From the IMG/VR virus record IMGVR_UViG_3300031974_002532, positions 1-51,117 of that record: DNA of 51,117 nt. One strand, 5' to 3'. The notes beneath the pieces were generated by a model. That model worked only from the letters and a program-made list of their open reading frames with translations, ran no database searches and was not told the DNA's origin. The position numbers and the translations under genes were made by a program. Source of the DNA: a virus. Below are positions 1-51,117 of the stretch, piece by piece (position 1 is the stretch's first letter; every line of letters begins with the position of its first letter).

Positions 1-1
1 T

Positions 2-3000
2 CGTTCGGGTCGTGGCGCTCGTAACCGGTTCCGTTGTCCGCCTGGGTTTGAGAACGGTGGTACGTTCACGGATCGCCGTTTCAGTACTTGTGGTGCTCAG
101 ATTCTTGGTATTCCGAACTTTGGTCCGGGTTCACTCCTTGGCGGTACGGGTCGTGCACTTGCCCGGTTAGCGAGAAACGCTGAGCTTATTTCGAGTATTG
201 GCGATTTGCGTTCTCAGAAAAACCCTGGCGTGTTTATTCGTTCAGCACAGATTCCGAGCACTCCGAAGAAAGTGAATGTTACTGCTAGAACTGCTGGCGT
301 AAACACTATTCTCAACGCCATTGGTGATACTCGTTGGAATATTCGAGTGTCCAAGCGAGACGGCGTGATTCTAGAACCCGTAGCTGGTTTGAGTTTCTTC
401 GCTAACCAGACAGGCGACTTTGACGATGTTGTCGATGGTTCGCTAGTTGTTAGAAACACGGATGCTTCGTTTGACACTCCAGAAGTTATTGAAGCGGTAC
501 AGTCTTTGAACGCTGGTTTTAAAGACGTATACTTTGCGATTCCTGAGGTTGGTGTTGTTCGTTTCGGCAGGGAAGGTGGCGAGCTTACTCCTGCGGAACG
601 TACGTCTTTAACTCGTACACTACCTACCCGCATTTCTCGTGACGCTGACATTGACCCGACTGCTGGCCTGCGAGGGTTCGCTGACGATTCTGGCGGCAAG
701 TTTGTTGTCGAGTTCGGTAACCTCAACGAGCAGGGCCGGTTTAATGTGGAACAGTCTGATAACCAGCTGGTCAAGGTACAGGGTCCTGGGGGCACGGTTC
801 GTCAGGTTCCTCAGTGGGTTTATGAAACGTTCTTGTCTCGTTCTGCACCACGTCGTGCTAAGGACGACCCGATCTTTGAACTTGTTCCGGAGGGCAAGTC
901 CGTAAACCCTTTTTTCATAACCGCAAAGGCGGTCCAACCCGATACACTCTATAAGGAGTATCAGGCGGATATTGCGTTTAAGGTAGACGCCTATAAGGAT
1001 CAGGCGTATTTGGGCGGTGTGAACTTTAAGCGTGTTCGTCCTGGCGGTGTTCCTTTGCGTCGGGCGTTGGGCGGGCTTGCTTCGGCGGTAGCGTTTTTTG
1101 ATCCTTCGATTAGTCGTTATCGTTGTCCCCCTGGTTTTACTGGGGGCGGTCAGTTAACGAATGTTCGGGGTTCTACGTGTGGACGTAGTTTGAGTTCTCC
1201 GGCGATGTTGGCTTTGGGCAAGTTGCAGGATGCTCGTGGTAAATTTTCGTCTTTGAGGCGTGATCGTTCTCGGGTTGGTCGTGTTGATTTTGATGTTGAT
1301 GCGCTTGATGAGGATAGTTTTAGGGCGGCAGTGCTGACGTTTCAGACGGATGTTGAGAATGCTACGGAGGGTTTTCTTCGCTGGTCTAGAAATTTGCCAG
1401 ATGTTGATGAGTTAGAGCGTTCGGATTTGGTGAATCTTCCTCCGTTGACTGATGCTGATCGGCGGGCGTTTGAGATGGTGTCTAGGAATATGTCAGTGGC
1501 TTTGGCTGGCTTTTCTTATGATGTTCGTGACCTTGAGTCTTTAGATGAGCCGACTTGGAATGCTTTGGTTGATGCATTGCAGGATTTTGCGACGGTTGAG
1601 GCGCAGCGTCAGCTTTATTTAGAGAAGTATGGTCTGGATAATTGGCCGGGAACAGACCCTAGGACAATTGATACGGAGATTGTGAATCTTGCTAGAGAAT
1701 TAGCAGGTGCTGCTGATGGTCGGGTAGTTACGCGAGTTGATGATGTTACTGAAGAGGGCGCTAATGTTGTGTCGTCTATTGATCAGGCTTTGGAGACTGC
1801 TGAAGCTTTGTTGGATGCGAATGGTCGGGATGAGTTGTGGAGCGTTACCGATCTTTTTGAGTTTAATGAGTTGTACTATGACTTATTAGATAGGTCTGAT
1901 ATTATGGATACGTCGCCGGAGTTTTTCACTCGGTTAGACGATGCTTTGTGGTCACAGTTGCGAAAGTATGATGAGAAAATTGATGAAGATCCAGATAGTC
2001 TTTCGTTAGAAGAGTATGCGTATTTGTTGTTCGCTTTGAGGAGGTTTCGCTCTTCTCATGCTGGCACTAATGCTACCAATAAACAAATAGACGATCTGGG
2101 TTTGGTTGTTAGTAATACGTATGTGGCTAAACAGCGCCGAGAGTTTGGTGAGTTAGATTTGCCTCTTTCTGAGAGATCTGACGATGCGCTGGTTTATGTG
2201 ATGGTTGCCGGAGATTCTGAGTACGGTGATATAACTGTTGATAAGGCTGAGAATGCGTTTATACAGGGCAGAATAGAGGCTTTGAAAACAGCGCTGTCCG
2301 AAGCCGGGGTTGATCCTGACAAAATTTCTGATACTCGTTATGAGCGGGCTGTAGTTGATATGCTTAATAATGTTAACTCTGACGTGCAAATTGAAACTTT
2401 ACTTCCTAGTGCTTTGTCTGGTGATGAGAGGCAAGCCTTTTTGAATGAGTTTTCTAAGACTAATCGCTATATCAGAAACATAATTAAAGGGCAGCGTAGT
2501 GCTTTAATCGCCCAAAAGCAGGGTCGGGACCTTGATAATTTTTACCGAATGTTTTTGAAATCGAACGGAAACGTTGAAGCTATTGTTTATGATATGCCCG
2601 AGGCCGATTATGAGAATACTTTAGAGGCCGTGCAGGGACTAATGGACAGTTTAGCTGGAGTATACGAGGCAAGTGAAAATTGGGCGACTTTACGTACTCT
2701 AAGATCCAGAATGAAGAATGCTCGTGAGAATATGCGTCTGCAAATTATAGGAGAAATTGATTATCTTACTGATGACCCAGAATTGCTGCCTGACCGTAGT
2801 GGTACGCCTAGGTGGCTTGTTGGTTTTAGAGAACGCCAAAAACAGGGTATGACGGAGATAGTGCAAGAAGGTCTTAAAGACTTGGATCAATCGGATTACG
2901 ATATTGTGGATTTGAGTAACAATGAAACAACTGAAAAAGCAGTCGTGCGGCTAAAGAAGGAAGGCAAGTTTAGGGAGTGGACGAACAAATTGTTACTTGC

Positions 3001-4045
3001 GTCGGACGCTAGTGAGGCTGAACGTGATCCCAGTAAGCGTAGTGTAGTAGCTGAGTTTAGAGTACGTGCTGATGATGGTGAAGAGTTTCTTATTAAAATT
3101 GATAATGTAATTTTTGACGGAGGGTATCCTGATGGCGATCTCTCTATAATGCAGCTCCAGTCGTATTTCTATGCTACTGTGATTGATAAAGACGGGAATG
3201 AAGTAATTCGTGAGCTTACTGTTCCGGATAGGTATTTTAAGGCTAACGTTGTGCGAAGGATGTACACATCTGGAGAAGTAGATAACGAGTTGATTGTGGT
3301 CAATAGTTTCGTAGATAAATTTGGGTACGAAATTCGTTTGCCTGACGGACGTACGCTTATGGTAGATAATAGAGGTAAGGGAATTGCAGATAAATTGAAT
3401 CAACGCTTTATGGCAATGTCTGCTGCGGCTGGAATTAAGAAACATACGTTAACTGCGGCTTGGGACGGTCAATATGTTTGGCCAAGGCGTGGCGTGCGTT
3501 CATCTAGCACAGAAGTGATTAAGAATCTTGATCAAGCGTTTAATAGACTAGTTGCTCAATACGACCGTGCTAAAGAATCTATTGCTGATGGTCGAAGATT
3601 AACTGGGCAAGAAGCTATGGCGTGGTTGATGTTTAATGGTGATGATAAAAAACGTGACCGTGTTGCAATGTTACTTAACTTTAACTTGGGGTTAGGGGAT
3701 GATCCCCCTAACACCGTTTTTGAGTGGGCACAACACACTGAATTTATTCATGCTTTAGAGGCAGAAGAAGATAGTATTCATGAAGCAATGATTCGGTCTT
3801 TTTTCAAGGGATCTGGTACCCCATTAAGCGGTGATAAATCAGATCAACGCTTTGTAGACCATGTTAATAGCTTGCTGCCTGAAGGGTCTCCCAGTAGACT
3901 AGTTTCTGTAAACGACTTACAGGACGAAGGTTTCGTGACACGGTTTTTGCCAGACGAAACCGGTATTGGTCCTTATGTAATAGGTAAGTCAGTTTTAGAT
4001 TTTTCTGTTGCAGATATTGATGGGGCAGGTTGTAAAGATGGCTGA
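2..4045 (+). CDS. Giant head-region protein, 5' partial, Cys modules and GNAT-like domain
   Basis: The reading frame is open from the left edge, so the true start is outside the window; at least 1,347 residues are visible. Two copies of a C-x17-C module (Arg-Cys-Pro-Pro-Gly-Phe, then Gly-Gly and Thr, ending Ser-Thr-Cys-Gly) lie at nt 32-94 and 1121-1183. They hold four of the few cysteines in the protein. Near the C terminus, nt about 3340-3500 reads like a GNAT acetyltransferase core: a GKGIA turn matching the acetyl-CoA loop pattern, a helix, then a strand ending WPRRGVR. The middle is acidic, helical and unrecognised. It lies upstream of the capsid gene and overlaps the next large gene, so a virion or head-maturation role is likely. 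Third codon positions change character near nt 2050, from G/T-rich to A-rich, suggesting a mosaic. The GNAT assignment is tentative. Confidence 0.7.
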   Translation, partial: RSGRGARNRFRCPPGFENGGTFTDRRFSTCGAQILGIPNFGPGSLLGGTGRALARLARNAELISSIGDLRSQKNPGVFIRSAQIPSTPKKVNVTARTAGVNTILNAIGDTRWNIRVSKRDGVILEPVAGLSFFANQTGDFDDVVDGSLVVRNTDASFDTPEVIEAVQSLNAGFKDVYFAIPEVGVVRFGREGGELTPAERTSLTRTLPTRISRDADIDPTAGLRGFADDSGGKFVVEFGNLNEQGRFNVEQSDNQLVKVQGPGGTVRQVPQWVYETFLSRSAPRRAKDDPIFELVPEGKSVNPFFITAKAVQPDTLYKEYQADIAFKVDAYKDQAYLGGVNFKRVRPGGVPLRRALGGLASAVAFFDPSISRYRCPPGFTGGGQLTNVRGSTCGRSLSSPAMLALGKLQDARGKFSSLRRDRSRVGRVDFDVDALDEDSFRAAVLTFQTDVENATEGFLRWSRNLPDVDELERSDLVNLPPLTDADRRAFEMVSRNMSVALAGFSYDVRDLESLDEPTWNALVDALQDFATVEAQRQLYLEKYGLDNWPGTDPRTIDTEIVNLARELAGAADGRVVTRVDDVTEEGANVVSSIDQALETAEALLDANGRDELWSVTDLFEFNELYYDLLDRSDIMDTSPEFFTRLDDALWSQLRKYDEKIDEDPDSLSLEEYAYLLFALRRFRSSHAGTNATNKQIDDLGLVVSNTYVAKQRREFGELDLPLSERSDDALVYVMVAGDSEYGDITVDKAENAFIQGRIEALKTALSEAGVDPDKISDTRYERAVVDMLNNVNSDVQIETLLPSALSGDERQAFLNEFSKTNRYIRNIIKGQRSALIAQKQGRDLDNFYRMFLKSNGNVEAIVYDMPEADYENTLEAVQGLMDSLAGVYEASENWATLRTLRSRMKNARENMRLQIIGEIDYLTDDPELLPDRSGTPRWLVGFRERQKQGMTEIVQEGLKDLDQSDYDIVDLSNNETTEKAVVRLKKEGKFREWTNKLLLASDASEAERDPSKRSVVAEFRVRADDGEEFLIKIDNVIFDGGYPDGDLSIMQLQSYFYATVIDKDGNEVIRELTVPDRYFKANVVRRMYTSGEVDNELIVVNSFVDKFGYEIRLPDGRTLMVDNRGKGIADKLNQRFMAMSAAAGIKKHTLTAAWDGQYVWPRRGVRSSSTEVIKNLDQAFNRLVAQYDRAKESIADGRRLTGQEAMAWLMFNGDDKKRDRVAMLLNFNLGLGDDPPNTVFEWAQHTEFIHALEAEEDSIHEAMIRSFFKGSGTPLSGDKSDQRFVDHVNSLLPEGSPSRLVSVNDLQDEGFVTRFLPDETGIGPYVIGKSVLDFSVADIDGAGCKDG

Positions 4046-7000
4046 TTTTTTCGTACAGAACAAAGTGACTAACAAAATAATTGAGCAGATTTCTGAGAAG
4101 ATGTTCTGTGAGGTTACTCCTAAGCGTCCACGTAAACCTAATGGTGTGGCTCAGCGTTACAGCCCGAACTATCGTTCGGATATTGATCCGTATCGTAAAG
4201 CGAACGGTGCACCTACTGTTGTGAGTGTGGCGGAGGGTAATACTACGATTGGTGATATCGAGTCGGCTGTGGCGCATGTTTCTGGTCAGAATGGGCCGCT
4301 GTCTGCGGTACCTGACGAGTTTTTAGCTGACACTATTCTGCGTGACCTTGCTACTGAAGGCCAGGATAGGTTTGAAATTATTTCGGTCCGTGAGACCACT
4401 GATGGCGTTGATGGTATTTTGAAGTTTCGTGATACTGTTACTGGGATGGTGTATGGTTTGAAACATCATGAGGGCAGCGACGCTTTAGATGATGCTGGGC
4501 AGGTAGAGATTTTGGTTTCTCGGGTAGCTGAGGAGTTTGGTTTTGCTCAGGGCCGCATGCGGGTGGCTAGCGGTATTGGCGATAATGGTTCGTTTGCGGT
4601 TTTGATGGAGATGCCTGATTCGGTTGTGGCTGGGGATACTCGTGATTTGCGTCCGGAGATGAGTGTGTCTCAGGCTGATACTGATGATGTGGTACGTTTG
4701 GCTTTGATGGATTTTGTTTTGGCTAACCCGTCTCGCAGTCCGTTAGATGTTATTGGCTCGTCAGATGATGAAGGCATGAGTTTGCATCCGGTTCCTGATT
4801 CGGGGGCTTTAATAACGAATGTTGGTTTGAGGGATCGGCAAGCATTAGAGAGTTTTGTTGCGGATGCTATGGATGCGAATCATCCTGCTTTGCTTGAGTT
4901 GCGTAAGCGTTTGGAAGATCCAGAGCGTCGTGAAGAAGTTATTGAGTCGCTTCGTCGTCTGCGTGCGGAGCTTGTGCAGCAGGGCACTGATGGTGGTCTT
5001 CGTAAGTTTAATGCCGACACGCTTAGCTTAGAACGCTCCGCTAGTTTTGAGCGTATGAAGGGTAAGCGTGATGCCGTTTCGGACCGTATGGCTACGGTGC
5101 GTTTGACTGATACGGATGAGTTGGTTTCTTTGTTTGAGGGTGCTACGGCTCGGCCTCGTCCTGGGGCTACTGTTGTGGGTCGGCAGAACCCTGGCAGTCC
5201 GGCGGTTGTTAGTCAGGAGTTTGCTCAGCTAACCCCTAAGCAGCGGGCTGCGACGTTGAATGGTATTTTGCAAGAGATGCCTCATTTAGAGAGTGTTTTG
5301 GAGTTAAGCGATCTTACGAGAAAGAAGACAGGAAAGAAAGTCAGGACTGAGAAAAGAGGCACAATTAAAAATTTGACGGATGATCAGGTTACTGAGGCGT
5401 TAGATAGGGTTTTGCAGCATTTTGAAGATAACATTGATTATTTGTTGTCGCAGTCTCCTCCTGATGCGCCGGGTAGGTCGATGTTGGCGTGGGATGTTGA
5501 TGAGGGCCGTTATGTGTTGACGCCGGAGGCTAGGGTGACGCAGGCTTGGTATGATGTGGCTAATAATTTGGCTGGTAAGATTTCTGATGAGTCTGGTGTT
5601 CGTCCTGAGTCTGCTGCTGCTGTTTTAGCTGTTTTGTCGGCGTCGTCGGATTGGCGTGATAATGTGCCTTTAGCGATTAATAGTATTAGGGTTTGGGCTG
5701 AAAATCCTACGATAACTGCTGCAGACGTTGAAGTGATGCGTAGAGCTTACATAGATGCTAAAAACAGCAGCTTGAAAGAAAGACAGAAAAGAGGTGTTGA
5801 TGTAACTGCGGATAGAGAGCTTCTTAAAAGATTAGACAACATGCCTGTAGAGGAGTATTTGTCTTTAATGGACGGGAAGCTGGATGTTCCGTTGCATGAG
5901 CAAGATCCGTTGTTTGTGTCGCATTACATCAGATCACGGGCTGCTACAAACGCTGATGGTAGTGATTTGGGTCGTGTAGATTTGATTCCGTCTGACCGAG
6001 GCGATGGCTCTTTCGATATGGTGATGATAGAAGGTGTTGCTGCCTCGAATTCACATTCAGCTAGTACTTTGATTATTCCATCAGATATGCCAGAAAGCGA
6101 GTACAAGCTAGAAACTAAAAAAACGAAAGTTGTTAACGCTAGTTTGCAGGTTACTCCTGATGGCTTTATTTCCGATGTGGCGCTAAGCAAAGAACCGGGA
6201 AGTAAGCAGCATCGAGATTTGATGGCGAAGGTAACTAAAGGTGCTGATCGTTCTGCCGTTTTTCTTTCTATTGAGGCACAGCCTGAGCTTCATAGTTTTT
6301 ATGAGAGTCTAGGGTTTGTGGTTACTGAAGAGACAGGCAAGGGCGGTGTTCCTATATTGCGTCGTGAGCCTGTTAAATTAGGTAACTATTCGTTTGACAA
6401 AATCGCTAGAATTTTACAAGGTGATGCAAACAATACCGATTTAGATACGACGGCTTTTGTAGAGAGATACATTTCACCTAATTTAGGCGAATATGCTAAG
6501 GTAAGGTCTTTCTATAACAATATTGCTGATCCTGCTGACACTCAATGGGCAAGCCTAACAGCGGACACGCATCATTTTAACGCTGTGTCTTTGATCCCTA
6601 TAGGGTCAACAGGGACTCTTCATGCGGGCTACATTGATAACAACGGCAAGGAAGTGCTACCTAACAATCCTCGTCCCTATACTGACACCGTTCTTCCTAA
6701 GAATAACCCGTTTATAGGTAAAATGTTTGATACGAACAAAACTATAGGGTTTAGTGGTTCGTATTGGCTAGCGAGGGAAGCCGCTCTACGTAAAGCGCAA
6801 GAGTATGGCATTCTTCCACGAGAGATGCAGTCAATCTTGTGGGAGCACCAGCGACGCATGTGGGTTGATCAAAAACTGAAGACTGGAGTCGGTGACGCTA
6901 TTTTAAGAGAAATTAGGCAACTAGCCCTCAATGGTGATAGCATAGGTGAAGAAGAGTTTAGAAAGTTGTATCAGCGTAAGTATGATGAGGCCATGCAAGG

Positions 7001-7070
7001 GTGGGAAAGCGCACCGGGTGCTCCTGCTGTTCTTGAAGATACCCGAGGGTTCTTAGAAGGGTTACAGTAA
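4038..7070 (+). CDS. Giant multidomain head-region protein with kinase-like and GNAT-like segments
   Basis: Encodes 1,010 residues from the ATG at 4038, which overlaps the previous stop by 8 nt; in-frame starts further upstream (4008, 4020) have no better ribosome site. Residues about 110-260 resemble a HipA/PI3K-type kinase fold, with a Lys at 142 in a beta strand and an LMDFVLAN segment around D225-N230, but the usual N-x-D-R catalytic loop is not intact. Residues about 504-552 and 795-941 look like two halves of a helical domain found in actinobacteriophage proteins (DPADTQW, a following DTHHF, then a C-terminal ILPREMQSILWE). Between them sits a segment ending FYESLGF (754-760), typical of GNAT acetyltransferases. 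Only one cysteine was noticed. With the preceding gene it forms a pair of enzyme-bearing proteins next to the capsid genes. The function is inferred to be a virion-associated effector or a head-assembly factor. Confidence 0.7.
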   Translation: MADFFVQNKVTNKIIEQISEKMFCEVTPKRPRKPNGVAQRYSPNYRSDIDPYRKANGAPTVVSVAEGNTTIGDIESAVAHVSGQNGPLSAVPDEFLADTILRDLATEGQDRFEIISVRETTDGVDGILKFRDTVTGMVYGLKHHEGSDALDDAGQVEILVSRVAEEFGFAQGRMRVASGIGDNGSFAVLMEMPDSVVAGDTRDLRPEMSVSQADTDDVVRLALMDFVLANPSRSPLDVIGSSDDEGMSLHPVPDSGALITNVGLRDRQALESFVADAMDANHPALLELRKRLEDPERREEVIESLRRLRAELVQQGTDGGLRKFNADTLSLERSASFERMKGKRDAVSDRMATVRLTDTDELVSLFEGATARPRPGATVVGRQNPGSPAVVSQEFAQLTPKQRAATLNGILQEMPHLESVLELSDLTRKKTGKKVRTEKRGTIKNLTDDQVTEALDRVLQHFEDNIDYLLSQSPPDAPGRSMLAWDVDEGRYVLTPEARVTQAWYDVANNLAGKISDESGVRPESAAAVLAVLSASSDWRDNVPLAINSIRVWAENPTITAADVEVMRRAYIDAKNSSLKERQKRGVDVTADRELLKRLDNMPVEEYLSLMDGKLDVPLHEQDPLFVSHYIRSRAATNADGSDLGRVDLIPSDRGDGSFDMVMIEGVAASNSHSASTLIIPSDMPESEYKLETKKTKVVNASLQVTPDGFISDVALSKEPGSKQHRDLMAKVTKGADRSAVFLSIEAQPELHSFYESLGFVVTEETGKGGVPILRREPVKLGNYSFDKIARILQGDANNTDLDTTAFVERYISPNLGEYAKVRSFYNNIADPADTQWASLTADTHHFNAVSLIPIGSTGTLHAGYIDNNGKEVLPNNPRPYTDTVLPKNNPFIGKMFDTNKTIGFSGSYWLAREAALRKAQEYGILPREMQSILWEHQRRMWVDQKLKTGVGDAILREIRQLALNGDSIGEEEFRKLYQRKYDEAMQGWESAPGAPAVLEDTRGFLEGLQ

Positions 7071-7072
7071 TC

Positions 7073-7288
7073 ATGGGAAAACTTAGCAAAGAATCATATG
7101 TCGAAGTAGATTATTCTGATTTTTCAGCTACAGCCGCTGCTGAAGCAGAACTGGAAGAAGAAGAATTCGGTACAGGTAAGCCTGTGGACTATCCGAACTT
7201 GATTGCTTTTTTTAGAGAGACCGGTGATGAAGAGTACGCTAGATTTTATGAGGGACTGTTAGAAGCACAGGGTGATGACGATGGCTAA
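7073..7288 (+). CDS. Small acidic hypothetical protein
   Basis: A 71-residue, strongly acidic protein with a run of glutamates near residue 30 and an Asp-rich C terminus. It starts 2 nt after the preceding stop and overlaps the next gene by 8 nt, so the three appear translationally coupled. No family is recognised. Its place in the head-gene string suggests a small morphogenesis or accessory protein. Confidence 0.6.
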   Translation: MGKLSKESYVEVDYSDFSATAAAEAELEEEEFGTGKPVDYPNLIAFFRETGDEEYARFYEGLLEAQGDDDG

Positions 7289-7487
7289 ACGATACAATTT
7301 CTCTTACGACAACAAACCGCATGGCTACGTTGTGTTTGACAATCATCAAATGATTGACATGCAATTTTATGATCCTCAACTACACTTAGATATGACTCAA
7401 TGGGCAGAAGGTAAAAATTTTACTAGCATCAGAGACCTAGTGGGTCGTGGTGCAGCCATGTGGAACATTGAAGAGGTTAACGTATGA
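7281..7487 (+). CDS. Small hypothetical protein
   Basis: Encodes 68 residues. The ATG at 7281 is preferred over a GTG at 7272 and an ATG at 7275 because AGGG at 7269-7272 sits at normal ribosome-site distance from 7281. The protein begins MAKRYNFSYD and is rich in aromatic residues and Asp. It overlaps the gene on each side (8 nt upstream, 4 nt downstream as ATGA), so it belongs to a tightly packed head operon. No family is recognised. Confidence 0.6.
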   Translation: MAKRYNFSYDNKPHGYVVFDNHQMIDMQFYDPQLHLDMTQWAEGKNFTSIRDLVGRGAAMWNIEEVNV

Positions 7488-8062
7488 ACGAGACATACTA
7501 CAAGACAACAGATGATGCTTTCGTTATTATCCGGGTGCAGGACCCTCGGTCGGCTGAGGCACATTCAACTATGCATAGTCAGGCCAAGGTCGATCGTGCG
7601 TTTGCTGAGATAGAGAAGCTTCGTCCACTTGATGCCCCCATGTTTACTGAGCAGCGTCTCAGGTTCTTCTTTCCCGAGCTGTCTGAGATTGACAGGTCAG
7701 AGTATTCTGAGGCGTACACAAACATTGATGAGTTTAACGCTAAGGCAATGTTAACAAAGCAGCGCATTGAGGCCATGCCTGATAGCGAGTTGGCAGATTA
7801 CATCTTTTTCTTTTCGATGAACACTCGCTTGATGACACCTGCCGATGTTGATGCTTTTATGGAAGCGATCTTTTTCAGTTGGAACATTAATATCAACATG
7901 CCCGGGGCGGAAGCAGATATTGACGACGCTACACAGCGAGAGATACTAGAATATAGTTATGCGATACTGAACAAGGTTGAGAAAGAACAAAACCCTAAGT
8001 ACGCATATGACTTTATCAAACTAACCGGCGGGACGGTTCCTAGCGAACAGCGAGGAAAGTGA
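7484..8062 (+). CDS. Hypothetical head-operon protein
   Basis: A 192-residue, mainly helical acidic protein. Its ATGA start overlaps the previous stop, and the next ATG follows 1 nt after its own stop. A Phe-rich helix (YIFFFSMN, then FMEAIFFSW) lies near residues 100-130. I do not recognise a family. Position just before the capsid-maturation-type gene suggests a head component or chaperone. Confidence 0.6.
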   Translation: MNETYYKTTDDAFVIIRVQDPRSAEAHSTMHSQAKVDRAFAEIEKLRPLDAPMFTEQRLRFFFPELSEIDRSEYSEAYTNIDEFNAKAMLTKQRIEAMPDSELADYIFFFSMNTRLMTPADVDAFMEAIFFSWNININMPGAEADIDDATQREILEYSYAILNKVEKEQNPKYAYDFIKLTGGTVPSEQRGK

Positions 8063-8063
8063 C

Positions 8064-9581
8064 ATGGCTAAAGATCCATTAGAAGAACAAACTGTCCCTA
8101 CCGAAAAGATGGCGAAAGAGCTGTCGAAGATTTTGGGTTGTTCTGGGGCGCACAAAGTGGGTGAGGATGCTTGGGGGCCTTGTGAGTCGCCTAAGGATCT
8201 TAAGAAGCTTATTGCTGTCGGTAACCCTGCTTTTCGTGAGTGGAAGAAGCGCCAACAGAAGAAGAAAAACTTCTACGACTTTTTAGAGTTGAAAGCGAAG
8301 GGTAAAGGGAAGAACAAGTTCCCGACCCGTGAAGCTGCAGAACAGGCCGCAAGTAAGATGGGGTGTGCCGGTGCACATCAGACCCGGCAAGGGGTTTGGG
8401 CACCGTGTATGACTCCTGAAGATTACAATGCGGCTCACGGCCATTTGAGTGTCGGGGGTTCTCCGGTTTTGCGGTTGCAGCGACCAACTCGTCGTGTCGC
8501 TACAGATTTGCGGGCTTGGGAGAAACTTCGTGAGCGTGGCCCACGTGGCATTGAGACGTTGCCGGGTGGGGGTTTGGTTTCGGCTAAATCCGTGACGGCT
8601 TCTGATTCGTTTACTCCGACGAAAGGTATGGTTGCGGAAGCGAAGCGTGCGTTGGAGTGGCGTAAAGAATTTAAGCGTGGCGGTACTGCTGTAGGTATTG
8701 CTCGTGCTAGAGATATTGCGAATGGTAAGAATCTTCCGTATAAGACGGTGAAGAGGATGAAGGCGTTTTTTGATAGGCACCAGTCTGACGCTAAAGCTGA
8801 CGGGTTTAGACCGGGCGAAAAAGGTTTCCCCTCTAATGGTAGAATTGCTCATGCTTTGTGGGGTGGCGATGCGGGATATACATGGGCGAAGAATATTGTG
8901 GCCCGTGTAGAGGGCACTGAGAAGTCGTTTAATTCGATTGAGGAAAAACGTTTCTATACTCGTGCTCGCCGGATGGAGTATGCGAAGCGTGGTTGGGCGT
9001 TGCCTGACGGTTCGTTCCCAATTCGTGATGTCGGGGATTTGCGTAACGCTATCCAGGCTTATGGTTTGGGTAAGGATGCTGAAGCAGCGAAAAAGCATAT
9101 TATGAAACGTGCTCGTGCTTTGGGTCGTACCGAGTTGATTCCTGAGAATTGGAAGACTCGCCAAAAGGCCGCTAGACGTTATGGTCCGAATGATCCTAAG
9201 ACGCCTGCGAAGCCTTCGGAACGTATCCGTGGGTCTAGACGAAATAAGCCGGGGACTGCTTCTAATACTCGTGGCGGGATTGAACTTTCTGCTGCGGTTG
9301 AGACTTCCTTGAAAAACAAGGTCAAAGAGCATAATGAGAAGATGGAGAAGCGCAACAAGCCTGAACGTAAGGTGACGTTAGGTATGCTTAAGGCCGTGTG
9401 GCGTAGAGGTGCCGGTGCTTTCTCAGCTACTCACCGTCCGAAGATGGGCCGTCAGCAGTGGGCGATGGGCCGTGTCAATGCATTCTTGAAACTTGTGTCT
9501 AGCGGTAAACCGTCGAATCCTAAGTACACGACCGATAACGATCTTCTCCCTAAGAAACATCCACGTAGAACTAAATCCTAA
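8064..9581 (+). CDS. Capsid-maturation-type structural protein with paired Cys modules
   Basis: A 505-residue, very basic protein immediately upstream of the major capsid gene, the usual place for a prohead protease, scaffold or maturation protein. Four parts are visible. (1) Two copies of a G-C-x-G-A-H ... W-x-P-C module with C-x13-C spacing (C26 and C101 are the first cysteines). (2) A segment with RARDI, TVKRM, FFDRH and ALWGGDAG, a pattern I associate with phage head proteins. (3) LPDGSFPI at residue 313 followed by DLRNAI and KKHIMKRARALG, a repeat-like segment common in phage capsid or prohead proteins (DUF6582-like). (4) A C-terminal AVWRRGAGAFS ... RVNAFL segment seen in other phage head proteins. 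I do not see a convincing protease triad, so the enzyme role is open. Confidence 0.75.
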   Translation: MAKDPLEEQTVPTEKMAKELSKILGCSGAHKVGEDAWGPCESPKDLKKLIAVGNPAFREWKKRQQKKKNFYDFLELKAKGKGKNKFPTREAAEQAASKMGCAGAHQTRQGVWAPCMTPEDYNAAHGHLSVGGSPVLRLQRPTRRVATDLRAWEKLRERGPRGIETLPGGGLVSAKSVTASDSFTPTKGMVAEAKRALEWRKEFKRGGTAVGIARARDIANGKNLPYKTVKRMKAFFDRHQSDAKADGFRPGEKGFPSNGRIAHALWGGDAGYTWAKNIVARVEGTEKSFNSIEEKRFYTRARRMEYAKRGWALPDGSFPIRDVGDLRNAIQAYGLGKDAEAAKKHIMKRARALGRTELIPENWKTRQKAARRYGPNDPKTPAKPSERIRGSRRNKPGTASNTRGGIELSAAVETSLKNKVKEHNEKMEKRNKPERKVTLGMLKAVWRRGAGAFSATHRPKMGRQQWAMGRVNAFLKLVSSGKPSNPKYTTDNDLLPKKHPRRTKS

Positions 9582-9660
9582 GCTAGTGGATTTCATTTTT
9601 GCTATACATTAGACTATTACTTGTAACAGTAGCTGCAGAAACTTAGAAAAGTTCCCGTGG

Positions 9661-9689
9661 TTTACTTTACGTTGATGATAGCATAATAT
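9661..9689 (+). promoter_or_regulatory. Candidate promoter upstream of the major capsid gene
   Basis: TTTACT at 9661-9666, a 17-nt spacer and TAATAT at 9684-9689, each 4 of 6 to consensus. It sits in the 185-nt gap between the maturation gene and the capsid gene, the longest coding-free gap in the head module and a plausible place for a separate strong promoter. The rest of the gap (9582-9766) shows only the AAGGAG ribosome site at 9755-9760. Confidence 0.3.
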
Positions 9690-9766
9690 TTGACCGGTGT
9701 TACCACATTGTGTTGGGTCGCCTGTCATTAGACAGTAAACATGTTAAATACCTTAAGGAGATAAAC

Positions 9767-11056
9767 ATGAGTTTTGATGAGAGTCGGCTCAACGAGGTCA
9801 AGACTGCTCTGTCAGCTAAGATGGCTGAGCAGCAGGAGATCGTTGATTCGATGCAGGTGGAAGGCACCACTGTTATCGCTGATGCGGAAAAGAAGGCTGC
9901 TTTCCAGTCAAACATGGCTGAGATTAACGAGATGAAGGGCCTCATTGAGGGCATGACTTCACTTCGTGACGTTTCGGCTTGGTCCTCAGAGGCCGAATAC
10001 AAGTCAGTTGCTGCTGAGGTAGCTGCTGGTGTTGAGCGCGAGGTTGCTGCTCAGAGCAAGTCAGTTGGTGAGGCTTTCCTTGCTTCTGACGAGTTTAAGT
10101 CACTTCAGGGCGGCAAGGCTGGCGTAAACATGGTTGCGCCTTTCCAGGCTAAGTCACTTTCCCAGAAGGACCTTTACTCAGGGCTGCCCACGGGCGATCC
10201 TGCTGCGTTTGGTGCGGTTGAGCGTGACGGCATTGTCCCGATTGCTCAGCGTCGTAGCCGTGTCCGTGACCTGTTCCCGGCACGTACTACTAACGCTGCC
10301 GTAGTTGAGTACTTCCGCCAGACTGGCTTCACGAACAACGCTTCAGTTGTTCCGGAGTACTCCAGCGGTAACTTTGGTGCGAAGCCTCAGTCAACGATGA
10401 CCTTCGTTGGTGAGCAGGCTCCGGTCCGTACCATCGCTCACTGGGAAGCTGCCCACCGTAACGTTCTTGCCGATGAGCCGCAGCTGCGTTCAATCATCGA
10501 CAACGAGCTTCTTTACGGTCTTCGTCTTCACGAGGACGAGCAGATCCTGAACGGTGCCGGTACTGGTGAGGACCTTACTGGTGTCCTCAACACCTCAGGC
10601 ATTCAGACCTACTCATGGTCATCAGGTGAAACCACCCCTGTTGCTGACACCAAGGCCGATGCTCTCCGTCGTGCGGCTACTCTGGCATACCTTGCCTACT
10701 ACGAGCCGACCGGCATCATCGTCCACCCGTCAGATTGGGAAGACATCGAGCTGACCAAGAACTCGCAGGGCACCTACCTGCTTGCTATGTCAGTTGCCGG
10801 TGGCGCTGAGTCACGTGTCTGGCGTATCCCCGTCATCGACACTCCTGCTATTGCTTCAGGCACAGCGCTTGTCGGTGCTTTCGGTACTGGCGCTCAGCTT
10901 TACGACCGTGAGGCTGCTACGATCCGTATTTCGGAGCAGCATTCAGACTTCTTCGTCCGCAACGCCATCGTGGTGCTTGCTGAAGAGCGTCTGGCTCTCG
11001 CTGTCAAGCGTCCGGAGTCGTTCGTCAAGGTCACCTTCGACGCCGCTCCGAGCTGA
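9767..11056 (+). CDS. Major capsid protein, HK97 fold
   Basis: A 429-residue protein of the HK97-type phage capsid family. The ATG at 9767 follows AAGGAG at 9755-9760; upstream in-frame starts would run through the ribosome site. The first about 110 residues are helical and charged, as expected for the delta or scaffolding region. The fold follows, with a spine-helix and P-domain pattern (RSRVRDLFPA, then DNELLYGLRLHEDEQILNGAG, split here as DNELLYGLRL and HEDEQILNGAG) and a C-terminal RPESFVKVTF. No cysteine is present. Codons are visibly richer in C-ending and TCA forms than in the giant genes, consistent with very high expression. It has its own ribosome site and is followed by a very strong terminator. 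Confidence 0.95.
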   Translation: MSFDESRLNEVKTALSAKMAEQQEIVDSMQVEGTTVIADAEKKAAFQSNMAEINEMKGLIEGMTSLRDVSAWSSEAEYKSVAAEVAAGVEREVAAQSKSVGEAFLASDEFKSLQGGKAGVNMVAPFQAKSLSQKDLYSGLPTGDPAAFGAVERDGIVPIAQRRSRVRDLFPARTTNAAVVEYFRQTGFTNNASVVPEYSSGNFGAKPQSTMTFVGEQAPVRTIAHWEAAHRNVLADEPQLRSIIDNELLYGLRLHEDEQILNGAGTGEDLTGVLNTSGIQTYSWSSGETTPVADTKADALRRAATLAYLAYYEPTGIIVHPSDWEDIELTKNSQGTYLLAMSVAGGAESRVWRIPVIDTPAIASGTALVGAFGTGAQLYDREAATIRISEQHSDFFVRNAIVVLAEERLALAVKRPESFVKVTFDAAPS

Positions 11057-11090
11057 TCCTAGTCCCTTCGGGGTAGTTGGATAAGTTGAG

Positions 11091-11122
11091 AACCCCCGGT
11101 CCTTTGGGCCGGGGGTTTTCTT
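11091..11122 (+). terminator. Intrinsic terminator after the major capsid gene
   Basis: A 12-bp stem (AACCCCCGGTCC with GGGCCGGGGGTT, one T-G wobble) closes a TTT loop and is followed by TTTTCTT. It begins 35 nt after the capsid stop codon and would end the capsid transcript cleanly. Confidence 0.9.
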
Positions 11123-11125
11123 ATT

Positions 11126-11154
11126 GGCCTCTCGGCTTCGGTCGGGGGGCCTTT
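11126..11154 (+). terminator. Second hairpin with UUCG tetraloop, backup terminator
   Basis: An 11-bp stem (11126-11136 with 11141-11151) closed by a C(TTCG)G tetraloop and followed by a short T run. It stands 3 nt after the first terminator, so the two form a tandem pair. The -10 element of the next gene begins 3 nt downstream of its T run. Confidence 0.7.
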
Positions 11155-11156
11155 GC

Positions 11157-11162
11157 TATAAT
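11157..11162 (+). promoter_or_regulatory. -10 element of a leaderless promoter
   Basis: A perfect TATAAT ends exactly 6 nt before the ATG at 11169, placing the expected transcription start at or within 1 nt of the start codon. No good -35 is seen; that position falls in the UUCG hairpin. Confidence 0.6.
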
Positions 11163-11168
11163 AAGGCC

Positions 11169-11903
11169 ATGCCTATATTCGATGACGACGACATTCCGTT
11201 TCCTGTGTGGACGCAGCATGACGTTGATTTGTTGGAGGCAATTGATCCGTTTCTTCTGTACGGGTTGACGAATGTTGTCGAATATCTTGTGACCCGCAAT
11301 GGCATGGTCGATAACGAAAAGTTTGATCTGCTGTTGTTGATGCATGCTGTGGCGAATAAAGATTCCAGAGAAGACATGTATTCGTTGGATGAAACCGAAG
11401 CCGTTATTGGTGTTGCTAGCGAGTTTTGTTTAGTTGATTGTTTGTATGATCGTCAGTCTCTTGAAGCGTTAGAGTTGCAGGATAACGGGGTGTTGTTTCT
11501 TGCTTTGAACGAGTCGAATGGTGCTGCTTTGGACGCCGCCGTCTGCTTGTCAGGGAGATCTTCCTCCATGTTTAGATACGACGCTGTTCGGCCTTCGTTG
11601 GCGTTGTTTGGTGAGTGGGAAACTATTTCTGGAGAGATATTGAAAGCCTTGTTGACTATGGGGCAGACATCCACTAAGATAGGTTTCCTAGTCGAATACT
11701 TGAAGGCTAGTAAGAATATCCCTCTAGACGATTTGTTACTGATTGGAATTTTGTTAAAGCTTGCAGAAGTTGGTTTGTTTAACATCTATTTAGATAGCGA
11801 ATCAGATGGAGTTCTTTCCATAAACACTCAAGCAGCGGGCATCTTCTTGTTGTTCTCCAACAGAGAAGAGTTAGCTAGGCGGCTAGCTGAGCTGACAGAA
11901 TAA
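11169..11903 (+). CDS. Hypothetical protein, first gene of the accessory cassette
   Basis: A 244-residue acidic, helical protein, starting MPIFDDDDIPFP. The ATG at 11169 is chosen because TATAAT stands 6 nt upstream; a longer in-frame form from TTG 11124 would start inside the terminator. Helices rich in Leu and Glu, and segments such as LLLIGILLKLAEVGLFNIYL, suggest an all-alpha soluble protein, possibly with a winged-helix-like C terminus. No family is recognised. It opens the cassette between the capsid gene and the connector genes and has its own promoter, so it is probably expressed independently of the structural operon. Confidence 0.7.
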   Translation: MPIFDDDDIPFPVWTQHDVDLLEAIDPFLLYGLTNVVEYLVTRNGMVDNEKFDLLLLMHAVANKDSREDMYSLDETEAVIGVASEFCLVDCLYDRQSLEALELQDNGVLFLALNESNGAALDAAVCLSGRSSSMFRYDAVRPSLALFGEWETISGEILKALLTMGQTSTKIGFLVEYLKASKNIPLDDLLLIGILLKLAEVGLFNIYLDSESDGVLSINTQAAGIFLLFSNREELARRLAELTE

Positions 11904-11973
11904 TCTGTAGCAAATAGGTTTGATTTCTTCCAATCTCGTGATAACTTGACGCCGGAAGCTACTTCAGCCCCCC

Positions 11974-11979
11974 TAGAAT
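11974..11979 (+). promoter_or_regulatory. Candidate -10 element for the ribonucleotide reductase gene
   Basis: TAGAAT at 11974-11979 lies 51 nt before the GTG start. TTGACG at 11946 is present, but the 22-nt spacer is too long for a standard promoter, so only the -10 is claimed. AAGGAG precedes the start codon. The 127-nt gap (11904-12030) holds nothing else obvious. Confidence 0.35.
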
Positions 11980-12030
11980 ACTAAAACCACCTCTTTTCAG
12001 AACATCACTACACCACAAGGAGAACGTACT

Positions 12031-13980
12031 GTGGACCCCTTTTTTATTTCCGACGACCATGCCGCCTCATACGCCGACAAGATGCCTCCGTGGGGGTTTA
12101 ACGGATTAGGCTATATTGTTTACAAGCGAACCTATGCCCGTCCTATTTTTGAGGGCGACACAATTGTTCGCACTGAGGAATGGCACGAAACGATTCAGCG
12201 TGTCGTTAACGGCGCCCAGGAGATTGGGGCGCAGTTGTCGGAAGATGAGGCTGTCCGTCTCTACGACTACCTGTTCAACTTGAAGGCTTCCGTTGCTGGC
12301 CGAATGCTTTGGCAGATGGGTACCCCGAACAACAAGCGTTTGGGTGGCGACAGTCTGGTCAACTGCTGGTTTGTTGATGTTCAGAAGCCCACGGATTTCT
12401 CTTGGGCCGTAGAGCGGCTGATGCTTGGCGGAGGCGTCGGCTTCTCTTGCGATAAGCCTGAGCGTTTGGGCGTTGTCCGTTCAGCTTGGGTTGAGCATCA
12501 TGACGCTGACGATTCTGATTTCATCGTGCCTGATACCCGTGAGGGTTGGGGCGAAGCAGTCCGGAAGGTCTTTGAGTGCTACTTGGGCGACGACGACAAT
12601 CCTCGTAAGATGACGTACGCTACTCACCTGATCCGTAAGGCCGGTGTGCCGATTAAGACGTTTGGTGGCACTGCTTCAGGTCCCGAGATTCTCGTTTCAG
12701 GTATTGAGAAGATTTGTGCTGTCCTTGACGGCGCTGTCGGTCGCACGATGACTTCAGTTGAGGTTCTTGACTGCATGAACATCATCGGCTCTATCGTTGT
12801 TGCCGGTAACGTTCGCCGCAGCGCTGAAATTGCTGTTGGCCGTCTTGACGATGAAGATTACCTGATGGCGAAGCGTTGGGACCTTGGCGATATTCCGATC
12901 GAGCGAGCCATGTCAAACAACACTGTTTTCGTTTCTCCGGAACAGATGAAGGACATGCCAGAGCTTATCTGGGAAGGCTACAAGGGCAACGGTGAACCGT
13001 ACGGGTTCTTCAACCTCGAAGCTTCACGCCAGTTTGGCCGTATGGGCGAAGAGCGTCCCGATCCGTCGATTGTGGGCGTTAACCCTTGTGCTGAAATCCC
13101 GTTGGCTAACCGTGAGTCGTGCAACTTGTCTGAGATTTTCTTGCCGATGATTGATTCTCCGGAAGAGCTTCAGGATGTGTCTCAGTTGCTGTACAAGGTG
13201 CAGAAGGCGACAGCAGCGTTGCCTTACCTTGATCCTGCGTCAGACAAGATCACGTCAACCAATATGCGCCTCGGGCTGGGCATCACTGGTGTGGCTCAGG
13301 CTATGGACAAGATTGATTGGCTGGACGATACCTATGTTGCTCTTCGTGAGTTTGATGCCGAGTGGTCGGAGGAGCGTGGCTGGCCTGAGTCTGTACGTCT
13401 TACCACGATTAAGCCTTCTGGCACGCTTAGCCTTCTCCCGGGTGTGACTCCAGGGGTCCACCCCGGCTTTAGCCAGTACTTTGTGAAGCGTATGCGTATG
13501 GCTTCCACGGACATTCTGGTTAACTACTGCAAGTCGAAGGGCTTCTACGTTGAGCCTCTCCGCAACTTTGATGGTTCAGAAGATGACCGTACTGTTGTTG
13601 TTGAGTTCCCGTGTGCGTTCCCTGATGGGACGCTTGAAGCTAAGGACATGACTGCGATTGAGCAGATGGACCTTGTTCGTCGTCTTCAGAAGGTGTGGGC
13701 AGACAACGCTATTTCGGTGACTGTCTACTACAAGAGCGAAGAGCTTGACGACATTCGTGAGTACCTTGCGGAGCATTGGGGCGAGATGAAGTCTGTTTCG
13801 TTCTTGCTGCACAGCGAGCACGGCTTCGATCAGGCCCCGATGGGCGAGTTGACGAAGGAAGAGTACGAGCATGTGCTCAGCACTACGTCACAGCTTGGTG
13901 AGAAGCTGTCGGGTTCCACGATTATGTCAGACGAGGAGTTCGATGCTGAGTGTGCTACTGGTGCGTGTCCTGTGAGATAA
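12031..13980 (+). CDS. nrdJ: Adenosylcobalamin-dependent ribonucleoside-triphosphate reductase, class II
   Basis: Converts ribonucleotides to deoxyribonucleotides with a B12-generated thiyl radical. The 649-residue protein, from a GTG preceded by AAGGAG, resembles the monomeric Lactobacillus-type reductase (about 740 residues) and is somewhat short. Visible landmarks: VNCWFVDV with C112 (one redox cysteine), the catalytic NPCAE motif with C353 (thiyl radical site), C364 in ESCNLSEIF (redox partner), and a C-terminal C641-x4-C646 pair in ECATGACPV that recycles the disulphide. All four functional positions are present, so it should be active. Class II enzymes need no oxygen and no separate radical subunit, convenient for a phage but requiring host or scavenged B12. 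Its codons resemble those of the capsid gene. It sits alone in a cassette between capsid and connector genes. Confidence 0.93.
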   Translation: MDPFFISDDHAASYADKMPPWGFNGLGYIVYKRTYARPIFEGDTIVRTEEWHETIQRVVNGAQEIGAQLSEDEAVRLYDYLFNLKASVAGRMLWQMGTPNNKRLGGDSLVNCWFVDVQKPTDFSWAVERLMLGGGVGFSCDKPERLGVVRSAWVEHHDADDSDFIVPDTREGWGEAVRKVFECYLGDDDNPRKMTYATHLIRKAGVPIKTFGGTASGPEILVSGIEKICAVLDGAVGRTMTSVEVLDCMNIIGSIVVAGNVRRSAEIAVGRLDDEDYLMAKRWDLGDIPIERAMSNNTVFVSPEQMKDMPELIWEGYKGNGEPYGFFNLEASRQFGRMGEERPDPSIVGVNPCAEIPLANRESCNLSEIFLPMIDSPEELQDVSQLLYKVQKATAALPYLDPASDKITSTNMRLGLGITGVAQAMDKIDWLDDTYVALREFDAEWSEERGWPESVRLTTIKPSGTLSLLPGVTPGVHPGFSQYFVKRMRMASTDILVNYCKSKGFYVEPLRNFDGSEDDRTVVVEFPCAFPDGTLEAKDMTAIEQMDLVRRLQKVWADNAISVTVYYKSEELDDIREYLAEHWGEMKSVSFLLHSEHGFDQAPMGELTKEEYEHVLSTTSQLGEKLSGSTIMSDEEFDAECATGACPVR

Positions 13981-13988
13981 CGGGATAT

Positions 13989-13994
13989 TATAAT
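13989..13994 (+). promoter_or_regulatory. -10 element upstream of a candidate small RNA
   Basis: A perfect TATAAT starts 9 nt after the nrdJ stop; no convincing -35 is seen. Transcription from it would begin near 14001, and the next gene start with a clear promoter is not until 14181, beyond a strong terminator. Confidence 0.45.
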
Positions 13995-14000
13995 ATGCAA

Positions 14001-14164
14001 AGTTGCAATCTGTCGCAATTTGGGAAGTTAAAGTATTTGTGTACCGGCAAATTTGACTAACCCCGAAGGAGGAGATTGTGATTATCGGCTAACGTGCCGG
14101 TAGCCGTAAAAGCAATCGCACGTCTAGGGCGGGGTTTGGTCAGTTTGACTGAACCCCGCTTTTT
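14001..14164 (+). ncRNA. Candidate small structured RNA between nrdJ and the next gene
   Basis: About 164 nt lie between a TATAAT and a strong intrinsic terminator without a credible gene. A perfect 8-bp inverted repeat (TACCGGCA at 14042-14049, TGCCGGTA at 14095-14102) encloses a 45-nt loop. In that loop an excellent ribosome-binding sequence, AAGGAGGAG at 14066-14074, precedes only a four-codon frame (GTG 14078 to TAA 14092). This could be a regulatory RNA, a leader peptide element, or an anti-SD-binding sponge. It matches no riboswitch class I can name. Boundaries are inferred from sequence only. Confidence 0.4.
14129..14164 (+). terminator. Intrinsic terminator overlapping the next promoter
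   Basis: GCGGGGTT (14129-14136) pairs with AACCCCGC (14152-14159), with an inner GTCA/TGAC stem, followed by five T. The -35 of the next promoter (TTGACT) lies inside its 3' half. Confidence 0.85.
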
Positions 14165-14174
14165 ACGTTATGAT
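14145..14174 (+). promoter_or_regulatory. Promoter embedded in a terminator; leaderless start
   Basis: TTGACT at 14145-14150, an 18-nt spacer and TATGAT at 14169-14174. The ATG at 14181 follows the -10 by exactly 6 nt with no ribosome site, so the mRNA should be leaderless. Confidence 0.7.
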
Positions 14175-14180
14175 ATGCAT

Positions 14181-14555
14181 ATGGCTTCTTCTTTGAGGGA
14201 TTTAAGGCTTAATGGCGTGCAGCACGAGTTGCTTCTTGTTGCTGCTTGTTGTAAGCATGGCCTAGCGGAGACTGTTCCGATAGATGACGAGAAGCGGCTT
14301 TCTTTACCGGCAGCAATTGCTGTCTTTGTTGGTTTGATGCCTGAACGCAATTTGTCTAATAATTTTGATGAACTGTTAGATAAGATACCCGCTAACAGGA
14401 GAGCTAACTTTATCAGGTGTTGGGAAGCTATTGAGATGTTTGTTGGGGAAGACATCGTGGATTGGTCTGAGCGGGTTGGTAGTGAAGAGGCGTACAAGAC
14501 TATTAAGTCTTTAGCTGGTGAGGTGGCTAACGCCAACTTGTATAGGCCACGTTAG
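14181..14555 (+). CDS. Hypothetical accessory protein
   Basis: A 124-residue, mostly helical protein starting MASSLRDLRL. The start is fixed by the promoter: -10 TATGAT ends 6 nt upstream. A longer frame opening at GTG 14094 would have to read through the terminator, and the region before 14181 encodes a low-quality peptide, so it is rejected. It contains two adjacent Cys near residue 24 and a long C-terminal amphipathic helix. No family is recognised. The next gene also has its own promoter, so this appears to be a single-gene unit, the kind often used for early host-takeover proteins; that role is only a guess. Confidence 0.65.
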   Translation: MASSLRDLRLNGVQHELLLVAACCKHGLAETVPIDDEKRLSLPAAIAVFVGLMPERNLSNNFDELLDKIPANRRANFIRCWEAIEMFVGEDIVDWSERVGSEEAYKTIKSLAGEVANANLYRPR

Positions 14556-14569
14556 TTTATGGGGTTTAC

Positions 14570-14598
14570 TTGACATGGTGGTGGTGCTTTACTAAGAT
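14570..14598 (+). promoter_or_regulatory. Strong promoter with leaderless start
   Basis: Consensus TTGACA (14570-14575), a 17-nt spacer and TAAGAT (14593-14598), then exactly 6 nt to the ATG at 14605. No ribosome-binding site lies between, so the transcript should begin at the start codon. Confidence 0.8.
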
Positions 14599-14604
14599 AC
14601 CACT

Positions 14605-14994
14605 ATGAGGCATGAACAGCGATGGCATAAGCATTACGAGGCACTATGCGCATATGAAAAACGCTATGGTGACGCTATCGTGCCGACAGATCACGTAGAG
14701 TTTTTAGACTCGGGTGAATGCATCAGTTTAGGCAATTGGGTTAGTTACATGCGGACGAGATACAAGCAGAACGCATTGGCAGCTAACCGGATTCAGTTGT
14801 TGGAAAGTCTTTCTTCTTGGACTTGGGGTCCTGTTAGGCCGGGACCGAAGTCGAAGGACTTTATTGCAGAAAGAAACAGTCAGATTTATAGCGAGTATTC
14901 TAACGGTGAGACGTTAGCTAAGATTGGTGCTCGGTATAGGTTGTCCCGTCAGCGGGTTCATCAGATAGTAAAGGAATATGAAAATGGTAAATAG
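14605..14994 (+). CDS. DNA-binding protein: helicase-associated domain plus helix-turn-helix
   Basis: A 129-residue protein with two parts. Residues about 1-75 match the helicase-associated (HA) domain pattern: W-x3-Y-x2-L near the start, a Gly-Asp and Val-Pro in the middle, then LGNWVSYMRTRYKQN and a closing Trp. Residues about 88-127 form a helix-turn-helix (ETLAKIGARYRLSRQRVHQI) resembling sigma-70 region 4 or resolvase HTH. It probably binds DNA and may act as a regulator. It is driven by the best leaderless promoter in the window. The next gene overlaps its end by 11 nt, so the two are translated together. Confidence 0.75.
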   Translation: MRHEQRWHKHYEALCAYEKRYGDAIVPTDHVEFLDSGECISLGNWVSYMRTRYKQNALAANRIQLLESLSSWTWGPVRPGPKSKDFIAERNSQIYSEYSNGETLAKIGARYRLSRQRVHQIVKEYENGK

Positions 14995-15298
14995 GCAAGG
15001 TGCGGAAGATTGGAGCCGTTTCACCGGCAAGCTTTCGACAGAGTTAGAAGAGAACGTTCAGCAGGTAGTCAAGCAGGCAGTACTTATCACGGTTTTGCAG
15101 AGTATTTTCGGTTTTGCTTTTCTTGCAGGCACAGGCGCTTTGGGCCTGATGTTTTTGAACAGCATTGCTAATTCTGCGTGGCCTAACTTGATGGCGTTCC
15201 GACCCGGCATCGGCTACACGGACGCTTTTCTAGTTTCATCTATTTTCTGGATTTTGTTTTCACTTAAGCTGAGCATGTCGAAGGGTGCAAAGTCATGA
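14984..15298 (+). CDS. Small membrane protein, two predicted transmembrane segments
   Basis: Encodes 104 residues from ATG 14984; AAAGGA at 14970-14975 is at normal distance for this start and too close to the alternative ATG at 14978. Two hydrophobic segments are visible, about residues 29-57 (VLITVLQSIFGFAFLAGTGA and onwards) and about 77-97 (DAFLVSSIFWILFSL), with a short basic tail. The size and topology would suit a holin, but no lysin gene is adjacent and other membrane roles (exclusion, anchoring) are equally possible. It overlaps the gene before it and the gene after it (4 nt), so it is part of a coupled unit. Confidence 0.6.
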   Translation: MVNRQGAEDWSRFTGKLSTELEENVQQVVKQAVLITVLQSIFGFAFLAGTGALGLMFLNSIANSAWPNLMAFRPGIGYTDAFLVSSIFWILFSLKLSMSKGAKS

Positions 15299-15765
15299 CA
15301 GTAATTGACGATTTGCTTACGTGGGAAGATCATGCGTTGACACATATTGACAGCGTGTGGAAGGCCGAGTCGGCCCAGGTCACTACGGTGGAAGACATTC
15401 GTGAGTATATTGATTCACTTATTGAGACTTATTTTGTCGGCAATAAGGAGCTGGTTGATCCTGAAGTTTGGTTTCAGCTAGCAGTAATGACCAAGCACGC
15501 TGACATTTCGCTAGACAAGGATTTTGTGTGGCAAACACTCTGCAATAAGCAGCGAGATTATGGTTCCGAGAACATTCTTAGGTTCGGGCACCGGGGTCTG
15601 ATTGTACGCCTCCACGACAAGGTTGCACGTTTGGAGAATCTGTTGGATTCTGGCCGTCTACCCGAGAACGAGGCGGTGGAAGACACTTATCTGGACATTG
15701 TTGGCTATTCCACGATTGGTTTGATGCTTTTGGATGGCAGCTTTTTGAAGCAAATGGCAGATTAG
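15295..15765 (+). CDS. DUF1599 / nucleotide-modification-associated domain protein
   Basis: A 156-residue protein. Residues about 80-150 match the DUF1599 (Nmad1-type) pattern: a KQRDYGSENI core, then FG, GLIVRLHDKVARLENLL, followed by an acidic EDTYLDIVGYSTIGL helix. The family occurs in phages and is linked by context to nucleotide metabolism or DNA modification; the biochemical role is unproven. The acidic helix resembles the metal-binding helices of MazG-like all-alpha nucleotide pyrophosphohydrolases, so nucleotide hydrolysis is plausible. The start codon overlaps the previous stop (ATGA). Lying in the same cassette as the reductase, it fits a nucleotide-pool role. Confidence 0.8.
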   Translation: MTVIDDLLTWEDHALTHIDSVWKAESAQVTTVEDIREYIDSLIETYFVGNKELVDPEVWFQLAVMTKHADISLDKDFVWQTLCNKQRDYGSENILRFGHRGLIVRLHDKVARLENLLDSGRLPENEAVEDTYLDIVGYSTIGLMLLDGSFLKQMAD

Positions 15766-15827
15766 GATTAATGCTGTTGTCGGATACGGTATCATAGTAT
15801 CAGTATTGTTTTCTGATTGGGGCTGTT

Positions 15828-16172
15828 ATGGCTGTAGTTATTGAAGGTGTCGGTAAAGTTAAACCTGACGATGCGCTGGAAGGTAAAACTGACGGCCAGC
15901 TTAAAACGATTATCCGTACACTGAAAAAGCGCAAGAAGCTGACAAAATCTCAGCAATCGGTTTTAAAAAATGCCGAAAAGATGCAAGCTGCTCGTGACAA
16001 ATTTCGTCGTGATAACAACTATCGAGGAGGAAATTTAACTACTGCTACGTTAAATGAGCTTAGATCTGGATCGAGAAAAGATGTCGCAAAATTTATTGCA
16101 AAGCTTAAACAGCGTCAGAAAGCTGCAAGAGCCGCAAAAAAAGCTCGTAAAAATGTTGGCGAACCGTTCTAG
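15828..16172 (+). CDS. Small very basic protein ahead of the connector genes
   Basis: A 114-residue, lysine- and arginine-rich protein; its C-terminal half is almost entirely basic helix with Ala (KLKQRQKAARAAKKARK). It starts 62 nt after the previous stop and 15 nt before the connector gene's ATG. It might bind nucleic acid or be a small head component. TATCAT at 15790 could be a -10 but has no convincing -35. No family is recognised. Confidence 0.6.
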   Translation: MAVVIEGVGKVKPDDALEGKTDGQLKTIIRTLKKRKKLTKSQQSVLKNAEKMQAARDKFRRDNNYRGGNLTTATLNELRSGSRKDVAKFIAKLKQRQKAARAAKKARKNVGEPF

Positions 16173-16187
16173 AGGGAGTAGGCAAAA

Positions 16188-16829
16188 ATGGCTCTTATTA
16201 CAGTCTCTGATATTACCACCTACATGGACATTACGCTCACGAACACTCAAGAAGACGCCGCCGAGTTTATCATTGAAGGTTTGCAGTCTGAGTTAGAAGC
16301 GTATTTGCGTCGCCCTGTTGAACAGACAGAGTTTACGGAAACGTATCGTGTTCCTGATGTGGGCAGGGGTGTTGTAAACCAGCAGTACTACTACAACTAC
16401 ACTACTGATCCTGCTTCCACGTTAACTTCTCCTGGCATTATCTATACGCCTATGTATACGTTGTATTTGGATAATAGTCCGGTTGTTTCGGTGTCTTCTG
16501 TTTCGATTACGCCTGCTTCTGCGTCTGCTACGGCGACGGCTCAGGTGGCGGAGCGTGATTATGTGACTCGGGATTATGGTATTGATTTGTTTAATGCGTT
16601 TGCGAATGATCGTATTGAGGTGACGTATACGGCGGGTTTGGATGGTCCGAATATTAAGGCGTTTAAGATTTTGATGTTGCGTGCGGCTACTCGTGAGATG
16701 CAGAATATGCATGATGATGTGGTTGGTTTGAAGGATTTGACGACGAGGAATGTTGCGCCTTTGGAGACTGGTTTTTCTGATAGGGAGTTGTTTACTCTTC
16801 GGAAGTATCGCCGTGTGAGGGTTGCGTGA
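16188..16829 (+). CDS. Head-tail connector (adaptor) protein, gp6-like
   Basis: A 213-residue protein with the helix-rich N terminus typical of phage head-tail connectors (TVSDITTYMDI, AAEFIIEGLQSELEAYLRRP), a variable beta insertion, then RIEVTYTAGLDGP and the C-terminal helical segment AFKILMLRAATREMQ. It is followed by tail-completion and terminator-like genes, the normal order for a neck module. A GGGAG ribosome site precedes the ATG. Codons 16443-16808, 122 in a row, all end in G or T, while the first 250 nt use C and A freely: a sharp internal switch in third-position composition. Confidence 0.8.
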   Translation: MALITVSDITTYMDITLTNTQEDAAEFIIEGLQSELEAYLRRPVEQTEFTETYRVPDVGRGVVNQQYYYNYTTDPASTLTSPGIIYTPMYTLYLDNSPVVSVSSVSITPASASATATAQVAERDYVTRDYGIDLFNAFANDRIEVTYTAGLDGPNIKAFKILMLRAATREMQNMHDDVVGLKDLTTRNVAPLETGFSDRELFTLRKYRRVRVA

Positions 16830-16830
16830 T

Positions 16831-17517
16831 ATGGCTAAACGCAAAGGTAACCTGTTTGTACATGTTAGTGTTACGGTTGATGATTCTGAAATGAAGAAGC
16901 ATTTTAGAGGCATGAAGAAACGGTCTGCGCAGGGCTTTAAGAGTCAGTTTAAGTGGGCATTGTCGAGACTGAAAAAAGAAATTCAACAAGATTTCAGAAC
17001 TGGTGGTGGAGGTAAGTGGCCACCGTTAACTGCAAAAACTGTTGCATGGAAAATTGAGGAAGGTTACGGAAATAAAGGTATTCTTATTCAAACTGGAGCT
17101 TTACGAGACAGCCTTAAGGGGGGCAGCAGAAAAGGGGCTGTTGAAAAAGTAGGTACCCATAACATGACGTATGGTACAACAATCAAATATTCTAGATGGG
17201 TTCATGATGGTACCGCAGGTTATGTTGATAAGGACGGTAATAAAGTACCGGGGCTGCCTGCCCGACCCTTCATGCCGAGGTTCGGTCCTGATGATGCCAA
17301 AGGACAGAGATTAAAGAGCAGACTTATGTGGGCGGTGGCTGAAAGAATTATTTACGGTCCAAAGCCTGGAGACGGATCAAACAGACCCGGAGGCTACTAC
17401 TCGTGGCTGCGAAGGGCTGATGGCGATATTGATATGACCAGATCAGGTGGAGCACCTGGGTTTGGTCAGAACGGATTCGTCTGGTGGGTAAATGTGAATG
17501 GAAATGACTTGAAGTGA
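16831..17517 (+). CDS. Tail completion / virion morphogenesis protein, gpS- or gp10-like
   Basis: Encodes 228 residues from ATG 16831, just past the previous stop. The central part matches the phage virion-morphogenesis pattern: KWPPLTAKT, then GILIQTGALRDSL, a GT-x-YSRWVHDGTAG segment and the diagnostic PARPFMPRF. Proteins of this group stabilise the tail end or the head-tail joint. The C-terminal about 60 residues (RPGGYYSWLRRADG and beyond) are an extension I do not recognise. Codon use is A-rich, unlike the end of the preceding gene. Confidence 0.8.
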   Translation: MAKRKGNLFVHVSVTVDDSEMKKHFRGMKKRSAQGFKSQFKWALSRLKKEIQQDFRTGGGGKWPPLTAKTVAWKIEEGYGNKGILIQTGALRDSLKGGSRKGAVEKVGTHNMTYGTTIKYSRWVHDGTAGYVDKDGNKVPGLPARPFMPRFGPDDAKGQRLKSRLMWAVAERIIYGPKPGDGSNRPGGYYSWLRRADGDIDMTRSGGAPGFGQNGFVWWVNVNGNDLK

Positions 17518-17533
17518 AGGGCAAGAAGTAATC

Positions 17534-18406
17534 ATGATGAGTGGAAGCCGTTTGGCAAAACAGTATGTTACAAATTATTTAGCAGCAGATTTACCTTCTA
17601 GGTTAGTTGCTTACAGGAACCATTGGAATCTTAGCGCTAGTCAGCTTCCTGATCCTCGGTTGTATGCGAGCCATGAACCGTTTCAGCTGGATAGGTGGCC
17701 AACTATTATTACTCTTGCGATTAGTACAGATAGTGTCACTAGGGCTGCTTATACTTCAGCAATGGATCCTGATATGCGAGTCGAATACGAGATGCGTACA
17801 TACGTTTGGGTTCGTGCTACTGGTGCACAGAACGTCACGGATCAGCGTGATAACTTAATAACAGTAGTTCGTGAAGCATTGATGGATAGCCCGTCTCTTT
17901 CAGCTTACGATTCTGCAGTTCCTTGCTCTCCGAAAATTGATGAGAGTTCAATCAATGAACAATTTTCAGACCTAAGTCTTATTAAGGGTGAACGGTTACT
18001 TGCCGGAGCGTACATCGGTTACGCTTTGACTTTGGACGAAGTTCTAACTCACACTTCACTCGGCACTATGCAATCTTCTGAAGTGACTGTGCAAAAGATG
18101 CCGGTTACCCCTAACGCCCCCACGAACGTTGTTGCGGTTGCGGAGGATACGGAAGTTACGTTGTCTTGGGTTGAGGCCACATGGAATGGCGGCGTCTACG
18201 ATATTTCTGGTTACAAGATTCAGCAGAGCACTGATGATGGCGATACATGGTCTACTGTCGTGGCTGATACGGGTTCGGTAGATGGCTTCTACCGGGTGAC
18301 TGGTTTGACGAATGGTACTGGTTACAAGTTCCGTGTTGCAGCGTTGAATGGTGGCGGTACTGGCGCATATTCTGCAAGTTCGTTAGAGGTCACGCCGTCT
18401 TCGTAG
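17534..18406 (+). CDS. Neck / tail-terminator-like protein with C-terminal fibronectin type III domain
   Basis: A 290-residue protein in the position of a tail terminator. Residues about 1-190 carry a segment with EMRTYVWVRATG and DQRDNLITVVREAL, resembling tail-terminator or minor tail proteins. Residues about 195-290 form a clear fibronectin type III domain: PNAPTNVVAVAEDTEVTLSW, ISGYKIQQSTDDGDTW, VTGLTNGTGYKFRVAALNGG. Fn3 domains on virion proteins are generally thought to aid weak attachment to surfaces. Two adjacent ATGs (17534, 17537) are possible starts. The Fn3 part uses a different codon mix, consistent with a late addition. Confidence 0.75.
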   Translation: MMSGSRLAKQYVTNYLAADLPSRLVAYRNHWNLSASQLPDPRLYASHEPFQLDRWPTIITLAISTDSVTRAAYTSAMDPDMRVEYEMRTYVWVRATGAQNVTDQRDNLITVVREALMDSPSLSAYDSAVPCSPKIDESSINEQFSDLSLIKGERLLAGAYIGYALTLDEVLTHTSLGTMQSSEVTVQKMPVTPNAPTNVVAVAEDTEVTLSWVEATWNGGVYDISGYKIQQSTDDGDTWSTVVADTGSVDGFYRVTGLTNGTGYKFRVAALNGGGTGAYSASSLEVTPSS

Positions 18407-18418
18407 GTCCGGTTGAGC

Positions 18419-18424
18419 TATAAT
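18419..18424 (+). promoter_or_regulatory. -10 element for the 2,657-residue protein gene
   Basis: A perfect TATAAT lies 7 nt before the ATG at 18432 with no ribosome site between, so a leaderless transcript is expected. The -35 region is not convincing. Confidence 0.55.
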
Positions 18425-18431
18425 AGATAGT

Positions 18432-21400
18432 ATGGCTAGGAAACCTCGTGTTGTACCTTTTGTGCCGTTTCCTCGTGACGGTGACCTTGATGGTCTTGTT
18501 CAGGATGGAACGATTTGGGAGCGCCCTAAAGGGGCGTATTTGCGCTTTATTGACACGGGTGAGATTTGGAGCGAGTACGGTCAGGTTGATCGTGGCCGGG
18601 TAGAGTTTGTTCGTGCTGACGGGTCTGTTTGGGATTTTACGCCGTCGTGGAGAGATACAGATTCTTCTACGTTGGGTGGGTCTTTGGGGACGTTGGGTGA
18701 TGATTCGCCTTCGCTTTTGGAGTCTCGTGGTATTTTGCCTCGTGGTTTTTTGGGGCGTTCTTTGGCTGATGAGTCTCGTTTTGATGATGCTGGTGATGAT
18801 GTACGTCTTGCTGGGTTTGATGCGGCTAATGCGACAAAGAAGTTGGATCAGCGTCGGGCGTACATTGATGATAAAATAGCTGGTCTTTTGTTACCGGAGG
18901 CTGTTGAGAGTGGTTTGATTACTCAAGAGACTCAAGACAAGCTGCGTGCTTTGTATAAGATTTCTGTTGAAGATGTAACTGACATGGATGCTAAGGCTGT
19001 CGGTAATCGTCAGTTTTTGTTTTTGGTTATGGAGGGACGTTTATTCGGTAATTACATGGATTCTCCGGAGCAGGTGTATGAGAGCCTACCGCTGGGCACA
19101 GAATTACGCGACATGCTTAAATTTGGGGGATCAGTGTCGTTTACTGATTTTAGTAGTCGTTTAAATGAGTTACAAGCTGAGGCTCGTAGACAGAACCGCT
19201 CTGTAGCCGATGTAATCGGGCCAATTGATGAAAATAATGCCCGCCTTTTACAAACGCTGGTTTCCACTATTCCTGTGACGACTTGGCATGATCACCACAT
19301 AAAAGAGTTGATTGATGCTTACGTTAGTCGTGACTTTGACAAAGTTCGTTATCATGCGGATTGGCTTACTAAAAACACATCTTCGCTTGAAGATCATCTT
19401 GGCTACTATAGCCAGCTGCAGTACATGGTCGATAATCCTGAGCTGCTAGATAATTTGTTTAGAAAGAGTCGTGAATTTAAAGATTATGATTATCTGACAG
19501 GTTACACTTTTAGACGCAAAACTGACGATATTACTGGCGAAGCGCTGCGTACTCTTTCTGATAAAGCAGCGAGGCGTGCTGATAAGCGTATTGGTATTAG
19601 TTCGAGCAAAGAGATAACTTCTGACAGTAGGTTTGTTGAGCGTGCTGGTGAGTTGAGTGGGCAATATCAGGACTTGGATGTGATCACTCAAGTTTTGAGA
19701 GATATAGAAATTGCGGAGCTTGAGATTCAGCGACTTAATTCTGAAGGCGATCATGTGTTGGCTGACCAGTTTCGTGTGCGTTTAGCGGAGTTAAGGGCCG
19801 AGCTTAAAGACGTTACTACTCCGAGAGACATTGAAGTAAAATTTGATGCTGAACTTCAGGATCTTTTTGGGGATTCAGGTATTCTTAGTTATATCCCTGG
19901 GGGTTTAGAGAATGAGGGGTTGTTGCGTAAAATTAAAACCGCAACGGATGGCTTAAGTCCCGAGTTTCGGCCCAAAGAAATTCGTATTGGTTACGTTCAA
20001 TCCGATGATGGTAAACGAAACCTTTTTACACAGGGTTCCTTCAACCATAAAACTGGCGTACTAACCCTTTCTCCACGAGTGTTGGGTTTAGAAAAGGATT
20101 TAGTTATTGATCGCAAAAATGGAACTATTCGAAGGTTTGGTCCTGATGATGGTCCTGACGGCGTAGAGTTGCCTTTGGGGGTTGCGAATACTCCTGAACT
20201 TGAAAAGTTGCTGAGTAATATTAAGCAGTATCAAATCACTTCACTTCGAAGTGGTAGTCTTGAGGAAGTAGCTATTCATGAGACGGTTCACAGAATTGAT
20301 ACGGTGTTGAGTGCGGATGCTTTCTTTAGGAACAAATCCCGTCTTGAAGCAGATATCGGTAAGATTACAGCAGAAATAGACGCCATCAGAGGAGATAATG
20401 CCCGCAAGATTCCTTCGGAGGCGGTGCCCTTGTTAGTCCGCCGACGCCAGATGCAGAGTGAGCTACGCAGTCTTGAAAGACAAAGAAAGAAGGGTAGTTA
20501 TGCTGCAGCTAAAGATAGCCCTATCCGCCTAGCTTCACAACAGTGGATAGATGAGAACACTCCGTGGCTTGAAGCATATGCTGAAGAGTTGGAGCTTGCT
20601 CCTACGTTCTCCGACCAAGCTTACTTGCTATCTATTTTAGGGTACGATCCAAATTGGGATTTTATTGCCAAGAGGTTCGGGTACAAAAGGGATAGCAAGA
20701 TTATGCCTTCAAAGATTCGAGATAGAATAACTACGACTGATCGGGTCGAAACGTTGGCAGAAGTAATTTCTTCCCAGGTTTTAGGCGATCGAAGAATTCC
20801 TGCAGGCACTAGCGGAACAGACAGTCATCTGCCTGAAATGCTTGATAACTATGCGAAGCAGATTATTCCTGAAGAACTTAAGTTTATTTTGTCTGATCCT
20901 AACTGGCGGGATGACCAGCTTCCTCCTTTGACTGCTTTGGCAGGTAGACAAGAATTAGATATTGCTTACGCTACTCCAGAAAGTTTGTTAGAGAGAGAAC
21001 CGAGGGGAAGCTTGCTTCCTATGGTTGCTGGCGATCCTTCAGCCACGTCTCAGATGCTTTCTGACGCTGCGTCGGAAGATAGATATCATCGAATCCTTGG
21101 CGAGTTAGCGCAGGCAGAGATAGACGAACCTGAGTTGTTTAGGGACGGTGTGCTTGTAGATAGTGTGCGGTCGCCGTTCTCTCCTCCTCCGCATCTTGCC
21201 GGTTCGGGTTTGCGTGATGAGTTGGCTGAGGCGACTTCGTGGAGAGAGGTGTCGCAGCTTCTTAAGGGTAAGCGTGTGGTGGTTTTTGATACGGAGACTG
21301 CTGGGCGTATGGATCCGGATGAGGTTGATGAGGACCGTATTGTTCAGTTGGGTGGCGTGGTTTATGTTGATGGTGTGATTGTTGATCGTTTCTCTATGTA

Positions 21401-24400
21401 TGTGAATGTGGATTATGATGAGTTGTCTGATTGGTCTCAAGAGAATTTGATTGATGCTGAGGGTAAGCCTATGTCTCCGGAGTTTTTGGCGAAGCAGCCG
21501 GATATGCCTACGGTGTTGCAGGAGTTTATGCGTTTTGCTAATGGCGATTCTGATGGTTCTGATGTGGTGTTTATGGCGCATAATGCTGCGTTTGATTTGA
21601 AGCGCATGGAGTTGGAGCGTCAGCGTCATGATCCTGATGGTGTGCCGTCGTTTGATTTGGATGAGGTGACGTATTTTGACACGATGGGTTTGGGCAATAT
21701 TGCTAAGCGTGCTGGGATTGAGGATGGTCCGGGTAGTGCTTCGTTAAAGAAGTTGCAGGAGTTTTTTGGGTTGGAGGATTTTTCGTGGCATACGGCTGAT
21801 GCTGATTCGGAGATGACGGGTCAGGTGTTGTGGCGTTTGTTGGATTATATGGATGAGAATGATGTGCCGTTGGATGGTCTTGATCCTGTTGCGGGGTTGG
21901 AGCGTCAGCGTGAAGAGTTTGCTGAGTATGATGGTAAGGTTGCTGAGTTTTTGCGGCAGAAGGAGCGTTTGGCTGAGTTGCGTGGTTTGTCTGATCAGTT
22001 GCGTGCTGATTCGGATGATGCTGTTTCTGAAATGGTTGTTATGGGGTATGAGGGTCTTGATGGTGGTGAGGAGATTCCGGTGCGGGACGGATTGCATGTT
22101 CATATGGATGGGTATGTTCCTGAGCCGGTGACTCGTGACGATATTGCCCGTCAGTTGGGGTTTGCTGATGCGGGCGAGTTGGATGCTGCTACGGCGGATG
22201 ATCCTGTTATGGCGAATAATGCCCGTATTTTGGAGGAGCTTGCTTCGTATGGTTTTAGTCTTGAGCGGATGAATAAGCTTTCTGCTGAGGAGTGGGAGGA
22301 GCGTCGTGCGGCTACCCTTCCGAAGGGTAATACCAACAAGTATGGTCAAGGTAAACCTCTTGATGATGCTGAGTTGGATAGTATTTTTGTTCGCTTTATG
22401 GCTGAGAATGAAGAGCGGATCAAAGAAATAGAGGCAAACAAGATAACAGCTCCAGATGCGTGGGACACTCCTTCCCAAAATCGGGAGCTTGCTTGGCGTA
22501 AAGCCTTTATTGAGACGTATGAATCTTTGACTTTTGAAGAACGTAAGCAGCTTGTTGTTGATTATTTGCGAAACATTTTTGATGATCCTGACACTACTGT
22601 GGCGCTTAATTCTCAGTATATACGATCGGTTTTCAGGGACGGTATTAATAAAAATAGCCATTACCCCGAGGTTAGGGCACAATCATCTAGTTGGGGCGGG
22701 CCGGGTAGTAAGCGTGAGGCCATTGAAGCATCGCTTATGGGTGTTCATGCTGACGCTCCTCCCGAGTTACATCCTACTTATGGATTTATTGTTCCTGGCG
22801 AGCAGCGGCGTTTGGCCCGTAACGAAGCTTTGGAATTTTTTGCTCCAGTTAAAATCGATTCTGATGATGGGAGTATTAACACTAGTCAATACGTGTCTGC
22901 TGAGGCGAGACTTGAAATCGTCGGTACACTAATGCCAGAAGTTTTAGAAGAATTGTTCCCTGGTGTACAAAAAATTAGTGACCTGCCAAACGATGCTGAT
23001 AAAGAAACTGCTGTTGCTGCTCTTAACGATAAAATCTTTGAACGATCCGGTTTAGGGTATCTTACGGAAGAAGGGAGACTTAAGTTTAATGATATGGAAG
23101 TTGGGATGATAAGTGTTGGGGCAGTGCAGGGTGGTGGCACAATGATGTTAGATCCAAAGGTTTTGTTACGCTCCAGCGCTTCAGATGGTGACTCAATCAA
23201 CAATATGGGCAGTCCGGTTCCTATCAGCGCAAACATGACTGAGCAAGACTTATTAGAAATGGTGTTTAAAAGGTCGAGCGGTGGACCACCGAAGCTTGAC
23301 CCTACCTATTTTTTCGCTGCGCTCAGCGGCAGCGATTCGACCGTTCTTTCAAGGGGACCTATAAAAGACAGAAGGCAAGCGTATGTCCCTACTGGCAGCT
23401 CTTTTCAGTATTTGGAAGCTCAAATTTTTGGAAACTTCCTATCAGATGAAGTTATCGCCGCTGATATCCCATACATCCAGCTGGAAGAAAAGAAAAAGCT
23501 TGGTATACCCGAAGGTATTCCTGATCTTACGCCTGAAAGTGAAGTTGCTGCTATCAAAGCGCAGCGTGCAGCAGAACGAGCCGGACAGTCTATCGACGCA
23601 GTAGCTGCTGATGCTGCTGCCACGATTGATGATTTAGATGATGCTGGGGATGAAGTTGTTTCATTCATGGCCCTTTCAAGTGATGATATTGACCCTAACT
23701 TTGGTCTTCCTCCAGGGCCTAAGGCGGCTACGGGCTGGGACAAAGAGCGTTTGTATGAGGCTGATGGTCTGCGTCGCAAAGACGCTCCGAATGTTAGCGC
23801 AATTAATGGTTCTGGTTTGCGTGAAGATCAGCGATCTTTGGTAGAGTCTATTTCGGATATTCCTGACGAAGATCTAGAAGAACTACGCAAAGCTTTAAGG
23901 GCTGTAGAAGCTCAGGGCATAAGGGTAAATGGCAGATTTGGCCAATTTATAGATAACGAAATTTGGATGCTTTTGATAGAGAGAGAAAATTTAGCGAAAG
24001 GAAACTTGGGCGCTAGTGAACGGCGTGTAAAGAAACGTGAAGAATTTTTGGCATTGGCTTTGCGGGACACACTTCACAAGTATTGGGGGTCAGAAAAAAA
24101 TGAAGTATTCCATTGGGACTTCTTGTCGGAACGTGTTCAAAAAGTTTTAGGAGAAGATTTTGGAATTTCTGTTCAGCACGAACGACGAGATCCGCCTTCT
24201 GAGGTGGAAAGTATTCAAAAACTGCAAGAGCTACTTACGCCGCTTGTTGATGCTTGGGCTAGAGGCCAGTATGCAGCGACACAGCAGTATTTGAAAGATA
24301 ATAATATTAGGGAAGTTAACTTGTATCGAGGCATTTTTGTTCCGACGGCAAGGACTGACAACCGGAGTGGTACGGTAACTAGTCGTGGTGTATCTCCGTC

Positions 24401-26405
24401 GCGAGGCATTCAGTCATGGTCGAGCGATTTAACCGAGGGTCTTAAGTTTGCAGGCAACGAATATAACACTGCTAAGCGAGAACTTGCGAAGATCGAAGAT
24501 AGTGGTGAATTTCTTGGCCAGCCAGAACATATTTTGCTGCATGATGTTGTGCCTGCTGAACTAATCTTTGGTATAGCCTATAGCGATTCAGAGAATGATC
24601 GTGATTTTTCGTTTGGTATTGCTGACGAAGACGAAGTTGTGGTTCTTGGGGGAGCTTCTCGTCCTGTTAACATCATAGGGGATGACTTTTTGCAGAATTA
24701 CCAGCAGGATTCGCCCCCTGGTCGTGTAAATCGTGAAAGTAAGTTTAGAATGTCGGAGCTTGATTTGTTTGCTTACTTAGCAAGCGAAGCCGAGGTAACT
24801 CAGTTAGATAATCTCAGCAGTGCGGATGAGCTAACTGGTGTTGATGATTTGACCGCCAGCATTGAACGCATTCAGGAACAATTCCCCAGTCTACAAGATC
24901 AGGAAATCAGACTGGACTCTGGCGCTCGCATTTTCTACGACATGGAAACAGATCTTTATTTTGCATTAGACGATTCGGGTGACGGGCCTACCGAAATTCA
25001 AACTTTTGAAAGCTTTGATGATTTTGTTTACAGTATTGATACTTCCGAGTTAGAAGAGCAAGCTTTACAAGATTGGCGTGAAGGTGATGCAAAGCGCACA
25101 GTTGTCTTCCACGGCACTACAGCAGAAGCTTTGGAGACTATCAGGACGGAAGGTTTGAATCCACGTAGTGACACTAGAGGTATCGTTAACAGGGGTGTTG
25201 GTGATGCTGTTTATACGTCGGAGACTGCTGATGCGGCTGAGGCTAGTTATGATGTTGTGGTAGAGATTGATTTGCCTAGAGCTATTGAGGATGGGGTAAT
25301 TTCTGTTGATAGTTTGGACAGGGAACCGGATGTGATCCGCAACGAAGTGTTGGAAGGGATTGCTATAAGTTTAGATGCGGGCGATTTTGTACCTGCGGAA
25401 AGTATTGACGGAACGAGGCCGGATACTGTTGTGATTAGTGATCGGATTCCTCCGGAGTATTTGCTTGTTAATGGTGAACCGCTTGTTCCTCAATCCGTTT
25501 CAAAGGCCACTTTGCCTGATTCTGTTGGGCGTGAAACATTTAGCGGTAGTGCGATCACTCCTCGTAGCCTAGAGGAAGTAAAAGATACTCTTTACTATTT
25601 GATAGGTTCGCAAGATTTTGAGGAAGCTGAAAGAGTTTCTGGTATGAGCCGGGAAGAGTTTGAGGCGGAGTTAACGAGTAGGGTGTCTAAGTATTTGGCT
25701 GACTCGTTGAAGGATGGAAGTTTGTCGATGAGGATGCCTGGATCTGGTCTTCGGGAGCTGCTTGCCGGAGATGGTCGGTTCAAGAATCAATTCGAGACTG
25801 GCAGGTCACAAGCCTATTTTGATCCAAGTTTTCGTAGGGCGCTTGAAGAGGGTTTGGGGGTTGATGAGACCGTTGAAGGAGCGTTAAGGCCAAAGTATGG
25901 TTATGTTGAGGGAACTATTTGGGACGAAGCAGAAACCCGTGTCATAATAGACCAATACGGAGATGTTAATATTCGTTTCAAAGACGAAGTTGCCGATCGG
26001 ACAACAGTTTCATTTGGTGACACACTAGATGATAGCGTTTTTGGGGTGAGGATTAGTGATCTTCGTGATGGCTCTGTCGATCCCGAACGGTTGGGTAACG
26101 CTATCGAAGAGTTTTCGATGGCAAACGTGTGGCTTGAAAATGACACGAATTTGAACAGCGACGGAAGATCAATCTATGCAGAGCTGCAATTTCATGGTAT
26201 TCTAGGGTTGGAAGATGTTGACGAAATCGTTTTGACTACCGGCACAAAAAAGTTTGAGACTCGTGAAGAGGCTGACGCGTTTTTTAAAGTTATTCAGGAT
26301 GCCGGAATCACTCTCAAGTTTGGAGATTTTGAAGATGCAGAAGAGGTAGTGACTGCTGAAAATCTTTATGACTATTTGGTGGTTGATCCGGAAAGTGCGG
26401 GATAA
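18432..26405 (+). CDS. Giant polyvalent-type protein: Zn-protease motif, DEDDh exonuclease, two ADP-ribosyltransferase-like domains
   Basis: At 2,657 residues this is the largest gene in the window. Domains in order: a zinc-metallopeptidase HETVH motif at 616-620, with a possible third ligand in a later VETLAEVISS helix; a complete DEDDh exonuclease with D953/E955 (VVVFDTETAG), D1055 (AHNAAFD) and H1120/D1125 (WHTADADSE); an R-S-E ADP-ribosyltransferase with R1966 (NLYRGI), S1995-W-S and E2066-D-E2068; and a second ART-like domain of the H-Y type with H2227 (VFHGTT) and Y2261 (VYTSE). A C-terminal segment at 2486 (RPKYGY, then TTVSFGDTLDD) recalls DUF3626. No cysteine is present. It lies between neck and tail-sheath genes, so it is probably carried in the virion and delivered to the host. 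Function is inferred from motifs; the catalytic residues look intact. Confidence 0.88.
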   Translation: MARKPRVVPFVPFPRDGDLDGLVQDGTIWERPKGAYLRFIDTGEIWSEYGQVDRGRVEFVRADGSVWDFTPSWRDTDSSTLGGSLGTLGDDSPSLLESRGILPRGFLGRSLADESRFDDAGDDVRLAGFDAANATKKLDQRRAYIDDKIAGLLLPEAVESGLITQETQDKLRALYKISVEDVTDMDAKAVGNRQFLFLVMEGRLFGNYMDSPEQVYESLPLGTELRDMLKFGGSVSFTDFSSRLNELQAEARRQNRSVADVIGPIDENNARLLQTLVSTIPVTTWHDHHIKELIDAYVSRDFDKVRYHADWLTKNTSSLEDHLGYYSQLQYMVDNPELLDNLFRKSREFKDYDYLTGYTFRRKTDDITGEALRTLSDKAARRADKRIGISSSKEITSDSRFVERAGELSGQYQDLDVITQVLRDIEIAELEIQRLNSEGDHVLADQFRVRLAELRAELKDVTTPRDIEVKFDAELQDLFGDSGILSYIPGGLENEGLLRKIKTATDGLSPEFRPKEIRIGYVQSDDGKRNLFTQGSFNHKTGVLTLSPRVLGLEKDLVIDRKNGTIRRFGPDDGPDGVELPLGVANTPELEKLLSNIKQYQITSLRSGSLEEVAIHETVHRIDTVLSADAFFRNKSRLEADIGKITAEIDAIRGDNARKIPSEAVPLLVRRRQMQSELRSLERQRKKGSYAAAKDSPIRLASQQWIDENTPWLEAYAEELELAPTFSDQAYLLSILGYDPNWDFIAKRFGYKRDSKIMPSKIRDRITTTDRVETLAEVISSQVLGDRRIPAGTSGTDSHLPEMLDNYAKQIIPEELKFILSDPNWRDDQLPPLTALAGRQELDIAYATPESLLEREPRGSLLPMVAGDPSATSQMLSDAASEDRYHRILGELAQAEIDEPELFRDGVLVDSVRSPFSPPPHLAGSGLRDELAEATSWREVSQLLKGKRVVVFDTETAGRMDPDEVDEDRIVQLGGVVYVDGVIVDRFSMYVNVDYDELSDWSQENLIDAEGKPMSPEFLAKQPDMPTVLQEFMRFANGDSDGSDVVFMAHNAAFDLKRMELERQRHDPDGVPSFDLDEVTYFDTMGLGNIAKRAGIEDGPGSASLKKLQEFFGLEDFSWHTADADSEMTGQVLWRLLDYMDENDVPLDGLDPVAGLERQREEFAEYDGKVAEFLRQKERLAELRGLSDQLRADSDDAVSEMVVMGYEGLDGGEEIPVRDGLHVHMDGYVPEPVTRDDIARQLGFADAGELDAATADDPVMANNARILEELASYGFSLERMNKLSAEEWEERRAATLPKGNTNKYGQGKPLDDAELDSIFVRFMAENEERIKEIEANKITAPDAWDTPSQNRELAWRKAFIETYESLTFEERKQLVVDYLRNIFDDPDTTVALNSQYIRSVFRDGINKNSHYPEVRAQSSSWGGPGSKREAIEASLMGVHADAPPELHPTYGFIVPGEQRRLARNEALEFFAPVKIDSDDGSINTSQYVSAEARLEIVGTLMPEVLEELFPGVQKISDLPNDADKETAVAALNDKIFERSGLGYLTEEGRLKFNDMEVGMISVGAVQGGGTMMLDPKVLLRSSASDGDSINNMGSPVPISANMTEQDLLEMVFKRSSGGPPKLDPTYFFAALSGSDSTVLSRGPIKDRRQAYVPTGSSFQYLEAQIFGNFLSDEVIAADIPYIQLEEKKKLGIPEGIPDLTPESEVAAIKAQRAAERAGQSIDAVAADAAATIDDLDDAGDEVVSFMALSSDDIDPNFGLPPGPKAATGWDKERLYEADGLRRKDAPNVSAINGSGLREDQRSLVESISDIPDEDLEELRKALRAVEAQGIRVNGRFGQFIDNEIWMLLIERENLAKGNLGASERRVKKREEFLALALRDTLHKYWGSEKNEVFHWDFLSERVQKVLGEDFGISVQHERRDPPSEVESIQKLQELLTPLVDAWARGQYAATQQYLKDNNIREVNLYRGIFVPTARTDNRSGTVTSRGVSPSRGIQSWSSDLTEGLKFAGNEYNTAKRELAKIEDSGEFLGQPEHILLHDVVPAELIFGIAYSDSENDRDFSFGIADEDEVVVLGGASRPVNIIGDDFLQNYQQDSPPGRVNRESKFRMSELDLFAYLASEAEVTQLDNLSSADELTGVDDLTASIERIQEQFPSLQDQEIRLDSGARIFYDMETDLYFALDDSGDGPTEIQTFESFDDFVYSIDTSELEEQALQDWREGDAKRTVVFHGTTAEALETIRTEGLNPRSDTRGIVNRGVGDAVYTSETADAAEASYDVVVEIDLPRAIEDGVISVDSLDREPDVIRNEVLEGIAISLDAGDFVPAESIDGTRPDTVVISDRIPPEYLLVNGEPLVPQSVSKATLPDSVGRETFSGSAITPRSLEEVKDTLYYLIGSQDFEEAERVSGMSREEFEAELTSRVSKYLADSLKDGSLSMRMPGSGLRELLAGDGRFKNQFETGRSQAYFDPSFRRALEEGLGVDETVEGALRPKYGYVEGTIWDEAETRVIIDQYGDVNIRFKDEVADRTTVSFGDTLDDSVFGVRISDLRDGSVDPERLGNAIEEFSMANVWLENDTNLNSDGRSIYAELQFHGILGLEDVDEIVLTTGTKKFETREEADAFFKVIQDAGITLKFGDFEDAEEVVTAENLYDYLVVDPESAG

Positions 26406-26406
26406 A

Positions 26407-26646
26407 ATGGCAAAAATGAAAGTTATTGCAAAGCGAGGTACCGAAACTTTAGCGTTAGTTGCAGAGGACGCAGATCCTGCGGACCAGCGTGTTCAAGTTA
26501 TGTTGCAGGACACTGAAACTGGTGAAAAGACTGGGCCGTTTTCGTGGTATAGTCTTCTGGCTCGGGGCTATTGGGAACCCGTTGTGGATACTGATTTGTT
26601 GAGTGATCCTGCAGCTTCGATTGATGATTTTGGTACAGAAAAGTAG
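26407..26646 (+). CDS. Small hypothetical protein ending in an LLSDPAA motif
   Basis: A 79-residue protein beginning MAKMKVIAKRGTETLALV; the ATG is 1 nt after the preceding stop. It looks like a small beta-rich protein followed by an acidic tail, DLLSDPAASIDD. The next gene, only 56 codons, ends with nearly the same motif. The pair directly follow the giant effector gene and could be its accessory proteins or virion-packaging adaptors; that link is only positional. Confidence 0.65.
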   Translation: MAKMKVIAKRGTETLALVAEDADPADQRVQVMLQDTETGEKTGPFSWYSLLARGYWEPVVDTDLLSDPAASIDDFGTEK

Positions 26647-26654
26647 GTATAGAA

Positions 26655-26825
26655 ATGGCAAAACCAAAAAAGGATATACCGGTTAGTGAGGTATTCAATG
26701 ATCCAAGAGTTGTTAGGATGTTCGATTATGCGCATCGGCGTCCGGAGTTTTGGGAGGATAGTGAGCCTGACAAAAAGAATTCTTTACTCAGCGACCCCGC
26801 TGCGACCTTAGATGAGTTAGACTAA
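26655..26825 (+). CDS. Very small hypothetical protein, partner of the preceding gene
   Basis: A 56-residue protein starting MAKPKKDIPVSEVF and ending LLSDPAATLDELD. It is supported as real by tight packing (8 nt after the previous stop, 4 nt before the next ATG) and by the shared C-terminal motif with its neighbour despite different codons. Function unknown. Confidence 0.6.
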   Translation: MAKPKKDIPVSEVFNDPRVVRMFDYAHRRPEFWEDSEPDKKNSLLSDPAATLDELD

Positions 26826-26829
26826 CGAT

Positions 26830-27054
26830 ATGAGTCCAGAAGAACTACAAAGACAAATTCAGGAAGTATCAGGGTATTCTCTTACAGAGCCGATTACTGA
26901 TGAGGATGTGCGTGAGTATCGCAAGGGAGTTTTGGAGCGATATGCGGAGGTTGTGAAACGCACAAGTCTTCCTTTGAACGATGAGGGTACTGTTGATTGG
27001 CAGGCTGTTATTGAAGAAGAACGTGAAAAGTTAAACAAACAATCTGATTCTTGA
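26830..27054 (+). CDS. Small hypothetical protein
   Basis: A 74-residue charged, helical protein (MSPEELQRQIQEVSGYS) starting 4 nt after the previous stop. TAGACT ends 6 nt before its ATG, which fits the leaderless pattern used elsewhere, but there is no -35, so this may be chance. No family is recognised. It is the last gene before the tail-sheath promoter region. Confidence 0.6.
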   Translation: MSPEELQRQIQEVSGYSLTEPITDEDVREYRKGVLERYAEVVKRTSLPLNDEGTVDWQAVIEEEREKLNKQSDS

Positions 27055-27148
27055 CCGTAGTCACGTTAGTTACACTCGACTTTACTGCTTGCATGGTAAA
27101 ATAAATTTTGATAGAGCGTACGCTTTGCGTATCCCCGCAGGGCATGTT

Positions 27149-27162
27149 CAATACTAGTATTG
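27149..27162. promoter_or_regulatory. Perfect 14-bp palindrome upstream of the tail sheath gene
   Basis: CAATACTAGTATTG is a perfect palindrome in the 133-nt gap 27055-27187. Upstream of it TAAAAT (27097-27102) could be a -10 with a weak TCGACT -35 at 15-nt spacing. The palindrome would lie in the 5' leader and could be an operator or a hairpin controlling late tail genes. GGAGG at 27178-27182 is the sheath ribosome site. Confidence 0.4.
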
Positions 27163-27187
27163 TATCTACAAGAATATGGAGGCAATT

Positions 27188-28735
27188 ATGCCGGGAGTTA
27201 ATGTCACCACTGCAGTGCGTACTGGTCCTGTGGGCACTAATAACAATGTGGCGGGACAGGTGTTTATGGTTGGCACCGCTGAGCGTGGATCAACGACTGA
27301 GCCGACGCTTCTTCGTAGTTTCAGCGACTACACAACCTACTACGGTAACTATCAGTCGGGGAATCTGTATTCCCACGTGAAGACATTCTTTGATGAGGGC
27401 GGCTCTCGTTGCTACGTGTTCCGTGCTATCAACTATGATACGGACGATGCGGCGACTTCTACGATTACGTTGAACGATTCAAGCGGTTCTGCTACTATGA
27501 CGCTTACGTCAAAGAACAAGGGCGCTTGGGGCAACAACCTTTCTGTTGCTGTTGAAGTTCCTGGCGCTAGCAACAACATTCTTTCCGGTTACTTCCGGCT
27601 CAAGATTTCACTAGATGGTGAGCTTCTTCTGTCTACTCGTGATCTTCTGGATGTTGCCGATGCGGTTTCGGTCATCAATGCTTCAACGGTTAATCATCTG
27701 ATTGTTGCTGCGGATGACGCTACTTCGGCAAACGATCCAGATACTCTCGCTGACACAAACCTCTCTGGGGGTTCGGACGGTACGGCAGTCACAGCGGATC
27801 ATATTGTCGATGCGCTTGACGGTACATTTGATTCAGATGAGGATGTGACAACGTGTTTCAGTGTAAACCTTAAGAGTGGTGCTGTTGCAGCCCCTGGCTA
27901 TACGGGTTCTGCGGTTTGGAACGCTTTGCGTACTCACGCTGCGAACAACAACCGTATCGCTCTGTGCGCTTTTACTCTTGGTGATGCTTCATCGACTGCT
28001 AAGGGTAGCGCTGCGGCATACTACTCTGACGCAGACGCTAAGCACATGGCTTTCTACTGGCCACACATTAAGGTTCCGGCTCCTAACGCTACTGAGTTAG
28101 CGACAGGCGAGTCAACTGTTACGACCGCTACGATTAACATCTCGCCTGAGAGCTTCGCTGCGGCAGCCCGTGCTAAAGGGGTTGCTGCGGCTGGGGGTCC
28201 TTGGCGGGCAGGTGCTGGTCAGATTTCAGCAGCAAAGAGCATTACCGATTTGTATCAGGATGTTACGCCTGCTACTGCTGAAGCGCTTGATAAGGCTAGA
28301 GTTAACGCTATCCGTAAGGTGAATAACTCAATTAGAATCTATGGTGCTCGGTCGGTTTCTAATGATGAAATCAACTGGCGTTATATCACCATGCAGGATA
28401 CCATGAATTACATTACGACTGGTATTGAGGATCGGATGGAAGAGTATGTGTTTTCCACGATTGATTCTCGTGGAAACCTGTTTGGTCTGATTCGAGCTTC
28501 CATTAAGGCATTTTTGCATGGCATAGCTTTACAGGATGGTCTGTATTCCGCATATGATGCCGATGGTGTAAAGATTGATTCTGGTTACACAGTCGCAGTT
28601 TCCGCCGCCAATAATCCAAATGCACAGCTTGCCACAGGTTTGGTTAAAGCTACAGTTGGTGTCCGGGTGTCGGGTGTAGCTGATTTAATTAACATTGTTG
28701 TCACGAAGAGCAATCTGAGTGATCCTCTAGTTTAA
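27188..28735 (+). CDS. Contractile tail sheath protein
   Basis: Encodes 515 residues from ATG 27188, preceded by GGAGG. The N terminus (MPGVNVTTAVRTGPV) and the following VAGQVFMVGTAERGS, then KTFFDEGGSRCYVFRAI, are typical of myovirus sheath subunits. The C-terminal third is the conserved sheath core: ARVNAIRKVNNSIRIYGARS, INWRYITMQDTMNYIT, then a beta segment VGVRVSGVADLINIVVTKSN. It polymerises around the tail tube and contracts to drive DNA injection. This gene, with the tube gene 13 nt downstream, identifies the phage as contractile-tailed. Confidence 0.95.
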   Translation: MPGVNVTTAVRTGPVGTNNNVAGQVFMVGTAERGSTTEPTLLRSFSDYTTYYGNYQSGNLYSHVKTFFDEGGSRCYVFRAINYDTDDAATSTITLNDSSGSATMTLTSKNKGAWGNNLSVAVEVPGASNNILSGYFRLKISLDGELLLSTRDLLDVADAVSVINASTVNHLIVAADDATSANDPDTLADTNLSGGSDGTAVTADHIVDALDGTFDSDEDVTTCFSVNLKSGAVAAPGYTGSAVWNALRTHAANNNRIALCAFTLGDASSTAKGSAAAYYSDADAKHMAFYWPHIKVPAPNATELATGESTVTTATINISPESFAAAARAKGVAAAGGPWRAGAGQISAAKSITDLYQDVTPATAEALDKARVNAIRKVNNSIRIYGARSVSNDEINWRYITMQDTMNYITTGIEDRMEEYVFSTIDSRGNLFGLIRASIKAFLHGIALQDGLYSAYDADGVKIDSGYTVAVSAANNPNAQLATGLVKATVGVRVSGVADLINIVVTKSNLSDPLV

Positions 28736-28748
28736 GGAGACATGATAA

Positions 28749-29222
28749 ATGGCTAAAGCAACACAACGGCAAATTGTCGCTACTATTGAGCCTACTGAAC
28801 CCGGAACTGTTCCTAACCTTTCTGGCGGAGGCGGCGAAGAGGGTTACTTTACTACCGTTAGCGGTGGCGAAATTAGTGCTGCTGTAGAGAAGATTTATGA
28901 TGGTGGTAGAATTCATCCAGAGGTTCTTTGTGCTCCTTCTGAGATTGGTGACATTACTATTAGTCGGTATGCTACAGATGATCAAGATGATTACGGTAAG
29001 CTTCAGCAGCTACGGCAGCTAGTTGGTCGTGCGTATTACAACATTAAAGTGTTTACGTTAGACTGTGATCTGATCCGGCCCGGTTCTGAAAGAATCTACC
29101 GTAAAGCACTTTTGGTGGGTTTGACTGAGCCTGACGGTGATGCGTCTTCAGGTGCACCTGCGACGTATTCGTTGACTTTCTCAATTTCATCTATTGATGA
29201 CAGTCTTCCGACTGAAGTATAG
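28749..29222 (+). CDS. Tail tube protein
   Basis: A 157-residue protein directly after the sheath gene, the canonical position for the myovirus tube subunit. The sequence shows alternating beta strands (GYFTTVSGGEISAAVEKIYD, IGDITISRYATDD), a charged helix (YGKLQQLRQLVGRAYYNIKV) and a closing strand (ATYSLTFSISSI) that matches tube proteins. AAGGAG precedes the start. An intrinsic terminator 37 nt downstream ends the sheath-tube unit, consistent with high-level production of the two most abundant tail proteins. Confidence 0.88.
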   Translation: MAKATQRQIVATIEPTEPGTVPNLSGGGGEEGYFTTVSGGEISAAVEKIYDGGRIHPEVLCAPSEIGDITISRYATDDQDDYGKLQQLRQLVGRAYYNIKVFTLDCDLIRPGSERIYRKALLVGLTEPDGDASSGAPATYSLTFSISSIDDSLPTEV

Positions 29223-29258
29223 TAATATTATCAACTTTTAATATCTATGATTGAAAGG

Positions 29259-29290
29259 CGCCACCTGTTTAGGTGGCGTTTTTCTTTTTC
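29259..29290 (+). terminator. Intrinsic terminator after the sheath-tube unit
   Basis: CGCCACCT pairs perfectly with AGGTGGCG around a GTTT loop and is followed by a T-rich tract (TTTTTCTTTTTC). It separates the sheath and tube genes from the endolysin gene. Confidence 0.9.
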
Positions 29291-29295
29291 CTTGC

Positions 29296-29324
29296 TTGAC
29301 ACCTGGCGCAGGTTTTGGTAGGTT
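29296..29324 (+). promoter_or_regulatory. Promoter for the endolysin gene
   Basis: TTGACA (29296-29301), a 17-nt spacer and TAGGTT (29319-29324). Unlike the leaderless promoters it leaves a leader of about 30 nt that contains AAAGGA before the ATG. Confidence 0.65.
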
Positions 29325-29360
29325 ATGTAGGAAAGTTATTCTCTAGCAAAGGATTATCGA

Positions 29361-30098
29361 ATGACTATTCCTGTTACAAGTAGCAGGGTGAACGTGAAGG
29401 ATCTTCACCCGAAGTTTAAAGCCCGTCTGGAAGCGTTCTTCGCTGATCCACGCATTGCGGGCAAGGTTGCTGTTGTTTCTGGTGTCCGTACCTATCAGCA
29501 GCAGAAGTATCTGTATGATGGCTATAAGAGCCGTAAGCCCGGTTTCAATCTGGCAGCTAACCCTGACCGTATTAACCGTGCAGGCTTCCAGGGTTCATAC
29601 CACATGAGCCAGCCGAAGTTTGACGGTTACGGTTACGCTGTTGACTTCCGCATTATCAAGAAGGGCGCTATCTCCACCACGCAGGTAAACAAGATTGCTG
29701 AGGAGTACGGTATTCGCAAGACCGTGGCTTCGGAGTGGTGGCATCATCAGCCGTGCCGTGTTAGCGGCTCAAAGATGGACTGGTTCCCTGTTAAGGGCGA
29801 TATTACGGTTCCGAGAGCTGCTTCGGTTAAGTCTGAGCAGGCTCAGGTTCTTGAGTTCATTGCGGCTTGTTTCAAGACCGTTGTGCGTAAGGGTGACAAG
29901 GGTCCGGTTGTTGAGTTCCTTCAGAAGCTTCTGGATAAGAACGGTTACAAGCTGACTTCTCGTCCTCGTAAGAATTCTGGTGTTGACGGCGACTTTGGTC
30001 CTAAGACGTTGAAGGCTGTGAAGCAGTTCCAGCGTGACGAGGGTCTTGCTGCTGACGGTGTTGTTGGTCCCAAGACTTGGGCAGCGCTTGCTGACTGA
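29361..30098 (+). CDS. Endolysin: M15 D-Ala-D-Ala/L-Ala-D-Glu peptidase plus peptidoglycan-binding domain
   Basis: A 245-residue two-domain enzyme. The N-terminal domain carries the M15/VanY zinc signature: H81 and D95 in YHMSQPKFDGYGYAVDF, and the E125-W-W-H128 motif (catalytic Glu and third zinc ligand). VVSGVRTYQQQKYLYDGY before them is typical of the family. Residues about 170-245 form a PG_binding_1 domain (VVRKGDKGPVVEFLQKLL, DGDFGPKTLKAVKQFQ, VVGPKTWAAL). It cuts cell-wall peptide bridges. No signal peptide is seen, so release needs a holin. It stands between the tube and chaperone genes, with its own promoter and C-rich codons like the capsid gene. A virion-associated role in entry is possible. 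Confidence 0.92.
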   Translation: MTIPVTSSRVNVKDLHPKFKARLEAFFADPRIAGKVAVVSGVRTYQQQKYLYDGYKSRKPGFNLAANPDRINRAGFQGSYHMSQPKFDGYGYAVDFRIIKKGAISTTQVNKIAEEYGIRKTVASEWWHHQPCRVSGSKMDWFPVKGDITVPRAASVKSEQAQVLEFIAACFKTVVRKGDKGPVVEFLQKLLDKNGYKLTSRPRKNSGVDGDFGPKTLKAVKQFQRDEGLAADGVVGPKTWAALAD

Positions 30099-30124
30099 GT
30101 AGGTTAAAGAAAGAAAGGCTAATA

Positions 30125-30643
30125 ATGGCTGATGAAATTATTGAAGTAGCTGGCTCGACTCCTTCTAAGAAGGAAGAAGCGGAAGGTAAGTCGCCTAAGC
30201 GAGTTTCAGTTCTTGATATGCTTAAGGACGAAATTTCTCGTGAAGTAACTCGTCCAGAAATTGAGATGAACGTTCCGGAGCGTGCTAACGTTTCTGTGCG
30301 TTTCTCACCTAACATTACGAACGAGCAGTTGAAGGCGTGGCGCCGTAACTCAACAAACCGTAAGACTGAAGAGCTGGACTCGATCAAGTTTTCTTGCTAT
30401 GTGATTGGTAACACTGTTTCAGGTATCTATTTTGATGATGAGCTTGTTTTGGATGATGAGGGTAACGCTATCACGTTTGCGTCGCCTGTTGTGATGGAGA
30501 TGACTGGTACTGATCGTCCTCTTCCTGACGCTATCCGTGCTTTCTACGGGGTTGATCCTCATCTTGAGAACGTTGCTTTGAAGATTCTTGATTTTGCCGG
30601 GTATGGGGATGACGTTGATGCGGAGGACCCTACGCAGGGCTAG
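30125..30643 (+). CDS. Tail assembly chaperone, upstream (G-like) frame
   Basis: A 172-residue protein immediately upstream of the tape measure gene. It is acidic with a charged N terminus, a central beta region (SVRFSPNITNEQLKAWRRNS) and a C-terminal half containing DRPLPDAIRAFYGVDPHLEN. Length, position and the overlapping -1 reading frame at its 3' end match phage tail assembly chaperones, which coat the tape measure protein during tail assembly. GAAAGG precedes the ATG. The stop TAG at 30641 follows CAG GGC, where a -1 slip of the glycine tRNA onto GGG is possible. Confidence 0.82.
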   Translation: MADEIIEVAGSTPSKKEEAEGKSPKRVSVLDMLKDEISREVTRPEIEMNVPERANVSVRFSPNITNEQLKAWRRNSTNRKTEELDSIKFSCYVIGNTVSGIYFDDELVLDDEGNAITFASPVVMEMTGTDRPLPDAIRAFYGVDPHLENVALKILDFAGYGDDVDAEDPTQG

Positions 30644-30834
30644 TTGATAGACTGGCCGACGATCCACGTATTAAATCTTCGGCTAGGTTGGCTGAAGCTT
30701 TTCATTGTGATCCGATTCAGATTTTGGATTCGGATTTAGATGAGTGGTTGATTAGGATGGCTGCTGCGCAGGCGTTGGCAGCGGATCATGAAGCTAGAGA
30801 AAAAAAGAGAAGAGGTAGCACTGGTGGCTACTGA
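30619..30834 (+). CDS. Tail assembly chaperone, -1 frameshift extension (T-like)
   Basis: A 71-codon frame shifted -1 from the gene above. It opens after a TGA at 30616 and reads through the 0-frame stop to TGA 30832. It has no credible start codon near its beginning, yet encodes a good protein (RLADDPRIKSSARLAEAFH, then DEWLIRMAAAQALAADHEAR) typical of the second half of frameshifted tail chaperones. Expression is therefore most likely by ribosomal slippage between 30619 and 30640. The exact site is uncertain: no textbook X-XXY-YYZ heptamer is present. The best candidate is GGC-to-GGG re-pairing next to the UAG. Confidence 0.75.
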   Translation, partial: CGGPYAGLVDRLADDPRIKSSARLAEAFHCDPIQILDSDLDEWLIRMAAAQALAADHEAREKKRRGSTGGY

Positions 30835-30836
30835 CT

Positions 30837-30882
30837 GCCGGGAATTTCTATAGAATAATAGAAGTTCCCGGCTTTCTCTTTT
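30837..30882 (+). terminator. Intrinsic terminator before the tape measure gene
   Basis: GCCGGGAA pairs with TTCCCGGC, extended by TTCTAT/ATAGAA across one mismatch, followed by TTTCTCTTTT. It lies 2 nt after the frameshift-product stop and 12 nt before the tape measure ATG. It should limit read-through into the tape measure gene, which has GGGGG as ribosome site. Confidence 0.85.
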
Positions 30883-30894
30883 AGGGGGTGCGAA

Positions 30895-33800
30895 ATGACT
30901 GTCAGAGATAATGTAGTTATTAACGTTGATGTTGACGTTAAAGGGATGAAAAAGCTAAACCGGCTTGAAAGAAAGCTTAAGCAGATTGCCGGTCATTCTG
31001 AAGTATTCGCAGCCAAGATTAATGAGGGGAGTAAAGCTTTAGATAAAACATCCGATAGTCTTGATAAAGCAAATGATCGTTTAGATAAGCACGACAGGAG
31101 AATGGGGCAGGTCAATAAGCGGCATATGCGTTTTGCCCGGACCTTACAGCGAGTAACCGCCCCACTCAAAAAGTTTATTATGACTTTAGGTAAGATGTCG
31201 TTCATTGCCGCAATTGGTCAGCTTGGCTTGTTTACTGCCGGTCTGTTAACAATTAAACTTGCGTTGATAACAGGTAGAGCCGCTGTTGAAGTTTACAACA
31301 TAGCCTTGAAGGGTTTATCGGTAGCGGCAGCAGGTGCTGCTACAGCGATTGCTGTTGCAGCGGCAGCAATGCGGCAGTTTAACGAAGCTATGCTTATACC
31401 GTCTGTTGGTGGCGGCATGACTCAGCGTGGTGCCCAAAACGCTGCGCTTTTGAACCGTAGTATCGGTACGAGAACAGCAGGGCTTCTCGGTGGTGAGGCC
31501 ACGACTTCATTAGTGGCGGCGTTTGCCAAAGCAGGGGTTTCTCGAACCCGTACAGAACTTATATCACGTCAGCTGTTTAATTTAACTGGTGGAGATCCTG
31601 CTGCTGTGCAAGCTCTTGCTAAGGCTATCGGCTCTAAAGATGCTGGCGAGTTAAGTTCAGCTATTAGTGGCGCTGCAGGGTTTAGAGCAGATTCTTTAAG
31701 ATCTGGAATGTCTACTGAGCAGTTGCTTAACGCTATCGCTAGCGGCTCAGTAGTGTCCGATAATTATCAGGGTGTCGGTGGCGGGCTTGCCGGTACGTTT
31801 ATCGGCACAGCTAAAACAGAATTTGCAGGCATGAAGAACATGTTTGCCGATATGGGCCAACCTTTGCTTATTCCGTTCCGTGAAGCAATGATGGATATAG
31901 CTAAGATTATTCGTGAGAACTTCATGGGCATGTCGGTTCTTATTCAGCGTTTTGGTGCTGATTCGTTTGCTCCCACGTTGGTTACTATTGTTGATAAAAC
32001 GATGGATTTCCTGCGTAGTAACATCTTTGATCATCTTGGACGAATTGAGGAGATGGGTGAGAGTTTTGTAGGGTTCTTCCGTAGTGTTCGTGATTTCTTC
32101 CGGGGTATGGGTGCGTTTTTGGTTCAGTTTGAGCCTGCTGCTAATGTGGTTCTTGACATGTTTAGGGCGATGGGTGCTACGGGTGGCGGTCGTGGCTTGT
32201 TTAGGTCGTTTAGTGATTTGATTGTTAAGAATGCTGAAGCGTTTCAGCAGTTTGGTGCGTCTATTGGTAATGTTTTTGGCGCTATTTTTGATTTGTTGAA
32301 GTCGGGCCAGTCGGGTTTCTTTAGTAATTTAGATTTGTTTTCTAAAATTATGAATACGATTGCTACGAAATTTATTCCTGCTATTGGTAAGTTTATGGAG
32401 GCGTTGATTCCGATTTTAGAGAAGATTCCTGATGCGATTGATGGTTTGGCATCGGTTTTGGGTGTGTTGACTCCTATTGTGTCGGTTTTTGCTAGAACTG
32501 TTGGGTTTATTATGGGGATGGGGAAGGTTGGCGGTGCTGTTGGCGGTATTGGCATGGCGGGCCTTTTGTTTGCTTTAATGAATCCAGTTGGTGCTGCTCG
32601 GTTCCTTGGGGCAGCGGGTACAGGTTTCGGTAAATTTAGGGAACACCTTGCAAAGAATCCGGGTCGTGGGAAACTTTATGCAAAGGGTGCAGTTGGTCTT
32701 GCTGGCGGGTTGATGGTAGCTGGCGGAGGTATGAACATATACAACAAGGGTCAAAATACTGGTGGCGCTCTGAGTATGATTGCGGGCGGCGCAATGATCG
32801 GTGGCCTCGCTGGTCCTGTGGGTGCGGCAGTAGGTGCCGCAGTTGGAGCTGGTTTAGCTGCAGTTGCGACTTTTTTTGGTGAAAGGCGCAGGCAGGACAG
32901 AATTGATGAGATGTTGGACGCTTCTCAAACCATCGTACGTACCAATACATTTACTGGCACTTCTGTAGCGGATGCTCGTGCTAGAGAGCAAGAGCTTCGA
33001 CGGGTTAACAACGCTTTAACGAATTTAGAAACAGAAAGAATGCTTACGAATGATACGTATATTTTTGGTAAAGGACGTGTGAGAAGCTTCAAAGATGCAT
33101 TTGGCCTGAACACTAATAATCTAGGAGATAGAGCTAAGTTTCTATTAGCTTCAGCCATCAACCCGTTTGGTATCCGTTCAGAAACTGAAGTGGATGTGAC
33201 AGGCCAAAACTTTATGGATATGAAAAAATATGCTGAAACATACCTTGGTATGGATTTTAGTGAGTTTACGCTTGATGATTTCACTGACCAGTTTTCTCCG
33301 GGCGGTAGGGTTGCGGAGCTTGTTGCGGAAGATGTGAAAGATCGTATCCGTGAGCAGGAGACGATGGAAGACAATTTGGATTCTCTCCGAAGGGCCACTA
33401 ACCTTACTGAAGAGACGCTTGAGAATTTAGCGAATGTTATCGGGGTTGATTTGTATAATGCCACGTTAAACACTGCTGGTGCTGCAGCAATATTTTTGGC
33501 GAATGCTCTTCCTTTGATGGATCGTAATAGGGCGTTTCTTCCTTCGTTGAATACTTCTGATTTGGGGCAGTCGGAGCTTAAGGCTACTGCTGATGCGGCG
33601 TTTACGACTTTAGGTAATGCTTATCTGAGCGGTGAGGTTACGACTGATTTAGTTAAAGATGCGGTTGAGTCGTTTGCGGCGTTTGAGATAGCTAAGGGCA
33701 TTTCTCCGGATATTGCTGGGCTTTCTGCGTTGGCGGAGATTCGTGAACAAATTTATCCGTTGTTTGGTCGTGGTGATACATATGATATGGCCGGAAGACG

Positions 33801-34443
33801 CAATTTTGATAATATTTTAAAGACGGCTACTGAACAAATCTTTAAGGACATGGGCGAGGAGTATGATATTCCGTTTGAGGTGTTGATGGCTGAAGCTGGA
33901 TTTAGCGGTGCAATTGATAGTAATTTAGAGTTAAAGAATGTGAACGATTTCCTTGATCGAGTTGATAAGTTCCGTAGAACGTTTAATGTGGAAAGCGGGT
34001 TGACTGGCTCTGAACGTCTTGCCCAGTTAAGGGCGCAGGGCTTTGATGTTAAACAACCGGGTAATTTGAAAGATCAGATTCTTGGGGCAATGCCTGCAGG
34101 CGAAAGTGGGGCGTCTGCTAGAGCATTGTATGGCTATCGTTCACTAGAGGATGTTTTGGAAATAGCTGAAAGCCAGGGGGTTAATACTGCTGACATCCTG
34201 ATTCGAGAATTAACTAAACAAGGATTCCTTGGTGAAGAAGATGCGTTGGCTGTTGTACGGAATGAAACATTAGCATCAATTGATCGAAATATTGCTACCA
34301 TAGCTGGAAATGGTGGGTTCCCGACGGCTACTGACGAACGTGGATACGTGCCTATAACTAGTCCTGAATTGGCCAGAGCAGGAGGGTCTACCAACCTCAG
34401 TGGAAGAACAGTATCTCTTTCTGAATTAACTGGCAGAGGATAA
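30895..34443 (+). CDS. Tail tape measure protein
   Basis: A 1,182-residue protein that sets tail length. The N terminus is coiled-coil (repeated Lys/Asp-rich heptads around residues 40-75), followed by a strongly hydrophobic region (about 100-160, Ala-rich) and Gly/Ala-rich membrane-like stretches near 535-665 (VGGAVGGIGMAGLLFALM, AVGAAVGAGLAAVATFF). These are expected for a tape measure protein that enters the host membrane. No cysteine is present. At roughly 1.5 A per residue it would suit a tail near 170-180 nm, by the usual rule of thumb. It follows the chaperone pair and precedes the hub genes. Confidence 0.93.
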   Translation: MTVRDNVVINVDVDVKGMKKLNRLERKLKQIAGHSEVFAAKINEGSKALDKTSDSLDKANDRLDKHDRRMGQVNKRHMRFARTLQRVTAPLKKFIMTLGKMSFIAAIGQLGLFTAGLLTIKLALITGRAAVEVYNIALKGLSVAAAGAATAIAVAAAAMRQFNEAMLIPSVGGGMTQRGAQNAALLNRSIGTRTAGLLGGEATTSLVAAFAKAGVSRTRTELISRQLFNLTGGDPAAVQALAKAIGSKDAGELSSAISGAAGFRADSLRSGMSTEQLLNAIASGSVVSDNYQGVGGGLAGTFIGTAKTEFAGMKNMFADMGQPLLIPFREAMMDIAKIIRENFMGMSVLIQRFGADSFAPTLVTIVDKTMDFLRSNIFDHLGRIEEMGESFVGFFRSVRDFFRGMGAFLVQFEPAANVVLDMFRAMGATGGGRGLFRSFSDLIVKNAEAFQQFGASIGNVFGAIFDLLKSGQSGFFSNLDLFSKIMNTIATKFIPAIGKFMEALIPILEKIPDAIDGLASVLGVLTPIVSVFARTVGFIMGMGKVGGAVGGIGMAGLLFALMNPVGAARFLGAAGTGFGKFREHLAKNPGRGKLYAKGAVGLAGGLMVAGGGMNIYNKGQNTGGALSMIAGGAMIGGLAGPVGAAVGAAVGAGLAAVATFFGERRRQDRIDEMLDASQTIVRTNTFTGTSVADARAREQELRRVNNALTNLETERMLTNDTYIFGKGRVRSFKDAFGLNTNNLGDRAKFLLASAINPFGIRSETEVDVTGQNFMDMKKYAETYLGMDFSEFTLDDFTDQFSPGGRVAELVAEDVKDRIREQETMEDNLDSLRRATNLTEETLENLANVIGVDLYNATLNTAGAAAIFLANALPLMDRNRAFLPSLNTSDLGQSELKATADAAFTTLGNAYLSGEVTTDLVKDAVESFAAFEIAKGISPDIAGLSALAEIREQIYPLFGRGDTYDMAGRRNFDNILKTATEQIFKDMGEEYDIPFEVLMAEAGFSGAIDSNLELKNVNDFLDRVDKFRRTFNVESGLTGSERLAQLRAQGFDVKQPGNLKDQILGAMPAGESGASARALYGYRSLEDVLEIAESQGVNTADILIRELTKQGFLGEEDALAVVRNETLASIDRNIATIAGNGGFPTATDERGYVPITSPELARAGGSTNLSGRTVSLSELTGRG

Positions 34444-34454
34444 AGAGGTAAAGT

Positions 34455-35210
34455 ATGCCGATTTTGCAACAAAAAATAGTTGATCTAAACAACGAAATAG
34501 ACATTTTCGACACCATGGACTATGATTCAGCTAATCCTGGCCGTGCTGTACTAAAGCCGTTTCAGCCTACCAAAGTACAAACGAACGAGGATGACGAAGA
34601 TGTCACGGTAGACGCTGGCCCGTATAAATACAATCTTCCGAACGGGACAACATGGGAAGACTTTCAAGTAGAGTTTCCGTATGGTCCGCAAAACTTGAAG
34701 TTTGATCAGTATGCGGGTGTTACGAAAAAGATTCCACGGCCAGGGAAAGCCCCGTTGCTTGTTTTTGAGAATCCAGATTTGAGGACGGTTACTTTTTCTG
34801 CCACGATTGCAGATAAGGTGACTGGCGGGTGTGATCCTTTTCCGGTTATTGAGATCTTAGATAAGATTGAACTTATTGCTGCTAACGCTATTCCATGCAA
34901 GTTTGTGTATGGCGTTTCGGGTGTTCCGTATGCTGTGACGATAACAAAGTTTTCTTTTACGACGAATCGCCGTAATTTGGACGGTAATCCTACGCAGGTT
35001 TCAGTAGATTTGCAGTTGACAGAGACCCCGTTGTATGATCAGCAGATTCTTGAGTTGGAAGCAATTACGTTTACGCCAGATCCTGCAGTTATTGGTTCGG
35101 CTCCGCCTCCGGATGAAATTGATGAATTAGTTATTTCGACAACTTCTAACGCTGATTTTGTAAATAACTCTTCAACTATTACTTACGTCATTCCGGCTGA
35201 GGGGTCCTAG
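34455..35210 (+). CDS. Tail hub-proximal protein (tube initiator / gp53-like)
   Basis: A 251-residue protein between the tape measure and hub genes. It has an acidic N terminus, then strands and motifs (VFENPDLRTVTFSATIADK, IEILDKIELIAANAI, SVDLQLTE) like the contractile-tail proteins that cap the tube or join it to the hub. Such proteins often carry a LysM domain; I do not see a clear one here. AGAGGT provides the ribosome site. The C-terminal about 40 residues are low-complexity and acidic. The assignment is by position and fold-like pattern, not by a decisive motif. Confidence 0.6.
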   Translation: MPILQQKIVDLNNEIDIFDTMDYDSANPGRAVLKPFQPTKVQTNEDDEDVTVDAGPYKYNLPNGTTWEDFQVEFPYGPQNLKFDQYAGVTKKIPRPGKAPLLVFENPDLRTVTFSATIADKVTGGCDPFPVIEILDKIELIAANAIPCKFVYGVSGVPYAVTITKFSFTTNRRNLDGNPTQVSVDLQLTETPLYDQQILELEAITFTPDPAVIGSAPPPDEIDELVISTTSNADFVNNSSTITYVIPAEGS

Positions 35211-35233
35211 TAGATTGTTTGTTTCCGAGTAGG

Positions 35234-35239
35234 TAGAAT
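35234..35239 (+). promoter_or_regulatory. -10 element, leaderless start of the hub gene
   Basis: TAGAAT ends exactly 6 nt before the ATG at 35246, and there is no ribosome-binding site. The upstream TAGATT at the 17-nt position is a poor -35. Confidence 0.5.
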
Positions 35240-35245
35240 ACTGTT

Positions 35246-36469
35246 ATGACTATTTCTGCGGCTTTTACAGATAACGAATATATTTTTGTGGGGGAAATTG
35301 GTGACGACAATGTGACTGTTCGAGAGTCGATTTTGTCTGCACAGTTTGATTTGTCTGCAAAAATGGTCAGTGAAATGCAAATTAAACTGTATGATCCTGG
35401 CTTCAAAATGCTTAACAGTAACTACTTTGTTATTGGTAGACGAATTGCGTTTGCTTTGCCGTCTACTTTAGAAGTTGAAGATAGCGGCGGTGGCGAATTA
35501 ACTGTGTCAATTCAGACTGTTGATTTTGAAATTGCTGCGGTGTCTATAGAGCATGGATCTGTGGACACAGTAAGGGTTACTGCTCGTAGTCGCAAGATGC
35601 AGCAGATGCGTAGGGAGAAAGGGCAAGAGTCGTTCGGTAAAATTTCTCCTACGGCTTTTGCGGCGGCTACGGCTGCCCGGGTTGGTTTAGAGTTCTTCGG
35701 TGAAGATACTCCTGTGGATGGCAATATTGTTCGGGAGCAGACTGAGCAGAAGGACGAATCGACGTATGATGTTCTTACACGTTTAGCTAGGGAAGCAGAG
35801 TTTATGTTTTTTGAGGCTAATGGGGTAATGTTTTTTGCGTCAGAAGAGTTTATTTTAGAAAATCAGCCTTCTATCGAGATTAATGTTCCTTCTAATCAGT
35901 CTGATCCTTTTTTTGCGGCTAATTTGACTGTTCGTAGATCTGCTGACAGTAAAGATTCGGCGTCTACTTTCAACGTAAATTTGGTTAAGTCTACTTCTTC
36001 GATCACTGTTTTTCCGGGGCTTGGTGTCAACATCAAAGGTTTAAATAACTTTGATAAAAAGTTTATGGTTGACCGAGTAAGTTACGACACTAGCAAATCA
36101 GGGTTTGTTAGTATTTCTGGTACGTGTCCTGAAGATTCTGACGATATGAATTGCGAGATCCAGACGTTTGCTGAGGGGTCTCGTGGAGAGTGTGTTAAGC
36201 GTATTCAGCAGGCAATTTCTGCCTCGTATAACGGCAAGCAGCAAGTGACTGTTACGCGTACTTCTGATGAGATTGAGCAAGCGTTTAAGCAGCAAAAAGA
36301 AATTCTCAGCAAGACGTATGTTACAACCGTAAACTACCGGTTAGCAATTGACGGTGTTTTTGGCCCACAAACCGCAAACGCTGTACGCAAATATCAAGAA
36401 CTAAACGGGCTACCAGTTACCGGTGAGATTGACGCTGACGACTGGGCGATGATTAAGGCGGAATTGTGA
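35246..36469 (+). CDS. Baseplate hub protein (gpD/gp27-like) with C-terminal peptidoglycan-binding domain
   Basis: A 407-residue protein with the late-control gpD architecture: beta-rich first domain, SVDTVRVTARSRKMQQMR, then the DESTYDVLTRLAREAEFMFF segment that is diagnostic of hub proteins, and MFFASEEFIL. Residues about 335-405 add a PG_binding_1 domain (AIDGVFGPQTANAVRKYQEL, then IDADDWAMI). The hub trimer sits below the tube and contacts the spike; the added wall-binding domain suggests that the tail tip docks on peptidoglycan during penetration. The last codons overlap the start of the spike-fibre gene by 4 nt. Confidence 0.85.
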   Translation: MTISAAFTDNEYIFVGEIGDDNVTVRESILSAQFDLSAKMVSEMQIKLYDPGFKMLNSNYFVIGRRIAFALPSTLEVEDSGGGELTVSIQTVDFEIAAVSIEHGSVDTVRVTARSRKMQQMRREKGQESFGKISPTAFAAATAARVGLEFFGEDTPVDGNIVREQTEQKDESTYDVLTRLAREAEFMFFEANGVMFFASEEFILENQPSIEINVPSNQSDPFFAANLTVRRSADSKDSASTFNVNLVKSTSSITVFPGLGVNIKGLNNFDKKFMVDRVSYDTSKSGFVSISGTCPEDSDDMNCEIQTFAEGSRGECVKRIQQAISASYNGKQQVTVTRTSDEIEQAFKQQKEILSKTYVTTVNYRLAIDGVFGPQTANAVRKYQELNGLPVTGEIDADDWAMIKAEL

Positions 36470-38658
36470 GAAGATCAAGTTTTAACACATCTGCAAGTTC
36501 TGGTGTTTCTGCTAGCGGCATTTTTCGAGCCACGGTTGTTTCTGTTGGCGATGATGATTTGCTGAAGGTGAAGATCCCTAAGCTTGGCTTGAATAACGTG
36601 TACGAGGGTGTTTCGTATGCAGGTCCTACGCCTGCTGCCGGGGATGTTGTGTTTGTAGGGTTTTTGGAGGGCAAGTCTGGGTCGTTTGTTGCGTTTACGG
36701 GCGTGGCCGATTCAGGAAATACTGGTGATCCTGCGGGCGATATTACGTCTGTGGTTGCTGGCACGAATTTGAATGGTGGCGGGTCTTCTGGGACTGTTAC
36801 AGTTAATTTAGAGTCAGATATCACGTTGTCTACGGTAACGGCTGACGGCTTTTACGGCGACTTGTACGGCGCTATCCATATTCTTGTAAAGAACGTAAGT
36901 GGCGGCTCTCTGACTAAGGGCACCCCTGTGTATGCTACGGGCGCTGTTGGCGCTTCTGGTGCTGTGGAAGTTGAAGCGTCTTTGGCTGGCACTGGTTCTA
37001 CGATGCCTGCTATGGGTTTGTTGGATCAGGACTTGGCGAACAATGGCGAGGGTGACGTTGTTGTTTCTGGCGTTTTGCAGAACATTGATACGGACACTCC
37101 GGGTTATAGTGTGGGTGACGAGTTGTATGTTGCTGTGTCTGGTGGTTTGACGACGACTCGGCCTACGGGTTCTTCTGAGTTGGTTCAGAAGATTGGTAAG
37201 GTTATTCGTGTTCAGCAGCAGACTGGTGAGATTTTGGTGCAGGGTGCTGGTCGTACGAATGATGTTCCGAATGGCACGTTGTCGAACGACATCAGCGGGA
37301 ATGCTGCTACGGCCACGTTAGCTACAACAGCGACGAACTTATCGGGTGGTAGTGTTGCTGCGACGACGATGACGGCTTCTGGCGATGCAAACTTTGACAG
37401 CGGTACGTTGTTTGTAGACGTATCTGCAAACAATGTTGGCGTTGGGACTACTGTCCCTGCGAACGCTTTGCACGTCTACAGGACGGGCTACAGCCCAGCA
37501 TCCAACGATGATGCTGCGTTGCGGGTTGAAGGCAACTGGGGTGGCGGCATCGTCATGTCAGAGGGCACGGCTCGCATGGGTATTTATGCCCCTGGCGGCA
37601 ACCAGTTCCAAGTGCGTACTGGTCAGACCGCTTCGGGCGGCGGCACGATCGGTATTGCTCAGGACGCCAGCGGCAATGTTGGCATCAACGACACCACGCC
37701 ATCGTACAAGCTGGACGTAAACGGCACTGCAAGGTTCACAGATCAGGTTTATGTCCAGTCGATTCTAAACGTCACGAACGATCTGAAGGTAGACACGGAC
37801 ACGTTGTTTGTGGATGTGTCTACGGATCGGGTTGGCATCAACGATTCCACACCGTCGTACTCGTTGGATGTAAACGGTGCGATTCGTGCTACGTCCGATA
37901 TTCGTGGTGGAACGTTCCTAATGGGGTCTTCTGATGACGGCATCGGTCCAGTCACGGGCCAGTACGGGTCGGTCCAAACTAGAGGCACAGGCGCAGGCAA
38001 CTGGGAAGGTTACTCGATCAACGGCCAGCAGGTGTTCATGGGTAACGGTACCGAAACCTGTGGTATCTATAATGACGTAGACAACCAATGGCTGCTCTAC
38101 TTTGATGCCGACACATACACGCGTCTCTATGATTCCGATGGTATCGTTGCGTTTGGGGCAAACAATGCCACAACTACCGGCGGCGGTTCTGGCGGCAACG
38201 GTCTTGTTGGTGTTTCTAATGAGTGCGGCGGTTTTTCGGGAACCACAGCTGTTATGTCTACCTCTACGGTTGCGGGTGTCACCATGAAGCGGCTCGGGTT
38301 CAGTAGTTCGTCATACGAATTCAAGAGCAACATTGAGGATTTGACTTTTTCAGACGAGGCTTTTATGTCGCTTAGACCGATTACGTTCCATCCTAACGGG
38401 CAGTACGTGGATACGACTGGTGATGTAACCGAGATGGCTGGCGGGCACGTTATTGTCCCTGACGATGAAGAAGCTGGCTCCACACCAGGGTTGATGCCGT
38501 TAAAGCGAGCAGGCTTTGGTTTGGAAGATCTGTGGAATTCAAACGACTTGCAGTTGTTGGCTACTGAGTATGCTCCTGATCTAGCTGCTTTATGTTCTGT
38601 GCTTGTGCTAAAGTTGCAGCAGGCGCTGACACGTATCGAGGCGCTAGAGGCCCAGTAG
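36466..38658 (+). CDS. Baseplate spike and tail fibre fusion with S74-type chaperone
   Basis: A 730-residue protein from a GTG overlapping the previous stop, with AAGGCGG upstream. Residues about 15-85 form a gp5/gpV-like OB fold (IFRATVVSVGDDDLLKVKIP, YAGPTPAAGDVVFVGFLEG). The middle is a fibre with repeats of the type LFVDVS-x5-VGI and SY-x-LDVNG (near nt 37400, 37690, 37800 and 37850). The C terminus resembles the intramolecular chaperone of endosialidase-type fibres (peptidase S74): a Ser followed by EFKSNIEDL, LRPITFHPNG, then a closing helix LVLKLQQALTRIEALEAQ. The chaperone would trimerise the fibre and cut itself off. Having spike and fibre in one chain is unusual. It probably binds the host surface. 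Confidence 0.8.
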   Translation: MRRSSFNTSASSGVSASGIFRATVVSVGDDDLLKVKIPKLGLNNVYEGVSYAGPTPAAGDVVFVGFLEGKSGSFVAFTGVADSGNTGDPAGDITSVVAGTNLNGGGSSGTVTVNLESDITLSTVTADGFYGDLYGAIHILVKNVSGGSLTKGTPVYATGAVGASGAVEVEASLAGTGSTMPAMGLLDQDLANNGEGDVVVSGVLQNIDTDTPGYSVGDELYVAVSGGLTTTRPTGSSELVQKIGKVIRVQQQTGEILVQGAGRTNDVPNGTLSNDISGNAATATLATTATNLSGGSVAATTMTASGDANFDSGTLFVDVSANNVGVGTTVPANALHVYRTGYSPASNDDAALRVEGNWGGGIVMSEGTARMGIYAPGGNQFQVRTGQTASGGGTIGIAQDASGNVGINDTTPSYKLDVNGTARFTDQVYVQSILNVTNDLKVDTDTLFVDVSTDRVGINDSTPSYSLDVNGAIRATSDIRGGTFLMGSSDDGIGPVTGQYGSVQTRGTGAGNWEGYSINGQQVFMGNGTETCGIYNDVDNQWLLYFDADTYTRLYDSDGIVAFGANNATTTGGGSGGNGLVGVSNECGGFSGTTAVMSTSTVAGVTMKRLGFSSSSYEFKSNIEDLTFSDEAFMSLRPITFHPNGQYVDTTGDVTEMAGGHVIVPDDEEAGSTPGLMPLKRAGFGLEDLWNSNDLQLLATEYAPDLAALCSVLVLKLQQALTRIEALEAQ

Positions 38659-38680
38659 TTTCACGTTTATGGAAACAAGG

Positions 38681-38720
38681 TTGCTTCCGTAACCAATATG
38701 CAATACAATATTGGAAGCAA
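38681..38720 (+). other. Inverted repeat between spike-fibre and lipoprotein genes
   Basis: CCAATAT (38693) pairs with ATATTGG (38708), and TTGCTT (38681) with AAGCAA (38715) across a 6-nt bulge. There is no T run, so it is not a standard terminator. It ends just before the AAAGGAG ribosome site of the lipoprotein gene and may influence its translation. Confidence 0.4.
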
Positions 38721-38735
38721 TCAAAGGAGCTACAC

Positions 38736-39470
38736 ATGTTTCCCAAAACACTTACCCTTTTCGCAGCACTACTGCTTTCAGGGTGTGCTGCCGATGACCC
38801 GTTAAATATCAACGAGCCTGAGCCTCAGGCACTGCCTGTAGTTGAAGAAGTAGAAGACCCTGCTCCTGCTCCTGCTTCTAGTCCACGACGAGTAGAAGAC
38901 TATTCGTCTGTAGCGCCCGTCGATTTGACCGCTTTAGAACCAGTTATTGAAGTTCTGCTAGACGAATATGCCTGGGGAAGTGGAGATAATGTAGAAGACC
39001 TACAGGACATCTTAGGGGTCACGGTAGACGGCCAGTATGGTCCTCAAACCCGAGCCGTTCACATTGCACTGTTAGAAAGTATGGGATGGAGCACAGAGAA
39101 CGTTCCCGACGCTCCGGCTGCAAGTTCAGGATCATTCTCAAACTCAAACCCTACACCGCAGTGCACTGAATGGTGGGATGTGGCCCGTTCTGCAGGTTGG
39201 GCTGAAGAAGACCTACCTAAACTTGGGCGGATCATGTACAAGGAGTCTACGTGTAGGCCAGGGGCTATTAGTCCCACGAAAGACTATGGTTTGACTCAGA
39301 TCAACTGGGCGGCACACGGAAGCCGGTTGACGGGTCTGGGTATCACTCGTGAAGATTTGCTTGACCCGTACACTAATCTGGTGCAAGCCAAGTACATTGC
39401 GGATTCGGCGGCTAGTTGGGCTGGCTGTAAGTGGCAACCTTGGTATATGAGTGGTAGCTGGTGCGGGTAA
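38736..39470 (+). CDS. Phage lipoprotein with peptidoglycan-binding and lysozyme-like (SLT) domains
   Basis: A 244-residue protein from ATG 38736, preceded by AAAGGAG. Residues 1-17 are a lipoprotein signal: a short basic start, LTLFAALLL, then the lipobox LSGC with the acylated cysteine at C17. A Pro/Glu-rich linker follows. Residues about 75-130 resemble a peptidoglycan-binding domain (VDGQYGPQTRAVHIALLESM). Residues about 145-244 resemble a transglycosylase (SLT) fold with catalytic E170 in IMYKEST, the DYGLTQIN motif and a Cys-rich end that may form disulphides. It should be anchored outside the cell membrane and cut glycan strands. It might act in lysis or in exclusion of other phages. 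Confidence 0.82.
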   Translation: MFPKTLTLFAALLLSGCAADDPLNINEPEPQALPVVEEVEDPAPAPASSPRRVEDYSSVAPVDLTALEPVIEVLLDEYAWGSGDNVEDLQDILGVTVDGQYGPQTRAVHIALLESMGWSTENVPDAPAASSGSFSNSNPTPQCTEWWDVARSAGWAEEDLPKLGRIMYKESTCRPGAISPTKDYGLTQINWAAHGSRLTGLGITREDLLDPYTNLVQAKYIADSAASWAGCKWQPWYMSGSWCG

Positions 39471-39475
39471 TGTGT

Positions 39476-39481
39476 TATAAT
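39476..39481 (+). promoter_or_regulatory. -10 element upstream of the small peptidoglycan-binding protein
   Basis: A perfect TATAAT lies 28 nt before the ATG at 39510, 5 nt after the previous stop. The -35 is not convincing. A TGGAG ribosome site lies in the resulting short leader. Confidence 0.5.
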
Positions 39482-39509
39482 ACTTGTGTAGTCTATTTTG
39501 GAGTGTGTC

Positions 39510-39758
39510 ATGGCTAGAAAGAAAGCTGTTAGAAAAACTGCGCCTGCTAAACCGGCGCCCCCGGTTTTTCCGGGTCGTGCTTTGCATGAGAATCTGAGAT
39601 CGGATGTTGTGCGTCCTGTTCAAACCGTTTTGGGTATTAAGGTGGACGGTTGGTATGGTCGTAAGACTCTAGAAGCTGTTGCGGCTTTCCAGTCGAAGAA
39701 CGGTCTTCAGTGTACAGGTATTGTAGATAAGATTACGTGGGATAGGCTGTTTGCCTAA
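39510..39758 (+). CDS. Small peptidoglycan-binding domain protein
   Basis: An 82-residue protein: a basic Lys/Ala/Pro-rich N-terminal arm of about 20 residues, then a single PG_binding_1 domain (ALHENLRSDVVRPVQTVLGI, VDGWYGRKTLEAVAAFQSKN, VDKITWDRLF). No signal peptide or catalytic domain is present. It could act as a cell-wall anchor for another virion or lysis protein, or be the detached binding subunit of an endolysin. It follows the lipoprotein gene and precedes the regulatory and replication block. Confidence 0.78.
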   Translation: MARKKAVRKTAPAKPAPPVFPGRALHENLRSDVVRPVQTVLGIKVDGWYGRKTLEAVAAFQSKNGLQCTGIVDKITWDRLFA

Positions 39759-39778
39759 ATTGTTGTGAAACGATAGTC

Positions 39779-39807
39779 TTGACAGACGATTTCAGCCCCT
39801 ATAGAAT
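39779..39807 (+). promoter_or_regulatory. Strong promoter with leaderless start
   Basis: TTGACA (39779-39784), a 17-nt spacer and TAGAAT (39802-39807), then exactly 6 nt to ATG 39814. No ribosome site lies between. It has the same geometry as the promoter at 14570-14598. Confidence 0.8.
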
Positions 39808-39813
39808 AGCCAC

Positions 39814-40329
39814 ATGGATAAGAAGACAGTAACTGAGGCGGTTAGCAGCCAGATCCGAAATCAAGGGTCTGATGATGTTACACGTGCTTTAGATTTGCTG
39901 ATCAATAAGAACGGCGTGTTTAGGACCGATGAGAAATGGGTCCATACTGCTTTGCGTCCGCTTATTGATCGAGGCTACGTTAATCGTGATGGTGCGACAC
40001 TTACGATCGGTAGAGACTTTGAGAGTCTCCTGATTAGCCTTGCTGACGCAGATCCGGGAACTTCTAAGCTTCTCAGCGGGTACCGTAAGTTTGTTTCTTC
40101 GAAGGTTGCAGAATACGATGTGACCGAGTTTACGGTTCTTGAGAAGATGAGTTCTATCCCGACCACTGATGAGAAGATTATCTACTTGACTAGTGTTCTT
40201 GCTGACACGTTTGCTAAGCTTGATGTTGCTTTGGAAAAGACAGCGTTTCTTGAGGGCAAGTTGGCCGAGATGGATATTTCGTTGTCCGTTATGGAGTCTG
40301 TGACTTTCGATGAGGATTCTGACAGTTAA
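39814..40329 (+). CDS. Hypothetical protein, first gene of the replication/regulation block
   Basis: A 171-residue acidic, helical protein (MDKKTVTEAVSSQIRNQGSD). Residues about 5-70 look like a winged-helix domain (ALDLLINKNGVFRTDEKWVH, then LIDRGYVNRDGATLTIGRDF). Residues 110-171 are predicted coiled coil. It may be a DNA-binding regulator. The strong leaderless promoter right before it opens a run of overlapping genes (this gene overlaps the next by 20 nt), and it probably drives the whole block. Confidence 0.62.
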   Translation: MDKKTVTEAVSSQIRNQGSDDVTRALDLLINKNGVFRTDEKWVHTALRPLIDRGYVNRDGATLTIGRDFESLLISLADADPGTSKLLSGYRKFVSSKVAEYDVTEFTVLEKMSSIPTTDEKIIYLTSVLADTFAKLDVALEKTAFLEGKLAEMDISLSVMESVTFDEDSDS

Positions 40330-40570
40330 TGCGAGAGTGCTTGTTACCGTGCTAGAAAATCCTAATCTTACGCAGCAGCAGATCGCTGACAAAGTAGGAA
40401 TTAGATATCAGCATGTTTGGCGGGCACTAGATCGACTTGTTAAAGAAGGCATATTGGAAAAAGAAAGAAAGAACCGGAGAACGTTTTTTTCTGCGGGAAG
40501 CAAATTTTACGAACTAGACGACATTAAACGACTGAGAGCTTGCCTTTCACAAGTAGATGCGTTAAACTGA
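40310..40570 (+). CDS. Winged helix-turn-helix regulator
   Basis: An 86-residue protein. Residues about 15-65 match a winged helix-turn-helix of the MarR/ArsR type: VLENPNLTQQQIADKVGI, then QHVWRALDRLVKEGILE and a basic wing (KERKNRRTFFSAG). The start is uncertain: ATG 40310 lies inside the previous gene without a ribosome site, and GTG 40337 is an alternative that keeps the whole DNA-binding domain. It probably regulates phage transcription. Its place beside another possible winged-helix gene is notable. Confidence 0.7.
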   Translation: MRILTVNARVLVTVLENPNLTQQQIADKVGIRYQHVWRALDRLVKEGILEKERKNRRTFFSAGSKFYELDDIKRLRACLSQVDALN

Positions 40571-40584
40571 AAGCAGTGATTCAA

Positions 40585-41343
40585 ATGGCGAAAATACTAT
40601 ATTACGATATCGAGACGGCACCCAACCTCAGTATGGTGTGGGGACAGTACGAACAGAACGTGATTGCACATGAGCGAGAGTGGTACATGCTTTGTGTATC
40701 GTACCGGTGGGAGCATGAGAAGAAGACGCATGTGACTTCTCTGGTTGACTTCCCTGCCGACTACAAGAAGGACCCTGAGAACGACTTCCACGTTGTTAAG
40801 AAGCTGTGGGATCTGTTTGACGAGGCGGATATTGTGATTGCCCACAACGGTGACAAGTTCGATATGCGTAAGGCTAACGCTCGTTTCGTAGCCCACGGGT
40901 TAGGTCCGGCATCTCCGGTCAAGTCGGTAGACACGTTGAAGGTTGCTCGTAGATACTTCATGTTCAACAGCAACAAGCTGGATCATCTTGGTGACCACCT
41001 CGGTGTTGGTCGTAAGGTTTCTACGGGAGGTTTCGAAACTTGGGCAGGCTGTATGCGTGGTGACATGAAGTATTGGAAGTTGATGATTAAGTATGCTAAG
41101 CAGGATGTTGATTTGCTTCGCAAAGTTTACATGAAGTTGCGTCCCTGGATGAAGAACCACCCGAACCTTAACGTGTACGATGGTGGCCAGAACTGCCCGA
41201 CATGCGGTTCTAGTAGCCTGCAGAAGCGGGGTGTGCGTTACACCCAGGTCGCTACATATCAGCAGTGGCAGTGCAACAGCTGCAAGTCGTACAGCAGAAC
41301 CCGAGTATCTGAGCAGGTCGAGCGTCCCTCAATCGTTCCCTAA
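40585..41343 (+). CDS. DEDDy 3'-5' exonuclease with C-terminal zinc ribbon
   Basis: Encodes 252 residues from ATG 40585. All DEDDy motifs are visible: D8-I-E10 (YYDIETAP), the second-motif Asp D93 (IVIAHNGDKFD), and Y170-x3-D174 (YAKQDVDLL). The C terminus carries a four-cysteine zinc ribbon: C204-P-T-C207 and C230-N-S-C233. It probably degrades DNA or RNA from the 3' end, or proofreads together with the nearby polymerase. The ribbon may guide it to nucleic acid or a partner. This domain pairing is known to me from other phages of Actinobacteria. Its codons are C-rich, indicating good expression. Confidence 0.88.
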   Translation: MAKILYYDIETAPNLSMVWGQYEQNVIAHEREWYMLCVSYRWEHEKKTHVTSLVDFPADYKKDPENDFHVVKKLWDLFDEADIVIAHNGDKFDMRKANARFVAHGLGPASPVKSVDTLKVARRYFMFNSNKLDHLGDHLGVGRKVSTGGFETWAGCMRGDMKYWKLMIKYAKQDVDLLRKVYMKLRPWMKNHPNLNVYDGGQNCPTCGSSSLQKRGVRYTQVATYQQWQCNSCKSYSRTRVSEQVERPSIVP

Positions 41344-41347
41344 TAAT

Positions 41348-41581
41348 ATGACACTTGAAGATAATCTTTACGAGTCCGTGCCTGATAGGCTTTACTATGA
41401 TCGTAGCTACACGACATGGTATGCCTGCTATGACAGCGACATGTGTGTACTGACAAACAGTACGGGCAGCTTAGAATCTTTCTGTTATTCGTCCAAGAGC
41501 GAATACAGAGACGTACGGAGGACAATTGTAGAAGAATACGACCTTAAGCAGGTGAAGCAAATTTATGATGAAGATGACTGA
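41348..41581 (+). CDS. Small hypothetical protein
   Basis: A 77-residue acidic, Tyr-rich protein (MTLEDNLYESVPDRLYYDRS) with two cysteines at its middle. It starts 4 nt after the exonuclease stop and overlaps the purine-enzyme gene by 17 nt. A longer in-frame form reaching back into the exonuclease zinc ribbon is not credible. No family is recognised. Tight coupling to the enzymes on either side suggests a role in the same process. Confidence 0.6.
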   Translation: MTLEDNLYESVPDRLYYDRSYTTWYACYDSDMCVLTNSTGSLESFCYSSKSEYRDVRRTIVEEYDLKQVKQIYDEDD

Positions 41582-42587
41582 AACTGAAGGACTGTCTTTC
41601 GAAGACGTTCTGATTGTTCCTCGGTATTCGGAAGTTCGTAGCCGGTCAGACGTAGATTTGTCTACCCGTTTGGGCCACGTCGATATGCGTATTCCGATCA
41701 TCGCTGCGAACATGGATACTGTTTGTGGTCATGAGATGGCTGGCGCTATGGATCGGCTGGGAGGTTTCGGTGTCATTCACCGCAACATTCCGTTGAGCAC
41801 TTCGGATCCGCTTGCTTCCCGATTTGGTTGTGTGGCAGGTAGAACTAACCGTACTGCTGTAGCGTTCGGTGTCAACGATGATCTTGATGCCGTAGTCAGA
41901 GAGGTCAACAATTGGCGAACTAAGATCGTTGTTTTGGACATTGCCCACGGTCATAGCGCTCACGCGTTGGACGCTATTCACTACATTAAGGATCAGTTTG
42001 ATCACGAAGTGACTATTGTTGGCGGTAATGTGGCTACCGGTCAGGGCGTTGCGGACTTTGCTGAAGCAGGCGCTAATGTCGTTAAGGTCGGTATCGGTCC
42101 TGGCGGTGCTTGTTCTACACGGGTTGTGACCGGTGTTGGCGTTCCGCAGCTAACTGCTATTGCTGATTGCGCTGAAGCCGCCGACGCTTATGATGTGCAG
42201 ATTATTGCTGATGGCGGTATCAAGACTCCCGGCGATGCTGCTAAGGCACTAGCTGCTGGTGCAGATGCCGTCATGATTGGCAACATGTTTGCAGGCACCG
42301 ACGAAGCTCCCGGCGAGATCATGGAAGTAGACGGTAAGAAGGTAAAGGCGTACCGTGGTATGGCTTCAACAGCAGCAGGCTCTGACTACCCTGAGGGAGT
42401 GTCAGGCTACGTTGACTACAAGGGCAGCGTTGAAGCTATCGTTGAAGGGTTGGAGCGAGGCATCAAGTCTACTTGCAGCTATGTGGGTGCGAAGAACATT
42501 CTTGAGCTTCATAACAACGCTACGTTTATGAAAGTTTCTAACGCCTCCTTGCGTGAGTCCGCTCCGCATGATATGATTGTGGCATGA
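41565..42587 (+). CDS. IMP dehydrogenase / GMP reductase family enzyme
   Basis: A 340-residue TIM-barrel enzyme without CBS domains. Visible motifs: [15 protein letters not shown] at the N terminus, [11 protein letters not shown], the flap [14 protein letters not shown] with catalytic cysteine C183, [11 protein letters not shown], the phosphate loop [20 protein letters not shown], and YRGMAS. The flap cysteine marks an active enzyme. Length and lack of CBS favour GMP reductase (GMP to IMP), while the GGIKTPGD and AGTDEAPGE segments look more like IMPDH (IMP to XMP), so the direction is unresolved. It probably shifts guanine-nucleotide pools during infection. ATG 41565 or ATG 41574 could be the start. 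Confidence 0.88.
42549..42577 (+). promoter_or_regulatory. Candidate promoter inside the purine-enzyme gene, leaderless start for DNA polymerase
   Basis: TTGCGT (42549-42554), a 17-nt spacer and TATGAT (42572-42577), then exactly 6 nt to ATG 42584. It lies within coding sequence, so part of the match is constrained by the protein; the exact geometry still matches the other leaderless promoters. Confidence 0.45.
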
Positions 42588-44518
42588 GTGAAGACACCTC
42601 CCTTACTTTGTTTGATGATTGGCTGCACGAAACGTATGTAGCTGATACGTCTATCGGCAACGTCACGCTGGTAAGGTCTGACGACGATTTCGCTAATTTC
42701 AGAGACTGGCTGTTTAGTAAGCAGCGTCCTCTTGCATACGATATTGAGGCCACGGGCCTTGATATTTTCTCCACAACTTGGGAGATTAAGAGTATTCAAT
42801 GGGGCGATCAGGATGAAGCGTTTGTGTTCATTTGGAAAGAGCCGTGGTTTCAGCGATCTATTGATATCGTGATGAACGAGACCGATTGTAGGCTTCTGGC
42901 TCATAACGCGGTTTTCGATGCGTTGGGGCTAGATCGCCACGATCATGTTGACGCTATCGAACTTTTAGATAGAACTTATGATACGAAGATTTTGTCGCAT
43001 TTGGCTGATCCTCGTAGCCGAGTTGAGGGCGGTGTAGGTCACGGTTTGAAGAACCTTGCTGCACATCATGTTGACAAGAGTGCTCCTGATTCGGATCAGG
43101 CGCTTAAGGAGTTGTTTAAGCAGCAGAAGTGGTCGGTTAAGGAAGGTTGGCGAAACATTCCTGCCGCACATCCGACTCTGGTGCATTATGCGGGTACCGA
43201 CGTTATTTTGACGGCTCGCCTGTTTCCTCATTTGCGTAAGGAAATCAAACGTCAAACTATGGACCATTTGGTCAGGTATGAGCATCAGATTTTGAAGCTT
43301 GTTGCCGATATGGAACGTCGGGGTTTGCGTATTGACGTAGACTACGCCGAGCAGCTTGTTGAGCAAATGAATGCTGAAGAACAGGCCCATATTGATGTTG
43401 TTCGCTCGTTTGGGGTCGAAAACCATAACGCTACGAAAGATGTAGCTGAGGCTTTGACTAAGCTAGGGGTTCGGCTTACTGAAACTACTGCTTCGGGCGG
43501 CTTGAAGGTCGATAAGATGGTTTTGCAGGCAATTATTGACGATGAAGACTCTGGTATGGCTGGAGAGCTTGCCCGTGCGGTTATGGCAGCTAAGAACAGC
43601 GCTAAATGGCGAGATAGTTACGTAATCGCTTCTCTTGCCAGTATGGACAGCAATTTGAGAGTCCATCCGAAAATGAACAGCTTGCAGGCCCGGACGGGGA
43701 GAATGTCTTTGACTGACCCTCCGTTGCAGCAGCTACCGTCTAGCGGTGATGCTATACGTCGAATGTTCCTTGCGGAAGAAGGATGCCGGATGGCTTCTAT
43801 CGACTTCTCTGGCGTAGAGCTAAGAGTTTTAGCTGCACTTTCCCAAGACCCTGTTATGTTGCAGGTGTTCAAAGAAGGTGGCGATTTGCATCAAACCACC
43901 GCTGACAACACGGGAGTTACCAGAAAGATCGCTAAAACAGTGAATTTCGGTAAGGTTTACGGAGCAGGCCCGCAAACTCTTTCTAGGCAATCAGGACTTT
44001 CAGTTGAAGAAGCCCAGAAAGTGTGCGACTTGTTCGACAGCACCTACCAGGGCGTTACCCGCTATGCGCATCAGCTAGCTCATCCGGTTAAAACAGGCAA
44101 GCGTAACTATGTTATTACACACACTGGTAGGAAGCTTCCTGTAGACGCTGAGAGGCCATATGCGGCCCTCAACTACTGTATTCAGTCCACGGCCCGAGAT
44201 GTTCTCGGTAGAGCCATGGTGAAGCTGTACGAGGCCGGTTATTGGGACTATGCTTTGCTTCCTATCCACGATGAGATCCTTTTCAGTTTCCCTGAAGAGA
44301 CGGCTGTGGAGATGTGTCGTGAAGCGGGTGTGGTTATGGAGATGATCCTCAAAGATGTGCACATTTCTACTGAGCCTGATCTTGGCGGAGAGTCATGGGG
44401 CACGTTATATACAGAAGGCGAACATGAGGTAATTGAGTTGACTGACGACGACCGCAAGAAGTACGGTGACGAGACTTTGCGGAAGGCACTTTTTGAGTCA
44501 CCGACTTACGAGTTTTAG
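42584..44518 (+). CDS. polA: DNA polymerase I (family A) with 3'-5' exonuclease domain
   Basis: A 644-residue replicative-type family A polymerase, lacking the 5'-3' nuclease domain of cellular enzymes. The exonuclease domain shows D53/E55 (YDIEATG), AHNAVFDALGL, and Y-x3-D in HYAGTDV, so proofreading is intact. In the polymerase domain, motif A is DFSGVELR with D407, motif B runs R447, K451, F455 in RKIAKTVNFGKVYG, and motif C is HDE at 562-564 in LLPIHDEILFS. The position equivalent to E. coli Phe762 is Phe. The gene overlaps the purine-enzyme gene by 4 nt and is followed by a 162-nt gap before the sigma factor. It should copy the phage genome. Confidence 0.95.
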   Translation: MSEDTSLTLFDDWLHETYVADTSIGNVTLVRSDDDFANFRDWLFSKQRPLAYDIEATGLDIFSTTWEIKSIQWGDQDEAFVFIWKEPWFQRSIDIVMNETDCRLLAHNAVFDALGLDRHDHVDAIELLDRTYDTKILSHLADPRSRVEGGVGHGLKNLAAHHVDKSAPDSDQALKELFKQQKWSVKEGWRNIPAAHPTLVHYAGTDVILTARLFPHLRKEIKRQTMDHLVRYEHQILKLVADMERRGLRIDVDYAEQLVEQMNAEEQAHIDVVRSFGVENHNATKDVAEALTKLGVRLTETTASGGLKVDKMVLQAIIDDEDSGMAGELARAVMAAKNSAKWRDSYVIASLASMDSNLRVHPKMNSLQARTGRMSLTDPPLQQLPSSGDAIRRMFLAEEGCRMASIDFSGVELRVLAALSQDPVMLQVFKEGGDLHQTTADNTGVTRKIAKTVNFGKVYGAGPQTLSRQSGLSVEEAQKVCDLFDSTYQGVTRYAHQLAHPVKTGKRNYVITHTGRKLPVDAERPYAALNYCIQSTARDVLGRAMVKLYEAGYWDYALLPIHDEILFSFPEETAVEMCREAGVVMEMILKDVHISTEPDLGGESWGTLYTEGEHEVIELTDDDRKKYGDETLRKALFESPTYEF

Positions 44519-44588
44519 GCTCGTATTACTTACAAAACCGGCGACTTACTAGCATTTCTTCAAAATTATTCGCAAAACTTGGCGATGT

Positions 44589-44651
44589 GGGGTTGTGTCC
44601 CCGTTTGATCGGTGCTAAGGTTTCCGACATCTTCCGCAAAGCGTAGAAGAT
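44589..44651 (+). promoter_or_regulatory. Structured leader region of the sigma factor gene
   Basis: The gap 44519-44680 holds two hairpins: GGGG/CCCC around TTGTGT (44589-44602), and ATCTTC-CGC pairing with GCG-TA-GAAGAT (44629-44651) around an AAA loop. The second lies 30 nt before ATG 44681. No promoter is convincing here. The hairpins may modulate sigma translation or protect the message. Confidence 0.35.
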
Positions 44652-44680
44652 ACCGTATATCTCAGATGAAAGGCAGCTAT

Positions 44681-45604
44681 ATGGCTGGATACACTCTCAG
44701 TTCAAAGCACAAGATTCTTACCCGTGAAGAAGAGATTGTGCTGGGACGGGCAATTCAAGAAGGACTAGAAGCCGACCGGATTCTCAACGAATCCCACATT
44801 GAAGGCATTAGTATTGATCCCATGGAGAGGCGACGGTTGAACGCAGCCGTTCGGGAAGGTAAGCGCTCCAAGGACACGTTCGTTTCGCACAACTTGCGGC
44901 TAGCGATGGACACGGCAGCGAAGTACGCACGTTCGCAGTCCCGTATGGAGTATGAGGATCTCATTCAGGAAGCCACGATTGGTCTTATGCGTGCGGCAGA
45001 CAAGTTCGATCCTGAGCGTGGGTTCAAGTTCTCTACGTATGCTACGTGGTGGTGCCGACAGGCGTGCCAGCGTGCTATAGCGAACCAGGGCCGTGCTATA
45101 CGTCTACCTATGCATGTTGAGGCTGATGTGCGTAAGCTGGCTGCTGTGGTTGAGGAGTTTGAGTCTAGCCGTAGCAGTTTTTCGATGTATGAGATTGCTG
45201 ACTATCTGGATTGGGAAGACGATTATTTGGATGAGATTTGGGGCCATATGGAGAACACAAAGTTGGAGTCTTTGGATGTTCCTTTGAGCGAGGAAAGCAT
45301 GGTTTCTCATGCTGACACGTTGGTGAATTCGGATCAGATTGCGGTAGAGGACGCAGGTATTGAGGGCAGTTTTGCTGACGATATCATGCAGGCTTTGTCG
45401 ATTCTGCCTGAGCGGGAGTATGATGTGTTGATTAAGCATCATGGTCTTGCGGGGCAGGGCGCTCCGAAGACGTTGCAGGAGATTGGCGAGTCGATGGGTT
45501 TGACTCGTGAACGTGTTCGGCAGCTAGAGGCTAAGGCTATTGCCCGGTTGCGGCATCCTTCTTCTGGGATTGCTTGGGCATTTAGTCAAGAAAACGACGA
45601 CTGA
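44681..45604 (+). CDS. Phage-encoded sigma-70 family RNA polymerase sigma factor
   Basis: Encodes 307 residues from ATG 44681 (AAAGGCAG 5 nt upstream); ATG 44666 is an alternative. Region 2 is clear: HNLRLAMDTAAKYARSQ, YEDLIQEATIGLMRAADKFD and the promoter-melting segment FKFSTYATWWCRQACQRAI. Region 3 follows (FSMYEIADYLDWEDDYLDEI), and region 4 ends the protein (LPEREYDVLIKHHGLAG, TLQEIGESMGLTRERVRQLE). The layout resembles host group 1/2 sigma factors minus region 1.1. It would bind host RNA polymerase and direct it to phage promoters, possibly the late genes or the TATAAT-like leaderless promoters seen here. Confidence 0.93.
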   Translation: MAGYTLSSKHKILTREEEIVLGRAIQEGLEADRILNESHIEGISIDPMERRRLNAAVREGKRSKDTFVSHNLRLAMDTAAKYARSQSRMEYEDLIQEATIGLMRAADKFDPERGFKFSTYATWWCRQACQRAIANQGRAIRLPMHVEADVRKLAAVVEEFESSRSSFSMYEIADYLDWEDDYLDEIWGHMENTKLESLDVPLSEESMVSHADTLVNSDQIAVEDAGIEGSFADDIMQALSILPEREYDVLIKHHGLAGQGAPKTLQEIGESMGLTRERVRQLEAKAIARLRHPSSGIAWAFSQENDD

Positions 45605-45606
45605 GG

Positions 45607-45641
45607 TTGTTGTTTGAGAAGTAGGTGCTATACTGCTTCTC
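45607..45641 (+). promoter_or_regulatory. tRNA promoter overlapped by a dyad
   Basis: TTGTTG (45607-45612), a 16-nt spacer and TATACT (45629-45634), with expected start near 45641. GAGAAG (45616-45621) and CTTCTC (45636-45641) form an inverted repeat that straddles the -10, as an operator would. Confidence 0.5.
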
Positions 45642-45645
45642 ACTA

Positions 45646-45728
45646 GCCCCCGTGGCGGAATTGGCATACGCAGCGGACTTAAAATCCGTCACCTTCACGG
45701 TTTGTGGGTTCGAGTCCCACCGGGGGTA
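45646..45728 (+). tRNA. tRNA-Leu (anticodon UAA)
   Basis: An 83-nt class II tRNA. The acceptor GCCCCCG pairs with CGGGGGT (last pair G-U), discriminator A. The anticodon stem GCGGA/TCCGT holds the loop CTTAAAA with anticodon TAA at 45680-45682; a long variable arm and a perfect GTGGG-TTCGAGT-CCCAC T arm follow. CCA is not encoded. It reads UUA (and UUG by wobble) Leu codons, which are frequent in many genes of this phage. The next gene's ATG stands 2 nt after its 3' end. Confidence 0.97.
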
Positions 45729-45730
45729 CT

Positions 45731-46249
45731 ATGAACATATTTGTTGTTGAAACTGATCCCGTAGAAGCAGCACAGGCGCTGTGTGACAAGCATGTGCCGA
45801 AGATGACTGTTGAGAGCGTGCAGATGCTTGTGTCTGCTCTTCGTCGGCATGGTGCTACGGACGACGATGTGCCTTTGACTGCTAAGGGCACGCCGCATCG
45901 TGGCGGGTATGCGAATCATCCGAGTACTCGTTGGGTGGGCGAGTCGATCAGTAACTTTAACTGGCTTTTTGAGCATGCGTATGCGTTGTGTGAAGAGTTC
46001 AGTTTCAGGTTCAACAAGGAACATGCCTGTTTGAAGCAGTTGGACAAGATTGTTGATTCGTCCCATCTTCTTCCTGACGGCGAGTTGACTGATATTGCAT
46101 TGGCTGTCGGTGATGCATTCCACGAACGTCTTGGTTTTAAGCACGCTCCAATTGATGAAGCCGTTGACATTTATCGTGAGTTTTATATAATAGACAAAGA
46201 ATCTTTTGCCGTATGGTCAAAAGGACGCCCAGCACCAGCTTGGTGGTAA
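45731..46249 (+). CDS. Conserved phage protein of the NIFV-DP-DKHVPKM type
   Basis: A 172-residue protein with a distinctive pattern seen in many phages: MNIFVVETDPVEAAQALCDK at the start, then HVPKMTVESVQML, YANHPSTRWV, and a Phe/Trp-rich SISNFNWLFEHAYALCEEF helix. Its function is not established as far as I know. The ATG lies 2 nt after the tRNA, with only the GGGGG of the tRNA acceptor stem as a possible ribosome site, so its translation must be coupled in some way to tRNA processing or to read-through. Earlier in-frame GTG starts lie inside the tRNA and are rejected. Confidence 0.75.
   Translation: MNIFVVETDPVEAAQALCDKHVPKMTVESVQMLVSALRRHGATDDDVPLTAKGTPHRGGYANHPSTRWVGESISNFNWLFEHAYALCEEFSFRFNKEHACLKQLDKIVDSSHLLPDGELTDIALAVGDAFHERLGFKHAPIDEAVDIYREFYIIDKESFAVWSKGRPAPAWW
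46164..46191 (+). promoter_or_regulatory. Consensus promoter within the end of the preceding gene
   Basis: A perfect TTGACA (46164-46169), a 16-nt spacer and a perfect TATAAT (46186-46191). It lies inside the 3' end of the gene starting at 45731 and would drive the small coiled-coil gene at 46269, which has GAAAGG as ribosome site. Confidence 0.6.
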
Positions 46250-46268
46250 AATTCCTGAAAGGTTTAAA

Positions 46269-46460
46269 ATGGAAACAAACATTGATCCTAATGCAATTGT
46301 AGAAGACCTGCTTGAGCAGATTAAGCAGCTAACAGCCGCTAACACCGTTCTGCGTGTGAACCTGAACACCGCTCAGCGAGTTATTGTTGAACTTCAGGAG
46401 CAGGCTGCTCTGGCTGAAGAAGAAACTCCAAAGGAGTCAGGTAAGACTACCAAGTCGTGA
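46269..46460 (+). CDS. Small coiled-coil protein
   Basis: Encodes 63 residues from ATG 46269. Nearly the whole chain is a predicted coiled coil (VEDLLEQIKQLTAANTVLRV, then TAQRVIVELQEQAALAEEE) with a short Lys/Thr/Ser tail. A consensus promoter lies 78 nt upstream. It probably dimerises or binds a partner helix; a scaffolding or chaperone role is possible. The longer in-frame extension upstream of this ATG overlaps the previous gene and is not preferred. Confidence 0.65.
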   Translation: METNIDPNAIVEDLLEQIKQLTAANTVLRVNLNTAQRVIVELQEQAALAEEETPKESGKTTKS

Positions 46461-46482
46461 GATAAGTACCCTGAAGCTTCGG

Positions 46483-46488
46483 TATACT
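46483..46488 (+). promoter_or_regulatory. Candidate -10 element for the baseplate operon
   Basis: TATACT 28 nt before ATG 46517, followed by an AAAGGAG ribosome site. No matching -35 is seen, so this is weak. It would start transcription of the baseplate block. Confidence 0.35.
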
Positions 46489-46516
46489 AGAGATAGGTCT
46501 TGTAAAGGAGATTTCT

Positions 46517-46861
46517 ATGGCTGCTGGAGCTTATGACATGGTGTGCGAGCAAGGTTCTACGTTTTCTCGCACCCTAACTGTAAAAGATAGCAACGGGGAC
46601 GCACGTGACCTTAGCTCGTACACTGGCCGAATGCATGTTCGCCGCACTACGAGTTCTTCTACCACGATTATCGAGTTAACTACCGCTAACGGTAGAATCT
46701 CAACGAATAGTTCTGGTGAGATCGTGTTGTCTATTTCTGCTACTGACACCGCCGCTTTAACTGACGGGGGTGTTTACGACTTGGAGATTGAAGACAGCGA
46801 AGGCAACGTGGAGCGAGTTGTTGAAGGCATTTTCACGCTTGACTTAGAGGTTACACGGTAA
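46517..46861 (+). CDS. Virion structural protein, tail/baseplate type
   Basis: A 114-residue beta-rich protein of a common phage structural family: AYDMVCEQGSTFSRTLTVKD, DLSSYTGRMHVRRT, IIELTTANGRIS, GEIVLSISATDTAAL, VYDLEIEDSEGNVERVVEG and a C-terminal EVTR. The family pattern is almost complete. Homologues occur beside baseplate or tail-fibre genes, as here. It might be a small receptor-binding adaptor or baseplate cap. Confidence 0.8.
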   Translation: MAAGAYDMVCEQGSTFSRTLTVKDSNGDARDLSSYTGRMHVRRTTSSSTTIIELTTANGRISTNSSGEIVLSISATDTAALTDGGVYDLEIEDSEGNVERVVEGIFTLDLEVTR

Positions 46862-46871
46862 GGTAAATCGA

Positions 46872-47207
46872 ATGATTAACGAAGTAGAATGGCATGTTGA
46901 TGGTCACCGCATTCTACTAAACATTAACAAGACAAATATTGATATTGCTCCCAGTATCTGCCCTCATGGTAACAGCGAAGATGCGCCTTGCTACCACGAG
47001 GGCATTTCTGGTTGTATGGTCAACTATTTTATTAACGTGTTTGGTTTAGAGTGCAATATTGGTACGGTTCCTGCTGAGTCAAGTCTTGAAATAGCGTGGG
47101 CGACGGTTGAGGACAACAAGTGGGAGATTGACTTGGTTGATTTGTGTGTCATTCCCGTGACTGATCCGTATTTTGCTGATTGGTTTAGTGAAGTTTCTTC
47201 AGACTAG
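46872..47207 (+). CDS. Hypothetical protein with Cys/His residues
   Basis: A 111-residue acidic protein (MINEVEWHVDGHRILLNINK). The central ICPHGNSEDAPCYHEGISGC segment has three cysteines and two histidines and might bind a metal. It lies between two baseplate genes with short gaps (10 nt before). A TAAGGT 7 nt upstream of its ATG fits the leaderless pattern loosely, but AAGG there could also act as a ribosome site. No family is recognised. Confidence 0.6.
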   Translation: MINEVEWHVDGHRILLNINKTNIDIAPSICPHGNSEDAPCYHEGISGCMVNYFINVFGLECNIGTVPAESSLEIAWATVEDNKWEIDLVDLCVIPVTDPYFADWFSEVSSD

Positions 47208-47210
47208 TAG

Positions 47211-47240
47211 TTGTTAGCTTGTTTATTTTTTCGGTAGAAT
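47211..47240 (+). promoter_or_regulatory. Candidate promoter for the baseplate wedge genes
   Basis: TTGTTA (47211-47216), an 18-nt spacer and TAGAAT (47235-47240), giving a leader of about 20 nt with TTGGAGG before ATG 47268. Confidence 0.5.
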
Positions 47241-47267
47241 GTATATGAGGGCTTTTTGGAGGCAAAA

Positions 47268-47570
47268 ATGGCTGCTTTTGTTATGTCTTACCCATTTAGC
47301 ATGGATGCGGTTAATGGTCGCTTCAGTACGGTAAGTACGGATACTGATACTTATAAGGGGCAACAGATTTCTGCTTTTCTGAAATCTAGGAAAAACGAAC
47401 GGGCACTTATGCCTGAGTTTGGGATTACTGATCCTACTTTTCATAAATTTGATGCTGGTGCGTTTACTTCAGATTTTTACGATTTTTATCCTAAGTCTAT
47501 TACCTTGAAAGAAGTTAGTTTGTTGAAAAAGGGTGGAGTTGTTACTGATGCCCGAATTGAGTTTGGTTAG
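47268..47570 (+). CDS. Baseplate wedge protein, gp25-like
   Basis: Encodes 100 residues from ATG 47268, chosen because GGAGG sits just upstream. The protein shows the gp25/GPW pattern: short N-terminal strands, KSRKNERALMPEFGITDP (the conserved NER-x-M-x-P-x-FG core), a Phe/Asp-rich helix, and a C-terminal strand VVTDARIEFG. gp25-like proteins start sheath assembly at the baseplate. The J-like gene follows 12 nt downstream, the normal order in contractile phages. Confidence 0.85.
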   Translation: MAAFVMSYPFSMDAVNGRFSTVSTDTDTYKGQQISAFLKSRKNERALMPEFGITDPTFHKFDAGAFTSDFYDFYPKSITLKEVSLLKKGGVVTDARIEFG

Positions 47571-47582
47571 TGAGGTATCGTC

Positions 47583-49163
47583 ATGTCTTCTTCACCTGAT
47601 GTAAGCAGCTACGTTGATTTAACTATTTACGATGAAGATCCGGTAGTTATCCTTAATGATATTCTTTCGAGTGCTCGTGGACTTCTTCCCGGCTGGCAGC
47701 CAGAGGCTGGACAGATTGAAGTTGTACTGGCGGAGGCTTTTGCTAATCGGACTTCACAGCTAGCAGCTACGATTAATCGCCTACCTTCAGCAACCACAGA
47801 AGTTCTGCTTCAATTATTTGGTTTAACTAGAAGTAACGGTACGAAAGCAACTGCCACAATTGATTTGACAATGTATGCGGATGACACGTTGTATGCCGGG
47901 ACCCGATTCATGTACTACGACCGAAACGAAGCAAGGTCTTACATTTTTACACTTGACGCTGACGTTACTACTACCGGCAGGTCAGCTTCAGGTCTAGCTG
48001 TGACGGCAGAAGCTGTCGGTGCTGCTTACAACTCTTCTACCTCAGTTGGGGAGTCTTTAGTATTGTTGACAGCGAGCGACAACTTTGAGGCTGCCACGTT
48101 TGCGACCAATCCAACGGACGGTGCCGATGCTGAGACAGACAGCGATTACTTTACAAGGGGTACGACACTACTAGCTAGCTACACCACCGCATCGACTACA
48201 GCTTCGCAGATCAAATATTATGTGTCGGCAAATAAGACGTACGCTAACCGGGTAGAGGTTTATAACCGTAGACGTTACCGTGACCGTGATACCACAGCTA
48301 CAGATTACAGTACTCATGATGGTTATGCTCTTGTGGCTGTTGGTGGTAATGTGAGTACGGCAGCCTCTGCGACAGCGCAGCTTCCTGTTTCGACTAGCAA
48401 CCTGTCAGACTTGTATGATTCTCTTACGGCCCGAGTTGCTTCTGGTGTAACGATTGATGTTATGAGCGCCGAGCTTGCTTCTGTTAGCGTTACAGCTACT
48501 GTGGTTAAGACTTCAGGTGCGGTTGCTTCGACTGTAAAGACTGCTGTAGAGAATGCAATTAAAGCGTATTTTGATCCTAACCAGTGGGATTGGTCTTCGA
48601 ACACGGTTCGCCAGAACGAGTTGATTTCATTGATTGACGGTATTTCTGGTGTTGACTATGTTTCTTCTTTGACGCTTGATGGTCAGACTCTTATTGGTAC
48701 AGATAACATTGGTTACTACACTGCTTCTGGCGGTACAGCAGCGTCTGCGACTTTGGTAACTTCAGGCGTAACCGACGCAACTTATGCGGTTGGTGAACTT
48801 GGCTTCTATTATGTAGACGCTGACGTTGCTACTCCAGTTGTGTATGAATTTGAAAATGCTGAGTCAATCGTGGTTTCAGGCGGGGCAGGTACCGGTGTCT
48901 TTGTAGCCAAAGCAAACGGGATAGGATACAACGACACTTCCAACAGCGGTAACGTAGATGCCGGTGCAACCTACCAAGGTACAGGGACAGTTGCTGCGGC
49001 TCTCGGCACTGCCACGGTATCTTCTGGGGCCATAACCGGTGGAAGTAACGACAGCAACACATTTACGGTACTAAATGGTACAGGAGCAGTTGATAGTGAC
49101 CTGACAGTTCGCAACCTTGGTACTTTGCTAACTTACGGCACGTTGAATATTACAGTTTCATAG
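47583..49163 (+). CDS. Baseplate J-like protein
   Basis: A 526-residue homologue of the baseplate J/gp6 wedge proteins. The N terminus has the helix that follows gp25-like proteins (DPVVILNDILSSARGLLP, VLAEAFANRTSQLAATIN). Beta domains (ATIDLTMYADDTLYAGTRFM) and the conserved C-terminal core ESDYFTRG-like (DSDYFTRGTTLLASYTTAST), KTAVENAIKAYFDP and NELISLIDGISGVDYV follow. An extra about 130-residue beta-rich tail, from residue 395, is low in charge and Gly/Thr/Ala-rich, like tail-fibre decoration domains. It forms the baseplate ring with gp25 and the next protein. Confidence 0.87.
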   Translation: MSSSPDVSSYVDLTIYDEDPVVILNDILSSARGLLPGWQPEAGQIEVVLAEAFANRTSQLAATINRLPSATTEVLLQLFGLTRSNGTKATATIDLTMYADDTLYAGTRFMYYDRNEARSYIFTLDADVTTTGRSASGLAVTAEAVGAAYNSSTSVGESLVLLTASDNFEAATFATNPTDGADAETDSDYFTRGTTLLASYTTASTTASQIKYYVSANKTYANRVEVYNRRRYRDRDTTATDYSTHDGYALVAVGGNVSTAASATAQLPVSTSNLSDLYDSLTARVASGVTIDVMSAELASVSVTATVVKTSGAVASTVKTAVENAIKAYFDPNQWDWSSNTVRQNELISLIDGISGVDYVSSLTLDGQTLIGTDNIGYYTASGGTAASATLVTSGVTDATYAVGELGFYYVDADVATPVVYEFENAESIVVSGGAGTGVFVAKANGIGYNDTSNSGNVDAGATYQGTGTVAAALGTATVSSGAITGGSNDSNTFTVLNGTGAVDSDLTVRNLGTLLTYGTLNITVS

Positions 49164-49176
49164 TTGGAGTTCAGGT

Positions 49177-51117
49177 ATGTCTCATAGGATTATTAACGGC
49201 CTATCATCGACTGAAGCTAACTTTGGTACTAGGCAATCAAACGATTACGGTGGGTGGGCGCTCAATTCGGGCACGGCCACGTTAAGGTTTGATGCCAATC
49301 GTGGCTTCTACAATAAATATGTTCCAGGCGATGAATACGAGTCCACATATATGGGTAACTCGTTACAAGTAAGATCTACAACGTCGCAATCATCTGTGGT
49401 TGTTGAATCACCGTTTATAAATTCAGTAGGGTTAAGACCCTACTTGATTAGTATTGCTGCTTATTCTAATGTTAACTCTGAAGCGACTTTGGCTGTTGAT
49501 TACTATGCGTCTGAGTCAGATTCTTCACCTACTGAAAGTTCAGAGTCACAAACTGTTTCGATAGAAGCCGGTAATTACTTAAGACTTTACTTAGGTTTTA
49601 CCGCTGACCCTGACGCTACGCTAATGAAGGTAAAAATTACTTTTACCGGACCAAGCGCAGGTAGCTTGGCTGCAGATGATGTTATTGCTCTTTATGATCC
49701 TGTTGTTTGTGAAGAGCACTATACAGGGTATGGTAGAATTTCGTATCTTTTCTACACAGACCTGCCTGAGTTTATGCGGTTAGATGATGAGAACATTGCC
49801 AGCATTGTAAAGTCTCCACAAATTCCTCTACCTTTAAAACGTTTGGTCGAATCACTTGCGTACCCTGCAGATAATATCGCAGATACCGCCATTGATTTTC
49901 AGTACACCCGTGCGACTGAGGGTACGGAAAGTAAATCTAAACTTACCGACCCAGACACCGCTGATACGGCATATCTGTTCTGGCTAGCATCAGTTACCGC
50001 TACGACATTGCTTTCTGCTTCGTCGGGCTTTACCCCTTGGGCTGCTCTAGAAGACTATGATGGTGATAGCGGTGGAGATCCTGGCGAGTGGGAAGACATT
50101 GAAACGCTAGCGGACTGGCTTGCACTTCAAAGTTTAGACCCAGAATTTTTCGACACAATTCAAGGTTTCCGTGACCAGATCCGGACAGGGTTCTCAGGTA
50201 TCAACGCAGGCCGTGCCGACACGATCGTAAGCTACATTCGTACCCTGCTCGACACAGCAACGCCAAACGATACTGCTGTTGTTGTAAACAAAAACGCTAT
50301 GGAAAACCCATTCCAGCTGAGTGTCCTAGTAGACCCTGCGGCAGATCCCGACTCAGCAGGTAATTTCATTACTGACGCTGTAAACAGCAGCTTGTCTGCC
50401 GGTGCATTTGCGACCAAAGTTTCTGAAGCAGCTAACTCCGGTGATGTGTCATATGATATGACGAGTTTGCTTTACCCTGCCACGCATTCTAGTTCTGCGG
50501 CTGGCGGTGTAGACATTTACGGCAAATCGTTTATTTCGGATGAACGTAACTTCGCTCGACATATTCGACTTAACGAAACATCTTCAAATACTGTTGTTGA
50601 GATCGGTGGCGGCGTGGGCGACTCGCATTACAGCGCTGATTCGCAATACTTCTATGGCGATATGTCTAGCTCAACTTACGGGTCGATTACGAGCAGCGAT
50701 ACTGCTACTTTAGATTTGGGTGGCTCGTCTACAGGATACGATCTAGTCTTTGTTGTAACAGATATTACGCTGCCTTCTGCGGCGGTTGATACTGCTGGCG
50801 ACGGCGGCACCACTCCTGCCGACTGGTTGTACCGTGAAAAGTATCTACTAGCGTGCGGTACCGACTCAAGCAGTTCGGACAACGACTGGGCTGTTTATTT
50901 AGTTTCAGGTCATACTTCCGGTCCTGACACTGACGTGCGGCTTCTGCTTGTTGACGGATACGAGGCTGTAGGGGCAGCGAACTATGCCGTGTCCGATCCG
51001 ATTGATTTCAACAGCATCGGTGCTACAGGCCAGTATGTGTTGCGTGTTTCTAGATCAGCTTTGTCAGGAAGTGACGCTACTGTTTCGTTCTACGCTCAAG
51101 GTTCGCTGTATGACGAT
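49177..51117 (+). CDS. Baseplate / tail protein I-like, 3' partial
   Basis: The frame is open from ATG 49177 (TGGAG upstream) to the right edge, at least 647 codons. Residues about 1-190 are beta-rich and may be a decoration domain. About residues 190-400 resemble the tail protein I family that follows J in contractile phages: YLFYTDLPEFMRLDD, LPLKRLVESLAYPADN, then a GFRDQIRTGFSGINAGRADT segment and ENPFQLSVLVDPAADPDSAG. The remainder (Ser/Thr/Asp/Gly-rich strands) looks fibre-like. It should link the baseplate to the tail fibres. Its end is outside the window. Confidence 0.75.
   Translation, partial: MSHRIINGLSSTEANFGTRQSNDYGGWALNSGTATLRFDANRGFYNKYVPGDEYESTYMGNSLQVRSTTSQSSVVVESPFINSVGLRPYLISIAAYSNVNSEATLAVDYYASESDSSPTESSESQTVSIEAGNYLRLYLGFTADPDATLMKVKITFTGPSAGSLAADDVIALYDPVVCEEHYTGYGRISYLFYTDLPEFMRLDDENIASIVKSPQIPLPLKRLVESLAYPADNIADTAIDFQYTRATEGTESKSKLTDPDTADTAYLFWLASVTATTLLSASSGFTPWAALEDYDGDSGGDPGEWEDIETLADWLALQSLDPEFFDTIQGFRDQIRTGFSGINAGRADTIVSYIRTLLDTATPNDTAVVVNKNAMENPFQLSVLVDPAADPDSAGNFITDAVNSSLSAGAFATKVSEAANSGDVSYDMTSLLYPATHSSSAAGGVDIYGKSFISDERNFARHIRLNETSSNTVVEIGGGVGDSHYSADSQYFYGDMSSSTYGSITSSDTATLDLGGSSTGYDLVFVVTDITLPSAAVDTAGDGGTTPADWLYREKYLLACGTDSSSSDNDWAVYLVSGHTSGPDTDVRLLLVDGYEAVGAANYAVSDPIDFNSIGATGQYVLRVSRSALSGSDATVSFYAQGSLYDD

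Follow-up and report, generated by a model that had tools for sequence, protein, structure and literature searches.

In the ribosomal-protein operons regulated by entrapment, such as the alpha operon bound by S4, a pseudoknot around the Shine–Dalgarno (SD) sequence holds the 30S subunit without productive initiation, and the bar minigenes of phage lambda are expressed as phage transcripts in which an SD and a start codon are followed by a stop within a few codons. The pRNA of phage phi29 is a phage RNA of about 170 nt with complementary loops. The c4 RNA of P1 and P7 is a phage-encoded antisense RNA directed against the ant mRNA (PMC12197685), and in the cry3A mRNA of Bacillus thuringiensis an SD-like motif, STAB-SD, binds 16S rRNA without initiation and protects the mRNA (PMC4113751). 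Among known elements, STAB-SD comes closest in function as a precedent for an SD that does not initiate translation. In the open-access literature we found no description of a phage RNA that presents an SD.

The candidate described here is encoded in the 51,117-bp IMG/VR virus record IMGVR_UViG_3300031974_002532, the whole of which was analysed and is termed the window. The MCP of this phage, described as marine, is nearest to those of Brevibacterium and Gordonia phages (about 47% identity), so its host is probably an actinobacterium.

Layout and distribution of the RNA

The RNA lies between nrdJ and a gene termed F1, and its TATAAT hexamer lies 8 nt past the nrdJ stop codon. The parts from which the first-pass annotation had built a candidate small RNA (TATAAT after nrdJ, the inverted repeat, AAGGAGGAG, the four-codon frame and the terminator) were all located where it had placed them. 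The 5′ end was deduced from the −10 box and the 3′ end from the terminator, which was overlooked by a simple scan and is clear in an inverted-repeat search and in folds. The features are as follows.

13986–13994, + strand: −10 promoter element TATTATAAT of the RNA (hexamer TATAAT at 13989–13994; no conserved −35)
14000–14021, + strand: hairpin P1 (AAGTTGC / GCAATTT), weakly supported
14001–14164, + strand: conserved non-coding RNA, about 164 nt (nhmmer/blastn homologues, matches to covariance model R1)
14022–14064, + strand: hairpin P2, comprising P2a (GGG..GTTA / TAAC-CCC) and P2b (ATTTG / CAAAT), with TACCGG (14042–14047) in its apical loop
14042–14049, + strand: 5′ arm of the putative loop–loop pseudoknot, TACCGGCA (perfect 8-bp inverted repeat)
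14066–14072, + strand: SD motif AAGGAGG, in the P2–P3 linker
14074–14117, + strand: hairpin P3 (GATTGT 14074–14079 / GCAATC 14112–14117), enclosing P4
14078–14092, + strand: four-codon frame GTG ATT ATC GGC TAA, not conserved
14086–14091 / 14101–14106, + strand: hairpin P4 (CGGCTA / TAGCCG), inside P3
14095–14102, + strand: 3′ arm of the putative loop–loop pseudoknot, TGCCGGTA (perfect 8-bp inverted repeat)
14129–14164, + strand: intrinsic terminator, a 14-bp stem GCGGGGTTTGGTCA-GTT-TGACTGAACCCCGC followed by TTTTT
14145–14174, + strand: F1 promoter TTGACT-18-TATGAT, its −10 ending 6 nt before the F1 ATG
14181–14555, + strand: F1, a 124-aa protein, family not assigned, immediately downstream of the RNA

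Loci were gathered with nrdJ searches, short patterns and an F1 protein profile, and homologues of the RNA were detected in them with nhmmer and a covariance model. They comprise 32 distinct sequences across about 50 IMG/VR contigs, with pairwise identity falling to 49% among the 28 distinct homologues aligned to the covariance model. The RNA is present in every F1 locus except three near-identical contigs (L047, L048 and L071), always lies directly upstream of F1, and was found in no locus lacking F1. Among isolated phages, blastn and tblastn detected relatives of neither the RNA nor F1. A scan of GTDB genomes with a degenerate pattern gave 17 matches, about the number expected by chance, none of which was backed by the covariance model; locus L005, collected through an 18-nt exact match, was likewise discarded as chance. 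In Rfam 15, no family reaches its gathering threshold at the RNA, tRNAs elsewhere being the only hits that do, and the best sub-threshold match, asX6 (RF02239; 18.9 bits, cut-off 50), fell largely on the terminator and was attributed to chance. Comparative support is strong for regarding the RNA as a new family of structured RNAs encoded by phages.

The upstream neighbour of the RNA varies (nrdJ, a peroxiredoxin-like gene or another ORF), and TATTATA is kept at a constant distance in most homologues despite these differences, L140 and L144, with weaker −10 boxes, being exceptions. Because the −10 box persists when the upstream gene changes, the terminator is strong and F1 has a separate promoter, the RNA seems to be transcribed as a separate unit, as judged from sequence signals alone. 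Its own −10 box and terminator, with the conserved structure described below, give the original reading as a small RNA good support. F1 in turn is preceded, in nearly all homologues, by a −10-like box 5–7 nt from the start codon, from which a leaderless F1 mRNA is predicted; the RNA is accordingly predicted not to be the leader of F1. Some read-through may occur past the terminators of several relatives, which have a poor T tract.

These signals bear on whether the RNA could be a cis-regulatory leader of F1, a riboswitch or attenuator possibly sensing a metabolite of ribonucleotide reduction. Its unfailing position immediately upstream of F1 and its pseudoknotted fold with a terminator would suit such a role; the F1 −10 box, which would exclude the RNA from the F1 mRNA, and the lack of any Rfam match make it a long shot. 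Nothing in these results backs a metabolite sensor linked to the reductase, as first suggested: nrdJ lies upstream of the RNA, a peroxiredoxin-like gene stands between the two in many relatives, Rfam has no matching aptamer, and the mRNA that follows is predicted to be leaderless.

That intervening gene is AhpC-type by eye (L015:6007–6519 and equivalents). In L039, L041 and L042 (3995–6862) nrdJ exceeds its relatives in length by about 300 aa, which points to an insertion or an intein; a split match is seen in L070 as well. The −35 of F1 (TTGACT) falls inside the 3′ arm of the RNA terminator, so that terminator and promoter overlap (14129–14174). The F1 protein has no Pfam or PHROG match; its AlphaFold model is all-helical (pLDDT 91.7), and a fold comparison with this model gave no PDB match. 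The phage encodes its own sigma-70-like factor (44612–45604), in which regions 1.2, 2 and 4 are present and which might read the promoter of the RNA, devoid of a −35. The small protein encoded at 14605–14994 combines a Helicase-associated (HA) domain with a Mor/sigma region-4-like helix-turn-helix and is a possible late transcription activator, and an IMP dehydrogenase/GMP reductase-family gene (41574–42584) adjoins that of a family A DNA polymerase.

Covariation and the loop–loop pairing

Relative to shuffled sequence, the whole element folds with a z-score of −5.6, and with −2.7 when the terminator is left out. The structure model, made up of P1, P2a/P2b, P3/P4, the loop–loop pseudoknot and the terminator, was evaluated on the 28 aligned distinct sequences, in which 85% of pair cells are standard pairs, compared with 22–47% in slid-structure controls. 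Changes on both sides affect 15 pairs and 56 cells (9.0 and 19.4 in shuffles). The covariation score of 0.202 compares with 0.109 for shuffles and was equalled by none of 500; some of this support leans to the model because the covariance-model alignment was fitted to it. A MAFFT alignment (A3) points in the same direction with lower power (0.116 against 0.094; 0 of 500). From the raw alignment, RNAalifold recovered the pseudoknot helix and the terminator alone, and the remaining helices were therefore placed manually, guided by single-sequence folds, before being tested. Homologues without conserved pairing had been named at the outset as what would speak against a structured RNA; the covariation analysis found pairing conserved.

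Covariation supports P2b, P3 and P4. The best-supported helix is P4, with 90.6% of cells paired and six pairs changed on both sides, its sequence being replaced by AGATCA/TGATCT in L032 and by GTTGATG/CATCAAC in L031. P3 is paired in 98.7% of cells, with two pairs changed on both sides. P1 is paired in 77.6%, with two pairs changed on both sides and two mostly mismatched, and P2a, at 66%, is weakly supported, being swapped in L044 for a 12-bp stem of different sequence. The terminator stem also covaries.

Each repeat arm sits in the apical loop of a separate hairpin, and pairing of the two would thus form a loop–loop (kissing) pseudoknot. The first-pass annotation had described an 8-bp inverted repeat enclosing a loop: the repeat is exact, and the region that it encloses is no simple loop. 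The CCGG/CCGG core is invariant (28 of 28) and as such counts neither for nor against the pseudoknot. At its edge, a C–G pair is changed to A–U by compensatory substitution in two lineages (L032 and L128), and is mismatched in L140/L144 and L133. An alternative 5′ pairing, GTTGCAATC/GATTGTGAT, is possible in the window and is not conserved (L016, L026, L041 and L051).

Since the CCGG loops are both mutually and self-complementary, they could in principle pair between molecules, as in phi29 pRNA, in an RNA that serves packaging or binds a protein. The location of the gene in the head-gene region, downstream of the capsid gene, and its strict pairing with F1, a possible protein partner, would fit such a role. 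It would leave the invariant SD unexplained and would depend on multimers that are hypothetical here, and we regard it as very improbable.

The Shine–Dalgarno motif and the four-codon frame

AAGGAGG is present in all 28 homologues aligned to the covariance model, 14–18 nt after loop 2 and 18–25 nt before loop 4, and on the + strand of the window it occurs only once, in the RNA. With the 16S tail GGAUCACCUCCUUUCU, a standard tail that is assumed here and may not be that of the host, the site reaches −15.6 kcal/mol over 12 bp with one mismatch. The gene starts examined are all weaker (−13.1 at best; −8.2 for MCP and −8.3 for nrdJ). In most homologues GATT after the motif lengthens the match, to −18.2 in L032, and complementarity to the 16S 3′ tail is both strong and conserved. 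The site ranks 79 of 51,103 14-mers, its energy being rivalled or surpassed by individual 14-mers elsewhere, so the strength of the SD alone is not unusual; its position and conservation are. In secondary-structure models that omit the pseudoknot, the mean unpaired value of the SD is 0.43, falling to near 0 in L039 and L041.

The SD might serve only to stabilize the RNA itself, a bound 30S subunit blocking nucleases, and the work would then be done by some other feature, for example the kissing loops, the AUCUA tail or the segment CUAACCCC. This has the precedent of STAB-SD (PMC4113751), and both CUAACCCC and the tail are conserved; we consider it unlikely, given that the motif is some 65 nt in from the 5′ end, not at that end, and that no target came to light for the other segments.

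The four-codon frame that follows the SD takes the form GTG-N-ATC-GGY-stop in 22 of 31 homologues, with a good SD-to-GTG spacing of 5–6 nt. L034 and L044 have a different frame, ATG GTA TCG GCG TAG, and two homologues have TTG ATG TAG. No good start or no short frame is found in L032, L036, L078/L151, L128 and L133; at least four lineages have lost the start, the stop or both. In L151 the change is a compensatory one, from U–A to C–G in P4, which converts the stop TAA into CAA. An arrangement of SD, start, short frame and stop is thus not conserved across the family. Loss of start and stop while structure and SD stay argues against a leader peptide or minigene; what selection seems to preserve is the structure and the SD, not a peptide, and the frame is probably a by-product of P3/P4.

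A minigene or leader peptide would require initiation at the SD and termination after a few codons, either stalling ribosomes or draining tRNA, in the manner of the lambda bar minigenes, or opening P3/P4 and so switching the terminator to let transcription enter F1. The persistence of short frames in most homologues and their spacing from the SD are what such a mechanism would predict. Its second codon is unconstrained, however, its third and fourth lie within P4, and F1 has its own promoter directly before its ATG. A possible antiterminator pairing of CTAACCCC with the GGGG of the terminator was set aside because L034 and L044 lack CCCC. The leader-peptide switch of the first-pass annotation is weakened by these results, and we judge it unlikely.

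Proposed function and comparison with known systems

An invariant, unpaired consensus ribosome-binding site without a conserved coding role points to direct interaction between the RNA and the ribosome. Building on what comparison of the homologues shows (conservation, structure, independent transcription signals, an invariant motif and a mini-ORF that is not conserved), our leading hypothesis, with a probability of roughly 0.45, is a stand-alone RNA whose scaffold would present the SD to 30S subunits as a decoy or trap. Of the original suggestions, the ribosome-binding decoy is the one that survives; expression, binding to 16S rRNA and benefit to the phage are what we infer.

In the proposed mechanism, a phage RNA of about 164 nt would be made from its own promoter to its own terminator, and the kissing pair UACCGG/CCGGUA would lock P2 and P3/P4 side by side. 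The AAGGAGG linker between the locked hairpins would stay available to the 3′ tail of 16S rRNA and, acting as RNA without a conserved product, would capture 30S subunits. P3/P4 would tie up the start region and hinder productive initiation. Capture could favour the phage, for example its several leaderless genes, over host messages. Several points weigh against the decoy: the SD is no more than partly unpaired in the models that omit the pseudoknot, the extended 16S match is in competition with P3, the four-codon frame persists in most homologues, and a general decoy would tax the phage because its own capsid and nrdJ genes use SDs, albeit weaker ones. Alternatively, the partner of the purine motif could be a protein or a different RNA.

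Seven window genes (starting at 11169, 14181, 14605, 18432, 35246, 39814 and 42584) have a TANNNT box 6–7 nt before the ATG and little or no SD. At least seven genes, F1 included, are thus predicted to be leaderless beside SD-led structural genes.

In the three contigs without the RNA, an unrelated intergenic region separates nrdJ from a distant F1 (L071:5939–6290; also L047 and L048). It holds a 33-aa ORF followed by a hairpin, AGGAGGTGATG, a long hairpin and a terminator, and its exposed SD, AGGAGGTGAT, reaches −19.0 kcal/mol with the 16S tail. Functional replacement of the RNA by this region is possible; the layout serves as a lead only, because three near-identical contigs cannot be tested for covariation. 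A more specific version of the decoy hypothesis is doubtful, though worth stating: the pseudoknotted scaffold would tie up 30S initiation on leadered mRNAs without antisense pairing, leaderless phage messages would be less affected, and the L071-type sister lineage would have swapped in an unrelated RNA of the same layout. If the decoy hypothesis were true, the phage would control host translation by RNA alone, in a genome that mixes leaderless and SD-led genes.

Compared with known RNAs, the likeness to asX6 (RF02239) is confined to a terminator-like hairpin. The c4 RNA is also a phage-encoded structured RNA, with an antisense mode of its own, and phi29 pRNA is similar in size and in its complementary loops; the packaging role belongs to pRNA, and the RNA described here matches no Rfam family. 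Lambda bar minigenes have the same SD–start–stop layout, whereas the present RNA conserves structure and not the short frame. A pseudoknot around an SD is common to the alpha operon, where it forms part of a cis leader bound by a ribosomal protein, and to this RNA, which appears to be a stand-alone transcript. STAB-SD is alike in carrying an SD-like sequence that matches the 16S rRNA 3′ end without directing translation, the corresponding binding being putative for the phage RNA; it is located close to the 5′ terminus of a long mRNA, whereas the phage motif is set within a pseudoknotted RNA that seems to stand alone.
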